Origin: a candidate division TA06 bacterium
GTDB taxonomy: Bacteria > Edwardsbacteria > AC1 > EtOH8
NCBI GenBank assembly: GCA_016235665.1
Contig: JACRJI010000003.1
Span: 62,001 to 126,000, forward strand
Reading direction: 5' to 3'
Length of the DNA: 64,000 bases
The position numbers were made by a program, and so were the translations under genes. The notes below the pieces were generated by a model. That model had not been told where the DNA came from. It did not search any database and saw only the letters and a program-made list of their open reading frames with translations. Positions within the stretch are counted from its first letter, which is position 1. Every line of letters starts with the position of its first letter. Below are positions 1-64,000 of this stretch, in pieces.

Positions 1-2
1 CC

Positions 3-1169
3 CTCCCCAAAAGCGGCTATGACACACTGAAATTAAAAGTCGATAACTTTCTTAGTGCTTCCGGAGGTTCGCTGGCTTTAAATCAGGAAGGGCGCGGAGC
101 CTACCTCCTGTGGCAGATCCCGCTTTCCCTGGGCTGGTACGGTCCGGCGGTATTGGGAATAATTCAGCCCGAAGAAGCCACCACCGGAGCGGGATTATAT
201 CTGGCCAGCGCTTCGGCCTCGTATTTTATACCTTTTATTATAACCAACAATAAACAGGTCACCTCCGGACAGGAACATTTATCCATCGCAGGCGGTTTTC
301 GCGGAATAACAGCTGGCGTGGCCATCTCGAATCTGCTGAACATGGAGGATTCCAAGGGCTATTTTGCAACCATGCTGGCTACCAGCATCTCCGGCCAGAT
401 CGCAGGCTATCATTACGGAAAATATTTTACCAAACCCCAGGCCCGGATGATAAGCAATTATGCCACTTTCGGCATGATAGAGTTGCCGTTGGCTTCGATA
501 TTGCTCAAAACTGAATACGAGACAGGCGAATCGTTTTTAAGGGTCCAGTCTGCCTATCTCTTGGCTGGCATGGCCGGTGGTGCCTATCTGGGTTACAAGC
601 TGGCCTACCGTAAAAACTACTCCGACGGCCATCCAACCATCATCGCCTCAGCCGGATGGACCGGGTTAGTGGCTGGTTATGGAACATATTTATTTTTCAA
701 GAGTCCTTACAAACACACTACCTTCATAAGCCCCTATGGAGATACATACTCTAGTTCTTCGTTTGAGTTAAAGGCATCCGATATCCGTACCGCAACCTTT
801 ATAGCCCTGACCACTAGCGCTTCAGGCCTTTATCTGGCCCACAAATACACCAACGGCTACACTTTTTCCCGCGGCGACGGTTTTATCGTTATGGGCAGCA
901 CCGCCGCCGGTGGTCTGTTGGGTTGCGGGTTGGGATTTTTGATCCATCCCTCCAGCGACAGTGAAAGCAATGAGATATTTCAATCTGTTTCCGGCTTGTC
1001 TTCTTTGGGAATGATCGCAGGTTTTACGTTGGGACTTTATTCTGTCCGCAACCAAAATCATAAAAATTTGGGCAACCTGGACATCAACTTCGACGGGATA
1101 CCGCTGGGCCTGGCTTTGGCCGCCGGCAAAACAAAAACGAAGATTCCCTGGATAACCGGAAGCTTTTGA
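3..1169 (+). CDS. Hypothetical hydrophobic Gly/Ala-rich protein, 5'-truncated by the window edge
   Basis: The frame is open from the left edge, so the true start lies outside; a TTG at 153 is not needed as a start. About 388 residues are visible. The protein alternates polar stretches with small-residue hydrophobic segments such as LLAGMAGGAYLGY, GSTAAGGLLGCGLGFLI and GMIAGFTLGLYSV, a glycine-zipper-like pattern suggesting many membrane or membrane-inserting hairpins. I do not recognise the family. It ends 5 nt before the ATG of the TatD/radical SAM gene, so the two are probably co-transcribed. Function unknown; an envelope location is inferred from composition only. Confidence 0.7.
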   Translation, partial: LPKSGYDTLKLKVDNFLSASGGSLALNQEGRGAYLLWQIPLSLGWYGPAVLGIIQPEEATTGAGLYLASASASYFIPFIITNNKQVTSGQEHLSIAGGFRGITAGVAISNLLNMEDSKGYFATMLATSISGQIAGYHYGKYFTKPQARMISNYATFGMIELPLASILLKTEYETGESFLRVQSAYLLAGMAGGAYLGYKLAYRKNYSDGHPTIIASAGWTGLVAGYGTYLFFKSPYKHTTFISPYGDTYSSSSFELKASDIRTATFIALTTSASGLYLAHKYTNGYTFSRGDGFIVMGSTAAGGLLGCGLGFLIHPSSDSESNEIFQSVSGLSSLGMIAGFTLGLYSVRNQNHKNLGNLDINFDGIPLGLALAAGKTKTKIPWITGSF

Positions 1170-1174
1170 ACGTT

Positions 1175-2551
1175 ATGTCTAAAAATACCCTCATCGACAC
1201 CCACGCCCACCTGAACAACAAGGACTTCAACGGCGACCTGAGCCAGGTAATAGACCGGGCTAAGGCTGCCGGGGTGGAATATATCATCAACATCGGCTAT
1301 GACCTCCGGTCCAGCCACCGGGCGGTGGAGCTGGCTGAGAAGTACGACTGCTGCTACGCCGCGGTGGGCGTGCATCCCCACGATGCCAAGACCCTTGACC
1401 AGGAAGTGTTCCAGCACCTGGGCGAGCTGGCCAAGAACCCCAAAGTGGTGGCCGTCGGCGAGATGGGCCTGGATTTCCATAGGAACCTGTCGCCCCGGGA
1501 CATTCAGATAGAGGCCTTCAAAAAACAGCTGGCCTGGGCGGAAACCCTGAACCTGCCGGTGGTGGTCCACGACCGGGAGGCGCATCCGGAGACCATGGAC
1601 ATCCTGAAAGACCATCCGGAACTGAAGGTGGTGCTCCATTGTTTTGCCGGCGATGCGGAGATGACCAAAGAGGCCAAACGGCGGGGATACCTGCTATCTA
1701 TAGGCGGGCCGGTGACCTTCAAGAATTCCAAGCATCTGCCGGAAGTACTGAGAACATTGGGTCTGGAAGGATTGATGCTGGAGACCGACTGCCCCTACCT
1801 GGGCCCGGAACCGCACCGGGGAGCCCGCAACGAGCCGGCCTACCTGCCCCTGATAGCCCGAAAAGTCTCGGAACTGCTCGATCCCCTCACCTACGATGAC
1901 GTCTGCAGGGTGACCACGGTCAACGCCAAGAAATTCTTCAACATCGGAAAGATCGACCCCGCCAAGATCGCCTACCAGATCCGGGACTCCCTCTATCTCA
2001 ACATCACCAACCGCTGCACCAACGCCTGCGTGTTCTGCATCCGCCAGAAGACGGACTTCATCAAGGGGCACAACTTAAGACTAGGACGGGAGCCCGACCT
2101 CCAGGAAGTGGTGGGCGCCATAGGCGACCCCTCCAGATACAAGGAAGTGGTGTTCTGCGGCTACGGCGAGCCGCTTTTAAGGCTGGACCTGGTCAAGCAG
2201 GTTGCCGGCTGGCTCAAGGAGCGGAAGGCCTGGGTCCGCATCAACACCAACGGCCAGGGCAGCCTGATAGCCGGGCGCAACATCGTGCCGGAGCTTAAAG
2301 GCCTGGTGGACGAGGTCTCCATCAGCCTCAACGTCCACGACAGCGAGACCTACGACAGGATCTGCCCCAGCCGCTTCGGCAGCGCCGCCTACCAAGCGGT
2401 CAAGGATTTTGCGGTGGAGTGCCGCAAGGCCGGCATCAAGACCACAGTCACTGTCATGGACATGCCGGGGGTGGACATAGAAGCCTGTAAGACAATTGTC
2501 AAGGAGCTTGGTGTTGGCATCCGGATCAGACATTACGACGTAGTGGGGTGA
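1175..2551 (+). CDS. TatD-family metal-dependent hydrolase fused to a radical SAM domain
   Basis: Two-domain protein of about 458 aa. Residues 1-255 are a TatD-type TIM-barrel hydrolase: THAHLN near the N-terminus, GVHPHDAK, GEMGLDFHRN, VVHDREAH, VLHCFAG and LETDCPYL supply the expected metal ligands. Residues 265-455 are a radical SAM domain with the cluster motif CTNACVFC (C-x3-C-x2-C), then VVFCGYGEPLLR and INTNGQG. TatD-associated radical SAM proteins are a known but uncharacterised family; here the partners are one polypeptide. The ATG at 1175 is preferred over a TTG at 1166 because the protein then begins MSKNTLIDTHAH. The TGA shares one base with the next ATG, implying translational coupling. 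The substrate of the radical SAM half is unknown. Confidence 0.9.
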   Translation: MSKNTLIDTHAHLNNKDFNGDLSQVIDRAKAAGVEYIINIGYDLRSSHRAVELAEKYDCCYAAVGVHPHDAKTLDQEVFQHLGELAKNPKVVAVGEMGLDFHRNLSPRDIQIEAFKKQLAWAETLNLPVVVHDREAHPETMDILKDHPELKVVLHCFAGDAEMTKEAKRRGYLLSIGGPVTFKNSKHLPEVLRTLGLEGLMLETDCPYLGPEPHRGARNEPAYLPLIARKVSELLDPLTYDDVCRVTTVNAKKFFNIGKIDPAKIAYQIRDSLYLNITNRCTNACVFCIRQKTDFIKGHNLRLGREPDLQEVVGAIGDPSRYKEVVFCGYGEPLLRLDLVKQVAGWLKERKAWVRINTNGQGSLIAGRNIVPELKGLVDEVSISLNVHDSETYDRICPSRFGSAAYQAVKDFAVECRKAGIKTTVTVMDMPGVDIEACKTIVKELGVGIRIRHYDVVG

Positions 2552-3387
2552 TGCGGCGCTTTCTTTTGATAACCGGGTATTTGCTGCTGCTGGCCTTCGG
2601 CCTGCTGGTTGTGATCCGGGGCTACCAGGAAGTGATGCTGATCCCGGCCCTGCTGGGATTGGTCCTGGTGGTTGCCCTGATATTGCTGGCCATTTTCAGG
2701 CACACCCTCTACAAATCGTGGAAAGACCCCAAGACCGGGGCGGCCCTGGGCTTCGTCAGGTATTTTCTCGGCCGCATCGGATGGAAGAACCTGCTGTATG
2801 CCCTGCCTTATCTCGTCTTCTGCCTGGGGTTTCTTTATGTCTTCAGGGGTTTAAGGCTTCAGCCGCCCGGGCCGCTGTCGCTTCAGGCCGGCAAGATACT
2901 GCTCCCCTGGTATCTCAGCGAGATCTTTGCCCTGTTCTTCTCTCCGTTCATAGTTTGGATCTTTTTGCGGGACGATGACACCCCGCGTTGGCAGCGCATA
3001 GTTTCCATCCCCGTCATGCTGCTGATATTCGGCGGCTTTATGTTCTTCGTCAAGATCATGCAGTTGGTATGGGTCTTTGTGCTGCTGAAGTGCGCCCATT
3101 TGTATTTTCAGCGGCCCACCGTCAGGGAGCACATGATGGGATGCCTCCAAAGCATTTTGAACGCCGGGTTCTGGCTGGTGCTGGGTCTGATCTTTCTTAA
3201 CCGCCCCGATTACACCATGGGCCTGATGGAATACCAGCCCCGCGAGGTCCGGGTCATGGGCTCTTCGATGCTTTTCGGCTGCTTTTATTTCGGGATACTG
3301 GGGATCTCGGAGATCTTCTACCGGCCTTTTATTTTTGCGGTCTACTACTATCGTCCGGTCCCGCCGGAAAAAGCACAAATTGTTTGA
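2551..3387 (+). CDS. Hypothetical polytopic membrane protein
   Basis: About 278 aa, strongly hydrophobic, with several likely membrane spans: two near the N-terminus (LITGYLLLLAFGLLVVI, then LVLVVALILLAIF) and more around residues 80-100, 125-140, 150-180, 200-220 and 240-260. No catalytic motif was recognised. The ATG at 2551 overlaps the stop of the TatD/radical SAM gene (TGATG); a GTG at 2548 is an alternative. It lies in the same tight plus-strand run as rsmA, which starts 7 nt after its stop. Function unknown. Confidence 0.8.
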   Translation: MRRFLLITGYLLLLAFGLLVVIRGYQEVMLIPALLGLVLVVALILLAIFRHTLYKSWKDPKTGAALGFVRYFLGRIGWKNLLYALPYLVFCLGFLYVFRGLRLQPPGPLSLQAGKILLPWYLSEIFALFFSPFIVWIFLRDDDTPRWQRIVSIPVMLLIFGGFMFFVKIMQLVWVFVLLKCAHLYFQRPTVREHMMGCLQSILNAGFWLVLGLIFLNRPDYTMGLMEYQPREVRVMGSSMLFGCFYFGILGISEIFYRPFIFAVYYYRPVPPEKAQIV

Positions 3388-3393
3388 TCGTTT

Positions 3394-4215
3394 ATGAGCC
3401 CTGCCCCCTTAAAAAAATACGGCCAGCATTTTTTGATCTCGCCGGCGGCAGTTCAGAAGATAATAGACGCCGCCGCCCTGAGCCCCAAGGACGCAGTGCT
3501 GGAGATCGGCCCGGGCCGGGGGGTATTGACCGGCCTGCTGGCGGCCAAGGCCTCCTCGGTGCTGGCGGTGGAAGTGGATACCAGATTGTCCGAAGAATTG
3601 AAAAGAGAGCTTTCTTCCTGCCAGAACCTTACGATCCTGAACAAGGATTTTTTGAAGCTGGACCTGCCGCAAATACTGGATGATCAAGGCATAAAAAAAT
3701 TCAAAGTGGTGGCCAATCTGCCCTATTACATCACCACCCCCATCCTGGAACGCTTGTTTTTGGTCCGGGACCGGATCGAAAGCATTGTGGTGATGGTCCA
3801 GCGCGAGATGGCCGACCGGATGGCGGCCCGGCCCGGCACCGACTTCGGATCCTTTTCCGTCTTTGTGCAATATCACGTCAAAGTGGACAAGCTGTTCGAA
3901 GTGCCGCCCGTCGCCTTCTTTCCCCCGCCCAAGGTGACGTCTACGGTCATCCGGCTGACCCCGCACCAGCATCCTCTGGTAAAAGTAAGGGACGAAGAAG
4001 CTTTCTTCAAATTCGTCCAAAAAACATTTTCCCAGCGCCGCAAGATGCTGCGGGCCATTTTCCGCCAGGCCTTTAAGATCGGGGACTCCGGCCTGGAACC
4101 CCTGGCCGCCAAGAGCGGGATCGACCTAAGCCGCCGCCCCCAGACTGTTTCCCTGTCCGAATTTGCCAGACTGTATGAATGTTTTGAAGAAAACATAAAG
4201 GAGATCCAGGCATGA
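3394..4215 (+). CDS. rsmA: 16S rRNA dimethyladenosine transferase RsmA (KsgA)
   Basis: Dimethylates the two adjacent adenines (A1518 and A1519, E. coli numbering) in the 3' hairpin of 16S rRNA, using SAM, during small-subunit maturation. The 273-aa length is normal. Visible signatures: N-terminal KKYGQHFLI, the SAM-binding motif EIGPGRGVLTGLL around residues 37-49, and the catalytic NLPYYITTPI motif around residues 110-119. The C-terminal region has PPPKVTSTVI, typical of KsgA. The stop overlaps the start of the next gene (ATGA), so the prenyltransferase downstream is probably translationally coupled. Confidence 0.97.
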   Translation: MSPAPLKKYGQHFLISPAAVQKIIDAAALSPKDAVLEIGPGRGVLTGLLAAKASSVLAVEVDTRLSEELKRELSSCQNLTILNKDFLKLDLPQILDDQGIKKFKVVANLPYYITTPILERLFLVRDRIESIVVMVQREMADRMAARPGTDFGSFSVFVQYHVKVDKLFEVPPVAFFPPPKVTSTVIRLTPHQHPLVKVRDEEAFFKFVQKTFSQRRKMLRAIFRQAFKIGDSGLEPLAAKSGIDLSRRPQTVSLSEFARLYECFEENIKEIQA

Positions 4216-5084
4216 GCCCCAAGATCCTATTAAGCGCTCTGCGCCCCAAACAATGGACCAAAAACCTGGTGCTTTTCGCCGGGCTGATCTTCTCCCAGAA
4301 CCTGGGCCACCCGGTGATGCTGGCCAAGACCTTGGCTTCATTTGCCTTGTTCTGCCTGCTTTCCGGCTCGGTCTATATTTTCAACGACCTGGCCGACATT
4401 GAACGCGACCGTCTGCATCCGAAAAAAAAACTGCGGCCCGTGGCCAGCGGCGCCCTGTCCGCCAAAACGGCATTGCTGCTGGGATTGGGGCTTGGTTTTT
4501 TCTCTCTGGCCGCTTCTTTTTACGTTAATTTTCTTTTCGGGCTGTCGGCCCTGGCTTATTTTGTCCTGATGCTGCTTTACAGCTTCGTTTTGAAAAAACT
4601 GGTGATCATAGACGTCTTCGTGATCGCCGCCGGATTCGTGCTGCGAGCGGTGGCCGGAGCCGAGGCCATAGCGGTGCCTATCTCGGAATGGCTGCTGATC
4701 TGCGTGATCCTGCTGGCCTTGTTCCTGGCCCTGGCCAAAAGGCGGCAGGAACAGGTTCATTTGACCTCCGAGGCTCCCGGCCACCGGACGGTCTTGACCG
4801 AGTATCCCCAAAAATTTTTGGACCAGATGATCTCCGTGGTCACCGCCGCCGCCGTGGTCTGCTACAGCCTTTACACCTTGTCCCCCGAGACCACTGCCAA
4901 GTTCGGCAACAGCAACCTAAAATACACCATTCCCTTTGTGCTTTACGGGATCTTCCGGTACCTTTACCTGATCTACCGGAAAGAAGAGGGCCAAAGCCCG
5001 GAGCTGGCGCTGTTGACCGATGCCTGGCTGTTGGGAGACCTGGTGCTTTATGTGATTACCGTCTGGCTGGCTATATACTTGTAA
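4212..5084 (+). CDS. UbiA-family prenyltransferase, decaprenyl-phosphate phosphoribosyltransferase-like
   Basis: Integral membrane protein of 290 aa. It opens with LRPKQWTKNLVLFAGL and carries the first Asp-rich motif as NDLADIERDRLHPKKKLRP, the version typical of decaprenyl-phosphate phosphoribosyltransferases (Rv3806c-like) rather than ubiquinone or heme enzymes. Those enzymes move phosphoribose from PRPP to a polyprenyl phosphate to make an arabinose or related sugar donor. About nine membrane segments are apparent. It overlaps rsmA by 4 bp and is the last gene of the run, followed by a strong hairpin. The subfamily is well supported by motif; the exact acceptor lipid is inferred. Confidence 0.85.
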   Translation: MSPKILLSALRPKQWTKNLVLFAGLIFSQNLGHPVMLAKTLASFALFCLLSGSVYIFNDLADIERDRLHPKKKLRPVASGALSAKTALLLGLGLGFFSLAASFYVNFLFGLSALAYFVLMLLYSFVLKKLVIIDVFVIAAGFVLRAVAGAEAIAVPISEWLLICVILLALFLALAKRRQEQVHLTSEAPGHRTVLTEYPQKFLDQMISVVTAAAVVCYSLYTLSPETTAKFGNSNLKYTIPFVLYGIFRYLYLIYRKEEGQSPELALLTDAWLLGDLVLYVITVWLAIYL

Positions 5085-5110
5085 CCTTTGCCTGGACCGG
5101 GACCAAAGAG

Positions 5111-5143
5111 AAAACGGCGTCTTAGCAACTAAGACGCCGTTTT
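5111..5143. terminator. Bidirectional intrinsic terminator between the prenyltransferase gene and rpsU
   Basis: Perfect 15-bp inverted repeat (AAAACGGCGTCTTAG, 3-nt loop, complement) ending in T-rich sequence on both strands. It can terminate the plus-strand run ending at 5084 and the minus-strand rpsU transcript ending at 5163. Confidence 0.9.
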
Positions 5144-5162
5144 TATATTGTTTTGGTGATCC

Positions 5163-5345
5163 CTACATTCCAAATCTGGCTTTGCGGCTTCTGGCCTTGG
5201 CCGATTTGACTTTTTTCCTGACGCTGGGCTTGCTGAAGAACTCACCCTTGCGCATATCGGCAAGCAAACCTTCTTTAATGCACTTGCGTTTGAAGATTCT
5301 TAATGCCTTTTCAAAGGAATCACTGTCGCGAATGGTAACCTTCGT
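5163..5345 (-). CDS. rpsU: 30S ribosomal protein S21, apparent ACG start codon
   Basis: Small-subunit ribosomal protein S21, 60 aa, basic. After the first residue the protein reads KVTIRDSDSFEKALRIFKRK, the conserved S21 N-terminus, and it ends in a Lys/Arg-rich tail (SAKARSRKARFGM). In-frame upstream codons are TGA TTT AAT ACG AAG GTT ACC ATT; there is no ATG, GTG or TTG before residue 27. ACG at 5345 sits 9 nt after a perfect GGAGG, at the position where the homologous Met is expected. Either initiation is at ACG or there is a one-base assembly or mutation error (ATG to ACG). Its own promoter lies at 5424-5452. Confidence 0.85.
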   Translation of the reverse strand, partial: TKVTIRDSDSFEKALRIFKRKCIKEGLLADMRKGEFFSKPSVRKKVKSAKARSRKARFGM

Positions 5346-5351
5346 ATTAAA

Positions 5352-5359
5352 TCACCTCC
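5352..5359 (-). promoter_or_regulatory. Strong Shine-Dalgarno sequence of rpsU (GGAGGTGA)
   Basis: GGAGGTGA on the minus strand matches the anti-SD of 16S rRNA over its whole length. It fixes the rpsU start to the ACG 9 nt downstream of GGAGG; the TGA inside it is the in-frame stop that excludes an earlier start. Confidence 0.85.
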
Positions 5360-5423
5360 GATTTCTGAAATAAAAACACCGCCACTATTTATTTAAGCGG
5401 AGTTCTTCAATATTAAGGACTTA

Positions 5424-5452
5424 AGTATATATCTTTTTTTATCTTTTGTCAA
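5424..5452 (-). promoter_or_regulatory. Sigma70-type promoter of rpsU
   Basis: On the minus strand: TTGACA (5447-5452), 17-nt spacer, TATACT (5424-5429). This predicts transcription from about 5417 and a leader of about 70 nt. It is among the best promoter matches in the window, consistent with a highly expressed ribosomal protein. Confidence 0.8.
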
Positions 5453-5532
5453 GAATTATTTTTTCGGGCCCGCCAGTCGACGCCAATCAAAAAACAATCG
5501 TAACTCGTTTACATATAAAAGATTGACAAATA

Positions 5533-5560
5533 AAACCGTCTTTTTCGCGAAAGACGGTTT
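5533..5560 (-). terminator. Terminator of the M23 peptidase gene
   Basis: 11-bp perfect stem (AAACCGTCTTT and its complement, 6-nt loop). On the minus strand it is followed by TTTTATTT, so it should end the transcript of the gene at 5641-6423. The rest of the 5346-5640 gap holds the rpsU promoter and leader; nothing else was recognised. Confidence 0.75.
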
Positions 5561-5640
5561 ACGTATCTCATTGATAACTAAGATATTACTGGCCACCAAC
5601 ATTGACCGGGACTGATTAACATTGAGTTTTGCAGGGCTAT

Positions 5641-6423
5641 CTATTTGTTTACCAAATAGTTAGCCGGATCTACCGTTTGTCCGTTAAGGTGAACCTCATA
5701 ATGCAGATGGGGACCCGAACTTTGTCCGGTTGTTCCCACCAAAGCTATTACCTGGCCCTGTTTTACCGTGTCTCCCACCTTGATCAGAAGTTTGGCATTA
5801 TGCCCGTAAAGGGTGGTTAATTTATCACTGTGCTTGATCTCAATTTTATTGCCGAAATAGTTGTCCCAGCCGGCAAAAGATACCTCCCCGTCGGCCGCAG
5901 CCCACACCGGATCGCCCTCGCGGGCGGCGATGTCCACTCCGGTGTGGCCCGGCGTCATACCGGCGGAGATCCATCCCTTGCAGGGCATGATGGCCGGCAC
6001 GTTGCTGCGCCGGGATTCCGCCGGAAGGACAGCCATGGGCTGCCCGGCTGCGGCCGTATCCCCGGCGGCCGGAACATGGGCGGTGATCTGTTCCAAATTA
6101 AGGGTGTCGGGCTGGCGGGGAACGCCCAGCATCACATTCAGCTTGTTTTCCACCGCCTTAAGCCGGTATATCTCGGCGTTCAGCTCGCTCAACTTCCCGA
6201 ATTGGGTCTCCATCTCCTCTTGGCGTTTCTTCATCAATTCGTACTGCCCGGCCCGCCAGTAAATATGGCCATAATTGACCACCAAAAGGACCGCGCCCAG
6301 CAAAAGAACCGCACCCAAAATACCCAGCCAGCGCAGAGCGGTATAGGAGAACTCCAGCTCCTTCTGGGTGCCTTTGTGGTGCGGAACTATGAATATGGAA
6401 ACGTATCTTTCCCGTTTTTTCAT
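5641..6423 (-). CDS. Membrane-anchored M23 (LytM-type) zinc endopeptidase
   Basis: Predicted cell-wall hydrolase of about 260 aa. Order: a short cytoplasmic segment (KKRERYVSIFIVPHHKG), one membrane span (about LGILGAVLLLGAVLLVV), a coiled-coil-like linker rich in Glu/Lys/Leu, and a C-terminal M23 domain. Zinc and catalytic motifs are present: HTGVDIAA (His, Asp) and HLHYEVHL (H-x-H). Such proteins cleave peptide crosslinks of peptidoglycan or activate amidases in the periplasm. ATG at 6423 is chosen because the protein then begins MKKRERYVS, the usual family start; an upstream ATG at 6453 adds ten atypical residues. Monocistronic on the minus strand. Confidence 0.9.
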   Translation of the reverse strand: MKKRERYVSIFIVPHHKGTQKELEFSYTALRWLGILGAVLLLGAVLLVVNYGHIYWRAGQYELMKKRQEEMETQFGKLSELNAEIYRLKAVENKLNVMLGVPRQPDTLNLEQITAHVPAAGDTAAAGQPMAVLPAESRRSNVPAIMPCKGWISAGMTPGHTGVDIAAREGDPVWAAADGEVSFAGWDNYFGNKIEIKHSDKLTTLYGHNAKLLIKVGDTVKQGQVIALVGTTGQSSGPHLHYEVHLNGQTVDPANYLVNK

Positions 6424-6499
6424 AAATACCGGATCCTGCCCGCGAAATGTCACGAAAGATCACAATAAGGTTTTTCGCGTTTTTAGCGGGGAAGGTGTC

Positions 6500-7504
6500 C
6501 TAAAAGCCTTTTTGTTTTAGATCCAGCATCAGCAGTTTCACCAGCAGGTCCACCGAAGCTTTGACGTCCAACATGTCCACCATCTCCGAGGCCGAGTGGG
6601 CATAGCGGGTGGGAACCGAGATCACGCCGGTGGGGATCCCGGACTTGGTCTTGTAGATGGCGGCGCCGTCGGTGGTCCCGCCCTCCAGGATGTCCAGCTG
6701 GTAGGGGATCTTGTTGGCCTTGGCGGTCTCGATCATCAGTTTTTTCACCGCCGGGTGGGCCAGCAGTCCGGCGTCCTTGACCTTGATGGCCGCGCCGCCG
6801 CCCAGGACGGAGGGCAGTTTGGGCTTTTCGTCCGGGGTGTCAAAGGCTCCGGTGATGTCCACGGCTATCCCCAGGTCCGGGGAGACCCCGAAGGCGGCGG
6901 TGGTGGCCCCGCGCAGGCCCACCTCCTCCTGGGTGGTAAAGACGAAGTAGACCTCGTTGGGGGAGTTCTTCAGTTTCTTCATGGCTTCGATCATGATGGC
7001 GCAGCCGATCCGGTCGTCCATGGACTTGGCGATGGCCCGGTTGCCCAAAAAGGTGCAGCAGCGGTGGAATCCGGCCACGTCGCCCACCGCCACCTTGGCC
7101 TCGGCCTCGCGCTTGGTGGAGGCGCCGATGTCGATGTAAAGCTTGTCCATCCGCTTGGCGTCGCTGGGGGTCTCGGCCCGCTCCTCGTTGATGGTGCCCA
7201 CCGTGCCGTTGGCGAAGATCACCCGCTGGGCCAGCACGTTGTGCAGGTAGATGCCGCCAATGTTGGAGACCCGCAAAAAGCCCTGTTTGTCGATGTGGGT
7301 GACGATGAAGCCGATCTCATCCATGTGGGCGGCCACCATTACTTTGCGGCCCTTGCCCTTTTTCACGGCGATCAGGTTGCCCAGCACGTCGGTCTTCACC
7401 TCGTTGGCCAGGCCCTTGATCTCCTTTTTGATCTGTTCCCTAATGAGCTCCTCGTTGCCCGAAGGGCCGTAGGTCTCGGTCAGCCGCTTGATCAGGTCTT
7501 TCAT
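6500..7504 (-). CDS. M42 family metallopeptidase (TET-type aminopeptidase), copy 1
   Basis: Cytosolic dinuclear-metal aminopeptidase of 334 aa. Family ligands are visible in order: AAHMDEIGF (His), SMDDRIGC (bridging Asp), TTQEEVGLRG (catalytic Glu plus ligand Glu), AVDITGAFD (Asp) and RYAHSASEMVD (His). M42 enzymes usually assemble into dodecameric TET particles that trim peptides released by other proteases. It is the last of three consecutive M42 genes on the minus strand. Substrate preference cannot be read from sequence. Confidence 0.95.
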   Translation of the reverse strand: MKDLIKRLTETYGPSGNEELIREQIKKEIKGLANEVKTDVLGNLIAVKKGKGRKVMVAAHMDEIGFIVTHIDKQGFLRVSNIGGIYLHNVLAQRVIFANGTVGTINEERAETPSDAKRMDKLYIDIGASTKREAEAKVAVGDVAGFHRCCTFLGNRAIAKSMDDRIGCAIMIEAMKKLKNSPNEVYFVFTTQEEVGLRGATTAAFGVSPDLGIAVDITGAFDTPDEKPKLPSVLGGGAAIKVKDAGLLAHPAVKKLMIETAKANKIPYQLDILEGGTTDGAAIYKTKSGIPTGVISVPTRYAHSASEMVDMLDVKASVDLLVKLLMLDLKQKGF

Positions 7505-7599
7505 CGAACTTTTCCTTTATAGTAAATTTTATTATTAAACTTGTTTCGTGCTACGTTCTCAGAAGCCTCAGATTGGCTAGAGCTGTTATTTTACGAAAC

Positions 7600-7696
7600 T
7601 TACCACAGAAACACTGAAGGCCGGAAAACACGGAATTATAACAACTGGTTTTCTCTGTTCAATATTTCTTTCATGATTTCTGTGTTTCCGTGGTAA
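7600..7696. repeat. Inverted copies of a dispersed 19-bp intergenic repeat
   Basis: TTACCACAGAAACACTGAA at 7600-7618 is repeated in inverse orientation at 7678-7696 (TTACCACGGAAACACAGAA on the minus strand, 2 mismatches), about 60 bp apart between two M42 genes. A third copy (one mismatch to each) is at 50108-50126. The pair could fold into a long hairpin in RNA. No coding sequence is evident in the 7505-7715 gap. Confidence 0.7.
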
Positions 7697-7715
7697 ATGT
7701 GCCTTTCTGGTACGT

Positions 7716-8750
7716 CTACCGCAGCTTCTTGAATGTCTCTTCCATCAGCTTCATCCCGGCGGTCACGTCCCGCTTGCTGATCAGACAGACCGGCGAATGA
7801 ATGTAGCGCGAGGGTATGGCCAGCACCACCGTCCTGACGCCCTCCTTGGTCATGTGGATCCGTCCGGCGTCGGTGCCGCCGGTGCCGGGCCGCTTGATCT
7901 GGACCGGGATCCTATTGGCCTTGGCGGTGTCGGTCAAAAGCTTGATCAGCCCCTTGTCGCAGAATACGGTCCGGTCCATCACCGTGATCACCGGGCCCTT
8001 GCCCAAAGCCGGGACCCGGCTGATGTCCTTCTCATTGGGCTGCGGGAAATCACCGGCCGGGGTCCCTTCCAGGATGAAGGCCATGTCCGGCAGGTGGCGG
8101 TAGGCCGCCACCCGGCCGCCCCGCAGTCCCACCTCTTCCTGGGTGGTAAAGGCGGCGTAAAGGTCAAAGCTGTAACGATTCTTCAGCAGTTCTATCATCA
8201 TGTAGCAGCCGATCCTGTCGTCAAAGGCCTTGGCCTTGATCAGGCTGCCCCAGTCCTCGCAGGGGGTGTCGAACATCACGTAGTCGCCCGGGTTGACGCT
8301 GCGCTGGGCCTCTTCCTGGCTGGAAGCCCCGATGTCAATGAACATTTCCTCGTGGCTGGAGACCTTTTTGTGCTCGCCCTTGCGGTACAGCAGGTGGATG
8401 GGCCGCACCCCGATCACTCCCGGGATCCGGTCCCTGCCGATCAGCACCCGCTTGGCCAGCAGCACCCGGTCGTCTATCCCGCCCACCTTGTCGAACTTCA
8501 GGTAGCCGGATTTGTCGATGGAGGTCACCATCAGCCCCACTTCGTCCATGTGGCCGGCGATCATCACCTTCAAGGCTTTGCCCTTGGAGCTCTTGGCTTT
8601 TTTTAAGGCGATCAGGTTGCCCATGGCATCCACCCGGATGTCGTCCACGTTCTTCTCGATCTGCTTCCGGATGATCTGGCGCACCTGGTTCTCGTTGCCG
8701 CTGACGCCCCAGGCGTTGGTCAGTTGTTCTATCAGTTTAAGGTCTATCAT
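7716..8750 (-). CDS. M42 family metallopeptidase, copy 2
   Basis: 344-aa paralogue of the flanking genes. Motifs: AGHMDEVGL, AFDDRIGC, TTQEEVGLRGG, FILEGTPAGD and SRYIHSPV. The fourth metal-ligand region carries Glu (LEG) where copies 1 and 3 have Asp (VDI, IDV), a variation also found within the M42 family, so this copy may differ in specificity. The ATG at 8750 gives the standard N-terminus. It sits between copies 1 and 3 on the same strand, with gaps of about 210 and 50 bp. Confidence 0.95.
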   Translation of the reverse strand: MIDLKLIEQLTNAWGVSGNENQVRQIIRKQIEKNVDDIRVDAMGNLIALKKAKSSKGKALKVMIAGHMDEVGLMVTSIDKSGYLKFDKVGGIDDRVLLAKRVLIGRDRIPGVIGVRPIHLLYRKGEHKKVSSHEEMFIDIGASSQEEAQRSVNPGDYVMFDTPCEDWGSLIKAKAFDDRIGCYMMIELLKNRYSFDLYAAFTTQEEVGLRGGRVAAYRHLPDMAFILEGTPAGDFPQPNEKDISRVPALGKGPVITVMDRTVFCDKGLIKLLTDTAKANRIPVQIKRPGTGGTDAGRIHMTKEGVRTVVLAIPSRYIHSPVCLISKRDVTAGMKLMEETFKKLR

Positions 8751-8797
8751 TGTTTCCTTAATTTTGCAATTTCAAATTTTCAATTTGCAATCGTTAT

Positions 8798-9946
8798 TCA
8801 GTCTTCGTCCTTCCACTCCAGCTTGATATCATCCAACTCGGCAATAAACCGGGCCAGCAGCCGGGCCGAGCGCTCCACGTCCAATGCCGCCAGGGTCTCC
8901 ACCGGGGTGTGCATATAGCGCAGCGGCAGGCCGATCAGGCCGGTGGGTATCCCCTCACGCGAGATCTGGATGTCCATGGCATCGGTGCCGGTGACCCCGG
9001 CCACCGGATCCAGCTGATAGGGGATCTCTTCGGTCTTGGCCACTTCCTTCAGCTTGTCCACCACCGCCGGGTGCAGGTTGGGCCCCATGGAAATGGTTGG
9101 CCCCTTGCCCAGGGGGGCGGTCTCTGTCTCGGAGGCCGCCGGCATGTCGGCGTGGGTCACGTCAATGGCGATGCCGATGTCGGGATTGGCGTTATAGCAG
9201 GAGGTCAGGGCGCCCAGGCAGCCCCAGCCCGCCTCTTCCTGCACCGTGGTCACCGCGTAAACGTCCCAGCTGTGGCGCATTTTTTTAAGCAGTTCCAGGG
9301 TCTTCACCATCACCGCTATGCAGGCCCGGTCGTCCATGGCCTTGCCGGCGGCCCGGTCGTTCCTCAGGTTGATGAACGGCATCCGCATGGTCACCACATC
9401 GCCCACCGAGATCTTGGCCCGGACCTCCTTTTCCTCCATCCCCAGGTCGATATACAGGTCGGCCAGGGCTATCACCTGATGGCTTTCCTCGGGAGTCTGA
9501 AAGTGCGGCGGCTTGGCCCCGATGATCCCGGGAAAGACCTTGTCGGTGCCCGGCCCCAGCCGGCCCACCGGGTGGACCACCACTTCCTGGCTTAACAGGA
9601 CTCTGATGTCAAACCCGCCGATCTCGGTAAAGCGCAGAAAACCGCCCTCCTCGATCCTGGTCACCAAAAGACCGATCTCGTCCAGGTGGGCGGCCAAAAG
9701 TATCTTTTTGCCGGAAGCTTTTGGACCCGAGCCCTTCTTGAAGGCGGCCACGCTGCCCATCTTGTCGGTCTTCACTTGGTCGGCAAAAGGCTTCAGTTCG
9801 GCCAGGGCTGCCTTGGCCGCCCGGGTTTCGTAGCCCGAGGGACCCGAGACCTGGGTCAGTCTTTTAACCAGCTCCAGCGTGGGATTTGGCTTGGGGGCTT
9901 CGGCTGTTTTGTTATTGGTTGTGGGACCCTTTGTTTTTAAAGACAT
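8798..9946 (-). CDS. M42 family metallopeptidase, copy 3, with an N-terminal extension
   Basis: 382-aa M42 peptidase. Motifs: AAHLDEIGLL, AMDDRACIAV, TVQEEAGWGCLGA, AIDVTHADMP and LRYMHTPVE. It is longer than the other two copies because of a Lys/Pro/Thr-rich N-terminal tail of about 25 residues (MSLKTKGPTTNNKTAEAPKP) before the conserved LVKRLTQVSGPSGYE, and it carries an insertion in the central domain. The tail may be disordered or the true start may be internal. First gene of the three-gene M42 array. Confidence 0.93.
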   Translation of the reverse strand: MSLKTKGPTTNNKTAEAPKPNPTLELVKRLTQVSGPSGYETRAAKAALAELKPFADQVKTDKMGSVAAFKKGSGPKASGKKILLAAHLDEIGLLVTRIEEGGFLRFTEIGGFDIRVLLSQEVVVHPVGRLGPGTDKVFPGIIGAKPPHFQTPEESHQVIALADLYIDLGMEEKEVRAKISVGDVVTMRMPFINLRNDRAAGKAMDDRACIAVMVKTLELLKKMRHSWDVYAVTTVQEEAGWGCLGALTSCYNANPDIGIAIDVTHADMPAASETETAPLGKGPTISMGPNLHPAVVDKLKEVAKTEEIPYQLDPVAGVTGTDAMDIQISREGIPTGLIGLPLRYMHTPVETLAALDVERSARLLARFIAELDDIKLEWKDED

Positions 9947-9956
9947 TAAACCGCTC

Positions 9957-10805
9957 CTAAGGTTTGGGGTTTTTCTGCCGGTGAAATAATTTTGACAAAA
10001 ATTGATGGAGGTACTCTCCGGTCAGCAATTTGAAGGGGGCCCAGTTGTTGCTGTAAGCCCCTTCGGGACAGATGCGCTCGCAATGGTAGCAGGCGATGCA
10101 GTCCTCCTCCCTGAATGCCGGATACGGATCCAGGCTGATGACATTGACCGGGCAATTTTCGGCGCACAGGCCGCATTTGGTGCAGAGTTCTTTTTTCAGG
10201 TTCTTCCGGGGCAGCAGTCCCGTTCTCATGTGCCGCAATAAAGCGCGGTGGCTGAACATTCCGGCCACGGCCCGGTTCAAAAAACTGCCGGACGGGGAGC
10301 AGTTGCTGGTTTTTGGATCCTGGACAAATTGCCGGGCCTTGTTCAGGACGCTCTCGGCAAATATCTTTGCCCCTTCCAGGTCCTGCTGGTCGGGGTGCCC
10401 GGCCCCCGAGGCCGGGACCCTGGCGGCAAAAGGCGGATATGTATCATATCCCAAACACTGGTAAAAGTCAAGGGTCACAAAGCCATGCCGGGCCGCCAGG
10501 GCGCAGATCCTTTGGGATATTGCCCCCGGGGTTCCGCCGTGGGTCACGAAAAAGAAAAAGGGGCGGGGTTTACCCGAATGGTCCGGCAGTTCCTCCAGGA
10601 ACTTCTGGACATTGTACGGCTCCCTGAAATAAAAGGCCGGGGCTCCTAGGCCTATCAGGTCATAGCGCTCCACCAGCAAAGGGTCGGCGTCCTCCAGCCG
10701 CACCAATGCGCAGGAGCCGGCCTGGGCCGCCAGGTCCTCCTGGATGGTCTCAGCCACCTGGCGGGTGTTCCCGGTCTGGGAGAAATATATGATACAGCAA
10801 CGCAT
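9957..10805 (-). CDS. EFR1-type protein: flavodoxin domain plus two [4Fe-4S] clusters
   Basis: About 282 aa. The N-terminal half is flavodoxin-like with the FMN-phosphate loop in IIYFSQTGNTRQVAET. The C-terminal half holds two ferredoxin motifs, CTKCGLCAENCP and CIACYHCERICP (each C-x2-C-x2-C-x3-C). This is the EFR1 family layout, an electron-transfer protein whose partner is usually unknown. It lies 10 bp upstream of the M42 array on the same strand and downstream of the small Cys protein at 10871. The partner and pathway are not evident. Confidence 0.88.
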   Translation of the reverse strand: MRCCIIYFSQTGNTRQVAETIQEDLAAQAGSCALVRLEDADPLLVERYDLIGLGAPAFYFREPYNVQKFLEELPDHSGKPRPFFFFVTHGGTPGAISQRICALAARHGFVTLDFYQCLGYDTYPPFAARVPASGAGHPDQQDLEGAKIFAESVLNKARQFVQDPKTSNCSPSGSFLNRAVAGMFSHRALLRHMRTGLLPRKNLKKELCTKCGLCAENCPVNVISLDPYPAFREEDCIACYHCERICPEGAYSNNWAPFKLLTGEYLHQFLSKLFHRQKNPKP

Positions 10806-10870
10806 ATTAACAGGGGGCAGATTATTGGAATTAGCTTTTTGTGGGCCGTTACGGTTCTTCTGTTCCCGGC

Positions 10871-11089
10871 TTACTTCCCCTTGACCAGTTCCTCGGCCCG
10901 GCTCAGCTGGTTGGGAAACAAATCTGCCGGTACCGTCCCCTTCCCCAGCGTCTTGAAAACAATGTAACGGGCGCAGGATTCAAAATCATCCTTGCAGTAT
11001 TTATTCTTGTAGATCCCCGCCATAGACGGCATGTTGGCCATCTTGTCGTTAAAGAACGGACAGGCGGCTAGACATTCACAGTCCGGCAT
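10871..11089 (-). CDS. Small conserved cysteine-containing protein
   Basis: 72 aa with five Cys: MPDCECLAACPFFNDKM at the N-terminus, then YCKDDFESCARYIVF and a GTVPADLFPNQ segment. The CPFF...YC...CARY pattern resembles small uncharacterised proteins of anaerobic bacteria; the Cys spacing would suit a metal or Fe-S site, but this is unproven. An AAAGGAG Shine-Dalgarno 7 nt upstream of the ATG supports a real gene. It precedes the EFR1 gene, so a redox link is possible. Confidence 0.75.
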   Translation of the reverse strand: MPDCECLAACPFFNDKMANMPSMAGIYKNKYCKDDFESCARYIVFKTLGKGTVPADLFPNQLSRAEELVKGK

Positions 11090-11186
11090 GGTAATGCTCC
11101 TTTTATATTTGTTTTATAAAGGATGCCCGCTTCGGCTGTAGACATGTTATTTGTTTTTGAAAGAACTGCTTTCCCTCCACCGGAGA

Positions 11187-13640
11187 TCAAAGGTTCCCGG
11201 CTATGACCTCCCTGGTCTTGTCTGCGATCTGCTGGTAGTCCATCTCTCCGGGGTAGATCGGCGGAAGGAACTTCAGCGTTATCTTTCCGGACTTGGGAAT
11301 CTTGCGGCCGATGGGAAACGCAGCATAAGCCCCGGAGACGGCCACCGGTACCACCGGCACCTGCAGTTCCTTGCTTAGGATGGCGAAGGTCTTCTTGAAC
11401 TCCTGCAGGTTCCCGTCCCGGCTGCGGGCCCCCTCGGGGAAGATGGCCAGGTTCTTGCCGGCCCGGATGGCGGCGGCGGCCTGTTGCAGGGTCTTCTTCA
11501 AGTCGCGGTTGATGTCCATCACCAGCATGTTGCTGTGGCGGGCGGAGAACCTGGCAAAGGGGGTCTGAACATGCTTGCCGGCCGTCAGGAAATATGTGTT
11601 CTCCAGCACCTGGTTGGGCAGGAATATGGAAAGGAACAACCCGTCCAAAAAGCTCTGGTGGTTGGGCGCCAGAATGAACGGTGCCGGCGGCAGCCGGTCC
11701 TGCCCGATGCCACTGAGGCGGAAGTAAAGGCAGAACAGCGGCGTGGTAGCTATTTTCAGGAACCTGATCAAGCCTATGCTGGAGGGCAGTTCGAAATCCA
11801 CCTTCTCCTGCAAGGTGCTGTGCCAGTCGGAGACCTCGGCGCTGCCTTGGGATCTCTTTTCGGCGATCACCCGGCTCAGCCCCTCCACCGTATGGTGGGC
11901 CACCGATTCCTCGTCCTCCAGCTTAAGCCCAAATGTTTTTTCCAAAAACAGGTCCAGTTCTATCTTGCCCAGCGAATCCAGCCCCAGGTCATACTCCAGA
12001 TGCTGTTCGGGCCAGACCTTCTGGTCCAGGGCTTTCTCCAGATACTTTTTCAAGGCCCGGTATTCATCGGTATCCGGGTCGGGCTTGGCCTGGTGGGTCT
12101 CGGCCGTTTTCTGGTCCATCTGGGGCAGCAGGAATCTCTTGAGCTTGCCCAGCCGGGTCTTGGGCAGTTCGCTGGTGACCAGGGTAAAATGGTGGATCTT
12201 CTTGTAACTGGGGACCGTCAGGTTGAATTTGTCCAGCACCAGCCATTTGATGGTCTCGCGCAGGTTGACCACCTGCTCCTTCTTGACCGCCAGCAGGTCG
12301 GGGTGGATCACCGCCCCCAGTTTCTCGTCCTTGGGGTAGACCCCGATCTCCTTGATCAGCGGGGAGATGGACAGGATGCGGTTCTCGATCTCCTCGGGAT
12401 TGATGTTCTTGCCGTTGGAGAGGACTATGATCTCCTTCTTGCGTCCGGTGATGTACAGCCGGTCCTTGCCATCCAGGTAGCCCTGGTCCCCGGTGTGCAG
12501 CCAGCCGTTTTTCAGGATGGCGGCAGTCTCCTCCGGCTTGTTGTAATAGCCCTTCATGATATTGCGGCCCCGGGCCAGCACCTCTCCGCCCTCGATCCTG
12601 ACCTCCGTCTGGGTGGTTGGCGTTCCCGGCGAACCTATCTTCACCTGCCCCGGCCGGGTGAAGGTGATCATGGGGGCGGCCTCTGTCATGCCGAAACCTT
12701 CCAGTATCTCGAAGCCCATTGCGTAAAGATCTCCCCCCACCTGCTCGTCCAGCTTGGCCCCGCCCGAGACGAAGTAGGTGATGCTGCCGCCAAAGGCCTG
12801 CTGGGCTTTTTTGAACACCAGCCGGCTGAAGGCCAGTGATTTCAGGCTGCGGGAGATCTTCAGCAGTATTTTGGCGGCCGGGCTGGCGTTGATCTTGTCC
12901 ACCAGCCCCTTGTGGAACAACCGGTAAAGCCGGGGCACTCCGATGACGATGGTGATCTTGTATTCTTTGAAGGCGTTCAGGATGTCCTCGGATGATATCT
13001 TTTCCAGGATCACCAAAGTGCCGCCGCAGGACAAGGGAGCCATGATGTTCCCCATCAGGGGAAAGATGTGGTGGAAGGGCAGGATGGCCAGCAGCCTGTC
13101 CCGGGCGGAATAGATCTTTGCCCCGTCCACCACCGCCTCGATGTTGGAGTGCAGGTTGTCGTGGGTCAGCATCACGCCCTTGGGACTGCCGGTGGTGCCG
13201 GAGGTGTAGATGATGATGGCGGTGTCGTGGACGTCGTAACTTACCGGCTCTTGGACCGGGGCTGACCCGGACTTGGGCGGTTCCTCGAAAATGGATATCT
13301 TGGGACGGTATCCGTCCTTCAGTTCAGAGACAGCGGCATTAAGGACATCTTTGGTTTTGGCGGAACAAAAAACTATCTCCGGGCGGCAGTCGTTAAGGAT
13401 ATAGCCCACCTCGTCGGCCGGGGACAGATAGTCGATGGGGACCGCGATCCCGCTTTTCTCCCAGACCGAGAACAGCGCATAGACCCACTCCGGGCGGTTC
13501 TCGGAAAAGATGGCCGCCCGCTCGCCTTTTTTCAACTGGTACCCGGCGGCAAGGGTTTTGACCGCGGCTATGGTTTGGGCGTAGGATATCTCCCGTCTCT
13601 GGTAGATCAGGGCTGTTTTATTGTAATCTTTGATGTACAA
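11187..13640 (-). CDS. Acyl-activating enzyme / acyl carrier / lysophospholipid acyltransferase fusion (Aas-like)
   Basis: 817-aa three-domain protein. Residues about 1-490: ANL-family acyl-CoA/acyl-ACP synthetase with YTSGTTGSPKGVML, ILEGFGMTEAAP, LHTGDQGY and TGRKKEIIVLSNGKNINPEE. Residues about 510-585: carrier domain with the phosphopantetheine Ser in LGLDSLGKIELD. Residues about 620-817: PlsC-type acyltransferase with NHQSFLDGLF (HX4D) and FPEGARSRDG. It probably activates a fatty acid, loads it on its own carrier domain and esterifies a lysophospholipid or glycerol-phosphate. The start is TTG at 13640, supported by AGAGGA about 7 nt upstream; no in-frame ATG lies nearby. Probably membrane-associated. 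Confidence 0.9.
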   Translation of the reverse strand: MYIKDYNKTALIYQRREISYAQTIAAVKTLAAGYQLKKGERAAIFSENRPEWVYALFSVWEKSGIAVPIDYLSPADEVGYILNDCRPEIVFCSAKTKDVLNAAVSELKDGYRPKISIFEEPPKSGSAPVQEPVSYDVHDTAIIIYTSGTTGSPKGVMLTHDNLHSNIEAVVDGAKIYSARDRLLAILPFHHIFPLMGNIMAPLSCGGTLVILEKISSEDILNAFKEYKITIVIGVPRLYRLFHKGLVDKINASPAAKILLKISRSLKSLAFSRLVFKKAQQAFGGSITYFVSGGAKLDEQVGGDLYAMGFEILEGFGMTEAAPMITFTRPGQVKIGSPGTPTTQTEVRIEGGEVLARGRNIMKGYYNKPEETAAILKNGWLHTGDQGYLDGKDRLYITGRKKEIIVLSNGKNINPEEIENRILSISPLIKEIGVYPKDEKLGAVIHPDLLAVKKEQVVNLRETIKWLVLDKFNLTVPSYKKIHHFTLVTSELPKTRLGKLKRFLLPQMDQKTAETHQAKPDPDTDEYRALKKYLEKALDQKVWPEQHLEYDLGLDSLGKIELDLFLEKTFGLKLEDEESVAHHTVEGLSRVIAEKRSQGSAEVSDWHSTLQEKVDFELPSSIGLIRFLKIATTPLFCLYFRLSGIGQDRLPPAPFILAPNHQSFLDGLFLSIFLPNQVLENTYFLTAGKHVQTPFARFSARHSNMLVMDINRDLKKTLQQAAAAIRAGKNLAIFPEGARSRDGNLQEFKKTFAILSKELQVPVVPVAVSGAYAAFPIGRKIPKSGKITLKFLPPIYPGEMDYQQIADKTREVIAGNL

Positions 13641-13668
13641 AAAATTTCCTCTTACAAATGCTTTGCGG

Positions 13669-14151
13669 TTATCTCTTGTATCCTATTTTTCGCAATAGTT
13701 CCTTCCGCCAGGTCCTGCCCGCTTCGTCCTCCACCCCCTTTGGGGAGGAGCCGTCTATCACGCCCATGATGCCCCGGCCCTGCTCGTTTTCGGCAACTAT
13801 CACCTGGCAGGGGTTGGCGGTGGCGCAGAAGATGCGGCAGACCTCGGGGCAGTTTTTGACCGCGTTGAGGACGTTGATGGGGTAGGCGTTCTTCAGGAAG
13901 ATGATGAAGCTGTGTCCGGCCCCGATGGTCTTGGCGTTGTCGACCGCCAGTTTTACCATCTCTTCGTCTGTGCCCTCGGACCTGATCAGGCAGGCTCCGG
14001 AGGCCTCGCAGAAGGCCAGCCCGAACTTAATGCCCGGCACGGCCGAGACCAGTATCTCGTAAAGGTCTTCCACCGTCTTGATGAAGTGGGTCTGCCCCAG
14101 GATGAAGTTAACCTCCTCGGGCTTGGTGATGGAAATTTGTGTTATATTCAT
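13669..14151 (-). CDS. Adenosine-specific kinase family protein
   Basis: 160 aa, full length for the family (Adenosine_kin domain). Recognisable blocks: ITKPEEVNFILGQTHFIKT, GIKFGLAFCEASG, AGHSFIIFLKNAYPINVLNA and the C-terminal RGIMGVIDGSSPKG. Family assignment is by overall pattern; members are small homotrimeric proteins found in archaea and anaerobes whose biological role is poorly defined. It is followed on the same strand by the acyltransferase fusion with a 28-nt gap. Its upstream side faces the AbiE-type island. Confidence 0.88.
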   Translation of the reverse strand: MNITQISITKPEEVNFILGQTHFIKTVEDLYEILVSAVPGIKFGLAFCEASGACLIRSEGTDEEMVKLAVDNAKTIGAGHSFIIFLKNAYPINVLNAVKNCPEVCRIFCATANPCQVIVAENEQGRGIMGVIDGSSPKGVEDEAGRTWRKELLRKIGYKR

Positions 14152-14161
14152 AAAATATCTC

Positions 14162-14191
14162 TTGACAAGAAGTGGTCATTAGGTGTATTAT
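14162..14191 (+). promoter_or_regulatory. Putative promoter of the AbiEi-like gene, overlapping an operator palindrome
   Basis: TTGACA (14162-14167), 18-nt spacer, TATTAT (14186-14191). The -10 box and predicted start site (about 14198) fall inside the 40-bp palindrome at 14181-14220, a classical layout for autorepression. Confidence 0.6.
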
Positions 14192-14220
14192 CATAGTATA
14201 TATACTATGATAATACACCT
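14181..14220. promoter_or_regulatory. Perfect 40-bp palindrome (operator 1 candidate)
   Basis: Every base of the 20-bp left arm pairs with the right arm. The centre is AGTATATATACT (14195-14206), shared with the second palindrome. It covers the -10 box of the putative promoter. In RNA it would be a 20-bp hairpin followed by T5, so a terminator or attenuator role is the alternative. Confidence 0.7.
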
Positions 14221-14247
14221 TTTTAAGAAATACTCTTTATTGAAAGG

Positions 14248-14283
14248 AGATGACTATACAGTATATATACTGTATAGTCATCT
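14248..14283. promoter_or_regulatory. Perfect 36-bp palindrome between Shine-Dalgarno and start codon (operator 2 candidate)
   Basis: Perfect 18-bp arms around the same AGTATATATACT core (14260-14271), centre-to-centre distance 65 bp from operator 1. The best Shine-Dalgarno, AAAGGAG (14243-14249), lies at its left foot and the ATG (14293) 9 nt after its right foot. If it folds in mRNA, the two are brought within normal spacing, so it could act as DNA operator, RNA hairpin, or both. Confidence 0.65.
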
Positions 14284-14292
14284 GATATAAAC

Positions 14293-15168
14293 ATGCGAAA
14301 AAAACAGCTAACAAAACTCATCATCGAAGCCTCGAATACTTTTAAACAATACGGTAAGTACGTTTTAACTTTCACGGAAATAAAAAAAATTATTGACGAC
14401 AACAATGAACGGTGGGGCATTCCTACCAGTAAAAGTTACCGTTCTGTGATTAACGATTTAGTAGAACACACTCCACTTAAAAAATGGGAATTCAGTTTTC
14501 CGGCCCAAAAAGAAATTAAATATACATATGGAGAGGTTTCTGATTTAGAGCTGCTCTCTCTATTGAAAAAAAACAGTTTTTTTTGCTATTACACCGCAAT
14601 GTATCTGCATAATTTAACGGAACAACGCCCAACCACATATTACATCAATGTTGAACAAACGCCTAAGTTTTCTAGTAGTGATAATATTCTTATGCAGGAT
14701 AGAATTGATATGGCATTTAAGAACAAACCCCGTTCAACAAACAACATTGCAGAGTATAAGAACTATAAAATATATATGATAAGCGGTAAAGCTTCACACA
14801 AGCTGGGCGTTATTGATTATAAAAACGATAACATACAAGTTAAGGTAACAGATCTCGAAAGAACATTACTTGATGCCACAGTAAGGCCAGAATATTCGGG
14901 TGGTGTTTTTGAGGTTATGAAAGCATATAAAAATGCCGTGGGTAAAATATCCATAAAAAAATTATATGATTATCTAAAAAAAATGGATTACATTTATCCC
15001 TATCATCAATGTATCGGTTTTTATCTTGAAAAAACAAATCTGGTGAACCAACAAGATTTAAACATCTTCCACAAGAAAGGAATTAAATACAATTTTTACC
15101 TAGCACATGGCTTTAAAAAATTAGACTATTCTGATAGATGGAAGTTATATTATCCTAAAGGTTTTTAA
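14293..15168 (+). CDS. AbiEi-like antitoxin / transcriptional regulator (type IV toxin-antitoxin)
   Basis: 291 aa, AT-rich and Lys/Asn/Ile-rich unlike its neighbours. The N-terminal region (about 1-75) looks like a winged helix (LTFTEIKKIIDDNNERWG...SYRSVINDLVEH). The C-terminal part has the AbiEi hallmark around VKVTDLERTLLDATVRPEYSGG. Known AbiEi proteins repress their own promoter through inverted repeats and counteract the AbiEii nucleotidyltransferase. Two perfect palindromes sit directly upstream. Unlike the usual antitoxin-toxin operon, the partner gene is on the opposite strand; the two 3' ends overlap by 24 bp (15145-15168). Probably acquired horizontally. Confidence 0.82.
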   Translation: MRKKQLTKLIIEASNTFKQYGKYVLTFTEIKKIIDDNNERWGIPTSKSYRSVINDLVEHTPLKKWEFSFPAQKEIKYTYGEVSDLELLSLLKKNSFFCYYTAMYLHNLTEQRPTTYYINVEQTPKFSSSDNILMQDRIDMAFKNKPRSTNNIAEYKNYKIYMISGKASHKLGVIDYKNDNIQVKVTDLERTLLDATVRPEYSGGVFEVMKAYKNAVGKISIKKLYDYLKKMDYIYPYHQCIGFYLEKTNLVNQQDLNIFHKKGIKYNFYLAHGFKKLDYSDRWKLYYPKGF

Positions 15169-16017
15169 CTTAACAATAAAGCTTAAAACATAGTCAAAGT
15201 AAAAATTAAAATCCTTTACTTCTTCTTTGTGATATACCGTGTCCTTTAAAGAATCATAGCCTATTCGATGCATTTCACGGTATTTATGTATTTTTGATAG
15301 TAGCGTAAGTGGTACTTTCTTGGCCTTAAATATATTCCTAATTAACTTTGTATGCGTTAGCGGGTTCCATGAAATATTAATGTTTTCCAATATGGAAAAG
15401 ATGTCAAAGAAATCCCGCGCCCGCTGTTCTTTGTGACTTTTCCCAAAAATCTTGTTGTATTCATCCGTTTGTTGACAAATTGCTCTCAGTTTCTCGAACA
15501 GGATCATCTCGGGACTATATGTAAAAATAACGTACCCTTGCAGATCTCGCTTTATCTTTGTTTCACAATACTCATACTTGCTTATATCTATTGAAAATAT
15601 CTTGTTGTGCTTTGTTGTTAAACTTAGTGCATGCTTTCTTGTTGTATTAATATCTTGTTTGCTGTATTTTTCATTTTGAATTACCTTATATTCTATACGA
15701 TATCCACCCCAGAAAGGCGGTATTCCTGGCATAATTTTCTGTGGACGCTCCCTGAATGAATAATCAAATAATGTGAAGCCTTCAACACTATAGCCCTCTT
15801 TGAGGGCTCTTTTTATTAACACCTTTATCTTTTGGAGACTATAACTGTCTAATGATGTGGAGATCGATAAATCAATATCTAAAGAAGACCTTGATGTAAC
15901 TTTATATACTAGGTTTAAAGCATTGCCACCCTTTAGAACAAATATGTCTCTTAGGGTATCGTCAGAAAAAATTGAAGATACTGCTATCCTTTTAATATTT
16001 TCGACAGTATCTGTCAT
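15145..16017 (-). CDS. AbiEii/AbiGii-family nucleotidyltransferase toxin
   Basis: 290 aa. The nucleotidyltransferase signature is clear: FVLKGGNALNLVYK followed by SRSSLDIDLSIS (D-x-D metal ligands), and later SPEMILFEKLRAICQQ, the conserved downstream helix of the family. AbiEii toxins transfer nucleotides to cellular targets and give phage abortive infection or plasmid stability. The ATG overlaps the parB stop (TAATG), with AAGG 5 nt upstream inside the parB end, so it appears translationally coupled to parB rather than to its antitoxin. Composition is AT-rich, like the facing AbiEi-like gene and unlike parB. Confidence 0.85.
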   Translation of the reverse strand: MTDTVENIKRIAVSSIFSDDTLRDIFVLKGGNALNLVYKVTSRSSLDIDLSISTSLDSYSLQKIKVLIKRALKEGYSVEGFTLFDYSFRERPQKIMPGIPPFWGGYRIEYKVIQNEKYSKQDINTTRKHALSLTTKHNKIFSIDISKYEYCETKIKRDLQGYVIFTYSPEMILFEKLRAICQQTDEYNKIFGKSHKEQRARDFFDIFSILENINISWNPLTHTKLIRNIFKAKKVPLTLLSKIHKYREMHRIGYDSLKDTVYHKEEVKDFNFYFDYVLSFIVKLKTFRII

Positions 16018-16898
16018 TATACCTTTATCTTCAGCCTCTCCATTATCCTTTCAAAATCCTCGGCCGAGTAATACTCAATCTCTATCTTCCCCTGGGCTTT
16101 GCCCTTGGGCACTAATCGGACCTTGGTCCCCAGCGCCCGTTGCATCTCGTTCTGGATGTTGGACAGGTGCTGGTCCAGGTTTTTGTTCTTGGCGGGAACC
16201 GGCCCGGGCGTCTGCTTTCCTGCCTCGCCCCTGGCCTTGGCCTCGGTCTCCCGCACCGAAAGCCCCTTGGCGATTATCTCCCTGGCCAGGGCCGACTGTC
16301 TGGCCGCCCCGACCGCCGTCAATATGGCCCGGGCATGGCCGGCGGAAAGCTTTTCTTCCTCCAGCAATTTTTGGACCTCGGCCGGCAGGGTCAAAAGCCT
16401 TAAGCTGTTGGCCACGGTGGAACGCTCCTTGCCCACCTTTTTAGCCAGGGCCTCCTGGGTCAGGGTGAATTCCTTCTGCAGCCGTTCGTAGCCCTTGGCC
16501 TCGTCCACGGGATTCAGGTTCTCGCGCTGGATATTCTCTATCAGCGCCAGCTCCAAGGCCTCCTGGTCGGTGGCCTGGCGGATGATGGCCGGGATTTCAG
16601 GTAATCCCAGCTTTTGCACCGCCCTAAAGCGGCGCTCGCCGGCGATCAGCTCGTAGCCGGTCCCGCTCCGCCGGACTATCACCGGCTCGATCACGCCCTT
16701 CTCCCGGATGGACTCGGCCAGCTCCGCCAGCGATTCGTCCTTGATGCTGCGGCGGGGCTGAAAGCGGTTGGGCTTGATGTCGCCGACCTTGAGGAACCGC
16801 TCCAGGCCTTCGGGATGGCTGGCCGGTAATATTTTTGTTGTTTTGGCCGGGATCAGGGCCGAAAGCCCCTTGCCCAGCCCGCGTTTGGGTGCAGACAT
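16017..16898 (-). CDS. parB: Chromosome partitioning protein ParB
   Basis: 293 aa; CTP-dependent DNA clamp that loads at parS and organises the origin region. It begins RGLGKGLSALIPAK, carries the CTP-binding motifs (NPFQPRR-type region as NRFQPRRSIKDESL, and AGERRFRAVQKLGL), ENIQRENLNPVDEAKGY and a helix-turn-helix region (TQEALAKKVGKERSTVANS), and ends with the dimerisation segment GKIEIEYYSAEDFERIMERL. The protein looks complete although a toxin gene starts on its last base. Two perfect parS sites are present at 32179-32194 and 32247-32262. ppk2 lies between it and parA. Confidence 0.96.
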   Translation of the reverse strand: MSAPKRGLGKGLSALIPAKTTKILPASHPEGLERFLKVGDIKPNRFQPRRSIKDESLAELAESIREKGVIEPVIVRRSGTGYELIAGERRFRAVQKLGLPEIPAIIRQATDQEALELALIENIQRENLNPVDEAKGYERLQKEFTLTQEALAKKVGKERSTVANSLRLLTLPAEVQKLLEEEKLSAGHARAILTAVGAARQSALAREIIAKGLSVRETEAKARGEAGKQTPGPVPAKNKNLDQHLSNIQNEMQRALGTKVRLVPKGKAQGKIEIEYYSAEDFERIMERLKIKV

Positions 16899-16920
16899 GC
16901 GGTCTCCGTTGTTTAAATTT

Positions 16921-17012
16921 CTTACAGGACGCAGATCCCCGCAGATTCCGCCGAGAATATCCCAATTAAATCCATAAAATCAGCGTTAATCCGCGTCCGG
17001 TCACCTCGTCAG
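16921..17012. repeat. Intergenic segment with a CGCAGATT-type dispersed sequence
   Basis: The gap between ppk2 and parB contains GACGCAGATCCCCGCAGATT and, further on, a complementary-looking CAGCGTTAATCCGCGT. A related stretch (TTCACGCAGATTATTTCA) occurs near 52237. This looks like decayed copies of a short dispersed intergenic repeat; no promoter or gene was recognised here. Confidence 0.4.
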
Positions 17013-17032
17013 GTATGGTTATTATCCGTGTT

Positions 17033-17851
17033 CTATTTTACCACTATCTTCTTGGGATCAAAGTCCGGCTTGGGGAACTTCATGTTCAGCCCTTCCAGCG
17101 ATTCCACGATGATCTGGGAGATGGCCAGGTTGCGGAACCATTTTTTGTCGGCCGGGATCACGAACCAGGGGGCCTGCTTGGTGCTGCAGTTGGAGAGGGC
17201 CGCCTCGTAAGCCTTCTGGTAATCGTTCCACTTGGCCCGTTCCTTAAGGTCCTCGGGGTTCATCTTCCAGTTCTTGGTGGGATCCTGCAGCCTGGCCTCC
17301 AGCCGCTCCTTCTGCTCCTGCTTGCTGATGTGCAAAAAGAATTTCAGCACCACATAATTGTTGCCGGCCAGCATTTTTTCAAAATCGTTGATCTGGCCGT
17401 AGCGTTCCGACCAGACCTCCTTGGGAACCAGATTGTGGACCCTCACTATCAGCACGTCCTCGTAGTGCGAGCGGTTGAAGATGCCGATGTCCCCCTTGGG
17501 CGGCACGTTGTGGTGGATGCGCCACAGGTAGTCGTGGTCCAGCTCCACCGAGTTGGGGGCCTTGTAGGAGACTATCTTGCAGCCCTGGGGGTTCACCCCC
17601 CGCATCACCTGGCGCACGGTGCCGTCCTTGCCGCAGGCGTCCATACCCTGCAGCACTATCAGCAGGCCGTATTTGTTCTGGGCGTACAACAGATATTGAA
17701 GCTCGGCCATCCGTTTCTGGTTCTTCTCCAATAGCTTTACGGCCTGTTCCTTGTCCTTGAACCCCAAAGTATCGCCGGGCTTGATCTTTTCCAGGTTCAC
17801 TTTTTTACCGGGCTTGATCAAAAGTTTGGACGAAAGTTTTTTCGGGTCCAT
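17033..17851 (-). CDS. ppk2: PPK2-family polyphosphate:nucleotide phosphotransferase
   Basis: About 272 aa. Transfers phosphate between polyphosphate and nucleoside mono- or diphosphates. Motifs: Walker A-like LQGMDACGKDGTVRQV, Walker B region GIFNRSHYEDVLIVRV, and the N-terminal LEKNQKRMAELQYLLYAQ helix. The C-terminus has WFVIPADKKWFRNL. ATG at 17851 is chosen because GGAGGG lies just upstream; an ATG at 17887 lacks such a site. It is inserted between parA and parB, which are normally adjacent, with only a 49-bp gap after parA. Class I (NMP/NDP) versus other classes is not decided. Confidence 0.92.
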   Translation of the reverse strand: MDPKKLSSKLLIKPGKKVNLEKIKPGDTLGFKDKEQAVKLLEKNQKRMAELQYLLYAQNKYGLLIVLQGMDACGKDGTVRQVMRGVNPQGCKIVSYKAPNSVELDHDYLWRIHHNVPPKGDIGIFNRSHYEDVLIVRVHNLVPKEVWSERYGQINDFEKMLAGNNYVVLKFFLHISKQEQKERLEARLQDPTKNWKMNPEDLKERAKWNDYQKAYEAALSNCSTKQAPWFVIPADKKWFRNLAISQIIVESLEGLNMKFPKPDFDPKKIVVK

Positions 17852-17900
17852 TACGCCCTCCGTTTTGGTTGGGACATGGCATGCCATGTCTTTGCTTGAT

Positions 17901-18680
17901 TTATCTATGTTCCTTTGTTTTTTCGGCTTTCACTATCTCCCGGGCCAGGCTCAAGTATCCCTGCGCCCCCTGGGAGTTGACGTCGTAAAGGATGATCGGT
18001 TTGCCGTGGGACGGGGCCTCGGCCAGCCGCACACTGCGGTTGATCACGGCCTTGTAGACCTTCTCCGGAAAGTGCTTGTGCAGTTCGTCGGCCACCTGCT
18101 GGGCCAGATTCAGCCGGCTGTCGAACATGGTCAGAAGGATCCCCTCCAGTTCCAGCGCCGGGTTGAGTCCCTCTTTCACCAGGTCAAAGGTGTTCATCAG
18201 CTGGCCCAGCCCCTCCAGCGCGTAGTACTCGGCTTGGAGCGGGATCAGCACGCTGTGGGCCGCCGTCAGCGCGTTGATGGTCAGCAGGCCCAGGCTGGGC
18301 GGGCAGTCAATTACTATGTACTGAAACTTTTCGGCCGCCGCTTCCACCAAAGGCTTAAGCAGGAACTCCCGGCCCTGGCGCTCCACCATCTCTACCTCGG
18401 CCCCGGCCAGGTCTATCTGAGAGGGGGCCAGCATAAGTTTGGGCAAAGCGGTCGGCAGGATGATCCCGGCCAGCGGGATCTCCTCCATCAGCGCGTCGTA
18501 GATGCCCCGCTCCACCTGTGATTTGTCCTGGCCCAGCCCGCTGGTGGCGTTGGCCTGGGGATCCAGGTCCACCAGCAGGGTGGTCTTCTCCAGCACCGCC
18601 AGGCTGGCGGCCAGATTGATGGCGGTGGTGGTCTTTCCCACCCCGCCCTTTTGGTTGGCTACGGCTATTATTTTTGTCAT
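17901..18680 (-). CDS. parA: Chromosome partitioning ATPase ParA (Soj)
   Basis: 259-aa Walker-type ATPase that works with ParB in origin segregation and can modulate DnaA. It begins with the deviant Walker A in IIAVANQKGGVGKTTTAINL, has the LVDLDPQANATSGLG motif and VIDCPPSLGLLTINAL. Length and motifs are those of chromosomal Soj-type ParA. The gene faces the barrel-protein gene; the 190-bp divergent region is AT-rich and contains GGTATAATA-like -10 candidates on its strand. Confidence 0.97.
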   Translation of the reverse strand: MTKIIAVANQKGGVGKTTTAINLAASLAVLEKTTLLVDLDPQANATSGLGQDKSQVERGIYDALMEEIPLAGIILPTALPKLMLAPSQIDLAGAEVEMVERQGREFLLKPLVEAAAEKFQYIVIDCPPSLGLLTINALTAAHSVLIPLQAEYYALEGLGQLMNTFDLVKEGLNPALELEGILLTMFDSRLNLAQQVADELHKHFPEKVYKAVINRSVRLAEAPSHGKPIILYDVNSQGAQGYLSLAREIVKAEKTKEHR

Positions 18681-18801
18681 TTATTGGTGATCATATCCGG
18701 GTTTATAAGGTCATTGATGCAAGCTTTTTATTATACCATAATATTTATAAAATCTGCAAAAAATATCTTTTTTATTTTGAGCTAAAATTATTAGATTACT
18801 G

Positions 18802-18830
18802 TTGACATTTAATGCTCAACCTATTATTAT
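18802..18830 (+). promoter_or_regulatory. Promoter of the beta-barrel protein gene
   Basis: TTGACA (18802-18807), 17-nt spacer, TATTAT (18825-18830); the start codon follows at 18871 with GGAG 8-9 nt before it. Confidence 0.75.
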
Positions 18831-18870
18831 ATTGGTTATCAACCTCAATAACAACAACTGGAGTACAGTT

Positions 18871-19473
18871 ATGAAAAAATTATTTGTCTTGCTGCTTTTG
18901 TTGGGCCTGGGTTCCTTGGCTTTGGCCCAGGGATTGTCTTTTGGCATCAAGGGCGGGATGAACGTGGCCAACATGTCCGGCGACAGCCTGAGCGGCACCG
19001 AGGGCCTGGCCGGGGTGGCGGTGGGCGCATACGCCAGCATCGGCCTGCTGCCCAATATCGCGGTCCAGCCGGAGATCCTGTTCTCGCAAAAAGGCTGTAA
19101 GGAGACCGGCGAGATCCTGGGTACCGCATACGAAGCCACCAGCCGTATAAATTACCTTGAGATCCCGGTGCTGGCCAAGATCTCGTTTGGCGCCATTGTC
19201 AAACCCTATGTTCTGGCCGGACCCTATTTCTCCACCATGATGGGAGCCACCGGTGAAGCCACCCTCGGAGGAATTTCGGCTTCTGTGGATATTTCCGACC
19301 TGTTCAAGAGCTCCGACATGGGGTTGACCTTCGGGGCCGGTGTCCAGACACCGATCAAGCTTTCCGTCGAAGCCCGCTATTCAATGGGATTGGGTTCCAT
19401 AGATAACATCGCACCGGACGAAAATGTTAAAAATTCGAACATCTCTCTTTTGATAGGGTTCTCTCTTTTCTAA
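18871..19473 (+). CDS. Outer-membrane beta-barrel protein (porin-family, PF13568-like)
   Basis: 200 aa. N-terminal signal peptide KKLFVLLLLLGLGSLALAQ, then a mature part opening GLSFGIKGGMNVANMSG, the usual start of small OMP_b-brl barrels in FCB bacteria, followed by alternating amphipathic strands. The C-terminal residue is Phe (LLIGFSLF), as expected of BAM substrates. The ATG at 18871 is chosen because it gives a complete signal peptide and has a GGAG site. It is a single gene with its own promoter and a strong terminator. Function unknown. Confidence 0.88.
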   Translation: MKKLFVLLLLLGLGSLALAQGLSFGIKGGMNVANMSGDSLSGTEGLAGVAVGAYASIGLLPNIAVQPEILFSQKGCKETGEILGTAYEATSRINYLEIPVLAKISFGAIVKPYVLAGPYFSTMMGATGEATLGGISASVDISDLFKSSDMGLTFGAGVQTPIKLSVEARYSMGLGSIDNIAPDENVKNSNISLLIGFSLF

Positions 19474-19491
19474 GAGGTTTGGCACAACCCA

Positions 19492-19525
19492 AAAAGCCCC
19501 TGGTCTTTTCTGACCAGGGGCTTTT
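19492..19525. terminator. Bidirectional terminator after the barrel protein gene
   Basis: 14-bp perfect stem (AAAAGCCCCTGGTC and complement) with a 6-nt loop; T-rich on both strands. It also serves the HAD gene arriving on the minus strand. Confidence 0.9.
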
Positions 19526-19539
19526 ACTTTTACTGCGGT

Positions 19540-20238
19540 TCATACGTCCAATATTACCCGGACAACTTCTTGGTAATCGCTGAAGTCCCAGAAGGCCTGG
19601 TCGGCCCCGTGCCCCAGGAGCTTGGCAGCGGAACTGCGCCCGGTTCCCACTCCGACTGTCTTAACGCCCAAATGACGGCCGCAGTTGATGTCGTGCTCTG
19701 TGTCACCAACGATCACAATCTGCTTGCCGGTGAATTTCTGCCCCGAAATCTCAAAGGCCCTCTGCACAGCTATATCCGCCAGTTCCTTCCGGACGGCCGA
19801 GTCGTCGGCAAAGGCTCCGAACGAAAAATACTTCCACAGGCCCAAGGACTCCAGTTTGGCCCTCGCGCCCGGTCTTATGTTCCCGGTCAGCAGCCCCTGC
19901 AACACTGGTTGTTTGCTCAGCTCCTCCAACAGTTCCCGCACCCCGGGGTAGATCTTTTTGTCCGACGCCTTGGGTAGTTCAGTCTGCAGGGCCGAGGAAT
20001 AAAGGTTCAGCGCCCTTTCCACCATGTCGCTGTTGTGTTCCACCCCGGCCTCGGCCATCAGCTCCCGGACGATCATGGAGTCGGTCTTGCCGTCGAAGAT
20101 CCAGCCGTCTATCGGCCCGGCGGTACCGAAGACCTCCAGCAGGGCCTGCTTGAAAACCCTTCGGGGAGTGGCCCCGCAGTGCACCAGAGTTCCGTCGATG
20201 TCAAAGAGGACCAGATGGGTGTATTTGTTGCTGGCCAC
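19540..20238 (-). CDS. HAD-superfamily hydrolase, phosphoglycolate phosphatase-like
   Basis: 232 aa. HAD motifs: motif I LFDIDGTLVHC (nucleophile Asp), motif II GLLTGN (Thr), and motif IV IVGDTEHDINCGR. The cap region is of the helical type. It probably dephosphorylates a small phosphometabolite; the substrate is not evident. The start is GTG at 20238, 2 nt after the rsmG stop, and no separate Shine-Dalgarno is seen, so it is likely coupled to rsmG. Confidence 0.88.
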   Translation of the reverse strand: MASNKYTHLVLFDIDGTLVHCGATPRRVFKQALLEVFGTAGPIDGWIFDGKTDSMIVRELMAEAGVEHNSDMVERALNLYSSALQTELPKASDKKIYPGVRELLEELSKQPVLQGLLTGNIRPGARAKLESLGLWKYFSFGAFADDSAVRKELADIAVQRAFEISGQKFTGKQIVIVGDTEHDINCGRHLGVKTVGVGTGRSSAAKLLGHGADQAFWDFSDYQEVVRVILDV

Positions 20239-20240
20239 GG

Positions 20241-20918
20241 CTATTGTTTTTCCAGCACAATTATTTGCCGGGCTTTCCCGTCAATGACATATTCTTTGAT
20301 GGTTTCTATCCGCATATAGTTTTTTGCCAGCTCCTTTTCGGCCTCCTTTATTTCCTGCTCCGCCTTCTGCGCCTTGAATGCCAGCAAAACCCCTCCGGGC
20401 CGCAGGAAAGGAAACGAACTCTTGACCAGCTCCTTCAGTTCGGCCACCGCCCGGCACAGCACCACATCGTATTTGCTCAGCCGTTCCTTCTCCTTGACCA
20501 GCTCTTGGGAATGCTGGGGAACCACCGTTACGTTCTGCAAATCCAGCTCCCGGGACGCCAGGTCCAAAAATTTTGCTTTCTTCTGGGTGGCCTCCACGCA
20601 GGTCAGGTTGATGCCGGGCCGGCAGATCTTCAGCGGAAAACCGGGAAAACCGCCGCCGGAGCCCAGGTCCATGACGGTCATCGGAACCGGGCTGTATATG
20701 GCGGCCTCATCCAGCAGCGGCAGGGCCGCCAGCGAGTCAGCGATGTGGCCGGCCACAGTTTTTTCGGCGTTCTGCCGGGAGATCAGATTTATTTTCTGGT
20801 TCCAGTCCAAAACAAACCGGGCGTATTGTTCCAACTGTTGGATCTGGCCGGGAGTTATTTCCCCGTTTTTACTTCCGGACAATTCTTTTGCGCTCAACCT
20901 GAAGCTTTGGTTTGACAT
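20241..20918 (-). CDS. rsmG: 16S rRNA (guanine527-N7)-methyltransferase RsmG
   Basis: 225 aa, also called GidB. Methylates N7 of G527 in 16S rRNA. Motifs: LDWNQKINLIS near residue 40, the SAM-binding VMDLGSGGGFPGFPLKI around residue 80, CVEATQKKAKFLD and VVLCRAVAELKELV. The position beside oriC is typical; in many bacteria rsmG is followed by parA-parB, and here a HAD gene and a barrel gene intervene. It reads away from the origin. Confidence 0.96.
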   Translation of the reverse strand: MSNQSFRLSAKELSGSKNGEITPGQIQQLEQYARFVLDWNQKINLISRQNAEKTVAGHIADSLAALPLLDEAAIYSPVPMTVMDLGSGGGFPGFPLKICRPGINLTCVEATQKKAKFLDLASRELDLQNVTVVPQHSQELVKEKERLSKYDVVLCRAVAELKELVKSSFPFLRPGGVLLAFKAQKAEQEIKEAEKELAKNYMRIETIKEYVIDGKARQIIVLEKQ

Positions 20919-21443
20919 TTTTTACGGAATAAAATTTATTTGGTGGGTTCTTTTATCAAACTTTAACCTAAAAGCAGATTTATTTCAAGATAAATTTCAT
21001 TTATTGAAAAATTTCTTCTTTTTATTTTTTATTTTTCGTAAAACGCTATTGACTTTTTTTCGGCAACCTGATATATTTACATCCTGGCTCAGTAAAGAGC
21101 ACCGTTATATGTTTTTTAATATGAAATCACGGGGCAGGCAATCCGTGGTTTCTTTTTCTTTTTTATGGCCCTTTCTGTGGAAAACCTTGTTGATAACTTT
21201 GCTCTTCAATGACACTCTATAACCCCTTGTTAATAGATATTTTATACACCCTTACTGCATTGTTGATAATCCTTTTGTAAATATCGTTTCTTTTTTGTAA
21301 CAGTATGTGTGTCAATATATTACTGTTGTTTACAACCTGTTGATAACTGTGTTAATAATCCCCAAGCCTTGATTTTCCGCACTTTATAAACACCACCCTT
21401 TAACTACCCTTAAATATCAGCCTTTTAGCGCTGTGGATATCTT
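20919..21443. other. oriC: Replication origin region (oriC), left part, upstream of dnaA
   Basis: 525-bp AT-rich gap between divergent rsmG and dnaA. Repeated DnaA-box-like 9-mers on the plus strand: TGTTGATAA at 21188-21196, 21261-21269 and 21338-21346; related TGTTAATAA at 21350-21358, TGTTAATAG at 21228-21236, TGTGGAAAA at 21176-21184 and TGTGGATAT at 21432-21440 directly before dnaA. A long T-rich block around 21001-21060 is a candidate unwinding element. With dnaA, dnaN, rsmG, parAB and mnmG nearby, this is the likely chromosomal origin. Confidence 0.85.
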
Positions 21444-22781
21444 ATGAGCCAACAAGCACAAGCACTTTGGGCACAGGCCCAGGAAAAAATCAAAGAACGG
21501 ATAGGCTCCGGCAGCTATGACACCTGGCTAAGGCCTGTCAAAGCGGCTTCCATGGGGGATACGTCTATAACCCTCCGGGTTCCCAACCAGTTTTTCATAC
21601 AATGGCTGGAACAACATTACCTGCCATTCATAAAAGAAGCCATCAAAGAAACAGCCCTAAGGGAACTGGATGTGATCTTTTCAGCGCCCACCGAGCAACC
21701 CAAGCCTTCTTTGTCAGAAAAACAGTTTCCCCCTCCACTGCCCATCGCCATTGACGGCGACAGCCAGCTGAGGGAACGCTATACATTTGATAAATTTGTG
21801 ATCGGGAAAAGCAACGAGTTTGCCCACGCCGCGGCCAGGGCCGTGGCCGAAGCGCCTGGCAAGGTCTATAACCCCTTTTTCATATACGGAGGTGTGGGAT
21901 TGGGAAAGACCCATCTGACCCATGCCATCGGCAATTACGTCCGGGCCAAAAAACCCAAGGCCAAGATCTTTTACACCCCGGCCGAAAATTTCATGAACGA
22001 GATGGTGGCCGCCATCCAGAACCGCAAGATCCTTGACTTCAAAAACCACTACCGCAATCTTGACGTCCTGCTGATAGACGATATCCAGTTCCTTTCGGAA
22101 AAGACCGGGATGCAGGAGGAGATATTCCACACCTTCAACACTCTTTATGACTCACGCAAACAGATAGTGCTGACCTCGGACCGACCGCCCAAGGACATCT
22201 CCCAGCTGGAGGAGCGTCTAGTCTCCCGCTTTCAAAGCGGTTTGGTGGCCGACATCCAATCCCCCGACCTGGAGACCAGGATCGCCATCTTAAAGAAGAA
22301 GGCCGAGATCGATGAGCTGAAAGTACCAGATGAGGTCATCTTTTTCATGGCCGAGGCGGTCAAGTCCAACATCCGGGAACTGGAGGGATCTTTGGTCCGG
22401 GTCACCGCCTTTGCCTCGGTGGCTGACCGGGAACTGACCCTGGAGCTGGCCCAGGAGGCCCTTAAACACATCATCTCCCAAAAGACCAAAAGCATCTCCA
22501 TCGATTCCATCCTGAGGACGGTGGCCAACCATTTTTCCGTCAGCGACGAGGCTTTGCGCTCCAGCAAGCGCACCAAGGAACTGGTGCTCCCCCGCCACAT
22601 AGCCATGTACCTTTCCCGAACCCTGACCACTTCTTCACTGAACGACATCGGCAAGCGTTTCGGGGGCAAAGACCATTCCACCGTTCATCACGCCATAGAC
22701 AAAATGAATAAAGATATCTTAAAAGACCAGGATATGGCCCGGCAGGTGGAGTTGATAACCAAGACTATAAAGGGTGAATAA
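21444..22781 (+). CDS. dnaA: Chromosomal replication initiator protein DnaA
   Basis: 445 aa; AAA+ ATPase that opens oriC. Domain I at the N-terminus (ALWAQAQEKIKERIGSGSYD), a short linker, the AAA+ core from about residue 105 with Walker A GGVGLGKTHLTHAIG, Walker B VLLIDDIQFL and sensor motif VSRFQSGLVAD, and the C-terminal DNA-binding domain with the signature FGGKDHSTVHHAI. The gene is flanked by DnaA-box clusters on both sides. A TGTGGATAT box a few bases before the ATG suggests autoregulation. Confidence 0.99.
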   Translation: MSQQAQALWAQAQEKIKERIGSGSYDTWLRPVKAASMGDTSITLRVPNQFFIQWLEQHYLPFIKEAIKETALRELDVIFSAPTEQPKPSLSEKQFPPPLPIAIDGDSQLRERYTFDKFVIGKSNEFAHAAARAVAEAPGKVYNPFFIYGGVGLGKTHLTHAIGNYVRAKKPKAKIFYTPAENFMNEMVAAIQNRKILDFKNHYRNLDVLLIDDIQFLSEKTGMQEEIFHTFNTLYDSRKQIVLTSDRPPKDISQLEERLVSRFQSGLVADIQSPDLETRIAILKKKAEIDELKVPDEVIFFMAEAVKSNIRELEGSLVRVTAFASVADRELTLELAQEALKHIISQKTKSISIDSILRTVANHFSVSDEALRSSKRTKELVLPRHIAMYLSRTLTTSSLNDIGKRFGGKDHSTVHHAIDKMNKDILKDQDMARQVELITKTIKGE

Positions 22782-23029
22782 CCCGGGGATAAGTTTTTTT
22801 GTTTTTTTTCTTTGTGGATCACTGTGGATAAAACCCTCTGTTATCAACATGTTTTCCAGTCTTACCAAAACATCAATTTACCGCTGACAGACACTGGCTT
22901 CAACATTATTTTGACTTATCCCAAGATTTACCAACTTTACTATTGACTTTTACTGTTAATTAGATATATCATAATAAACTAATCATCTCATCTAAAGAAA
23001 CATTCTCATTCACAGAGAGATATCTTAAA
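22782..23029. other. oriC, right part: DnaA boxes between dnaA and dnaN, with a putative dnaN promoter
   Basis: 248-bp AT-rich gap. DnaA boxes: TGTGGATCA (22813-22821), TGTGGATAA (22823-22831) and TTATCAACA (22841-22849, opposite orientation). A promoter-like TTGACT (22943-22948) with TATCAT (22967-22972, spacer 18) may serve dnaN. Boxes on both sides of dnaA give a bipartite origin layout like that of Bacillus. Confidence 0.75.
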
Positions 23030-24139
23030 ATGAAAATTTCCATCTCCCAGGACAAGATCCTTTCAAGCCTTCAAAGCATAATCGGAGTGGTTCCCACCAA
23101 AAGCACATTTCCGGTACTGGCCAACGTGCTTTTAGAGGCCACCAAGGACAAGATAAAGTTCTCCGCCACTGACCTGGAAGTGGCCATCGTCACCGAGACC
23201 GAGGCCAAGATCACCAACCCCGGAGCCATCACCATTCCGGCCCGCCAGTTCTTCGAGATCATCAAACAGCTACCCTCCCTGCCGCTGGATATCGAGGTCA
23301 ACGAGAACAAGATAGCCATCAAGTGCGACAAGAGCCGCTTTAACCTGATCGGGATACCCAAGGACGAATTTCCCAAGATCCCCGAAATCAAAAAAGACAA
23401 GCAGATCAAGCTGCCAGCCTCACTGCTGCAGAGCGCCATCAAAAAGACCCTTTTCGCCGCGGCCAACGACAGTTCCCGCCCGGCCCTGTGCGGAGTGCTG
23501 TTCCAGGTCAACGGAGACAAGCTGCGGGTGGTGACCACCGACGGCCGGCGCCTGGCCCTGATGGAAAGCCTGATATCGCCAGTCTCACAGAAAAGCGAAC
23601 TGCTGATCCCGCCCAAGGGGCTGAACCTGGTCAACAAGATGATCGGTTCCAGCGAACAGGAGATAATCCTGAAGTTCGACGATAACTATTCCCAGTTCAT
23701 CCTGGGCAGCACCCAGCTGTTCGCCCGGCACATCGAAGGAGTTTATCCCGAATACGACAAGTTCATACCCTGGAGCAACGATAAGATCGTCACCGTCAAC
23801 ACTGAGATATTTGCGGCCGGGGTGCGCCGGGTATCGGTGTTTTCCGACACTTTCACCAGCATGATCAAACTGAACATTAAGGCCGATTCCCTGGACCTTT
23901 CCAGCCGCACCGCCGACATCGGGGAGGCCTTTGAAAGCCTGGCGGCCAAATACGGCGGGGAGGAAATGGAGATCGGCTACAACGCCAACTATCTGCTGGA
24001 CATCATCAAGAATGTTGAGTCCGACGAGCTGAATATTTATCTCAGCGCACCGCTGGCGGCGGCCATCGTCCGGCCCAGCCAGGAAAAGGACGACAACAAA
24101 CTGGTCTATCTGATCATGCCCATCCGCCTGCCGGAATAA
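23030..24139 (+). CDS. dnaN: DNA polymerase III beta subunit (sliding clamp)
   Basis: 369 aa, normal length. Begins MKISISQDKILSSLQSIIGVV and shows the three-fold clamp architecture; KSTFPVLANVLLEA and TDLEVAIVTE in domain 1, LFAAANDSSRPALCGVLF and TDGRRLALME in domain 2, and the C-terminal YLIMPIRLPE that forms the partner-binding pocket. The ring tethers polymerase and repair enzymes to DNA. Downstream of dnaA in the standard order, followed by its own terminator. Confidence 0.99.
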   Translation: MKISISQDKILSSLQSIIGVVPTKSTFPVLANVLLEATKDKIKFSATDLEVAIVTETEAKITNPGAITIPARQFFEIIKQLPSLPLDIEVNENKIAIKCDKSRFNLIGIPKDEFPKIPEIKKDKQIKLPASLLQSAIKKTLFAAANDSSRPALCGVLFQVNGDKLRVVTTDGRRLALMESLISPVSQKSELLIPPKGLNLVNKMIGSSEQEIILKFDDNYSQFILGSTQLFARHIEGVYPEYDKFIPWSNDKIVTVNTEIFAAGVRRVSVFSDTFTSMIKLNIKADSLDLSSRTADIGEAFESLAAKYGGEEMEIGYNANYLLDIIKNVESDELNIYLSAPLAAAIVRPSQEKDDNKLVYLIMPIRLPE

Positions 24140-24156
24140 AGAACCGCAGGCAGAAT

Positions 24157-24190
24157 AAAAGGATGTAGCAAAAAATGTTACGTCCTTTTT
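24157..24190 (+). terminator. Terminator of dnaN
   Basis: 13-bp stem (AAAAGGATGTAGC with GTTACGTCCTTTT, two G-U pairs) followed by a T-run. It lies between dnaN and the Dabb gene. Confidence 0.75.
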
Positions 24191-24214
24191 TATTTTCACC
24201 AGCAAAGGAGAACC

Positions 24215-24523
24215 ATGATAAAGCATATTGTCCTTTGGAGTTTTAGGCCACAGGCCGAGGGCCGCAGCAAGCAGGAGAACATAGAGCTGGCCCGGGAAAA
24301 ACTGCTGGGGCTCAAAAAGAGCATCCCAGAAGTGAGGTCCCTGGAGATCGGCATAAACATCAATACCGGCCAGGATGCTTTTGACCTGGCCCTCTATTCC
24401 GTGTTCGAGAACGAGAAAGACCTGGACACCTACCAAAAACATCCCGAGCATTTGAAAGCCGTGGACTTTCTGCGGAAGGTCAGGGACCGGCGGGTGGTGG
24501 CGGATTATCCGGTCGAAACATAG
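24215..24523 (+). CDS. Dabb (stress-responsive alpha/beta barrel) family protein
   Basis: 102 aa. The N-terminus IKHIVLWSFRPQAEG and the C-terminal YQKHPEHLKAVDFLRKV are typical of the Dabb ferredoxin-like fold, which forms small dimeric barrels. Members range from plant stress proteins to bacterial proteins of unknown role; no specific function can be assigned. A good AAAGGAG precedes the ATG, and a hairpin at 24546-24572 follows it. Stands alone between dnaN and an EamA transporter. Confidence 0.85.
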   Translation: MIKHIVLWSFRPQAEGRSKQENIELAREKLLGLKKSIPEVRSLEIGININTGQDAFDLALYSVFENEKDLDTYQKHPEHLKAVDFLRKVRDRRVVADYPVET

Positions 24524-24545
24524 AAAAACATCAAAGCCAGGAAAG

Positions 24546-24572
24546 ACCGCCGGGGGTTAACACCGCGGCGGT
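24546..24572 (+). terminator. Hairpin after the Dabb gene
   Basis: 7-bp GC-rich stem (ACCGCCG/CGGCGGT) with a 13-nt loop, followed by TTTTA. The -35 box of the next gene's putative promoter lies in its loop. Confidence 0.6.
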
Positions 24573-24585
24573 TTTATGTTATAAT
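24557..24585 (+). promoter_or_regulatory. Putative promoter of the first EamA gene, leaderless-type
   Basis: TTAACA (24557-24562), 17-nt spacer, TATAAT (24580-24585); the ATG is at 24595, 9 nt after the -10 box. No Shine-Dalgarno is present, so the mRNA may have almost no leader. Confidence 0.6.
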
Positions 24586-24594
24586 GTAAGACCT

Positions 24595-25449
24595 ATGACC
24601 AACCGACACCTTAAAGCCGACCTCTGGCTGCTGCTGGCCACTTTTTTCTGGGGCGTCACCTTTGTGGCGGTCAAGGATGCCATGCTCCACGCCACCCCCC
24701 TTGTCTTCATGGGGGTGCGCTTTGCCCTGGCCGGGGTAATTCTGCTGCCGTTCTGTTACCGTGGATTGAAAACCCTGCCCTTTAAGGGATGGCGGGACGG
24801 GATCATCCTGGGGTCTTTCCTGTTCGGGGGGTTCGCGCTTCAGACAGCGGGACTGGTGCACACCACAGCCACCCGTTCGGCCTTCATTACAGGGCTGTCG
24901 GTGATCCTGGTGCCGCCGCTTTCTATCACCATGCTCAAGAAAAAAGTGGGGCCGTGGATCTGGACCGGGGTGGCCCTGGCCGCGGTGGGCCTGTATTTCC
25001 TGTCCCGGCCGGCCTCCGGGGGCTTCAATCGGGGAGACCTTCTGACAGCCCTGTGCGCGGCTTGTTTTGCGGTGGAGATAATACTGGTCCAGACCTACAC
25101 CCAAAAACACGGGGCCATGAACATGGTAATGGTCCAGATAATCACCACCGTCTTCCTGAGCCTGCTGTTCATGTGGCGGCTGGAAAGACCGGCCATCCAT
25201 TTTGTCCCCTCGCTTTGGCTGGACCTGCTGTTGACCAGCGGCCTGGCCACGGCCGGGTCCCTGGTGATCCAGTCACATTACCAAAAACAGACCTCCGCCG
25301 CCCGGGTCGCCGTCATCTACACGCTGGAACCGTTATTTGCGGCCGTCTTCGCCTTTCTGATCTTTGGGGAAAAGATGCCCTGGCTGGGGTGGCTGGGGGC
25401 CAGTCTGATAATGGTGGGAATGCTGTCCTCGGAATTTGGGAAAGAATAA
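24595..25449 (+). CDS. EamA/DMT-family transporter 1
   Basis: 284 aa, ten predicted membrane spans in two EamA repeats. N-terminal LLLATFFWGVTFVAVKDAM is the usual first span; the second repeat begins near LLTALCAACFAVEIILVQ and ends with LEPLFAAVFAFLIFGEKM, the conserved EamA signature. Members export or import small metabolites such as amino acids or nucleotide-derived compounds; the substrate is unknown. Start lies just downstream of a -10 box. A second EamA gene follows 70 bp downstream. Confidence 0.92.
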   Translation: MTNRHLKADLWLLLATFFWGVTFVAVKDAMLHATPLVFMGVRFALAGVILLPFCYRGLKTLPFKGWRDGIILGSFLFGGFALQTAGLVHTTATRSAFITGLSVILVPPLSITMLKKKVGPWIWTGVALAAVGLYFLSRPASGGFNRGDLLTALCAACFAVEIILVQTYTQKHGAMNMVMVQIITTVFLSLLFMWRLERPAIHFVPSLWLDLLLTSGLATAGSLVIQSHYQKQTSAARVAVIYTLEPLFAAVFAFLIFGEKMPWLGWLGASLIMVGMLSSEFGKE

Positions 25450-25467
25450 GAAGCTTTCTTCGGATAC

Positions 25468-25495
25468 TTTATAAGGAAAACAGGAATGCAGGAAT
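25468..25495 (+). repeat. Dispersed 28-bp intergenic repeat, copy 1
   Basis: A 28-bp sequence beginning TTTATAAGGAAAACAGGAAT. A copy at 55197-55224 differs at one position, and a weaker partial copy is near 59852. It lies in the leader of the second EamA gene. Confidence 0.65.
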
Positions 25496-25519
25496 CAAAA
25501 GGATAATGAAAAACAGTAG

Positions 25520-26395
25520 ATGAAAAAAATCATATTCATAACACTGCTGGCCCTGGTGGTGGTCTTCTGGGGCAACGCCTTTGTGGCAATCAAATACCTG
25601 CTGGAGGTGGAGGGCCTGGACCCCATGCAGCTGACGGTTCTCCGGTACCTGCCGGCGGCCCTGCTGTTGCTGGTTCTGATGTTTGCGATCTACAAACCGC
25701 AGAAGATATTTTCGGTATGGCGCCAGGAATGGCTGGGAATTTCCCTTTACGGCATCACCGGGGTTTTGGGTTACAACCTGGCCCTGAATTACGGGGAGAG
25801 CCGGATCGCGGCCGGAACCGCCAGCCTGATAGTGGGCCTCTCCCCCATTTTTACTTTAATAGCCTCCAACCTGGCGCTTAAGGAAAAGATCACCGCCAGA
25901 AAACTGGGCGGCATCATCGCGGCCTTCATCGGGCTGTTCATCGTGGTCCGCTGGGGGGCCGGGGAGGCCATCAACTTCAACTATCTTCTGGGCGTGCTGA
26001 TCACCTTCGGGGCCCCGCTTTCCTGGGCACTCTACACCATAGTGGGAAAGCCCATGGTCCACCGCCACGACCCCAACCTGATCACCATGTCGGCCATCGT
26101 CTGGGGCAGCCTGCCGCTGATGTTCTTTCTGCCGCCGGTAAGAACCATGGCGGCAATAACAACCAAAGGCTGGGGAGCCTTGATATTCCTGAGCCTGGTC
26201 TGCACCATCTTCGGCTTCCTGGTATGGTCCTGGGCCTTAAAGAAGACCGAGGCCGCCCGGCTGGGGGCTTTGGTCTATCTGATCCCGCTGGTGACCATAA
26301 TCTCCGGGCTGGTGTTCATCCGGGAAGCCCCCACGGTTGGTTTGATAGCCGGGGGCATTATCCTGATAGCCGGTGTGGTGGCGGCTGAAACATAG
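25520..26395 (+). CDS. EamA/DMT-family transporter 2
   Basis: 291 aa, ten predicted spans in two repeats; ALVVVFWGNAFVAIKYLLE opens the first and ITFGAPLSWALYTIVGK the second. Related to copy 1 but clearly diverged. The ATG overlaps the stop of a 5-codon upstream ORF (25506-25523, MKNSR) in an ATGA arrangement, which may couple translation. A dispersed repeat lies just upstream. Substrate unknown. Confidence 0.9.
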   Translation: MKKIIFITLLALVVVFWGNAFVAIKYLLEVEGLDPMQLTVLRYLPAALLLLVLMFAIYKPQKIFSVWRQEWLGISLYGITGVLGYNLALNYGESRIAAGTASLIVGLSPIFTLIASNLALKEKITARKLGGIIAAFIGLFIVVRWGAGEAINFNYLLGVLITFGAPLSWALYTIVGKPMVHRHDPNLITMSAIVWGSLPLMFFLPPVRTMAAITTKGWGALIFLSLVCTIFGFLVWSWALKKTEAARLGALVYLIPLVTIISGLVFIREAPTVGLIAGGIILIAGVVAAET

Positions 26396-26415
26396 TTCTC
26401 ATGACAAAATAACTG

Positions 26416-26444
26416 TTGATATTTTGTCAGATTTAGGCTAAACT
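26416..26444 (+). promoter_or_regulatory. Putative leaderless promoter of the CheC gene
   Basis: TTGATA (26416-26421), 17-nt spacer, TAAACT (26439-26444); ATG follows after 7 nt at 26452, about where transcription should begin. No Shine-Dalgarno. Confidence 0.55.
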
Positions 26445-26451
26445 AATCCGT

Positions 26452-27069
26452 ATGGATATTAAAAATTTAGACCCCCTGCACCTGGACGCCCTTAAAGAGG
26501 TGTCCAACATTGGGGCCGGGCACGCCGCCACCGCCCTCTCGGAACTGGCCCACCAGACAATCCTGATAGACGTGCCGGTGATCGAGGTCAAACCGCTGGG
26601 CGAAGTGCTGACCGCATTGGCCGCCCCCGGGCAGAAGATCGCCTGCGTGGCGGTGGGCCTTTCCGGGGATATCAAGGGAGAATCCCTGCTGCTGTTCACC
26701 GAACAAGATGCGGTGGAGTTCTCCAACCGGGTACTGGGCCGGGAAGAGTCAATAAAACCGGTTGCTTTGGGCCAGTTGGAGGAATCGGCGCTTAAGGAGA
26801 CATCCAACATTCTGACCTGTGCCTACATGAATGCCCTGGGAGTGTTGCTGGGCGTGATGGTGATCCCCACCGCACCGTCCCTGGAGATCCGGGACCCGCG
26901 GGAAGCAGGGGGCCAATCGTTCTCCTCGCACAAGGAGCACGGGGACATGGTGATCTCCATCAAGAATGAATTCCGGTTCATGGACAAAAAGATCAATCTT
27001 CAAGGATACTTTCTGTTGATCCCGGACGGGGAATCGCTAAAGGCGATATTCAAGAAAATGAATATGTAA
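26452..27069 (+). CDS. CheC-like phosphatase / chemotaxis protein CheC
   Basis: 205 aa. Contains two copies of the CheC phosphatase helix: DALKEVSNIGAGHAATAL near the N-terminus and ESALKETSNILTCAYMNAL near residue 105. The Glu and Asn catalytic pair is present in both. CheC proteins dephosphorylate CheY-P and are partners of CheD. No CheY, CheD, receptor or flagellar gene is in this window, so its role here is uncertain; orphan CheC proteins also act with other receiver-domain systems. Confidence 0.87.
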   Translation: MDIKNLDPLHLDALKEVSNIGAGHAATALSELAHQTILIDVPVIEVKPLGEVLTALAAPGQKIACVAVGLSGDIKGESLLLFTEQDAVEFSNRVLGREESIKPVALGQLEESALKETSNILTCAYMNALGVLLGVMVIPTAPSLEIRDPREAGGQSFSSHKEHGDMVISIKNEFRFMDKKINLQGYFLLIPDGESLKAIFKKMNM

Positions 27070-27108
27070 TTGGAATCAGGTTGTAAAGGGGATAAAGGAC
27101 CAAAAGGA

Positions 27109-27140
27109 AAAAGCTGGCGTTCTTTAGAACGCCAGCTTTT
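27109..27140. terminator. Bidirectional terminator between cheC and the radical SAM gene
   Basis: 14-bp perfect stem (AAAAGCTGGCGTTC and complement), 4-nt loop, T-rich on both sides. Shared by the two convergent genes. Confidence 0.9.
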
Positions 27141-27151
27141 CATTGTCCCCT

Positions 27152-28405
27152 TTAATGCACCGGGATATTGAAATAATCTATCCGCGTTTTTGGAAGTTCC
27201 CTTTTGAAAATATCGATCAGGCTGGCTATCCCCAGACTTGTACCTTTTGGCCTTGGCACGGTGCGGATATACCACCAGGGATCGATGGACAGGTTTCTCA
27301 TCTGCACCATGTCCACCTTGTGTTTGTGGAATAATTTTATCAGTCCTTCCGTCTCCCGCTCACGGTCGGTGTAGCCGGGAAACACCAGCAGGTTGATACT
27401 GACATACAGTCCGTTCTGCTTGGCCACGGCGATGCTTTTCAGTACGTCTGCATATTTGTAGTTGACCGGCCGGTAGTAGGCATCATAGCTCTTGTTGAGT
27501 GAGGAATTCAAACTGATCCGCACCGAGTTCAGGCCGGCACGGGCCAGGCGTTTGATCTTCTCCGGGGAATAGCCGTTGGTGTTCAGGTTGATGGTCCCCC
27601 GGTCCGTCCGGGCGCGGATCAATTTGATGGAGGCCTCCAAGGTCTTGTCCTGCAGCAGGGGCTCCCCCTCACAGCCCTGGCCAAAGCTGGCGATGGCCGA
27701 TTCCGCCTTTTGCAGATGGGGCACGGCCAGTTCCGCTATCTCTTTTGGCGTGGGGACGAAAGTTATCCGGTCCTGGCTGGCGCAGCACTCCCCCGGCTGA
27801 AGGGAAAGACAGCCCAGACATCGGGCATTGCAGGACGGCGAGGTTGGCAGGGGCAATTCCCATCTGCGGTAAAAAGTGTTCTTGCCGGCAAAGCAGTGAT
27901 ACTCCAATGCGCAGCGGGCCAGCTGGCGCAATAACCGGTTTGAGGGTTCTTCTGACAATCTTTGTTCAACAAGTTTAACAAGACGTTTGTCTTGTTGCGG
28001 GCTGTGAAGTTCGGGATCGGCCTTGGGGTTCTTGGCAACCAGCCGCGCCGCGCCGCAGATCCTTCCCTTGTGCCAGGCCAAGGCGGTGTAAGACCACAGG
28101 GGAAGAAAGGGTTTTTCCGCTTTCTCTACATAACCCGGCAGCAGGGTCCTAGTGAACCCGGCCGGCATGAAAGCTGCCACTGGAAAGATCTTCTTGCCCT
28201 GCAGTTTTTCCAGGTATACTGTGGCTCTGTTCTGCGAAGCAACCACGACACCCTTTTTGATCACGAAGATCTCACTGCCCACCGGCAGTGGCACCAGCTC
28301 GTTTTCCGGCACGGGCACAAAGTCCCCACCGGAAAGGCCCAGTGGCTGAAATTCAGGTGTGTCGTAGATCTGGCCGGAAGTGTCGGAATATAATAAATTT
28401 GGCAT
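27152..28405 (-). CDS. Radical SAM protein of unknown function
   Basis: 417 aa. N-terminal domain of about 170 residues with no recognised motif, then a radical SAM core with SPSCNARCLGCLSLQPGECC (cluster C-x3-C-x2-C within CNARCLGC, followed by two adjacent Cys), SFGQGCEGEPLL, INLNTNGYSPE and VRISLNSSLNKSYDAYYRP. The extra Cys pair may hold a second site. The pattern resembles uncharacterised radical SAM enzymes seen near pseudouridine or tRNA genes, but no function can be assigned. A TATAAT ends 6 nt before the ATG. Confidence 0.85.
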   Translation of the reverse strand: MPNLLYSDTSGQIYDTPEFQPLGLSGGDFVPVPENELVPLPVGSEIFVIKKGVVVASQNRATVYLEKLQGKKIFPVAAFMPAGFTRTLLPGYVEKAEKPFLPLWSYTALAWHKGRICGAARLVAKNPKADPELHSPQQDKRLVKLVEQRLSEEPSNRLLRQLARCALEYHCFAGKNTFYRRWELPLPTSPSCNARCLGCLSLQPGECCASQDRITFVPTPKEIAELAVPHLQKAESAIASFGQGCEGEPLLQDKTLEASIKLIRARTDRGTINLNTNGYSPEKIKRLARAGLNSVRISLNSSLNKSYDAYYRPVNYKYADVLKSIAVAKQNGLYVSINLLVFPGYTDRERETEGLIKLFHKHKVDMVQMRNLSIDPWWYIRTVPRPKGTSLGIASLIDIFKRELPKTRIDYFNIPVH

Positions 28406-28411
28406 ACGGGG

Positions 28412-28417
28412 ATTATA
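28412..28417 (-). promoter_or_regulatory. -10 box of the radical SAM gene, leaderless-type
   Basis: TATAAT on the minus strand, 6 nt before the ATG at 28405; no convincing -35 box was found. Confidence 0.45.
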
Positions 28418-28493
28418 TCATAAAAAGACAATTATATGTAAGGGCATATTACGACGTGTCCAGAATAAAGTTGTAAATATCATAAAATAAATA

Positions 28494-28520
28494 TTGACAT
28501 TATCCCACTCCCGGTATAAT
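28494..28520 (+). promoter_or_regulatory. Promoter of the sorting-domain protein gene
   Basis: TTGACA (28494-28499), 15-nt spacer, TATAAT (28515-28520); a second TATAAT lies at 28525-28530. The spacer is short. GGAGG at 28550-28554 precedes the ATG at 28559. Confidence 0.6.
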
Positions 28521-28558
28521 ATTGTATAATAAACAAAATTTAAACTCATGGAGGCGCT

Positions 28559-30055
28559 ATGGGCAAAGTTCGTCAGGCAATCTTGCTATTGGCAATCTTG
28601 TTGTTTGCAGTGAATGCGTTTGCGATATACGACTGGAATAGTTTGTACCAAAATAATTTAATGTCCAGCGTAACCAATTATGGTCAGCTGGGCCAGGTTC
28701 AGGGTGGTAGCTCAGCCTATACCTTTTGGCCAGCCCCGGCATTGGATATCAATGGAGACCCCATACCGCCATTGATGAACTACGTTTTTGGCTGGGGTCT
28801 ATGGGTGGGGGCACAGGTGAGAAACGATAGTATACCGGGCAAAATGGATACCCTGGTAACACAGGGCTATAATCCGAGCAACGCAAGATATGAATACACT
28901 CCGGGAGCTGTAATAGGCGGGGTCCCGCAAAGCCCTACGGCTGCGGATGTCAAGGTTTATGTTTCCACGGAGGCCGGCTGGCCCCTGCAAAAGACCGGAG
29001 GCGGGGACAGCATCGTATCTATGCTGGACACCAGGTGTGTCTATAACGATTATAATGTCAGCAATCATCTTACCGGCCGACCGCTGAAGATAGAAGTAAC
29101 CCAGACCACCTACCAATGGAACACTGCCAGCATTACGGACGTCATCTATTATTTATTCGAGGTCCGGAATACCAGAGAAGATACTCTGTTCGATGTATAC
29201 TTGGCGCCTACCACCGACTGCGACATCGGGAGCGAGAGCGACCCCTACCAAAATGATATATGCTACTGGGATTCCACAACAAATATGGGATACCAGTACA
29301 ACGGCATCAACAGCGAACCCGGCTGGACCAGGGAACCTGGGTGTATAGGCTTCATGTTCCTGGAAAGCCCGGTGGCCAACAAGGAATTCACCGCACCAGA
29401 CGGCTACCACCTCAGCATTGGCGACACCATAGGACTGTATGCTTTTAAGGTGTTCAATCGGGCAATAGATCCGCCGACCGATATCGAGCAATATCAGGAA
29501 CTGGCCGGATACGATTATATGACCGGAAATTTTAAGAGACTGGATAATAAACCTTCCCCCAATGACCAGAGATTTATGGAATCGACCGGGCCCATAGACC
29601 TTGCCCCTGGACAGACCGCCAAAGTGATCGTCTGCATGATCTGCGCCAATTTTGATTACAGTTATCTGGGGACCAATGACACGATGGCCATAATGGAACT
29701 GCGGGAAAAAGCCAGAGACGCTAAGTTACAGTTCGATCAGTTGGGTATCACTGGACTACTGGGTAAAAATACCATGCCCCCCATCCTGCTGCTGCAGAAC
29801 GCCCCCAACCCATTTAAACAAGCAACAACGATCAATTATCGGGTATCAAAACCGGGGCTGGTAAACCTGAAGGTTTACAACATCGCCGGACAACTGGTGA
29901 AGACCCTGGCCAGCGGGCAGGCGGCAGCAGGGCCGCATGCCGTCAAATGGGACGGCCGGGACAACAGCGGAAACAAAGTGTCTTCGGGCATTTATATTTA
30001 TCGTCTGCAGGCGGAGAATAAAGAGATGACCCAAAAACTGGTGATTCTCAGATAA
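28559..30055 (+). CDS. Secreted protein with FlgD-like / type IX-type C-terminal sorting domain
   Basis: 498 aa. Signal peptide around MGKVRQAILLLAILLFAVNAF. The central 390 residues carry acidic, aromatic, beta-rich sequence without a recognised catalytic motif. The last 80 residues form a sorting/Ig-like domain: LLQNAPNPFKQATTINYRV, LKVYNIAGQLVKTL, HAVKWDGRDNSGNKVSSGIY and a final basic KLVILR. Such domains in FCB bacteria direct proteins through type IX-like secretion to the cell surface. The secretion machinery itself is not in this window. Followed by a strong terminator. Confidence 0.88.
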   Translation: MGKVRQAILLLAILLFAVNAFAIYDWNSLYQNNLMSSVTNYGQLGQVQGGSSAYTFWPAPALDINGDPIPPLMNYVFGWGLWVGAQVRNDSIPGKMDTLVTQGYNPSNARYEYTPGAVIGGVPQSPTAADVKVYVSTEAGWPLQKTGGGDSIVSMLDTRCVYNDYNVSNHLTGRPLKIEVTQTTYQWNTASITDVIYYLFEVRNTREDTLFDVYLAPTTDCDIGSESDPYQNDICYWDSTTNMGYQYNGINSEPGWTREPGCIGFMFLESPVANKEFTAPDGYHLSIGDTIGLYAFKVFNRAIDPPTDIEQYQELAGYDYMTGNFKRLDNKPSPNDQRFMESTGPIDLAPGQTAKVIVCMICANFDYSYLGTNDTMAIMELREKARDAKLQFDQLGITGLLGKNTMPPILLLQNAPNPFKQATTINYRVSKPGLVNLKVYNIAGQLVKTLASGQAAAGPHAVKWDGRDNSGNKVSSGIYIYRLQAENKEMTQKLVILR

Positions 30056-30080
30056 TCGGGCAGAATATTCTTCGCAGCAA

Positions 30081-30113
30081 AGCGAGGGAGCACATAGAGC
30101 TCCCTCGCTCTTT
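30081..30113 (+). terminator. Terminator of the sorting-domain gene
   Basis: 11-bp stem (AGCGAGGGAGC and complement) with a short loop, followed by CTTTT. Confidence 0.85.
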
Positions 30114-30117
30114 TATG

Positions 30118-30146
30118 TTGCAAATCGCAGGCAAAAATGATATCCT
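30118..30146 (+). promoter_or_regulatory. Putative leaderless promoter of the pseudouridine synthase gene
   Basis: TTGCAA (30118-30123), 17-nt spacer, TATCCT (30141-30146). The box abuts the first ATG (30147), so transcription should start near the second in-frame ATG at 30153, which would then be the start of a leaderless mRNA. Confidence 0.5.
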
Positions 30147-30887
30147 ATGAACATGGAACAAAAAGTAAGGCTTAATAAATTCCTGGCCCAGTGCGGGGTG
30201 GCCTCGCGCCGCCAGGCCGATGAGATGATCGCGGCCGGACAGGTCACGGTCAACGGGAAAAAAGTGACCGAGCTGGGCACAGTGATCCTGCCCTCCCGCA
30301 GCACCGTCAAGGTGGGCGGCAAGCACATTAACCCGCCCAAGGTGCACCAGTACTGGGTCTTCAACAAGCCCAAGGGCTACCTCTGCAGCCGGGGAGACCC
30401 TTACGGCCGGCCCACCATCTATGACGCGGTGCCCTTCTACCTTAAGAACATGAAATACGCCGGGCGGCTGGACCTGGACAGCGAAGGCCTGCTGATCATG
30501 ACCGACGACGGCGAACTGATAGAACAGATCACCCACCCTTCCAACCAGATCAAACGGACCTACGTGGTCTGGGTGCGGGGCCTGGTGCAGAAGGCCGAGC
30601 TGGACCAGCTGAAGCAGGGGGTGGAATACGAGGGCGAGCACTACGCCCCGGCCCCGGCCAAAATATTGCGCTACGATCCCCGGGAGCAGAATTCCTTTAT
30701 CGAGATCACCATCCGAGAGGGCAAGAAGCGCGAGGTCAAGATGATGTTCCGGGCTCTGGGCCGCCAGGTGCTGGAGCTTAAGAGGATCTCCTTTGGTCCG
30801 GTGAAGCTGGGTTATCTGGAGACCGGCCAGGCCCGGAAGATCACGGATGAAGAGCTGGCCCAAATGAAAAGAGGGCGGAAGAAATGA
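30147..30887 (+). CDS. rluB: 23S rRNA pseudouridine synthase, RluB/RsuA family
   Basis: 246 aa (244 if ATG 30153 is used). N-terminal S4 RNA-binding domain (VRLNKFLAQCGVASRRQADEMI), then the pseudouridine synthase core with the catalytic Asp in YAGRLDLDSEGLLIMT and the C-terminal REGKKREVKMMFRALG. It isomerises a uridine in 23S rRNA (RluB acts at position 2605 in E. coli). RluB versus RsuA is not fully decided by motif. A hairpin terminator starts inside its last codons. Confidence 0.9.
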   Translation: MNMEQKVRLNKFLAQCGVASRRQADEMIAAGQVTVNGKKVTELGTVILPSRSTVKVGGKHINPPKVHQYWVFNKPKGYLCSRGDPYGRPTIYDAVPFYLKNMKYAGRLDLDSEGLLIMTDDGELIEQITHPSNQIKRTYVVWVRGLVQKAELDQLKQGVEYEGEHYAPAPAKILRYDPREQNSFIEITIREGKKREVKMMFRALGRQVLELKRISFGPVKLGYLETGQARKITDEELAQMKRGRKK

Positions 30888-30905
30888 CTTCCGCCCTCTT
30901 TTTGT
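30870..30905 (+). terminator. Terminator overlapping the pseudouridine synthase stop codon
   Basis: Stem AGAGGGCGGAAG / CTTCCGCCCTCT followed by T5; the left arm lies inside the last codons of the gene. The rest of 30906-31026 contains a CG-rich repetitive stretch (near CTTCGGCCCGACTTCGGCG) without a gene. Confidence 0.85.
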
Positions 30906-31026
30906 GCCCCTTGTGCACATTCGACAAGGCTTCGGCCCGACTTCGGCGTGAGCTCAGTCGAACGCTCAGCCGGGCCGCTCAGTGCACGCTTTCTAACACC
31001 AAAGGGTTAACAGGACTAAATTAGTC

Positions 31027-32097
31027 TTATTTAACTTGGTGCACCCAGCCGTGCTTGTCCGGCAGTTTCCCGGTCTGTATACCGGTCAGGGTATCGAAGA
31101 ACTTCTTGGCCCAGGGGCCGGCTTTCTTGCCCACCACGTATTCCTGGCCCTTGTAACTGAGCTTGCCCACCGGGCTGACCACGGCCGCGGTGCCGGCCCC
31201 GAAGATCTCGGTCACCTTCTGGAATTTGATGCCGTCCACCAGCTCGTCGATCGTCAGCTGCCGCTGCTCGGCCCGGATGCCGATGTCCTCGGCCAGCTTC
31301 AGCACCGACTTGCGGGTGATGCCGCTTAAAATACTGCCGGAAAGGGGAGGGGTGACCAGCACGTTCTCGATCACAAAGAAGATGTTCATGGCCCCCACTT
31401 CCTCGATATAGCGGTGGTCCTTGGCGTCCAGCCACAGCACCTGGCTGTAGCCCCGGTCCTTGGCCTGCTGGGAGGCCAGCATGCTGGCAGCGTAGTTGCC
31501 GCCGGTCTTGGCTTCGCCGGTGCCGCCCAGGGCCGCCCTGGTAAAGCTGTCCGAGACCCACAGACCCACCGGATTAAAGCCCTCCGGAAAATACGGGCCG
31601 ACCGGGGAGAGGATGATGTAGAAAAGATACTCGTCGGAGGCCTTGACTCCCAGGGCGGCTTCGGTGCCGATCACGGTAGGCCGGATGTAAAGGGAGCAGC
31701 CCTCGGCGGTGGGGATCCAGCGCTGTTCCAGCTTTACCAGTTCCGAGACAGCCTGGATGATGTCCTCCACCGGGATCTCGGGCATGCAGATCCGGCGCAT
31801 GGAATTGTTCAGCCGCTTGGCGTTCTCGTCGGGGCGGAAAAGCAGGATCCTGCCGTCCGGCGATTTATAGGCCTTCTGGCCTTCAAAAACTTCCTGACTG
31901 TAGTGAAAGACGTTGGCCGCCGGGTCCAGGTTCAGAGACTGGTAGGGTTTGATCTCCGGGTTGTGCCAGCCCAGCTTCCGGTTGTAGGGCATGGTGAACA
32001 TATAATCGGTGAAGGTCCGGCCGAACTGGAGCTTTAATGGATCAGGATAAAGGGCTTTCAGTTTTTCCTTGGGCAGCAGGGTGGTTTGAATGTTCAT
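31027..32097 (-). CDS. ilvE: Branched-chain amino acid aminotransferase
   Basis: 356 aa, class IV PLP enzyme of the large (eukaryotic-like) BCAT type. Visible: FEGQKAYKSPDGRILLFRP, NNSMRRICMP, SLYIRPTVIGTEAALGV, the Schiff-base Lys in GGTGEAKTGGNYAAS, and EVGAMNIFFV, TPPLSGSILSGITR. It interconverts Leu/Ile/Val and their 2-keto acids. Monocistronic on the minus strand; the 165 bp upstream hold the parS pair and a hairpin. Confidence 0.96.
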   Translation of the reverse strand: MNIQTTLLPKEKLKALYPDPLKLQFGRTFTDYMFTMPYNRKLGWHNPEIKPYQSLNLDPAANVFHYSQEVFEGQKAYKSPDGRILLFRPDENAKRLNNSMRRICMPEIPVEDIIQAVSELVKLEQRWIPTAEGCSLYIRPTVIGTEAALGVKASDEYLFYIILSPVGPYFPEGFNPVGLWVSDSFTRAALGGTGEAKTGGNYAASMLASQQAKDRGYSQVLWLDAKDHRYIEEVGAMNIFFVIENVLVTPPLSGSILSGITRKSVLKLAEDIGIRAEQRQLTIDELVDGIKFQKVTEIFGAGTAAVVSPVGKLSYKGQEYVVGKKAGPWAKKFFDTLTGIQTGKLPDKHGWVHQVK

Positions 32098-32178
32098 TTT
32101 TATGCCCTAAAGTTAAAGGTGAAATGATGGGTTAATTATAAAACTTAATCCATTAAATGTCAAACAAAAACCGGCGAT

Positions 32179-32194
32179 TGTTTCACGTGAAACA
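32179..32194. other. parS: parS site 1 (ParB nucleation site)
   Basis: TGTTTCACGTGAAACA, a perfect 16-bp match to the chromosomal parS consensus, extended to a 26-bp palindrome (32174-32199). ParB and ParA are encoded at 16.0-18.7 kb. Confidence 0.95.
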
Positions 32195-32216
32195 ATCGCG
32201 CCGGAACAAAACAAAA

Positions 32217-32242
32217 CGGGCGCTCCAAAAACGGGGCGCCCG
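32217..32242 (-). terminator. Terminator between the two parS sites
   Basis: 7-bp GC stem (CGGGCGC/GCGCCCG) followed, on the minus strand, by TTTTGTTTTGTT. It ends the transcript of the 32263-33369 gene and separates the two parS sites. Confidence 0.75.
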
Positions 32243-32246
32243 AAAT

Positions 32247-32262
32247 TGTTTCACGTGAAACA
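32247..32262. other. parS: parS site 2, abutting a stop codon
   Basis: A second perfect TGTTTCACGTGAAACA, 68 bp from the first. It touches the stop codon of the barrel gene at 32263. Confidence 0.95.
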
Positions 32263-33369
32263 TTAAAAGGAATATTCAAGGGAGGCCGAGAAAAGCAGCC
32301 GGGAAAAATCATAATATGGGTCATTGGAGGAATTGATCAGATAATTCCCTCCCAGGATCAGGCTGGGGCTCTTGCTTCCGGACCCATCCAAGCCCAAGGT
32401 CAACTCTACACCCACCTCGGTGATGACGTCTTTTCTCAGGTTTTCGCTTTTGGCCCGGCTGAAGGGGCTGGAGGTGTCCGAACCCGCCTTTTGGTAGGCA
32501 TAAAGCGAGGAAAAGTCCTTGTTGTTGTAAGCCCCATAAACCACAAACTTATTGTCTCCGGGCGTTAAAACAGTCAATTGGGCCTCGGCCCGGATCCCTT
32601 GATAATCAAAATACTCGGCCACTTCGCGCAAAAGAGTATCCGGCATATAGAAGCTATCGGCGGAAACCTTGTTTTGCTGGGTTCCAAACGATACTGCCAG
32701 CCCGACATTTTGACCAAGGGATTGGGTCAACTTAAACCGGGGGCTAAAAAAGAGGATATTCTGCGGTGCCAGGGTGTCGTTACAGGAACTGTAAACCTTT
32801 CGGTTGTAGTCCACCAAACCAATTAAAGCGGTTTTGGCAGGCAAAAAGAGGCTCAGCGACCCGGCAATCCCAGTACTGTTGTAGCCATAATCCGTAAAAT
32901 AGCTAAAAGAGGTTCTTCCCACCGAGCCGTCAAGTTTTAATAACAGAGGATTGGCCAAATATATTTTAGACTCCAGGATAGTGGCCGTCGAACTATTGTC
33001 ATAGTACTTGCGGTCGGCTGAATTCAACTGGGCCTCAAATGATCCGCCCAACCCGGCATAACCGTCCTTTCCGATGTCTAAAACAAGCAGGGCATCGGCC
33101 AGGTGGTCGTTATGGCTTCTGCTTAGATAGCTTAAATAAGCGCTATAACTTCCCGAATAATCGGCGCTGACAGAAAGAGGGGATTTTCCGAAGGGCCAAT
33201 CGGCCGCCAGATCCAAAAATGCTCCCAATGTAAGTGTTCCACCACCGGATGCATCGGAAAAGGCATTGCTGTTATAGTCGGTCCATGCTCCGGCCGTGCC
33301 GGAAACCTGAGCAAAGGCAAGGGCGGTTACAAATGCCGATAATAGAGCCAAAATCATGATCTTTTTCAT
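32263..33369 (-). CDS. Hypothetical outer-membrane beta-barrel protein
   Basis: 368 aa. Signal peptide KKIMILALLSAFVTALAFAQ, mature part rich in Ser, Tyr, Gly and Asp with alternating strands (for example LSVSADYSGSYSAYLSYLS, LILGGNYLINSS), ending in Phe (ASLEYSF), as expected of an outer-membrane barrel. ATG at 33369 is chosen for the signal peptide; an upstream in-frame start at 33492 adds atypical sequence. The gene starts 1 bp after the stop of the 105-aa or shorter ORF before it and ends on parS. No family recognised. Confidence 0.8.
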   Translation of the reverse strand: MKKIMILALLSAFVTALAFAQVSGTAGAWTDYNSNAFSDASGGGTLTLGAFLDLAADWPFGKSPLSVSADYSGSYSAYLSYLSRSHNDHLADALLVLDIGKDGYAGLGGSFEAQLNSADRKYYDNSSTATILESKIYLANPLLLKLDGSVGRTSFSYFTDYGYNSTGIAGSLSLFLPAKTALIGLVDYNRKVYSSCNDTLAPQNILFFSPRFKLTQSLGQNVGLAVSFGTQQNKVSADSFYMPDTLLREVAEYFDYQGIRAEAQLTVLTPGDNKFVVYGAYNNKDFSSLYAYQKAGSDTSSPFSRAKSENLRKDVITEVGVELTLGLDGSGSKSPSLILGGNYLINSSNDPYYDFSRLLFSASLEYSF

Positions 33370-33370
33370 A

Positions 33371-33607
33371 TTATCTCCGTAGTTTAACCGGTTTTTTGAT
33401 TTCCGTCCATCGTTTTTTAAACAGCTCCAAGCCATCCCATTGTCCGGTGGCCACGCAGAGATAGAGCCGGAAAAGTCCCCGGGGGATGGCAACTATTTCC
33501 AACTGAACACCGCAATCGCCGGCCAGATCATTTAGGGGGATGGATAAGTCAGTCCAACGGTGGCTATATGTCTTGAGTTCTAATTCGTAGGATGGCAGCG
33601 TTGTCAT
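33371..33607 (-). CDS. Small hypothetical protein upstream of the barrel gene
   Basis: 78 aa from ATG 33607 (an ATG at 33688 would give 105 aa but the extra residues look unstructured and basic). Sequence has SYELELKTYSHRWTDLSIPL and LFRLYLCVATGQWDGLELF; no family recognised and no signal peptide. It stops 1 bp before the start of the barrel gene, indicating an operon. The Shine-Dalgarno is weak, so confidence is moderate. Confidence 0.5.
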   Translation of the reverse strand: MTTLPSYELELKTYSHRWTDLSIPLNDLAGDCGVQLEIVAIPRGLFRLYLCVATGQWDGLELFKKRWTEIKKPVKLRR

Positions 33608-33648
33608 TGTTTGACTTATTTTTCTCTTTAAAATGTTTATTGCTGTAA

Positions 33649-33683
33649 AAACCGCAGGTTTAATACTATTAAACCTGCGGTTT
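33649..33683 (-). terminator. Terminator of the low-complexity protein gene
   Basis: 17-bp stem (AAACCGCAGGTTTAATA and complement) with a 1-base centre, between the 33707 gene and the 33371 gene; T-rich on both strands. Confidence 0.75.
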
Positions 33684-33706
33684 GGCAAAGGTTTCAGGCG
33701 CTTATT

Positions 33707-34150
33707 TTAGTTGTTTCCGTTGCCTGTTCCCGAGCCAGATCCCTGTCCCTGCTTATTGCCAGACCCGCCGCCCTGGGGAACCATGTTCCCGTTGCATTCG
33801 CCGTACTGTTTTTTGGCCTTGGTCCGGGTCCTGGTCTTTTTCTGTTCCTTCTTTTGCAGCTTGTTTTGGTCTCCCACTCCGTTTCCGTCCTCGTCCTTAT
33901 ACTGGGCCTTGGTTTGGGTCTTGGTCTGTTCTTTGTTCTGCAGTTGTTTCTTTTCTCCCTGGCCGGAATCCGCCGGAGTTCCGTTTTGGATTTTTTCCCG
34001 GTTCTGAATCCGCAGCTGCTGTTCCGCCCCATCAGTCTGTGTTTTGATCTGATTCTTTACCGTCAAAGAATCGGTCTTTTGGGCGATGGCCATTGGGGTT
34101 AGCAAAGCGGCTATTACCAGGACCAGAGAAAGTTTAATAATAGTTTTCAT
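33707..34150 (-). CDS. Secreted low-complexity Lys/Gln/Gly-rich protein
   Basis: 147 aa. Signal peptide KTIIKLSLVLVIAALLTPMAIAQ. The mature part is almost entirely repetitive and charged: Lys/Gln/Thr-rich central part, one acidic loop YKDEDGNGVGDQNK that looks like an EF-hand or thrombospondin type 3 calcium loop, and a Gly/Ser/Asn-rich C-terminus ending GTGNGNN. No catalytic domain. An ATG with a GGAGG-containing leader supports translation. Possibly an extracellular matrix or surface protein; function unknown. Confidence 0.75.
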   Translation of the reverse strand: MKTIIKLSLVLVIAALLTPMAIAQKTDSLTVKNQIKTQTDGAEQQLRIQNREKIQNGTPADSGQGEKKQLQNKEQTKTQTKAQYKDEDGNGVGDQNKLQKKEQKKTRTRTKAKKQYGECNGNMVPQGGGSGNKQGQGSGSGTGNGNN

Positions 34151-34268
34151 TTTTCCTCCTATTGTTTTTTTTAATTTCCAAATTATTCTTGGTTATATAC
34201 ATTAGATACAATAGTGCCTGCTTTGGTTCCCGGGCGCAGATAATTATTGCATAATCCCAAACCCAGCC

Positions 34269-34297
34269 TTGCTTTAAAGATCGGAATATGGTATCAT
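34269..34297 (+). promoter_or_regulatory. Putative promoter of mnmG, short leader
   Basis: TTGCTT (34269-34274), 17-nt spacer, TATCAT (34292-34297); ATG at 34310, 12 nt after the -10 box, with no Shine-Dalgarno. The gap 34151-34309 contains nothing else recognised. Confidence 0.5.
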
Positions 34298-34309
34298 ATT
34301 ATTTCAAAT

Positions 34310-36262
34310 ATGTCAAACAAATACGATGTAATAATTATTGGCGGCGGGCACGCCGGGATCGAAGCCGCCCTGTCTTGCGCCAAAATGGGTATGAACACGG
34401 CGTTGTTCACCATGTCGCTGGACAGGATCGGCTGGATGTCCTGCAATCCCTCAATTGGCGGGCTGGCAAAAAGCCAGTTAGTAAAAGAGATAGACGCACT
34501 GGGTGGTGAGATGGGGCTGTTGGCTGACGCCGCGGGCATCCAGTTTCGGATGCTCAACCTGAGCAAAGGGCCGGCGGTGTGGTCCCTAAGGGCTCAGTGC
34601 GATCGGCAGATCTATTCCACCGAAGCCAAAAAGGCTTTGGAACGCCAGAAGAGTTTAGAGATCAAGCAAGGCACGGCCATCAATTTGCTGATGGACAAGG
34701 ATGACTCCGGCAAGATTATCCGGGGGATAGTGGCCGATGGCGGCCGGGAGTTCTTGTGCCGGGCTGTGATAATTGCCACCGGAACCTTTTTGAACGGGCT
34801 CATTCACATAGGTCCCAAAGCCTTTCCCGCCGGCAGGGCCGGGGAACCGGCGGCCACCGAATTATCCAAGTCGCTTGCAGACAACGGTTTAAGTCTTGGC
34901 AGATTAAAAACAGGCACTCCTGCCAGGGTAAATGCCCGGTCGGTTGATTTTTCCAAGATGGCCTTGCATCCTGGCGACGATGATCCCCAGCGCTTTTCCA
35001 ACCGGACAGAAGTATACGAAACCATCAGTTCCCGCACCGGGCAAAAGAAACGGATCTGGCCGAAACTGGAGCAGGTGCCGTGCCATCTGACCAGCACCAA
35101 CGAAGCCACGCACAAAATAATTTTGGAGAACATCGGGAGTTCGCCGCTGTACTCGGGAAAGATAAAAGGCATCGGCCCCAGATATTGCCCGTCAATAGAA
35201 GACAAGGTGGTGCGTTTCTCCGGGCGCAGCCATCATCAGGTGTTCATTGAACCGGAGGGGCTAAACACCGATGAATTGTATTTGAACGGCATTTCATCCT
35301 CTTTGCCAGAAGAGGTTCAGGAACAATTCATCCACAGCATCGCCGGGCTGGAGGGGGCCCGGATCATGCGGTTCGGCTATGCCATAGAATACGATTATGT
35401 TTTTCCCACCCAGCTTTTTCCCACCCTGGAGACCAAGAAGATCCAAGGGCTTTACCTGGCCGGACAGATCAACGGTACCTCGGGCTATGAAGAGGCCGCC
35501 GCCCAGGGGCTTTTGGCCGGGATCAACGCGGTCCAGAAAATCAAAGGCCTTGAGCCGGTGATCCTGGGCCGGGACCAGGCCTACATAGGCGTGCTGATAG
35601 ACGATCTGGTGACCAAAGGCACGGAAGAGCCTTACCGGATGTTCACCTCGCGGGCCGAGCACCGGCTGCTGCTGCGCCAGGACAATGCTCCGGAACGGCT
35701 GCTGCCGCTGGGGCATCAGATAGGGCTGGTGGACGATGATGTCTGGGGCCGCTTCCAAGGCAGGCAGGATAAGATAAACAAAGAACTGGAACGGCTGAGC
35801 CTAGAGACAGTATATCCGGAACAGGCCAACGATATCCTGCAAACCCTAGATACTGCGCCATTGTCCGAGGCTTGCCGGCTTGACGACCTGCTTAAGCGTC
35901 CGGAAATATTCTATATGTCGCTGTTGCCTTTGGACCAGCACCGTCCCGAACTTGACCGGGATATAACAGAGCGGGTGGAGATAGAAATAAAATATCAAGG
36001 CTACATCAAAAGGCAGCGGGAGACCGCAGACAGGACGGCGGAGCTGGAGCACCAGGCGGTTCCGGCCGATTTGGATTATTCCGCCGTGTATGGACTTTCG
36101 GGAGAGGCCCGGCAAAAGTTAGCGGCCATCCGGCCGCTGTCTATCGGGCAAGCCACCCGCATCTCCGGGATCACGCCTTCGGACATCGGGGTACTGCTGG
36201 TGCATTTGAAGAAAGCCGGATTCGAACAGGGGCGCAACAATGGCCGGGCGCTAAAAACATAA
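34310..36262 (+). CDS. mnmG: tRNA uridine-5-carboxymethylaminomethyl modification enzyme MnmG (GidA)
   Basis: 650 aa; FAD-dependent partner of MnmE that modifies U34 of tRNAs. N-terminal FAD motif [21 protein letters not shown], then [22 protein letters not shown], the [11 protein letters not shown] motif and [22 protein letters not shown], all MnmG hallmarks. The C-terminal helical region has YIKRQRE. ATG at 34310 gives the usual [13 protein letters not shown]; an upstream start at 34247 adds atypical residues. mnmE is not in the window. Confidence 0.98.
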
Positions 36263-36272
36263 AATATTTTGC

Positions 36273-36301
36273 TTGATATTTGAGGCTAATTTTTGTATAT
36301 T
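36273..36301 (+). promoter_or_regulatory. Promoter of the OmpA/FecR gene
   Basis: TTGATA (36273-36278), 17-nt spacer, TATATT (36296-36301). The leader before the ATG at 36398 is about 90 nt and has AAGGAG near 36383. Confidence 0.65.
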
Positions 36302-36397
36302 ATAGTTGTCAATGCAGGCAACCGGTTACAAATTATCATGCTCAGGAAAGCCTGAGAAAAAACTTTTGACGCAAAAATATTCTAAGGAGTTCTTCTC

Positions 36398-38374
36398 ATG
36401 CGGAAGATCACGCTGTTGTCAATCCTAACCCTGCTGCCTTCGCTGCTCTTTGCCCAGGCTGTCAGGTTTGAGTTCTCCAACATCCGGTTCAAATCGGGCT
36501 CGGCGGTGATTGAGACCGCCACCCTGCCGGCTCTTGATACGCTAAGCCAGTTCCTGACGCGTTCCGGCGCCCGGGTGGAAGTGGCCGGCCATACCGATAA
36601 CGTGGGCGATAAAAGGAAAAACCAGAAACTATCCCTGCAGCGGGCCCAGTCGGTCTGCAATTATTTGATCACCAAACACCGGATAGCGCCGTCCCAATTG
36701 ACAGCCAAGGGTTACGGCGACCTGATCCCCCTGGTGCCGAACCTGACCGATGAATACCGGGCCAGGAACCGCCGGGTGGAAATAACAGTTAATTCCAAGA
36801 TCCGGGAAGCCCGGCTTTCATATCTCCAGGGCAACGTGTTTACCCGCAAGCAGGGCATCAGCAAATTCCAGCCGGCCAACCTGAACCAGGTGCTGACCAT
36901 ATTGGACGAGGTGGTCACCGATTCCACTGGCCGGGCCGAGATAACATTTGACAACGGTTCCAAGATAAAGGTAAATCCCAGCTCGGACCTGGTGATAGAA
37001 GAACAGTCCTGGGAAACGGGAAATAAAAAGGCCCAGGTTGGCCTGAACCTGATCATCGGGAAAGCCTACGCCAAGATCAACAAACTGGGGGACAAAAAGG
37101 AAAGTTTTACCCTGGCAACGCCAACCGCAGTGGCCGGGATCCGGGGAACCGAGTTTGTAGTGGAGTCAAAACCGGATCGGTCTGCCCTGTTATCCGTCTG
37201 GGAGGACAACGTTATGTGGCGGGGACAAATCGCCAATTCAATGGACAAGTCCCTGCGAGCAGCCCAGGGAAGCCGCTGCCTGCCCGGCCAGCATCCGGAG
37301 CCGGCGGTGGATCTGCCCAAGCCGCCCATGCCCAAAACACCGGCGGCCAACGATACGTTTTTCTACAACCCCGACAAACCGAAGAGCATTAAGTTTACCT
37401 GGAGCCGGAGCGAGGGAACGAAGGCGCATCTTATAATCGCCCGCGATTTTGAAATGAGAGAGGTGGTGGCCGACATCATCACCGAAAAAGAATCTTTCAG
37501 CCTTAAGCCGGGAAAGACAGATGATATTTTTTACTGGATGCTGACAGCTATAGATGAAATCGGGCTGGAGGGACAACCCTGGCCCACCCGCACCCTAAGA
37601 CTGGTTCGTAAAATTGAAGGACCCAGGCTGCGGATAGGACGCCCTAAGATGGGGGAGAAAGCAAACCAGCTGAAAATGCTGGTGGACGGATCCACCGACC
37701 TTAAAACAGAACTGACCATCAACGGCAAGCCGGCCCTGGTGTCGGCCGCAGGTGATTTCAGCGAGATGATCCTGCTGAAGGCCGGTGAAAATGTGATTAC
37801 CGTGGCAGCCACCGACCAGGCCGGAAATGAAAGCACCACCAGCCTCAAAATATTCTGTGCTCCCACGGCCGTGGTTGATGCCTCGCTCAATATTGGGGCC
37901 ATCAAACTTATGGGGGGCCTGGCGGATGCGGCCTCTCTTGGATTGTCGGGTACGGTCCGGCTGATCTACAACCTTAACCAGTACTGGGGGCTGGGAGTGG
38001 CCGGCGGTTATGGGCAGTCAGGAGTTGAGGCCGCTGATTGGGAACCGCGCTCTGCCGATTACACCACCACAGCAGTTCCGGCAGCGGCCCTGGGCCGTTT
38101 CACGATCCTGCCTGAGTCCAAGATCTCTCTGTTCGCCACAGTAGAGGCCGGTGCGGTGTTCTGGCAAAACAAGTTGTCGGGCGTGACTCAAACCAGCGGA
38201 ACTGCGTTATTTGGAGCCCTGGGATCTGGGGTAAAGTTTGCCGTCAGCGAAAGGGTAAGCATTTTGGCCGACTTGACAGCAGGGTATATGATGGCTGACA
38301 CAGTCAATGCCGGCTCGATTGACAAGAACAATCTCATCCTCCGGGGCGGGGCGGGAGTGATGTTCGGGTTTTAA
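36398..38374 (+). CDS. OmpA-like / FecR domain / beta-barrel protein with rearranged architecture
   Basis: 658 aa. Signal peptide RKITLLSILTLLPSLLFAQ. Residues 25-130: OmpA-like peptidoglycan-binding domain with FKSGSAVIETATLPAL, VEVAGHTDNVGDK and RARNRRVEI (the diaminopimelate-binding Asp and Arg). Residues 150-260: FecR domain (ATPTAVAGIRGTEFVVE). Residues 300-480: Ig/Fn3-like region. C-terminal 150 residues: barrel-like strands ending in Phe (VMFGF). OmpA domains usually sit at the C-terminus after a barrel; here the order is reversed and a FecR domain intervenes. Function unknown; an envelope anchor or sensor is inferred. Confidence 0.85.
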   Translation: MRKITLLSILTLLPSLLFAQAVRFEFSNIRFKSGSAVIETATLPALDTLSQFLTRSGARVEVAGHTDNVGDKRKNQKLSLQRAQSVCNYLITKHRIAPSQLTAKGYGDLIPLVPNLTDEYRARNRRVEITVNSKIREARLSYLQGNVFTRKQGISKFQPANLNQVLTILDEVVTDSTGRAEITFDNGSKIKVNPSSDLVIEEQSWETGNKKAQVGLNLIIGKAYAKINKLGDKKESFTLATPTAVAGIRGTEFVVESKPDRSALLSVWEDNVMWRGQIANSMDKSLRAAQGSRCLPGQHPEPAVDLPKPPMPKTPAANDTFFYNPDKPKSIKFTWSRSEGTKAHLIIARDFEMREVVADIITEKESFSLKPGKTDDIFYWMLTAIDEIGLEGQPWPTRTLRLVRKIEGPRLRIGRPKMGEKANQLKMLVDGSTDLKTELTINGKPALVSAAGDFSEMILLKAGENVITVAATDQAGNESTTSLKIFCAPTAVVDASLNIGAIKLMGGLADAASLGLSGTVRLIYNLNQYWGLGVAGGYGQSGVEAADWEPRSADYTTTAVPAAALGRFTILPESKISLFATVEAGAVFWQNKLSGVTQTSGTALFGALGSGVKFAVSERVSILADLTAGYMMADTVNAGSIDKNNLILRGGAGVMFGF

Positions 38375-38447
38375 CAAGAAGGCGCCGGATAGGGAAACAT
38401 TGAAAAAGTGGAAACACAACTGTACGCTTTTAAATAGTTTGATCCTA

Positions 38448-38487
38448 AAAGAGAAGAGGCCGTTTTTTAAGACGGCCTCTTCTCTTT
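38448..38487. terminator. Bidirectional terminator
   Basis: 16-bp perfect stem (AAAGAGAAGAGGCCGT and complement) with an 8-nt loop; T-rich on both strands; between the OmpA/FecR gene and the TonB-dependent receptor gene. Confidence 0.9.
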
Positions 38488-38522
38488 GTTCTGAAAGGAT
38501 TTTATCTGGACAAAAGAAAAAA

Positions 38523-40892
38523 CTAAAATTCAACTATTATCCCGGCGGTAATATTAAGGCCGTACTGATAGATGGGCTTTCGCTTTCCGTCCGGTGTGTA
38601 CTGGTATTCCCAGATGTTTGGGTAGTTTGTAAGGTTGTCGATCTCAAAATATGAGACCAAGCCTACCCGGTCCCAGAACCAGCGGCGCTGAGCGTGGAAA
38701 TCCACCCGGTTGTAAGGGTCGGACCGCTTGGAGTTTAACGTAGTCTGCTCGTCGATCTGCCACAGCCGAAGCTCAGGATGCATGACCATCGGTGTATAGG
38801 GCCGTCCGCCCAGATAGCGCCAGCGAACGGAATATTCGGTCTCATCTCCCGGGAAAAGCGGTATGACGGAGAGTGGCAGGAACCACCACTTGTACCGCAG
38901 GTCCACATACCACAGTTTATCATCAAAATTATTGCGGTATCCGGCGATGGCTGTGACGATGTTGCGGTAATCATAATCCCAGTCGTAATAAGTGTTGGTA
39001 AAACGGGGGTCTTTCATTTGCGAGGTGGAGTAGGAGCAGCTCAGTGTCCCCCAAAAATTTTCTTTTACCTTCTTCTGCAGGAATAGTTCCACTCCCTGGG
39101 CATAGCCCTGTCCCTGATTGACGTAGACATTGGAACGGTCGGAGGGATCGGTAGTGGTCAAAACCTTTTGGATGGGAACCTTGCGGAATGTCTTGTAATA
39201 AGCCTCAATGGTCCCCTTGATGTCCTCGGCAAAAATATGCTCCAGCCCGGCCACAAACTGATCGTTGTATTTGCTCTCCAGCCGGCGGTTGGCGGTATCA
39301 ATTCCTAGCTGATACCAGTCAGGCGGCTGGAAACAGCGTCCGTAGGAAAAGTTAAACGCGGTATTTTCAAAAAGCTGGAAACTGGTACCAACCCGGGGTG
39401 AAATGTCCATCTGGGCGGTATAGTCCACATAATCAAAGCGCAATCCGCTGCGCAAAGTGAAAAAGGAAACCGGCGTCCAGTTGTGTTGTATGTATCCGGC
39501 ATAACGCCAGGGCCAGGGGTATTTGTTTATTTTGAGGTCATAGGTGTAGTCTGTGGTGCCGATGACGGAGTCCGTGCCGGGATAATAGATGGGCAAGGTA
39601 TCCGGTTTTAACCAGATGTCATTGTTGACCTGGGTATTCCTGATGACAAAGCCCAATCCGATCTCGTTTTTTTTATCAGATGAAAGATAAAATCCCATAT
39701 CCATCTTAAAAGAGGTTTCGCCCTCATTGGCAAAAGCCCGGTAAGTTTCAGCCCCGCTGGTGTCGGCCTCATTCTGGGTCCAGTTATTGAAGTTGCGGGA
39801 TATTGTGTGTATGGTATATCCCTGAGGGTATACCGTGTGAAGGTTGACTCCCAAAGTGTATTGCCAGGAATCATAGTCTACCGAATGCTGGTAATCTTCC
39901 GTTAGAGCGTTTTCCAGATCCAGCCGGTAATCGTCTTTACCGTAAAGAGCCAGCACGGTCAGCTTATGCCGGTAATCGATATCATAAGCATATTTGCCCT
40001 GAAGGTTGGAATAATGGGGGATGCCGGTGATGCCGAAACGTGACCGGATGAAGGAAGGATAACTTTTATGATAGGAAAGCAAAAAAGTGGAAACGGGATT
40101 TAGCGGACCCTCCCAGGTCAGGCCCAGCCCGGAGATCCCGCCATCTGCTTTGATCCGCCGTTTTTCGCTCAGTCCGTCCCGGAGTTTGATATCCATTACC
40201 GAAGATACCTTATTGCCGTATTTGGCAGGAAAGGCCCCGGTAAAAAAATCCATCTGACGGATGAAATCGGTGTTGATGATGCCCACCGCACCCCCGGAAG
40301 CTCCCTGCTTGGAAAAATGGTTGGGGTTGGATATCTCGATATTGTCCACTAGAAAAAGATTTTCCCCGGCGTTCCCCCCCCGGACAATGATCTCGTTGTT
40401 CTGGTCGGCCACCGAGGCCACCGAAGGCAGGGCCTGAACAGCCCTCTGGACATCAAAATATCCGCCTGGCTGGGCTGCGATCTCCTCAAAATCCATCCGG
40501 TGGGAAGAGGAGACGGCATCTTTGGTCTTTTCAAAAAAAGTGGACTTGACCACCATTCCGGACATACTTAAGGGCTTCACCCCCAGGTCTATCTCCATCG
40601 TGGTGGACATGGCTGAGCGCACCAGCACCCGGTTCTTTAATATGACCTTATAGCCCATCCGACTAAATCGCAGATTGTAATATCCCGGGGGAATATCCGG
40701 CACTATAAAACTACCGCCACTATCACTGATGGCCCCGAATGGAGTGTTGACCACAGTAACAGTAACTCCCATTATCGGCTCGTGGTTGGTTTGGTCGTAA
40801 ATCTTTCCCTTAATGGAGCCGGGCAGGGCCAGGGCCGGGAGGCTTGATAGCAGCATCGCCAGGGCCAATCCAAAGGTCCGGGTGCTTTTCAT
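38523..40892 (-). CDS. TonB-dependent outer-membrane receptor with carboxypeptidase-regulatory-like domain
   Basis: 789 aa. Signal peptide (FGLALAMLLSSLPALA), a CarboxypepD_reg-like domain from about residue 25 (GSIKGKIYDQTNHEPIMGVT), a plug domain (VQRAVQALPSVASVADQNN, IVRGGNAGENLFLVDNIEI, FPAKYGNKVSSVMDIKLRDG) and a 22-strand-type barrel ending in Phe (GIIVEF). It imports a ligand across the outer membrane using TonB energy. No TonB/ExbBD gene is nearby. It is the last gene of the minus-strand surface locus; 20 bp separates it from the first Kelch lipoprotein. Confidence 0.93.
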   Translation of the reverse strand: MKSTRTFGLALAMLLSSLPALALPGSIKGKIYDQTNHEPIMGVTVTVVNTPFGAISDSGGSFIVPDIPPGYYNLRFSRMGYKVILKNRVLVRSAMSTTMEIDLGVKPLSMSGMVVKSTFFEKTKDAVSSSHRMDFEEIAAQPGGYFDVQRAVQALPSVASVADQNNEIIVRGGNAGENLFLVDNIEISNPNHFSKQGASGGAVGIINTDFIRQMDFFTGAFPAKYGNKVSSVMDIKLRDGLSEKRRIKADGGISGLGLTWEGPLNPVSTFLLSYHKSYPSFIRSRFGITGIPHYSNLQGKYAYDIDYRHKLTVLALYGKDDYRLDLENALTEDYQHSVDYDSWQYTLGVNLHTVYPQGYTIHTISRNFNNWTQNEADTSGAETYRAFANEGETSFKMDMGFYLSSDKKNEIGLGFVIRNTQVNNDIWLKPDTLPIYYPGTDSVIGTTDYTYDLKINKYPWPWRYAGYIQHNWTPVSFFTLRSGLRFDYVDYTAQMDISPRVGTSFQLFENTAFNFSYGRCFQPPDWYQLGIDTANRRLESKYNDQFVAGLEHIFAEDIKGTIEAYYKTFRKVPIQKVLTTTDPSDRSNVYVNQGQGYAQGVELFLQKKVKENFWGTLSCSYSTSQMKDPRFTNTYYDWDYDYRNIVTAIAGYRNNFDDKLWYVDLRYKWWFLPLSVIPLFPGDETEYSVRWRYLGGRPYTPMVMHPELRLWQIDEQTTLNSKRSDPYNRVDFHAQRRWFWDRVGLVSYFEIDNLTNYPNIWEYQYTPDGKRKPIYQYGLNITAGIIVEF

Positions 40893-40912
40893 GTTGTTCT
40901 CCAGTTGTTACA

Positions 40913-42511
40913 TTAACGTTTTGGGTCCAGGTCAAGGTGGTATTCCTCGACGGTCGCCAGAGGAAAAACATTGGCCCCGCCGATGGCGTAAATGCGGTTG
41001 TTTATAAAGGCGGCTCCCAAACAAGACCTGCCGGTCTGCATATCACTTCTTATAAACCAGGTGTCAGTGCCGGGATCGTACTTCCTGACTCTATTAGAAT
41101 AAGTGCCATCATAGCCGCCCAAAACATAGATGAAGCCGTTGGCCACGGTAGCAGCCGAATAATTGGCCGGCCCGATCATGTCGCGGGCAGATGTCCATAA
41201 ATTGGTGCCCGGGTTATAAACGTCAACAGAGGGAAGCGGTTTAGGACCGTTGTTGCCACCCATCACATAGATCAAGTTGTTGTAAACTGCCGAACAATGA
41301 CAGCGATTGTCGTTAGGCAGGTATGATTTTATGTAATTATAAAACGTATCAGCATATATCGTATCTGGGGCTATGGTATCGGCAAAAATAACCGTGTCGG
41401 TCCACCAATCATTGGTGCTTATGTTGTATTGAAGTACCGGTCCCAGGGTGTAAATCTTTCCCTGGACGGCCTGGGCCGAAGTGATGTTGTTTGCGGCCTC
41501 ATACGCTATTGGCATTGTATCCAGACTGGCCCAGGTGTTGAGCACAGGGTCATACATTTCATTTCTATTATATACGACATCGTTGATGCGCCCTCCTATG
41601 GCATAGATCCTGTTGTCCCATACGGCCACGGCCAGATTGCTGCGAGGGGTCGGCATATCCGCCTTTCTGGTCCAGGTGTCCGACAATGGATCGTACTCCA
41701 GAACTTCATTCAGCCAGGTAAGGCCATTTGTTCCGCCGATGATATATATCTTATTGTTAATAACAGCCGTACCGAAGCCGTAACGGGGGGAGGGGAGATC
41801 TCTTTTGCTGATCCACGGACAGGTACGGGTGGTGAAGCTTTGGACCGGACCTTCGGTAAATGCCCAGTGGTTGTCGCGGACGATAACCCTCCAATAGTAT
41901 TTGGTATCATAAGCCAGGCCGGTTTTCTCCAGGTAATTTTGCTGGAAGTACGGCTGGTTTAAGGCCGGGAGTTCGGCAGTATTTCCCAGATAAAAAGTAT
42001 AATAGAGAGTGTCGTCTTCGGTGTGGTCCGCGCATGTCCAATTGAACAGGAGGGTGGGGTATTCCCAGGGTGCGCCGTCAGCCGGATTCAGGTAAACCGG
42101 GACGTATGGGGCCAGATTGGAGTGGGGCAGGGTGGTGAAACTCCAGACAGATCCGGCGGTGATAATTCCCTTATCGTCCTTGGCGAAAACCTTCCAGTAG
42201 TAGGTGGTGTTGTAGCCAAGGCTGTCGGCAAAATAGCTGGCAGTCGCCAGGCCCGAGGCGGCCAGCGCCGAAGGAGGGTTCAAGGTATCCAGGTAAACAT
42301 CGTAATAAAGCAGGCCTCCGTCCTTGTCGGAACACTTCCAGGACAGGGTGACATCGATGGTGGTGTGGTCGATGTTGGTGGCGCTGTCCGGGGGGTAGGG
42401 ACTATTGGGGGCATTCGGAGCATATTCTATCTCCTCCGGCTTGCGCTTGGTACAGGAAGCGGCCAGGAAGCAAAAAGAGATTATGATTAAAAACCGAACG
42501 AGTCTTTTCAT
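40913..42511 (-). CDS. Lipoprotein with Fn3-like repeats and a Kelch propeller, copy A
   Basis: 532 aa. Lipobox LAASC, then CTKRKPEEIEYAPNAPNSPYP. Residues about 45-245 hold two Fn3-like modules (WKCSDKDGGLLYYDVYLDT, YYWKVFAKDDKGI). Residues about 245-525 form a Kelch propeller with blades marked by VINNKIYIIGG, AVWDNRIYAIGG, YNNLIYVMGG, VANGFIYVLGG and INNRIYAIGG. Kelch domains bind proteins or sugars. It lies directly upstream of the TonB receptor, so a SusD-like surface capture role is a possibility. The N-terminal half is almost identical in DNA to copy B. Confidence 0.88.
   Translation of the reverse strand: MKRLVRFLIIISFCFLAASCTKRKPEEIEYAPNAPNSPYPPDSATNIDHTTIDVTLSWKCSDKDGGLLYYDVYLDTLNPPSALAASGLATASYFADSLGYNTTYYWKVFAKDDKGIITAGSVWSFTTLPHSNLAPYVPVYLNPADGAPWEYPTLLFNWTCADHTEDDTLYYTFYLGNTAELPALNQPYFQQNYLEKTGLAYDTKYYWRVIVRDNHWAFTEGPVQSFTTRTCPWISKRDLPSPRYGFGTAVINNKIYIIGGTNGLTWLNEVLEYDPLSDTWTRKADMPTPRSNLAVAVWDNRIYAIGGRINDVVYNRNEMYDPVLNTWASLDTMPIAYEAANNITSAQAVQGKIYTLGPVLQYNISTNDWWTDTVIFADTIAPDTIYADTFYNYIKSYLPNDNRCHCSAVYNNLIYVMGGNNGPKPLPSVDVYNPGTNLWTSARDMIGPANYSAATVANGFIYVLGGYDGTYSNRVRKYDPGTDTWFIRSDMQTGRSCLGAAFINNRIYAIGGANVFPLATVEEYHLDLDPKR
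42036..42457. repeat. Direct repeat shared by the two Kelch lipoprotein genes, copy A
   Basis: About 422 bp align without gaps to 43636-44057 at a constant offset of 1600 bp, with about 31 mismatches by eye (roughly 93% identity); the 277 bp at the 5' end of the genes differ at only about 7 positions. Confidence 0.85.
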
Positions 42512-42536
42512 AAAGCCTTCCTTAGTTTATTGTGGC

Positions 42537-44114
42537 TTACCTGACAGGTATGTTTTTTGGGTCCTCTTCCAGCCGGTATTCTTCTACTGAAGACAACCAC
42601 AGGACATTCAATCCCCCGAAAACATAAATACAATTGTTGACATAGGCCGTTCCAATTGTTGATCTGCCAGTCTGCATATCGCTGCGGATATACCAGGTAT
42701 CGGTGAAGGGGTCGTATTTGCTGACCCGGTCAGAGTAGCTTCCGGCGTCGTAGCCACCCAAAACGTACAGATAGTTGTTGGCAATGACAGTTCCATAATA
42801 GGATAAGGAATATGGAATGGTAACGCCATGCAAAAACAGGCAAGTGTCCAATGATTCATTATAGCGCCAAAACCCGCCGCCGACGTTTAAAAAATATAGT
42901 TCATTGTTCAGGATCACAGGATTTGAACCTGGGTAGTGCGGGTTTGTCCATGTATATATCGTGTCGTAATAAGTGGTGTCTTCCAGTGTGTCGGTATAGG
43001 TTTCAACCCAGGTAGAGTCCCACCAGTCATCAATGGCCGGATCGTATACGTGGATTCCAGAACTACTGACATATATCTTGTTCTGGAAGACCGCGGCTGT
43101 GGCTGAGGCGATATCCTCCGGGGCATCATTTTTAACGGTCCAGATATTTGCCAGGGGATCGTACACTTCTACCTTATTAGTATATCCGCCAAAGATGTAA
43201 ACGGTATTGTTATAGACCGCAGCCGCGGATTCGCTTCTGGGTGTAGGTATGTCGGCTTTTTGGGTCCAGGTGTCATTAATGGGATCATATTCCTCCACCA
43301 GAGATAAAACGTTTTGTGACGGGTCCTTCCCGCCGATAATATAGATCTTATTGTTGACCACGGCGGTGCTGAAGAAATAACGTTTTGAGGGCATGTCTTT
43401 TTTAGAATACCAGGGACAGGCCCTGGTGGTAAAAGAGTGAATCGGGCCGGAGGTCGAGGCCCCGTGAATGTCCCAGGCTACGATCTTCCAATAGTAGGTC
43501 GTGGCATAAGAAAGGGATGACCACAAAGTCCAGTCTTTTTGATATTGCGGGCAAAATAGAGGCGGAGAAGCAGTGGTACCTAAATAAATATCATAGCACA
43601 AAGGATTGTCATCTTCTCCGTTGGGATCCGTGCAGGTCCAATTGAACAGGAGGGTGGGGTATTCCCAGGGTGCGCCGTCGGCCGGGGCCAGGTATACCGG
43701 AGCATAGGGAGCTTGGTTGGAGTGGGGCAGGGTGGTGAAACTCCAGACTGGTCCGGCAGTGATGACCCCCTTGTCATTACTGGCGAAAACCTTCCAGTAG
43801 TAGGTGGTGTTGTAGCTAAGGCTGTCGGCAAAATAGCTGGCGGTCGCCAGGCCCGAGGCGGCTAGCGCCGAAGGAGGGTTCAAGGTGTCCAGGTAAACAT
43901 CGTAATAAAGCAGGCCTCCGTCCTTGTCGGAACACTTCCAGGACAGGGTGACATCGGTGGTGGTGTGATCGATGTTGGTGGCTCTGTCCGGGGGGTAGGG
44001 ACTATTGGGGGCATTCGGAGCATATTCTATCTCCTCCGGCTTGCGCTTGGTACAGGAGAAAAGCGCCATGGCCATCCCGGCGGCAAGAAACACAAAACAA
44101 TACTTTCGCAACAT
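42537..44114 (-). CDS. Lipoprotein with Fn3-like repeats and a Kelch propeller, copy B
   Basis: About 525 aa. Same plan as copy A: lipobox ALFSC, CTKRKPEEIEYAPNAPNSPYP, two Fn3-like modules, and Kelch blades VVNNKIYIIGG, AVYNNTVYIFGG, VIANNYLYVLGG and YVNNCIYVFGG. Its signal peptide differs entirely from copy A, while the next 140 residues are nearly identical. ATG at 44114 is chosen because GGAG lies 7 nt upstream; a GTG at 44126 is the alternative. The Kelch part has diverged, suggesting selection for different ligands or gene conversion limited to the N-terminal half. Confidence 0.88.
   Translation of the reverse strand: MLRKYCFVFLAAGMAMALFSCTKRKPEEIEYAPNAPNSPYPPDRATNIDHTTTDVTLSWKCSDKDGGLLYYDVYLDTLNPPSALAASGLATASYFADSLSYNTTYYWKVFASNDKGVITAGPVWSFTTLPHSNQAPYAPVYLAPADGAPWEYPTLLFNWTCTDPNGEDDNPLCYDIYLGTTASPPLFCPQYQKDWTLWSSLSYATTYYWKIVAWDIHGASTSGPIHSFTTRACPWYSKKDMPSKRYFFSTAVVNNKIYIIGGKDPSQNVLSLVEEYDPINDTWTQKADIPTPRSESAAAVYNNTVYIFGGYTNKVEVYDPLANIWTVKNDAPEDIASATAAVFQNKIYVSSSGIHVYDPAIDDWWDSTWVETYTDTLEDTTYYDTIYTWTNPHYPGSNPVILNNELYFLNVGGGFWRYNESLDTCLFLHGVTIPYSLSYYGTVIANNYLYVLGGYDAGSYSDRVSKYDPFTDTWYIRSDMQTGRSTIGTAYVNNCIYVFGGLNVLWLSSVEEYRLEEDPKNIPVR
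43636..44057. repeat. Direct repeat shared by the two Kelch lipoprotein genes, copy B
   Basis: Partner of 42036-42457, offset 1600 bp and gap-free. The similarity stops at the Cys of the lipobox, so the signal peptides are unrelated. Confidence 0.85.
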
Positions 44115-44132
44115 GAAAGTCTCCACGGTTTA

Positions 44133-45284
44133 TTATTTAAAAAGGCTTTCTTTCCAACGCTGTTCAAACTCATCCGGACCCATTCCATATGATTCCTTAA
44201 ACGCCTGGGTAAAACCTGTCCCTTGCTGCATTTTGGAAAAAAGCAGGCGAACAAAGGCCCAATCGTATTGGCTGGTCAGAAAGTATGCGGCAGAAAGGCT
44301 GGCTTTATAGGCCAGAAGCGCCTGGCCGGACTCCAGGCCGGTGAATGGTTTTTGCAAGTCTCTCAGGGGGACGTAGATATTTTCCTTGGGTGTCAGCCCT
44401 TCCAGCAGCATCGCCAGACCCTCGTTAAGCCAGGCAGGGCAGCGTCCGCCGGTCATGTCATAGATGGCGGCGTGAGTGAATTCATGGGTCAGCACATTCT
44501 TAAGCAGCTGCCGGTCGTTCTGATAATTGGCCACCGGGATCCGGATCCGTCCGTCGAAGGCGGCGCCGGCCCAGGAGGCCAGGTGAGTGATATCCCGGAA
44601 CTGCTGGTCGCTGTAAAGGATCACGCTGGTGTTGCCCCGGATGCGGTGACCCAGCTCACTGCCCACCCGGTCCCGTATCTCTTCAAGCAGCATCAGCACT
44701 TGGCCCGACACCTCACGGTTCTCCGCCCCCTCGAACCGGATTTCAAAATAACCGCTGTGGTCCTGTTCAAACCCCTGCTCGGTCAGGGTCTCCTTCTTTA
44801 GCTGAGCCAGGCGCTGGACAATGTCAACGTTATAGGGCAGGGCGCGGTTGGCCGTCTCTAGTAAATTAAGGGCCGAATCGTTTTGATTGTCCAGGCAAAA
44901 GGCCTGAGCGTTAAGATAATATATGACGGCGCTGATAAGAGAATCCTGTCTGGCGGCGGCTCCCAGTTCCAGCACTTTTTGGAAATCGCCCTGGCGGTAA
45001 TTTATAACCATCTCATTGCCGTAAACTGCGGTCAGATTGGCCCGGATCCCGGAGTCGCCCGGCGCCAGTTCCAAGGCCTGTTTCAAGAGTCCGAGGGCCT
45101 GCGGAAACTCTCCCTTTTGGGAAAAGGCTACCGCCCGGTTGGAAATATCCACCGCCTGTTCCCGGCGGGCCGCCGCCACCAAAGCTCGCCGGTGTTTTTG
45201 GTAAGCCTTGTACAGGAAAATTGCGGCGGCGGCGATCAGCAGGGCAGTGGCCACCCGAAACAGCAGTTTCACAGTGTGATTCAT
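44133..45284 (-). CDS. TPR protein with gluzincin metallopeptidase domain
   Basis: 383 aa from ATG 45284 (GGAAAGGAT lies upstream). One N-terminal membrane anchor (LLFRVATALLIAAAAIFLY), TPR-like repeats around residues 45-160 (AVAFSQKGEFPQALGLLKQALELAPGD), and a C-terminal peptidase_MA-like domain with HEFTHAAIYD (HExxH) and WLNEGLAMLLEG (third ligand Glu). It could process surface proteins in the periplasm. It heads the minus-strand locus of Kelch lipoproteins and TonB receptor; its stop is 18 bp before the ATG of copy B. Confidence 0.87.
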   Translation of the reverse strand: MNHTVKLLFRVATALLIAAAAIFLYKAYQKHRRALVAAARREQAVDISNRAVAFSQKGEFPQALGLLKQALELAPGDSGIRANLTAVYGNEMVINYRQGDFQKVLELGAAARQDSLISAVIYYLNAQAFCLDNQNDSALNLLETANRALPYNVDIVQRLAQLKKETLTEQGFEQDHSGYFEIRFEGAENREVSGQVLMLLEEIRDRVGSELGHRIRGNTSVILYSDQQFRDITHLASWAGAAFDGRIRIPVANYQNDRQLLKNVLTHEFTHAAIYDMTGGRCPAWLNEGLAMLLEGLTPKENIYVPLRDLQKPFTGLESGQALLAYKASLSAAYFLTSQYDWAFVRLLFSKMQQGTGFTQAFKESYGMGPDEFEQRWKESLFK

Positions 45285-45382
45285 TCGTCCGATCCTTTCC
45301 GGTCTGGCCGGCATTCAAACAAAAGGTTCAGAAAGGTTGTAAGGCCGCCGAAACATACAAAGACCTTTTACCGGGAAAAGCC

Positions 45383-45952
45383 TTATCGTTGGTTGAATAT
45401 TTTAATCCGGGTCTTCTTGTCGATCGCCTTCCACTGGCCGGTCTTAAGGTCCCCCAGGGAATAGTTGCCGATCTTCACCCGGATCAGCCGCAGGGTGGGA
45501 TGACCCACTGCCGCTGTCATCTTGCGCACCTGGCGGTTCTTCCCCTCGGTCAAGGTGATCTCCAGCCAGCAGTCGGGGATGTTCTTCCGGACCCTGATAG
45601 GCGGGATGCGGGCGGCTATCTCCGGCTGGGGGGCCAGGATCATCACCGAGCAGGGCAGGGTTTCCTGTTGCTCGATTACGACGCCGGCCCTGAGTTTTTT
45701 AAGGGCCTGGTCCGAAGGGATGTTCTCCACCTGGGCCCAGTAGGTGCGGGAATGGCCGCGTTCGGGGTTCAGCAAAAGAGCGTTAAGTTCCGGCTCATCG
45801 GACAAAAACAGCAGGCCCTCGGAATCGGCGTCCAGCCGGCCCAGTGCGTAGATGTTCTTGGGGAACCGGAAATCGGCCAGGGTCCTGTTTTTTGAGCCGT
45901 CGGCAGTGAACTGCGAAAGCACGCCGTAGGGTTTGTTGAAGGCTATAAGCAC
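45383..45952 (-). CDS. rluE: 23S rRNA pseudouridine synthase, RluE-like
   Basis: 189 aa, without an S4 domain, like RluE. Motifs: FNKPYGVLSQFT at the N-terminus, the catalytic Asp in YALGRLDADSEGLLFLSD and TEGKNRQVRKMTAAVGHPTLRLIR. RluE isomerises U2457 of 23S rRNA in E. coli. Separate from the metallophosphoesterase gene upstream (31-bp gap). Confidence 0.9.
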   Translation of the reverse strand: MLIAFNKPYGVLSQFTADGSKNRTLADFRFPKNIYALGRLDADSEGLLFLSDEPELNALLLNPERGHSRTYWAQVENIPSDQALKKLRAGVVIEQQETLPCSVMILAPQPEIAARIPPIRVRKNIPDCWLEITLTEGKNRQVRKMTAAVGHPTLRLIRVKIGNYSLGDLKTGQWKAIDKKTRIKIFNQR

Positions 45953-45983
45953 GTTTTTATCTGTAGCGCGGTTGCAGGTAAAA

Positions 45984-47741
45984 TTACTTGAAATTTAAAA
46001 TTCCGTAATTCTGGGTAAGGTAGTCCCAGTTGAATATCCATAGGGCGAGCTGCTTGTTGTATTGCTGACAGCGGCGAATGTTCATCCTGATCTGGCTGTT
46101 CTTGGTAAGTTTTGCCAATCCGATATCCTTCAAGGGGATTTTCATCTCCAAACGCCATTCCTTGTCCTTGCGTTCGCACTGGACCTGGTAGTTGCCGTTC
46201 CATTTCTCATTTTCACTGTTGCGAACGTTGTCCACCTGCTGGTCCCAGACCGTGCCCAGCGGATTGATATAAATCTGATAAACGGTGTCCTGGTTGGGGG
46301 AGAGGTAAAACCCCAGATAATCATCTTTATTGACCGGCTCATCGCGGACAGTTTTAGTGGCTTTAAGTTTTGTCATTGCGGTGTCGTGGCAGACCGCCGC
46401 CAGGTAAAGGTTCTCCCCGTCGTGCAGGAAGAAGACCTCCGTGGGATCGTTAAGCGCCGGTTCGGTATCGCCGTAACCGTTGCAGAACTCGACCGCTTTG
46501 CCAGCCCCCAGCCACTCGGTAGCTGCGAAATTTCCGTCAACCACCGGCGCCTTTTTGGCCCTGGGGCAGTCGATTATCTTGGCCACTTCCGGGGCATATT
46601 TTTCAATGGTGAACACCTTGTCCCGGCCGAAAGGATAGGCCACCTTCATCAGGGGCAGGGGATACAAAATGCCGGGGCCTTTGAATTTAAAGGATTTTTT
46701 CAGGGTGTCGCCGGGGGCGATCTCCACTTCGGTCTTGGGGCTTAGCGCCTGCCAGTTCTGGCCGGTCTCCCATAGCACCTCGGTCTTGATCGGCTTGTCG
46801 GTCAAATTGACCAGCTTCAGGTCGGTCTGAAACTCCCTGGGTGTCTTTCCTTCTTGGAATGACGGACCCCTCAGATCAACGGCTTTTCCGGCAAGGTCAT
46901 GGGCAAATGTTTCCTCCTTAAGTGTCACCCAGTCTATGGCAAAGGTGTTTCCGGCCCGCATCAATGCCGGGCTGAATTTCCCGTCTCTGACGGTAACCCA
47001 TAGATACTGGTAAAAGTTGGCCAGGCTCACATTCTCTTCGGTCCCGCCCCGCAGTTCCGCCCCGGAGCTGCCCATCACCACATAACGAATGCCGTCAAAA
47101 ACCTCCGAAGCATAGTTGTGCCAGTGCCCGGTGAACACCGCGGTCACCCTGTATCTCTTAAAGAGATCGTGCAGCCGGTCCGGCTTGCCGGCCCCTATTC
47201 CGAAAGGCCAGAAAGGCTTGTGCATGAAAACGTAGATCCCGGACTTGTTCTTGAACGCCTTAAGGTCATTCTCCAGCCATTTCATCTGATCCGGATCCAT
47301 CTGGTCGGCCGTCTTGACCAAGGTGTTGTCCAGAATTATGAAATGGCTGCTTTGGTGATCAAAAGAATAGTAGGGATTGCGTCCGGTCTTTTTAATGAAG
47401 ATATTACGGACGTTAGGGGTGGTGATGTCGTGATTGCCGGGAGTAAGATATACGGGACAGGAAAGGACCTTCAGGCAGGGCAGGATGGAATCCCAGTCAT
47501 TTACAGTTCCGGCCGAATCCTTGTACCCTTGGATCAGATCGCCCACCGTCACCACAAAGTCCGGGCTCAACCGTTCGATATCCTTTAGCACCATCTCGAA
47601 GGCTTTTTGATTTGGGCTATTGGCCCGGTCGGCCAGCACCACGAACCGGAAGTCGTTCTTGAGCGCAGCGGGCTTGGCTGTCCATCCGTTAAGCGCCAAA
47701 GGCGCCGCCATTAGAACAAGAACAATAAATATCCTTATCAT
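45984..47741 (-). CDS. Secreted metallophosphoesterase with C-terminal CBM9-like domain
   Basis: 585 aa with a signal peptide (FIVLVLMAAPLALNG). Calcineurin-like domain, residues about 30-260: VVTVGDLIQG (GD), TPGNHD (GNHD), FMHKPF and FTGHWHNY (GHxH). The first motif reads LADRANS, keeping the Asp but lacking the usual His of D-x-H. Residues about 400-585 resemble a family 9 carbohydrate-binding domain (PVVDGNFAATEW, DDYLGFYLSPNQ, WNGNYQVQ). Likely a periplasmic or surface phosphoesterase acting on a sugar-linked substrate; substrate unknown. Confidence 0.85.
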   Translation of the reverse strand: MIRIFIVLVLMAAPLALNGWTAKPAALKNDFRFVVLADRANSPNQKAFEMVLKDIERLSPDFVVTVGDLIQGYKDSAGTVNDWDSILPCLKVLSCPVYLTPGNHDITTPNVRNIFIKKTGRNPYYSFDHQSSHFIILDNTLVKTADQMDPDQMKWLENDLKAFKNKSGIYVFMHKPFWPFGIGAGKPDRLHDLFKRYRVTAVFTGHWHNYASEVFDGIRYVVMGSSGAELRGGTEENVSLANFYQYLWVTVRDGKFSPALMRAGNTFAIDWVTLKEETFAHDLAGKAVDLRGPSFQEGKTPREFQTDLKLVNLTDKPIKTEVLWETGQNWQALSPKTEVEIAPGDTLKKSFKFKGPGILYPLPLMKVAYPFGRDKVFTIEKYAPEVAKIIDCPRAKKAPVVDGNFAATEWLGAGKAVEFCNGYGDTEPALNDPTEVFFLHDGENLYLAAVCHDTAMTKLKATKTVRDEPVNKDDYLGFYLSPNQDTVYQIYINPLGTVWDQQVDNVRNSENEKWNGNYQVQCERKDKEWRLEMKIPLKDIGLAKLTKNSQIRMNIRRCQQYNKQLALWIFNWDYLTQNYGILNFK

Positions 47742-47797
47742 AATCTCTCCCTACGTTTTGGTTGATGAACGATATGCTGCGGGCCAAACACGGTGTT

Positions 47798-48043
47798 CTA
47801 TATAAAAATGCCCCCAGGGCGCGGATCATTTGCGACAGTCTGGGGGCGTCTCTTAAGAGGCTTATAAGTTATTTTTTTCATATCGGCGGCATAAGTCACG
47901 GTAAACAGTGCCATAAGAAGCGGAATCAGTATCCAGGGATCAAAACCGCCTAGGTTCAGGAATCCCCGGGCAATAATTTCCGGATAGGCGCCGATTTGGC
48001 AAATCCCGTTGTGGGCGATGTTGTTGAACCATTGAAAAAGCAT
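47798..48043 (-). CDS. Possible small membrane protein
   Basis: 81-codon ORF with one hydrophobic stretch (PWILIPLLMALFTVTYAA) and a basic tail. No clear Shine-Dalgarno, no recognised family, and its last codons form a terminator hairpin (47810-47847). It may be real, a gene remnant, or chance. The rest of the 47742-48173 gap shows no other gene. Confidence 0.3.
   Translation of the reverse strand: MLFQWFNNIAHNGICQIGAYPEIIARGFLNLGGFDPWILIPLLMALFTVTYAADMKKITYKPLKRRPQTVANDPRPGGIFI
47810..47847 (-). terminator. Terminator in the gap downstream of the possible small gene
   Basis: 8-bp stem GCCCCCAG/CTGGGGGC with a 22-nt loop, followed on the minus strand by ATTTTTATA. Confidence 0.6.
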
Positions 48044-48126
48044 AGTGTTTTTAGATAACAGGCCTTAAACGCTATAAGCAATTTATGTTACTATAAATAA
48101 CATCTATATGCAAGATAAAAATGCAA

Positions 48127-48151
48127 AAAGGCCGAAAATATTTCGGCCTTT
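48127..48151 (-). terminator. Terminator of the SH3-like lipoprotein gene
   Basis: 11-bp stem AAAGGCCGAAA/TTTCGGCCTTT with a 3-nt loop, followed by T-rich sequence on the minus strand. Confidence 0.85.
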
Positions 48152-48173
48152 CGTTATATTAGTTTATGGCAGA

Positions 48174-48908
48174 TCAATGGCCGCCGTCTTCAGTATCTTC
48201 CGTGCCGGAGCTTTCATCTTCTGTTTTGGCAACAGTATCGGGTAAAGTCTCGAGCCTGAATTGCTGCATAAAGTAGGAATCGGGATAGGGAGAGGAGGCT
48301 ATGATTTTTTCCAATTGCTCGGCCCTGGTCATTTTTACGTTGTCTCGAAATATCTTATTGGCCATGACGGCTACAGTGATGTCCTCCTTGGAACCAAGTA
48401 TGGCCTCTTTCTTGATCCATCCTTTTACCGTACCGGCTTCGCCCACTACTTCGCATAAATTTTCCTTGCTTTGGGTAACGGCAACAACATCAAGCATCTT
48501 GAATTTTTTGTCGGTAATGGTTAAAAGGTCCGGCCGTTGGTACACGGGTGTTTCTTCTTTGACTGCGCCGGCGGTAGCAGCCTTTACTAGGCCGTAGCTG
48601 GAGGCCCAGCCGGTCTTGCCGTCCGAAAGCTCAACTTGACAATATTCCTTATATTTATCGGTGGAATCTACAATAGTGCCTTCCAGGAGGTTAACGGTTT
48701 CACCCAGTCTTAGTGATGAAAGCCAGGAACCCTTTTCCTTTTTTTGCAGGGGATCCTTCCACAAGGCGGTGCCGTCTAAAATGCAGACAGCAGTTGGTTT
48801 TATGACCGGAGCCGAATTTGTTTCCGGCTGGGGTTTCGGCTGTTTTTGGCATGAGGTTATTATTGCTGAAAGGAAAACTGCCAGAACAAAATATTTAAAC
48901 CGGGACAT
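48174..48908 (-). CDS. Lipoprotein with SH3-like domains
   Basis: About 244 aa. Lipobox IITSC, then Pro/Gln-rich spacer. Two SH3b-like stretches: LWKDPLQKKEKGSWLSSLRLGETVNLLEG...GKTGWASSYGLV and PVYQRPDLL...VKGWIKKEAIL; these fold types usually bind peptidoglycan or peptides. The C-terminus is acidic (TEDESSGTEDTEDGGH). ATG at 48908 has GGAGG 5-6 nt upstream; a start at 48944 lacks one. Single gene, followed by a terminator. Confidence 0.82.
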   Translation of the reverse strand: MSRFKYFVLAVFLSAIITSCQKQPKPQPETNSAPVIKPTAVCILDGTALWKDPLQKKEKGSWLSSLRLGETVNLLEGTIVDSTDKYKEYCQVELSDGKTGWASSYGLVKAATAGAVKEETPVYQRPDLLTITDKKFKMLDVVAVTQSKENLCEVVGEAGTVKGWIKKEAILGSKEDITVAVMANKIFRDNVKMTRAEQLEKIIASSPYPDSYFMQQFRLETLPDTVAKTEDESSGTEDTEDGGH

Positions 48909-49070
48909 ACAGCCTCCTAAATTATAATTTATGATTAAATACAACGATAAATATTACTACAATTAACCAGCGCATGCAAGATAAATATTATAAAACATTT
49001 TACGCAAAAGATACGAAAACGTAAAAACAATTAGGTCTTATTTTAGGTCTGATGGGTATGGTTTTCATCA

Positions 49071-49946
49071 TCACTTCTCTGCCAGAAACACTCCTGCGAT
49101 CACCACCGCAGCGCCCAGGGCAAATTTCAAAGTGATGGGTTCACTTAAAAAAGCCCAGCCCAAAAGGGCAGCCATTATCGGCTGAAGGTTGGAGAAGACA
49201 GAGACCTTGGTGGCCTCCAGCTTGGAAAGCCCCCAGGACCAGACCAGGTATCCTAACACCGAGGTCATCAGCGCCAGGTACAAAAGCGACAGCAGGCCGG
49301 TCCTGGTTATCTGGCCGTAGTTCTGCCTTATCACAGCGGGCAGGCCAAAAGGGACGAACATCAACGCGCCCAGGCCCAGAGCGTACCCGGTGACCACCAG
49401 CGGGGGATACTTCTTCAGCAGTTTTTTGCTGATGATGGTGTAAACCGCCCAGGTGATGACGGCCACGATCAGCAGCAGGTCGCCCTTGATGGTTTTGGCC
49501 GACAGGTGAATTCCCTGGTCGAACAGCACCAGGATGATGCCCAGAAATCCCAGGGCTATCCCGGTGATCTTAAGTACTGTAGGCCGCTCGCCCAGGAACA
49601 GGGAGGACAGCAGCAGAACCATGATGGGGGTGGTGGAGTACATCAGAGCGCCATGGGCGGCAAAGGTGTATTTCATCCCATACAGGAAAAGCCCCTGGTT
49701 CAAGGGCACGGCCAGAAAGGCCAGCAGTAGAAAGGTCTTCCGGTCCTCCTTTTTTGGCAGGATGAACTCCCTGCGCCAGAGCAGAAGCCCGGCGAATACC
49801 GCCCCGGCCAACAGAAAGCGGTAGACGCCCAGGGAGAATGGCGAGAATTCCCGCAGGGAAAACTTGGCCATCATGTAGGTGGCGCTGATCACGACCTGGG
49901 TCAGCACCAGAACGGTGAATATCTGTTTTCTGGAAAGGTTGTTCAT
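49071..49946 (-). CDS. EamA/DMT-family transporter 3
   Basis: 291 aa, ten predicted spans in two EamA repeats (VISATYMMAKFSLREFSPFS in the first; VITWAVYTIISKKLLKKYPP in the second; AALLGWAFLSEPITLKFALG near the end). Third member of this family in the window, on the opposite strand from the other two. Substrate unknown. It faces ligA across a 200-bp gap with repeat fragments. Confidence 0.91.
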   Translation of the reverse strand: MNNLSRKQIFTVLVLTQVVISATYMMAKFSLREFSPFSLGVYRFLLAGAVFAGLLLWRREFILPKKEDRKTFLLLAFLAVPLNQGLFLYGMKYTFAAHGALMYSTTPIMVLLLSSLFLGERPTVLKITGIALGFLGIILVLFDQGIHLSAKTIKGDLLLIVAVITWAVYTIISKKLLKKYPPLVVTGYALGLGALMFVPFGLPAVIRQNYGQITRTGLLSLLYLALMTSVLGYLVWSWGLSKLEATKVSVFSNLQPIMAALLGWAFLSEPITLKFALGAAVVIAGVFLAEK

Positions 49947-50107
49947 TTACAGTTCATGGTTTATTATGCCACCAAGTCACCAAGACACAAATACAATTAA
50001 CGAATTACGATTAACAATTGACGACGTAGTGCCTCTGTGGCGAAAAAGCATCTTGACGTAGTCATTATAATTTAGTATGCTATTGGTGTCAAGGAAAACA
50101 TGGCACT

Positions 50108-50126
50108 TTACCACAGAAACACGGAA
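50108..50126 (+). repeat. Dispersed 19-bp intergenic repeat, third copy
   Basis: TTACCACAGAAACACGGAA, matching the inverted pair at 7600-7696 with one mismatch to each. It lies just upstream of ligA. Confidence 0.7.
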
Positions 50127-50134
50127 CTTAATAA

Positions 50135-52147
<2,013 letters not shown>

Positions 52148-52301
52148 CCAGTTGATTCTACCAAGGTTTTTTATCCGCAGACGCCGTCGGCCAAAGCCGG
52201 CAAGCATAAAAGCCTGCTATGGCGCCGGACGATTTCACAGATTCACGCAGATTATTTCACCTATAATAAATAAATTACAATCAGGCTGGCCGGCTGTAAA
52301 A

Positions 52302-53546
52302 ATGAATAAAACATATAAAATAAACGCCGGGATACTGAACCCGGAAAGCCCGCAAAAATGCAGGTTTATAAAGGACGGGGTCCTGATATTCAATGAAGAC
52401 GGGCATATCCTGTATTGCGGACAGCGCAAACAGGCGCCACTGCTGAACTCAACCAAGATTACGGCCCCGGCCGATTCTTTCATCATCCCCGGGCTGATAG
52501 ACTGCCACACCCACCTTTCCCAGTACTATGTGCGGGGCCGCAGCGGGGATACTCTTTTAGGCTGGCTGAAGAACCACATATTTCCGGCTGAACACAAGTT
52601 CAAAGATCCCAAACATGCCAGCAGGGTCTCCCAAAAATTCTACCAGAGGCTGTTGTCCAATGGGGTAACCTGCGCCGCCCTGTATACCAATTACAAGGCG
52701 GGAGTAGAGGCGGCCTTCGCTGAAGGGCAAAAAGCCGGGATCAGGGCCGTCATCGGCTATACCTTGATGGACCGCAATGTTCCGGATGCATTAAAACTGG
52801 AGCCGTCGAAAGTTATGGATGAATGCCGGGAGTTGTTTGACAAGCATCATCAAAAAAACCGCAAGCTTTGCTTTTCACTCAATCCCCGTTTTGCGCCCTC
52901 ATGTACGCCGGGTTTCATGAAAGCCTTGGGAGATTTTGCCAAGAAGAACGAGGTCTACATTCAGACCCACATCTCGGAGAACCTGCAGGAACTTGCCGAG
53001 GTAAAAAAATTATTTCCCAAAGCCAGAAACTATGCCGAGGTCTACGACCGGGCAGGGCTTTTAACACCCAAGACCCTGCTGGCCCATGGTATCCACCTTT
53101 CCCCGTCCGAGCGAAGACTGATCGAAAAGCGGGGCTGCGGGATGGTGCACTGCCCGTCCTCCAACCTGTTCCTTCACTCCGGGCGGTTTCCTGTGGAACA
53201 TTGGCCGAGTTATTCCAAGCTGGCTCTGGGCAGCGACGTGGGGGCCGGGCCGTCTTTCTCCATGTTTGACGTAATGCGCGACGCCTATTATGTCAATATG
53301 ATGCCGCTGTCCCGGTTATTTTACCTGGCCACTTTGGGCGGGGCCAGGGCGCTGGGGCTGGAAAAGACCATCGGCAGCCTGCAGGCCGGCAAGCAGGCCG
53401 ATTTTTCGGTGATCAGACTGTCGGACATTCAGGATCCTGGCTCCGAAGAACTGCTGTACGATCTGATATTCAAGTGGGACCAGCGGGAGACATTGCAGGT
53501 CTATGTGGGAGGGCGGAAATTTTGGCCGTTGGAGAGCCCTTCATAA
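52302..53546 (+). CDS. guaD: Guanine deaminase (amidohydrolase family)
   Basis: About 414 aa. Deaminates guanine to xanthine with a zinc ion. Diagnostic blocks: PGLIDCHTHLSQYYVRGRSG, WLKNHIFPAEHKF, IQTHISENLQELAEVKKLFP, MVHCPSSNLFLHSGRFPVE, and ALGSDVGAGPSFSMFDVMRD, which match guanine deaminases better than chlorohydrolases or MTA/SAH deaminases. ATG at 52302 gives the usual start MNKTYKINAG; the in-frame upstream extension is Arg-rich and atypical. Follows ligA with a repeat-rich gap of about 150 bp. Confidence 0.8.
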   Translation: MNKTYKINAGILNPESPQKCRFIKDGVLIFNEDGHILYCGQRKQAPLLNSTKITAPADSFIIPGLIDCHTHLSQYYVRGRSGDTLLGWLKNHIFPAEHKFKDPKHASRVSQKFYQRLLSNGVTCAALYTNYKAGVEAAFAEGQKAGIRAVIGYTLMDRNVPDALKLEPSKVMDECRELFDKHHQKNRKLCFSLNPRFAPSCTPGFMKALGDFAKKNEVYIQTHISENLQELAEVKKLFPKARNYAEVYDRAGLLTPKTLLAHGIHLSPSERRLIEKRGCGMVHCPSSNLFLHSGRFPVEHWPSYSKLALGSDVGAGPSFSMFDVMRDAYYVNMMPLSRLFYLATLGGARALGLEKTIGSLQAGKQADFSVIRLSDIQDPGSEELLYDLIFKWDQRETLQVYVGGRKFWPLESPS

Positions 53547-53575
53547 ATTTCATTTATAGCGTCGAAGGAAAATAT

Positions 53576-53608
53576 AAAAGGCGGAAGAGAGTTACTCTTC
53601 CGCCTTTT
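53576..53608. terminator. Bidirectional terminator between guaD and the lipoprotein gene
   Basis: 14-bp perfect stem (AAAAGGCGGAAGAG and complement), 5-nt loop, T-rich on both strands. Confidence 0.9.
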
Positions 53609-53623
53609 ATGGTCAGGTTGTGA

Positions 53624-54496
53624 TTATTTGCTCCAGGTAATGTGGGCGGTAAATCCGTCCCCGGCAAGGGTGTAGTATTTTTCGGTGGAGGTGGAATAAT
53701 ATTTCACAAAAACAGTTCCTTCCGTGGCGCACCAGCCGGCATAACCGTTGTCGCCCAGGTTTCCGTACCCGTTGGCGTCAAATTTCATTTCTCCGGTCAA
53801 GCTGGTGTGGGATATCGTGGTGGGGCTGGCTTCGTTCACGAACGGATAGGTGCAGCTCCAGGTATAGTGTCCGGTTTTATCGGAGTAGGTAACATTGACG
53901 TTGTCAAAAGAAAAATTCCAGATATAGCTCAGGTCCATGTTGTAAACGGAGGAGGTGAACAGGTAGGTATAATTATAGTTGTAGTTGCCGGAAACTATCA
54001 GACTCAACGTATCGGCCCGCTGGCACATCCCGTTGTACAAAAACTTTGAGGTCACAGTACCGCTCTCGTTGGTGGTGGTGGTGTCATAATAGTACTTGTA
54101 CTCTACCTTGGTGGCCTGGGGATATGGTGCCGCGGAGGCCCAGATATCCGGGGTGAATTTGACCTTGACTGTGTCGAGGTAATAATAGTTGTCGTTTGAA
54201 TAAAAGTACCAGCCATCCGCACCCAGTGTCCAGAAAGTATCCGGAGGGGTCTTGCCGCCTTTCTTGAAGCTTGGAGAAAAACTTCCGCTGCTCAGACCGC
54301 CGGCCATGTCGTCGGTGCCATCGATGCTGGCGGTCGCATTTGTTGTGGCTACACCAGCGGCCGCTGACTGCTGGGCCGCAGGCAGGGCGGTAGTGGTCGA
54401 GGTGGGAGGGGTCTCGGTCTCGGTGGGGGTCTTGCTGCAGCCAAAAGCCACAAAAGCTATCAGCACCAGCACCAGGTACAGTTTTACTTGTTTCAT
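53624..54496 (-). CDS. Hypothetical lipoprotein
   Basis: 290 aa. Lipobox FVAFGC, then a Thr/Pro/Ala-rich linker (TPTETETPPTSTTTALPAAQ). The rest is Tyr/Thr/Asn-rich beta sequence without a recognised family (GADGWYFYSNDNYYYLDTV, NYNYNYTYLFTSSVY). AAAAGGAG precedes the ATG. Likely an outer-membrane or periplasmic lipoprotein; function unknown. Confidence 0.8.
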   Translation of the reverse strand: MKQVKLYLVLVLIAFVAFGCSKTPTETETPPTSTTTALPAAQQSAAAGVATTNATASIDGTDDMAGGLSSGSFSPSFKKGGKTPPDTFWTLGADGWYFYSNDNYYYLDTVKVKFTPDIWASAAPYPQATKVEYKYYYDTTTTNESGTVTSKFLYNGMCQRADTLSLIVSGNYNYNYTYLFTSSVYNMDLSYIWNFSFDNVNVTYSDKTGHYTWSCTYPFVNEASPTTISHTSLTGEMKFDANGYGNLGDNGYAGWCATEGTVFVKYYSTSTEKYYTLAGDGFTAHITWSK

Positions 54497-54561
54497 CCGT
54501 TACTCCTTTTATTGAAATAGTTGTTAGTTGTCGCTGCCTCATTAAAAATATACTCTATTTT

Positions 54562-55179
54562 TTATTGCAAGTCAAGAAGCCCCTGCAAATGTTTTTTATC
54601 TAAATATTTTGGCCGGGCCAGGGTTTGTGCCAAAAAGGAAATTTTGGCCAGGTGTTCCACCCGCTCCATTCTTTGCAGGGCTTCCTCCAAGCTCCGGCCC
54701 AGGGCCAGAACCCCGTGATTGGCCAAAAGCAGGGCCTGATGCTGTTTTATCAATGGCGCCATTGACCGGGGCACTTCATCCGTGGAGGGCGTGGCATACC
54801 GGGCCAGGGGAACGGGGCCAATGGTCAGAACCACTTCGGGCAGAAGGGGAGCCCTTAAGTCCAGCCCGGCGGCGGCGAAGGCAGTGGCAAAGGGCGGGTG
54901 GGCGTGGACCATGGCCTTGACGTCCGGCCGCATCTTATAGGCATAAAGGTGCATTTTGATCTCGGAAGAAGGCAGTCCTTTTCCTTCAAGCACCTTGCCT
55001 TCCAGATCGGTCACCAGCAGCTGGGATTCATTTATATCGCCCTTGCGCAGCATGGAGGGGGTGATCAGGATCCTCCTGCCGTCCAGCCGGGCCGAGACGT
55101 TGCCGTCGGTGGCGGGCACGAAGCCCAGGGCGTCCAGCTTTCGGCAAACCCGGATGATTTCTTTTATAGTTACATTCAT
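54562..55179 (-). CDS. Class II aldolase/adducin family protein
   Basis: 205 aa. Zinc aldolase fold with ATDGNVSARL near the N-terminus, the ligand pair in VHAHPPFATAFAA and the third His in LANHGVLALGRSLEEA. Relatives are L-fuculose-1-phosphate aldolase, rhamnulose-phosphate aldolase and ribulose-5-phosphate epimerase; the exact substrate is not decided. ATG at 55179 is chosen because AAAGGA lies upstream; an ATG at 55197 lacks one. No sugar-kinase or isomerase partner is adjacent. Confidence 0.87.
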   Translation of the reverse strand: MNVTIKEIIRVCRKLDALGFVPATDGNVSARLDGRRILITPSMLRKGDINESQLLVTDLEGKVLEGKGLPSSEIKMHLYAYKMRPDVKAMVHAHPPFATAFAAAGLDLRAPLLPEVVLTIGPVPLARYATPSTDEVPRSMAPLIKQHQALLLANHGVLALGRSLEEALQRMERVEHLAKISFLAQTLARPKYLDKKHLQGLLDLQ

Positions 55180-55196
55180 CAACAATCCTTTCTTCA

Positions 55197-55224
55197 TTTA
55201 TAAGGAAACCAGGAATGCAGGAAT
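55197..55224 (+). repeat. Dispersed 28-bp intergenic repeat, copy 2
   Basis: Begins TTTATAAGGAAACCAGGAAT; differs from the copy at 25468-25495 at one position. It lies between the aldolase gene and the ABC exporter gene. Confidence 0.65.
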
Positions 55225-55254
55225 AATTTCCCGGTCTCCTGATAAAAAACCTGG

Positions 55255-57351
55255 TTACTCAGACTCTTTGCCATGCTGCAGCTGGTAAAGGTTGTAGTAG
55301 ATCCCGCGCTTCTTCAGCAGTTCCTGGTGGGTGCCCACTTCCTTGATCTGCCCCTTGTGCAGCACATAGATCCGGTCCACGTGCTTGATGGTGGAAAGCC
55401 GGTGGGCGATGACTATGGAGGTGCGGCCCCGCATCAGGATGTCCAGGGCGTCCTGGATCAGCTTCTCGGTGGCCGAGTCGATGTTGGCGGTGGCCTCGTC
55501 CAGCACCAGCACCGGCGGATCGAAGGCCAGGGCCCGGGCAAAGGACAGCAGCTGGCGCTCCCCGGAGGAAAGGGTCACCCCCCGCTCCTTGACCTCCTGG
55601 CCGTATTTCTGCGGCAGTCTTTCGATGAAGGTGTCGGCGTGGACCTGGCGGGCGATCTCCCTTACATTTTCATCGGACAGGTCCTTGTTCAACCGGATGT
55701 TGCCCTTGATATCTCCGGAGAACAGGAACACGTCCTGCATCACCACACCCAGCGAGGAGCGGAGGCGGGAAAGGCCCAGCTCCCGGATGTCCGTTCCGTC
55801 CAGCAGGATCTGGCCGCTGCTTACGTCGTAAAGCCTGGAGATCAGGTTGATGATGGTGGTCTTGCCGCTGCCGGTGGAACCCACCAGGGCCACTTTTTCG
55901 CCGGGGGCCACGGCAAAGGTGATGTTCTTGAGCACCGGCTCGCCCGGCAGGTATTCAAAGCAGACGTCCTTGAATTCTATCCTGCCCCTGGCCCGCTCCG
56001 GTTCCGAAGCCGGTGGAATGTCCTTTATGGTCACCGGCTCGTCCAGCAGCTGGAAGATGCGTTCGGAACTGGCCATGGCCGACTGCAGCACAGTGTAGCT
56101 TTCGGTCAGCTCCTGGATAGGGCGGAAGAACATTCTCAGATAAGTGATGAAGGCCACCAGCACACCCAGCGAGATATTCTGCCGTATCACCTGTCCGCCG
56201 CCGTAGTAAATGATCAGCCCCAGGCCGATCCCGGAGATCACCTCCACCAGGGGGCGGAAGAAGGACATCACCAGAACCTCTTGCATGGAGGATTTGAAAT
56301 ATTCCTGATTGACCAGATTGAAGCGGCGGACGCTTTCGGCCTGGCGGCGGAAGATCTGGATCACCCGGACCCCGGAGATGTTCTCCTGCAGGGTGGCGTT
56401 AAGTCGGGCCAGCCGGACCCGGATCTGGCGGTAAATGTTGCGGGCCCGGATCCGGAAGAACACCGTCCACAGCGCGATGAATGGCAGCAGGGCCAGCACC
56501 ACCATTGTCATCTTGATGTCGTAGGCCAGCAAAACCCCCAGGATGGCCAGGGTCAGAAGAACATCCCGCAGCAGGACCGAGAACACCGAGGTGAAGGCCT
56601 CGTTGACGGCGTCCACGTCGTTGGTGGCCCGGGTCACCAGGCGGCCCACCGGGTTGCGGTCAAAGTAGCACATGTCCAGCACCTGGAGCTTGGCGAAGAC
56701 CCGGCGCCGCAGGTCGTGCATGAAGCGCTGGCTGACCATCATCACCAGGAACACCTGGCAGAAATTCAAACCGAAGCTCAACAGGATCAGCCCCAGGAAC
56801 AGCAGGCCGATCCTTCTGATCCCGGCAAAGTCGCGGTCCCGCAGGGCCAGGATCTCGTCCGGTGACAATTGCCTCAGGTCGGAATGTTTTATCAGCACCA
56901 CATCGCCGTAGCGGGAAAAGATCCCGGGGTGGGCGGACAGAACCGGAATGACGCTTTCCGGACGGGGGAAATCCCCGAGCTTAAAGTAATAGTAAGGGGT
57001 GTTGCCGGCCAGTCCCTGTTTCTGCCAGCGGGCCATCAGGTATCTGTCGCCGGAGGAAAGCCTGGAAACGTCAACCAGCACAGTATCTCCGGCCAGGGAC
57101 AAAGTCCCCGGTACCGGGCGGTCCAGCACCGCCTTGCGCCCGGAGGCGGTGATGTAGCGGTCGATGGCCTCCTTGGTAATGTGGGGCAGCACCAGCTCGA
57201 ACCCGGTGACGGCCAGCAGTACCACCAGCGAAAGGGCCAACTTAACGCGGTAGGGCCATAAAAAGGACAGCAATCTTTTTATCAGCCTGGCGTCGTAGAT
57301 GCTGCCCAGGGCCGCCTCTTCGTGGACTTCGTGGTGTTCGTGGGGGGACAT
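55255..57351 (-). CDS. ABC exporter half, canonical subunit, with a large extracytoplasmic insert
   Basis: 698 aa. Type IV exporter permease plus ATPase. An insert of about 100 residues (around 70-175) sits between the first two membrane spans, where small exporters have a short loop. The ATPase has Walker A VGSTGSGKTTI, signature LSSGERQLL (not LSGGQ), Walker B VLVLDEATANID with the catalytic Glu, and IVIAHRLSTI. Partnered with the 582-aa half at 58087-59835, whose Walker B lacks that Glu: a heterodimeric exporter of the BmrCD/TM287-288 kind. Substrate unknown; drugs or lipids are typical. Confidence 0.92.
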   Translation of the reverse strand: MSPHEHHEVHEEAALGSIYDARLIKRLLSFLWPYRVKLALSLVVLLAVTGFELVLPHITKEAIDRYITASGRKAVLDRPVPGTLSLAGDTVLVDVSRLSSGDRYLMARWQKQGLAGNTPYYYFKLGDFPRPESVIPVLSAHPGIFSRYGDVVLIKHSDLRQLSPDEILALRDRDFAGIRRIGLLFLGLILLSFGLNFCQVFLVMMVSQRFMHDLRRRVFAKLQVLDMCYFDRNPVGRLVTRATNDVDAVNEAFTSVFSVLLRDVLLTLAILGVLLAYDIKMTMVVLALLPFIALWTVFFRIRARNIYRQIRVRLARLNATLQENISGVRVIQIFRRQAESVRRFNLVNQEYFKSSMQEVLVMSFFRPLVEVISGIGLGLIIYYGGGQVIRQNISLGVLVAFITYLRMFFRPIQELTESYTVLQSAMASSERIFQLLDEPVTIKDIPPASEPERARGRIEFKDVCFEYLPGEPVLKNITFAVAPGEKVALVGSTGSGKTTIINLISRLYDVSSGQILLDGTDIRELGLSRLRSSLGVVMQDVFLFSGDIKGNIRLNKDLSDENVREIARQVHADTFIERLPQKYGQEVKERGVTLSSGERQLLSFARALAFDPPVLVLDEATANIDSATEKLIQDALDILMRGRTSIVIAHRLSTIKHVDRIYVLHKGQIKEVGTHQELLKKRGIYYNLYQLQHGKESE

Positions 57352-57430
57352 CTAATTGAAAATAGTTGTTAGGGATTGGATGATTGGAAAGGACAACAAT
57401 GAATAGTGAACTGTGAAAGGGTTCGAGGCC

Positions 57431-58033
57431 CTATCTCTTCCGGGCGATCAGCTTGTTCGCGGCGTGATGATGCTTTATCCCGCCGGGATGGGTGTCGTAG
57501 AAATCGTAAGACTTAAAATATTCAACGGCCCAGTCAGAGTAAATGTTTCTGAGCTCTTTTTCAGCAAACAAACCAATGCAATGTTCGGCCAAATCAGCGG
57601 GAACAGGCAAGGCATCGGTAAACACTACAACTACGTTAAGGCCGTTGATCCTGGTATGCGACTTCATGCCTTGGATGAATCTGGCCCAAACCTCCCGTTT
57701 TACCAAATGTAAAACGCCGTGCGATATTATCAGATCATATCGGTTGTTAAATTCATACTCGGCCAGGTCCTGAATCCAGGCATTGATCGTTATATCTTTT
57801 TGTTTGGTGATGGCTGTCAATTTTTCTATGCCGTTGGCTGAGACATCAAAAGCATCCACGGAAAAACCTTTTTCAGCCAGATACAAGGCGTTTCTTCCAT
57901 CGCCGCAACCGGCATCAAGAATTTTGGATCCTTTTGGCAACGCGTTGGATATCTCGTATATCTCAAGGCTGGGATTTCCAAATGTTGCAGTCTCCATGCT
58001 TTTATAAGATTTTTCCCAAAAAGGCTTGTCCAT
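57431..58033 (-). CDS. SAM-dependent methyltransferase, TehB-like
   Basis: 200 aa from ATG 58033. Class I fold with motif I ILDAGCGDGRNALYLAEKG and a following AFDVSANGIEKL. The pattern PFWEKSYKSMETATFGNPS resembles TehB/tellurite-resistance-type methyltransferases. It lies between the two halves of an ABC exporter on the same strand, and its base composition is a little more AT-rich than theirs, so it may be an insertion into that operon. Substrate unknown. Confidence 0.82.
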   Translation of the reverse strand: MDKPFWEKSYKSMETATFGNPSLEIYEISNALPKGSKILDAGCGDGRNALYLAEKGFSVDAFDVSANGIEKLTAITKQKDITINAWIQDLAEYEFNNRYDLIISHGVLHLVKREVWARFIQGMKSHTRINGLNVVVVFTDALPVPADLAEHCIGLFAEKELRNIYSDWAVEYFKSYDFYDTHPGGIKHHHAANKLIARKR

Positions 58034-58086
58034 CCATTTGCCTGTCTTATAAATTACGATTAACAATTAACCAATAACTAATCCAG

Positions 58087-59835
58087 TCAAGCTTTCTCCA
58101 GCTCCCTTTCCAGCTGCTGTAGCTGGTGCATCTCAAAATACTTGCCTCTGCGTTCCAGCAGTTCCTGGTGTTTCCCCTGCTCCACGACCCGGCCCTGGTC
58201 CATCACCAATATCAGATCGGCGTCCATGATGGCGAAGATGCGGTGGGAGATGACGATGGAGGTGCGTTGTTCCAGTTCGGATCTCAGGCTGTCCAAGATC
58301 CTTCGCTCGGTGTCGGCGTCCACCGCCGACAGGGCGTCGTCCAGGATCAGGATTGGCTTGTCCAGCAGCAGGGCCCGAGCCAGCGCCAGCCGCTGCTTCT
58401 GTCCTCCGGACAGGGTCACGCCCCGCTCGCCGATCACGGTCTGATACCCTTTAGGCAGGCCCAGTATCTCCTGGTGCACCGCGGCCAGCCGGGCCACCCG
58501 CTCCAGTTCCCCCTGGTCCGGAAGGGGCCAGCGCCCGAAAGAGAGGTTTTCTTCAATGCTGTCGGAGAAAAGAAAACTGTCCTGAGGCACAAAGGCGAAC
58601 TGCTCCCTCAGCGAGTCTACAGTGTACCCGGTGATCTCCCGGCCATCAAGCAGTATCCGGCCCTGCCGGTAATCGTACAGCCTCATCATCAGGTGGGCCA
58701 GGGTGCTTTTGCCCGAACCGATGGTGCCGGTGATGCCCAGCATTTTCCGGTCCTTAAGCTCAAAGCTGATGTCCTGCAGGGCCGGCCGGGACTGGTCCTG
58801 ATGGTAATAGGTCAGGCCTTCGACCGTAATGCTACCCCGGGCTGCTCTAAAGTTTACAGCGCCGGGCAGATCCTTGATCTGGAGACGGGTCTCAAATATC
58901 CGGTTAAGCCTTCCCTGCGAGGCCGCTCCCCGCTGGAAGATGTCGATGGCCCGCCCGATGGCGATCATCGGCCAGATCAGTATTCCCAAATAAGCCATGA
59001 AGGCCACGAAGTCTCCCAAAGAGATCCGGCCGGAAACTGCCAGCCGCCCGCCCCACCACAAGGCTATGCCCTGGGAGAACGAGGCCACCAGAGTGATCAA
59101 TGGAAAGAAAGCTCCCCAGACCCAGACCAGCTGCATGTTCTTATTCAGGTAATCCTGGCTGGAGGCGTCAAACCGGACATTCTCCGAATGCTCCTGGACG
59201 AAAAGTTTCACCACCTTGATGCCAGAGATATTTTCCCGTACCGTCTCGGTCAGTTCGGAAAATGATTTTTGGACCACCTCGAACCGGTGGCGGATGATCC
59301 GTCCGAATAGGGCCACAATCAAGCTCAAAAAGGGCAGGGGGATCAGGGCATACAGGGCCAGCCGGGGCGAAAGGCTGAACATCAGGAACAGGGAAGCCAG
59401 GCCCAGCACCAAAATGTCGGTCAGGATCACCGAGCCAAAGCCCAGGGCCATCCGCACCGCGTTGATGTCGTTGGTGGCGTGGGCCATAAGGTCTCCGGTC
59501 TTGGTGGAGTCGAAATATACAAAGTCCAAAGTGCAGAGGTGGGAGAAGAACTCGTCCCGCAGGTGGCGTTCCACCTTCCGGGCGGTGCCGATCAAAAAAT
59601 AGCGCCAGAAAAAGCGCCCCAGGCCGATGGCCAGCGCCAGCCCCAGGACCCACAGGCCGTAGCCGGCCAGCCGGGCAGGGACGGCCACCCCGGCCGCCAG
59701 GTCATCCACAGCGTGTTTGATGTACAACGGAATGGCCAGCTGCAGCAGGTCCACCGCGATCAGGCTGATGAACCCGGCCAGCAGGGCCCATTTGTAACGG
59801 GCCAGATATTTCTTTAGTTTAAAGAGTTCTTTCAT
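58087..59835 (-). CDS. ABC exporter half, degenerate-site subunit
   Basis: 582 aa. Six-helix permease and ATPase. Walker A GTIGSGKSTLAHL, signature LSGGQKQRL, H-loop IVISHRIFAI are normal, but Walker B reads ILILDDALSAVD: Asp replaces the catalytic Glu, as in degenerate subunits of heterodimeric exporters (for example TM287). First gene of the three-gene unit with the methyltransferase and the 698-aa half. Confidence 0.92.
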   Translation of the reverse strand: MKELFKLKKYLARYKWALLAGFISLIAVDLLQLAIPLYIKHAVDDLAAGVAVPARLAGYGLWVLGLALAIGLGRFFWRYFLIGTARKVERHLRDEFFSHLCTLDFVYFDSTKTGDLMAHATNDINAVRMALGFGSVILTDILVLGLASLFLMFSLSPRLALYALIPLPFLSLIVALFGRIIRHRFEVVQKSFSELTETVRENISGIKVVKLFVQEHSENVRFDASSQDYLNKNMQLVWVWGAFFPLITLVASFSQGIALWWGGRLAVSGRISLGDFVAFMAYLGILIWPMIAIGRAIDIFQRGAASQGRLNRIFETRLQIKDLPGAVNFRAARGSITVEGLTYYHQDQSRPALQDISFELKDRKMLGITGTIGSGKSTLAHLMMRLYDYRQGRILLDGREITGYTVDSLREQFAFVPQDSFLFSDSIEENLSFGRWPLPDQGELERVARLAAVHQEILGLPKGYQTVIGERGVTLSGGQKQRLALARALLLDKPILILDDALSAVDADTERRILDSLRSELEQRTSIVISHRIFAIMDADLILVMDQGRVVEQGKHQELLERRGKYFEMHQLQQLERELEKA

Positions 59836-59939
59836 TCCCAGGAATTAAACGTTATAAGGAAAGCCGGAAGATAGAAAATGTTTTGAAAAGAAAAGACGTA
59901 AATAACTCCTGTTGATCGGCGAAGATCAGCGTCCGATGG

Positions 59940-60851
59940 TCATTTGGCTTCTTTCTTGGCCAGAGACAGCAGTATCGACAGCGCCAGGGTGGCGCAGATG
60001 AAGGTCAGGGAGACCCCGATGGATATATGGATCCATCGGGCGATCAGCATCTTGACGCCCACAAACATCAGGATCAGGGCCACGCCGTACTTAAGGAAGC
60101 GGAACATGCCGATGACGCTGGCCAGCAGGAAATACAGGGCCCGCAGTCCCAGGATGGCGAAGATGTTTGAAGTGACGGCGATGAAGGCGTGGGGAGAAAC
60201 CGCCAGCACCGCCGGAATGGAATCCACCGCGAACACCAGGTCCGAGCTCTCCACCACCAGCAGGGCAAGGAATAGTGAGGTGACTGCTCGCCGGCCGTCA
60301 TGAACAACGAAAAACTTTTCTCCGTGATTGGAGACCGCCACCGGGAACATCTTCCGGGCCATCCGCACCACCAGGTGCTTTTCCACGTCCATCTCCTGCT
60401 CATCGGTGAAGGCCATCTTAACGGCGGTCACCACCAGGATTCCCCCGAACAAGTAGATGACCCAGCTGAAAGTCTGCATCAGCGAGACCCCGAACAGGAT
60501 CAGCACCACCCGCATTACGATGGCTCCCAAAATACCCCATTTAAGGATCAGGGTCTGGCGGTCCGGGCCGATGGAGAAGCTGGAGAAGATCAGGATGAAC
60601 ACGAACAGGTTGTCCACCGAGAGCGATTTCTCCAGCAGGTAGGCGGTTAAAAACTCCAGGGCCTTGGTGTGCCCCTCAAAGATCCAGATGCCGGCGCAGA
60701 AGACCAAGGCCGCTCCGATCCAGACCAGGCTCCACATCAGGGCTTTCTTGGCCGACAGGGCGTGATGGCGGTGGCTGGTGGCGAACAGGTCGATGAACAG
60801 CATCACCGCCACTATGACCGCAAATGCGAACCACATAATTGTATCTATCAT
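59940..60851 (-). CDS. TerC/Alx-family integral membrane protein
   Basis: 303 aa from ATG 60851. About nine spans. Signature regions: VMLFIDLFATSHRHHALSAK with an acidic residue in a span, LSVDNLFVFILIFSSF, and ESSDLVFAVDSIPAVLAVS, the paired Asp motifs of TerC. Alx/TerC proteins are linked to manganese efflux, metal loading of secreted proteins and tellurite resistance. An upstream start (60920) would add a stretch resembling no family N-terminus. Single gene facing lpxB. Confidence 0.9.
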   Translation of the reverse strand: MIDTIMWFAFAVIVAVMLFIDLFATSHRHHALSAKKALMWSLVWIGAALVFCAGIWIFEGHTKALEFLTAYLLEKSLSVDNLFVFILIFSSFSIGPDRQTLILKWGILGAIVMRVVLILFGVSLMQTFSWVIYLFGGILVVTAVKMAFTDEQEMDVEKHLVVRMARKMFPVAVSNHGEKFFVVHDGRRAVTSLFLALLVVESSDLVFAVDSIPAVLAVSPHAFIAVTSNIFAILGLRALYFLLASVIGMFRFLKYGVALILMFVGVKMLIARWIHISIGVSLTFICATLALSILLSLAKKEAK

Positions 60852-60920
60852 GACATAATTATAGAGGTGCATCAGCGTGAAGTCAAGAAAAAACGAAAAC
60901 AGACGGAGAAGAGATTTCAC

Positions 60921-60949
60921 TTGCGCCGGCGGATAATTATTGCTATACT
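60921..60949 (+). promoter_or_regulatory. Putative leaderless promoter of lpxB
   Basis: TTGCGC (60921-60926), 17-nt spacer, TATACT (60944-60949); ATG at 60959, 9 nt after the -10 box; no Shine-Dalgarno. Confidence 0.55.
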
Positions 60950-60958
60950 TTATTTGTT

Positions 60959-62098
60959 ATGGCAAGGATAATGATCATCGCCGGAGAAACCTCCGGGGAC
61001 CTCCACGGCGGCCAGCTGGTGAAGGAACTGAAGGCGCTGGACCCAGGCCTGGAGATATTCGGGATCGGGGGCGACCGGATGCAGGCCGGAGGGATGGAGC
61101 TTCTATACCATGTCAATGAGCTTTCCTTTATGGGTCTGGCCGAAGTGATCGGCCATCTGCCGTTCATCCGTTCGGTGATGAAGAAGCTGGAGACCGAGCT
61201 TTATGCCCGGAAACCTGATGCGGTGGTGCTTATAGACTATCCCGGGTTCAATCTGCGGTTCGCTCGAAAGGTGAAAAAAGCCGGGATCCCGGTGGTCTAT
61301 TTCATCTCGCCCAAGGTCTGGGCCTGGGGCCGGGGCCGGGTGCGCAATATCCGGAGATTGGTGGACAAGATGCTCTGCATCCTGCCGTTCGAGGAGGATT
61401 TTTACCGGGGCCGCCGGATCAACGCCCGGTATGTGGGCAATCCATCAATGGACGAGGTCAAGACCAGCCAAAGCCGGGAGCAGTTCTATAAAAACAACGG
61501 AATGGATCCAAAGCACCATTTGGTGGGACTGCTGCCGGGCAGCCGCAAGCAGGAGATAGAAATGATCCTGCCGGTGATGCTGCAGACCGCAGTGATGCTC
61601 AAGGAAAAGGATCCCGCCCTGCAGTTCGCCCTGGGTCTGGCTCCGGGTATGGACCGGGAGCGGATCGAGGACATGATCGCGGTCTCCGGCCTGGATGCGG
61701 CCCTGATCGAAGGGCCGGCCTACAACCTGATGGCTCACTCCCGGCTGCTACTGGTGGCCTCGGGCACGGCCACGTTGGAGGCCGGGATCAGCGGCACGCC
61801 GATGATCGTCATCTACAAGACCTCGCCCCTGACCTACTTCATCGGCCGCCGGCTGATCAAGGTCCCGGACATCGGCCTGGTCAACTTAGTGGCCGGAAAG
61901 AGGGTGGTGCCGGAGTTCCTGCAGGGCGAAGCCCGGCCCGGGGCGATATTCCTGATGGCCCAGGTGCTGCTGGCCGAGGGCCGTCCGCGGCAGGTTGTGA
62001 TGGCGGAGCTGGCCAAGATCCGGGATATACTGGGAGAACCGGGAGCAGCCAAACGGGCGGTGGGGGAGATCTACGAAACTATTAGCAAAAAGCAATAA
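60959..62098 (+). CDS. lpxB: Lipid-A-disaccharide synthase LpxB
   Basis: 379 aa, full length. Condenses UDP-2,3-diacylglucosamine with lipid X to form the lipid A disaccharide at the inner membrane. Motifs: IMIIAGETSGDLHGGQLVKEL, FMGLAEVIGHLPFI, VYFISPKVWAWGRGRVRNI, LPGSRKQEIEMILPVM and ASGTATLEAGISGTPMIVIY. Its presence shows the organism makes lipid A. Other lpx genes are not in the window. Confidence 0.98.
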   Translation: MARIMIIAGETSGDLHGGQLVKELKALDPGLEIFGIGGDRMQAGGMELLYHVNELSFMGLAEVIGHLPFIRSVMKKLETELYARKPDAVVLIDYPGFNLRFARKVKKAGIPVVYFISPKVWAWGRGRVRNIRRLVDKMLCILPFEEDFYRGRRINARYVGNPSMDEVKTSQSREQFYKNNGMDPKHHLVGLLPGSRKQEIEMILPVMLQTAVMLKEKDPALQFALGLAPGMDRERIEDMIAVSGLDAALIEGPAYNLMAHSRLLLVASGTATLEAGISGTPMIVIYKTSPLTYFIGRRLIKVPDIGLVNLVAGKRVVPEFLQGEARPGAIFLMAQVLLAEGRPRQVVMAELAKIRDILGEPGAAKRAVGEIYETISKKQ

Positions 62099-62174
62099 TA
62101 AGTATTCTGTATCCAGTAGACAGTAGTCAATAAACGGCAACCTCCAAATCCCAAACATCAATTCACAAATCTCA

Positions 62175-63218
62175 ATGAAGATCATAGACCTTCGCTCCGA
62201 TACGGTTACAAAACCCTCGGCCGTCATGAAGCAGGCCATGTTCAGCGCCCCGCTGGGCGACGACGTCTTCGGCGACGACCCCACGGTCAACAAACTTCAG
62301 GCCGAGACCGCCAGACTGCTGGGCAAGCAGGGCGGGTTGTTCGTGCCCTCCGGCACTATGGGCAACCAGATAGCGTTAAAGACCCTGGCCCGGTCCGGGG
62401 ACGAAGTGATCCTGGACCACGAGTCCCACATCTTCCGTTACGAAGTGGCCGGTGCGGCGGTGATGTCCGGCCTGCAGTTCCATACCATTACCGGACCCGG
62501 CGGGATCCTAACCGCAGAGCAGGTCAAACAGGCCATCCGCCCGGAGGACATCCATCAGCCGCAAACCACGGTGGTCTGCTTAGAGAACACCCATAACCGG
62601 GCCGGCGGGGTTATCTATCCATTGGACGAGATAAAAAAGATCTCCGCTTTGTGCAAAAAACACAAGATCAGGATGCACCTGGACGGAGCCCGGCTTTGGA
62701 ACGCCTCCATCGCCAGCGGTGTTTCGCTGAAAGAATATTCCAAATACTTCGACTCGGTGATGGTCTGTTTCTCCAAAGGCCTGGGCTGTCCGGCGGGGTC
62801 GGTGCTGGCGGGGGACAGGGAGTTCATTGAAAAGGCTCGGCGCAACCGCAAGATGATGGGTGGAGGCATGCGCCAGGCTGGCATTCTGGCCGGGGCCGGG
62901 CTGTATGCGCTTAAGCACAACTTCAAAAGAATGGCCGAGGACCATAAGCGGGCCAAAACATTGGCCCGAATAATATCTCAAATACCAAAAATACAAATCG
63001 ATTTGGGCAGCGTCCAGACCAACATAGTTGTCTTCGACATCAAACAAACCGGAATGAGATCAGAGCAGGCTATGGAAAAACTGGCCGGGAAAGGCCTGTG
63101 GCTGGTGTCTTTCGGGCCCACCCGGCTCAGGGCGGTGACCCATTTGGATGTGGGCGACAAAGACATAAAAACCGCCGGGGCCATAATGCGGAAAATATTC
63201 GGCGGGCGCAATAAATAA
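62175..63218 (+). CDS. ltaE: Low-specificity L-threonine aldolase
   Basis: 347 aa, PLP-dependent. Cleaves threonine or allo-threonine to glycine and acetaldehyde. Motifs: IDLRSDTVTKPS, GDDVFGDDPTVNKLQ, PSGTMGNQIALKTL, CLENTHNRAGGVIYP, MHLDGARLWNAS and the Schiff-base Lys in VCFSKGLGCPAGSVLAGD. Follows lpxB at 76 bp; the gap has repeat-like sequence and no clear Shine-Dalgarno before the ATG. Confidence 0.96.
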   Translation: MKIIDLRSDTVTKPSAVMKQAMFSAPLGDDVFGDDPTVNKLQAETARLLGKQGGLFVPSGTMGNQIALKTLARSGDEVILDHESHIFRYEVAGAAVMSGLQFHTITGPGGILTAEQVKQAIRPEDIHQPQTTVVCLENTHNRAGGVIYPLDEIKKISALCKKHKIRMHLDGARLWNASIASGVSLKEYSKYFDSVMVCFSKGLGCPAGSVLAGDREFIEKARRNRKMMGGGMRQAGILAGAGLYALKHNFKRMAEDHKRAKTLARIISQIPKIQIDLGSVQTNIVVFDIKQTGMRSEQAMEKLAGKGLWLVSFGPTRLRAVTHLDVGDKDIKTAGAIMRKIFGGRNK

Positions 63219-63221
63219 TCA

Positions 63222-63250
63222 TTGCAATTTCACGGATAACTATATATAAT
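63222..63250 (+). promoter_or_regulatory. Promoter of speD
   Basis: TTGCAA (63222-63227), 17-nt spacer, TATAAT (63245-63250); start codon at 63294. Confidence 0.65.
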
Positions 63251-63293
63251 AGGTCACTTTTTTCAACCCCTAAAAATCTTTCGAAAGACAGAG

Positions 63294-64000
63294 ATGAAAT
63301 ACAAATCCCAGCAGATATCCCATATCAAAAACACCAAGACCGACGTCAAACCCCTGAAAAGCCTGAAGCTTCACGGGTTCAACAATCTGACCAAGACCCT
63401 GAGCTTCAACATGTACGACATCTGCTACGCCAAGAACCAGAAGCACCGGGAAGAGTACATCAAGTACATCGACGAGGAATACAACGCGGCCCGGCTGACC
63501 AAGATCCTGAACGAGGTGGCCAACATCATCGGGGCAAAGGTGCTGAACATCGCCCAGCAGGACTACGACCCCCAGGGAGCCAGCGTCACCATGCTGATCT
63601 CGGAAGAACACGTCCAGCCGGAGCACATAGACTTTCCCAACGGCACAGCCGAGAACCTGGAACACCAGGACGTGGTGGGGCACCTGGACAAGAGCCACAT
63701 CACCGTTCACACCTATCCCGAAAGCCACCCCGACAACGGCATCAGCACCTTCAGGGCCGACATCGACGTCTCCACCTGCGGGGTGATCTCGCCGCTGCGG
63801 GCCCTGAACTACCTGATAAACTGCTTCTATTCCGACATCGCCATCATGGACTACCGGGTGCGGGGCTTTACCCGGGATGTCTCCGGCAAGAAATATTATA
63901 TAGACCACAAGATCAACTCTATTCAGAACTACCTCTCCAAGGAACTGGTCAAGGATTATCAGATGGTGGACGTCAACGTTTACCAGGAGAACATCTTCCA
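63294..64000 (+). CDS. speD: S-adenosylmethionine decarboxylase SpeD (E. coli-type), 3'-truncated by the window edge
   Basis: Reading frame from ATG 63294 open to the window end, 235 residues visible. Decarboxylates SAM to supply the aminopropyl group for spermidine. The match to the E. coli-type enzyme is strong: [20 protein letters not shown] near residue 30, [30 protein letters not shown] (the Ser after Lys is the cleavage site that becomes the pyruvoyl cofactor), [31 protein letters not shown] and [12 protein letters not shown]. Compared with E. coli it has an N-terminal extension of about 20 residues. Confidence 0.96.

Follow-up and report, generated by a model that had tools for sequence, protein, structure and literature searches.

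A tail-to-tail AbiE-type toxin–antitoxin pair with twin perfect palindromes ahead of its antitoxin gene, a member of a widespread variant branch of the AbiE family

The window analyzed here, a 64-kb stretch of DNA from a candidate division TA06 bacterium, contains an AT-rich module (14,152–16,017) inserted between two host genes, an adenosine-specific kinase gene on the far flank (13,669–14,151, − strand; Pfam PF04008, 3.1e-79) and parB, the upstream neighbor of abiEii (16,017–16,898, − strand; Pfam ParB_N, HTH_ParB and ParB_C). The GC content reaches only 0.32–0.35 at 14–16 kb, against 0.54–0.60 in the kilobases on either side. In five of nine relatives from the same small phylum (L006, L010, L013, L014 and L008), parB is directly followed by the kinase gene, L006 being a same-genus relative with an empty site and a ParB identity of 97%, and neither abiEi nor abiEii was found in any of the nine other genomes searched within this phylum. 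Base composition, absence from relatives and the empty site thus support a horizontal acquisition of the module between parB and the kinase gene, in line with a preliminary description of this DNA that had suggested transfer from the AT-richness of the two genes.

Both genes of the module encode AbiE-type proteins. The first, abiEi (14,293–15,168, + strand), would specify an antitoxin and putative autorepressor of 291 aa, with a marginal match in Pfam (AbiEi_1, 0.021, under the cut-off) and a clear one in PADLOC (AbiEi, 5.2e-25). Its AlphaFold2 model (pLDDT 95.8, 58-row alignment), compared with the PDB by Foldseek, matched the AbiEi of S. agalactiae best (6y8q, E 3e-7, probability 1.00) and Rv2827c second (1zel); PADLOC and these two fold matches point to the N-terminal winged helix and antitoxin domain of AbiEi-type proteins. 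The second, abiEii (15,145–16,017, − strand), encodes a predicted nucleotidyltransferase toxin of 290 aa, assigned to DUF1814/AbiEii by PF08843 (5.7e-21), by motifs that are all intact (LKGGxA...RxSxDxD...D...EKxRAxCQ...RxxDxxDI, with the invariant columns K29, G30, G31, R43, S45, D47, D49, E175, K176 and D202), and by a model (pLDDT 93.0, 55-row alignment) whose top Foldseek match was MenT3/TglT (Rv1045, E 3e-10, probability 1.00). The initial identification of an AbiE-type pair is therefore upheld, and the objection raised with it, that either protein might prove to have another fold, fails against these models.

The two genes converge and share exactly 24 bp at their 3′ ends (15,145–15,168, both stops included), as initially described; with the genes converging on opposite strands, the claim that they cannot be co-transcribed from the AbiEi promoter also holds. 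The AbiEii stop (TAA) faces the Leu codon TTA in the C-terminal AbiEi sequence LYYPKGF-stop, and no terminator-like site was found between abiEi and abiEii in the window. At the opposite end of the toxin gene, parB terminates in ...AAGGTATAATG, its TAA stop overlapping the AbiEii ATG (16,017–16,015) as TAATG, with an AAAGG (16,026–16,022) a few nucleotides upstream inside the parB 3′ end. Owing to this putative coupling site (16,015–16,026, − strand), the toxin looks translationally coupled to parB. The preliminary description does not mention this junction. Since some homologues begin up to about 11 codons earlier, it was suspected, and then rejected, that the parB junction had cut AbiEii short: the 11 codons further upstream of its ATG hold no in-frame ATG, GTG or TTG, and the homologues L024, L026, L027 and L030 begin at nearly the same position, by comparison with which the N-terminus is complete.

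Relatives of the pair were gathered by tblastn on plasmids, by scanning GTDB genomes with a profile and by additional searches; a genome scan with a single AbiEi query returned no match, the profile scan being needed to find relatives. Among the 116 loci classified by orientation, 92 were convergent, 4 divergent and 1 co-directional, while 19 had no AbiEii in reach, several of them being cut by contig ends. The convergent loci were distributed over about 15 phyla (Planctomycetota, Pseudomonadota, Bacillota, Bacteroidota, Chlorobiota, Chloroflexota, Acidobacteriota, Actinomycetota, Myxococcota, Thermodesulfobacteriota, Zixiibacteriota, Binatota, Aminicenantes, Shapirobacteria and UBP16), and tblastn recovered tail-to-tail neighbors on plasmids of Brevibacillus, Burkholderia, Paraburkholderia, Hymenobacter, Bacillus, Planococcus, Staphylococcus, Macrococcus, Chryseobacterium, Flavobacterium, Riemerella, Veillonella and Phycisphaera. 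Prevalence among sampled genomes was 12/392 in Planctomycetota, 4/396 in Bacteroidota, 6/399 in Burkholderiales (three of them strong), 23/205 in Hymenobacteraceae and 7/341 in Sphingobacteriaceae. The searched phage records gave no match, with one viral contig. The divergent pairs (streptococci, Lactococcus, S. aureus, L. plantarum plasmids) formed a single clade (96/75) with a convergent sister. About ten AbiEi genes had no AbiEii nearby and often kept their palindromes, suggesting that AbiEi may also act alone.

The distances between AbiEi proteins followed those between AbiEii proteins (Mantel r = 0.81, against a maximum of 0.215 in 2000 permutations). Judged from this co-divergence and from the distribution above, tail-to-tail is the native order of a distinct and widespread AbiE branch with a co-inherited protein pair. 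We define this branch by tail-to-tail genes that overlap by anything from a few to some 40 bp and by twin perfect palindromes on the AbiEi side only, as found in the window with its 24-bp overlap and its palindromes of 40 and 36 bp. The search for convergent AbiEi/AbiEii neighbors proposed in the preliminary description thus overturned its own picture of a rearranged pair of detached genes. That a canonical abiEi–abiEii operon was rearranged once, locally, in this genome would agree with the co-directional order of canonical AbiE operons (PMC3985639), one of which is present in this very genome, but recurrence of the convergent order over so many phyla, together with the co-divergence of the proteins, has already refuted it, and we give it practically no credence. 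That second AbiE is a canonical co-directional pair on contig 4 and was considered as a source of antitoxin: a co-directional antitoxin does exist elsewhere, as had been envisaged, but its AbiEi has no detectable relation to the convergent family (hhalign probability 0.5%), which makes it an unlikely partner for this AbiEii.

The length of the overlap is itself conserved. Among 89 measurable convergent pairs it was 24 bp in 42, 4 bp in 8 and 27 bp in 7, the others being scattered between an 81-bp overlap and a 41-bp gap. Since the same convergent overlap, often of exactly 24 bp, recurs in about 15 phyla, its conservation is real and not due to chance. Pairs of the 24-bp class have the toxin stop facing the Leu codon in a conserved AbiEi C-terminal motif, (R/K)LxxPxGF-stop, and adding one AbiEi residue to this register yields the 27-bp class, so that the conservation may in part reflect coding lock-in instead of regulation.

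Two perfect palindromes, absent from the preliminary description, stand upstream of abiEi and are the most unusual part of the locus. Palindrome 1 (14,181–14,220; 40 bp, AGGTGTATTATCATAGTATATATACTATGATAATACACCT), equal to its own reverse complement, and palindrome 2 (14,248–14,283; 36 bp, AGATGACTATACAGTATATATACTGTATAGTCATCT) have only one contiguous stretch in common, the core AGTATATATACT. No other perfect palindrome in the 64 kb is as long as either, the next in length being a parS site, and shuffled versions of the region gave arms of at most 6 bp. A candidate sigma70-type promoter of abiEi, P1 (14,162–14,191, + strand), is composed of TTGACA (14,162–14,167), an 18-bp spacer and TATTAT (14,186–14,191), and is the best of the region with 11 of 12 matches, by consensus match only; its −10 box falls inside palindrome 1. 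Palindrome 2 overlaps a weak second promoter, P2 (14,250–14,278). The palindromes hence cover P1 and adjoin P2, in a layout unlike 23-3-23 inverted repeats, and are candidate AbiEi sites by position and family.

Similar palindromes accompany the whole branch. Perfect palindromes were counted if their arms measured 11 bp or more and if they lay no farther than 330 bp from the AbiEi start: 122 of 141 loci had at least one and 88 had two or more, with 13% of the starts lacking any such palindrome. Arm length peaked at 14 bp, the longest palindrome reaching 60 bp (L166). Upstream of AbiEii a palindrome was present in only 1 of 112 convergent loci, and none was detected in 32 control loci with ordinary AbiE (30 from Burkholderiales and 2 from this genome) over the whole fetched stretch; in divergent pairs, the palindromes lie in the common intergenic region. 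Promoter boxes (−35/−7) precede the palindromes by a constant distance, with TTGAC boxes mostly 50 to 37 bp and Bacteroidota-like TAnnTTTG boxes 27 to 19 bp before the palindrome center. The start site is thereby predicted to fall within the left arm, and the distal copy would not be wholly transcribed. A helical phasing of the palindrome spacing (R 0.23–0.30) is not claimed, as the signal was dominated by close Hymenobacter relatives.

The evolution of the arms was analyzed on palindromes anchored by their core alone, a single representative being taken from each 65% identity cluster (157 palindromes from 75 loci). Arm complementarity at 10 to 14 bp from the center was 100, 98, 96, 94 and 85%, where independent arms would give 27–31%, then fell to 59% at 15 bp and to background beyond. 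Over the same 10–14 bp, copies from the same locus agreed in 38% (chance 27%), and where they differed, both arms had changed in 302 cells and one arm in 29; distal and proximal copies were equally symmetric. Such covariation, free in sequence and kept in complementarity, usually points to a folded nucleic acid and would here operate at the DNA level, over a promoter. An ordinary dimeric operator would not be expected to keep exact complementarity in outer arms whose sequence is free.

A requirement for DNA hairpins or cruciforms is the leading, unproven alternative for this symmetry: the palindromes would be extruded in supercoiled or single-stranded DNA, and AbiEi or another factor would recognize the structure and not only the core. 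The strong complementarity at 10–14 bp with its sharp drop at 15 bp and its free sequence between copies, the core TATATA that melts easily, the folding of the single-stranded DNA (z = −12.4) and perfect palindromes of up to 60 bp all speak in its favor. Extrusion is nevertheless read from sequence, perfect palindromes also suit the binding of a dimer, their position over the −10 and start region fits a plain operator, and they are well conserved among close species, so that we regard this reading as possible but rather doubtful. If true, the antitoxin promoter would act as a switch that senses DNA structure, responding for example to supercoiling, replication or the junction-cleaving enzymes of an invading phage. 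We are equally tentative about the wider proposal that the twin palindromes are kept for intrastrand DNA pairing and not for their sequence, forming a DNA-structure switch on the antitoxin gene, with the head-on toxin also restrained by antitoxin transcription.

The same pairing could act in RNA, in the abiEi leader, through translation control or RNase III processing; in a transcript from P1, palindrome 2 would fold into a strong hairpin (z −6.0) and bring an AAAGGA near the start codon. We consider this improbable, given the lack of a G-U excess among arm mismatches (G.T/T.G in 5 of 41 at 10–14 bp and 9 of 95 in a wider set), the lack of any matching Rfam family, and the equal symmetry of both copies despite predicted starts in the left arm that would leave the distal one partly untranscribed. 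On this last ground, the arm pattern argues for a requirement at the DNA level over RNA hairpins. Template switching between arms could finally maintain perfection without selection for symmetry, as paired changes between close relatives (L020/L060, L019/L062 and L181/L184) might indicate. Purely mutational upkeep is argued against by the Hymenobacter palindromes, which have stayed the same although the spacer that separates them has diverged strongly, and the absence of palindromes from control AbiE loci and from the toxin side also weighs against it; we judge it very improbable.

With moderate confidence, the best overall explanation is an acquired, convergent member of the type IV AbiE family, with AbiEi autorepression at the palindromes and separate expression of the toxin. 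Autorepression is proposed because canonical AbiEi proteins repress via inverted repeats in their promoters: that of S. agalactiae at imperfect 23-bp repeats (PMC3985639) and that of S. suis at palindromic repeats (PMC11062541), while Rv2827c binds two pairs of inverted repeats (PMC7319586). From position and family, AbiEi would bind the twin palindromic operators over the −10/start region of the tandem promoters and repress its own synthesis, and AbiEii would be expressed independently from the opposite strand, here via translational coupling to parB. AbiEii would block growth by modifying a component of translation such as tRNA, unless neutralized by AbiEi, as the family suggests. A fall in AbiEi would derepress the abiEi promoters and restore the antitoxin; the RNA polymerase could then meet the toxin gene head-on from its 3′ end and damp the toxin, which is the least certain step, a speculation consistent with the layout. 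Antisense pairing of the two mRNAs, which the preliminary description had put forward beside collision, would be another possible form of coupling.

In canonical AbiE systems, the regulator gene precedes that of the nucleotidyltransferase (Dy et al. 2014, PMC3985639). This bicistronic, co-directional order with the antitoxin gene first is found neither here nor in the 92 convergent loci, and we therefore file the locus as a variant AbiE branch. The convergent AbiE is an overlooked branch of the known type IV family: we found no description of it in the literature searched, most subscription journals and preprints lying outside that search. In this well-studied family of phage defense and addiction, a branch spanning about 15 phyla breaks the rule of the co-directional operon, and two large toxin–antitoxin surveys (PMC2701414, PMC6504116) took only co-directed neighbors, Makarova et al. 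by considering these exclusively and TASmania by pairing genes on one strand. The convergent layout also needs a different regulatory logic, the toxin being outside the operator of its antitoxin.

The closest known systems have the components of this locus in other arrangements. The S. agalactiae AbiE (SAG1284/SAG1285) is alike in its AbiEi fold with an N-terminal winged helix, its AbiEii/DUF1814 nucleotidyltransferase and its repeats over the antitoxin promoter; its two genes, however, run in the same direction, overlap by 4 nt and are served by a single operon promoter, whereas here the genes converge and the toxin has no operator, and its IR1/IR2 are 23-bp repeats with an N3 spacer and 4 mismatches, unlike the two separate perfect palindromes of 36–40 bp. 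In M. tuberculosis, MenAT3/TakA-TglT (Rv1044-Rv1045) includes MenT3, the protein closest in fold to this AbiEii, and the MenA-type pair Rv2827c-Rv2826c includes the second fold match of AbiEi, but both are co-directional operons with a remote sequence relation to the convergent branch, and the mycobacterial repeats form imperfect pairs of 23 bp separated by 13 bp. AbiGI/AbiGII (PDB 9hlo) was the best PDB match by profile search for both proteins and is described as a bicistronic operon, unlike the convergent pair; it bears the AbiG label, but according to Dy et al. (PMC3985639) AbiE proteins have often been misannotated under that name. Type I toxin–antitoxin systems with convergent or antisense genes resemble this locus in that transcripts from opposite strands could overlap, but their antitoxin is an RNA, whereas both partners here are conserved proteins.

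Beyond the AbiE module inserted beside the 3' end of parB in the window, the same junction is occupied in another genome of the same genus (L007, from position 2386) by a different stretch, of lower GC content and with broken reading frames. This occupation of one junction by two different sequences hints that the 3' end of parB is a recurrent insertion site. The par cluster also hosts an unusual guest between parA (17901-18680) and parB, a putative polyphosphate-kinase-2-like gene (17033-17887) that adjoins parB in the same-genus relative L006 as well. Further along the window, a 26-bp perfect palindrome (32174-32199) encloses a consensus parS site, TGTTTCACGTGAAACA (32179-32194); dnaA is ~11 kb away and parB ~15 kb.

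On the AbiEi side (14243-14295), transcripts initiated at the abiEi promoter P1 would fold palindrome 2 into an RNA hairpin, bringing AAAGGA to ~10 nt from the AbiEi ATG, and those from the weak second promoter P2 would be almost leaderless. Such a leader hairpin with AAAGGA near the start codon was not observed as a general feature across the family. Long perfect palindromes lie 5' of AbiEi in L166 (60 bp), L090 (54 bp) and L063 (52 bp), AbiEii being undetected in L166 and L063, and L080 is the sole convergent locus with palindromes upstream of AbiEii too (32 and 30 bp).

Elsewhere in the same genome, contig 9 (L003, 1351-2100) encodes a third AbiEii-family nucleotidyltransferase-like gene with no evident AbiEi partner. 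A second AbiE operon, with ribosomal protein genes nearby, is found on contig 4 (L001, 635-2184) and is canonical, its AbiEi and AbiEii genes being co-directional with a 4-bp overlap.
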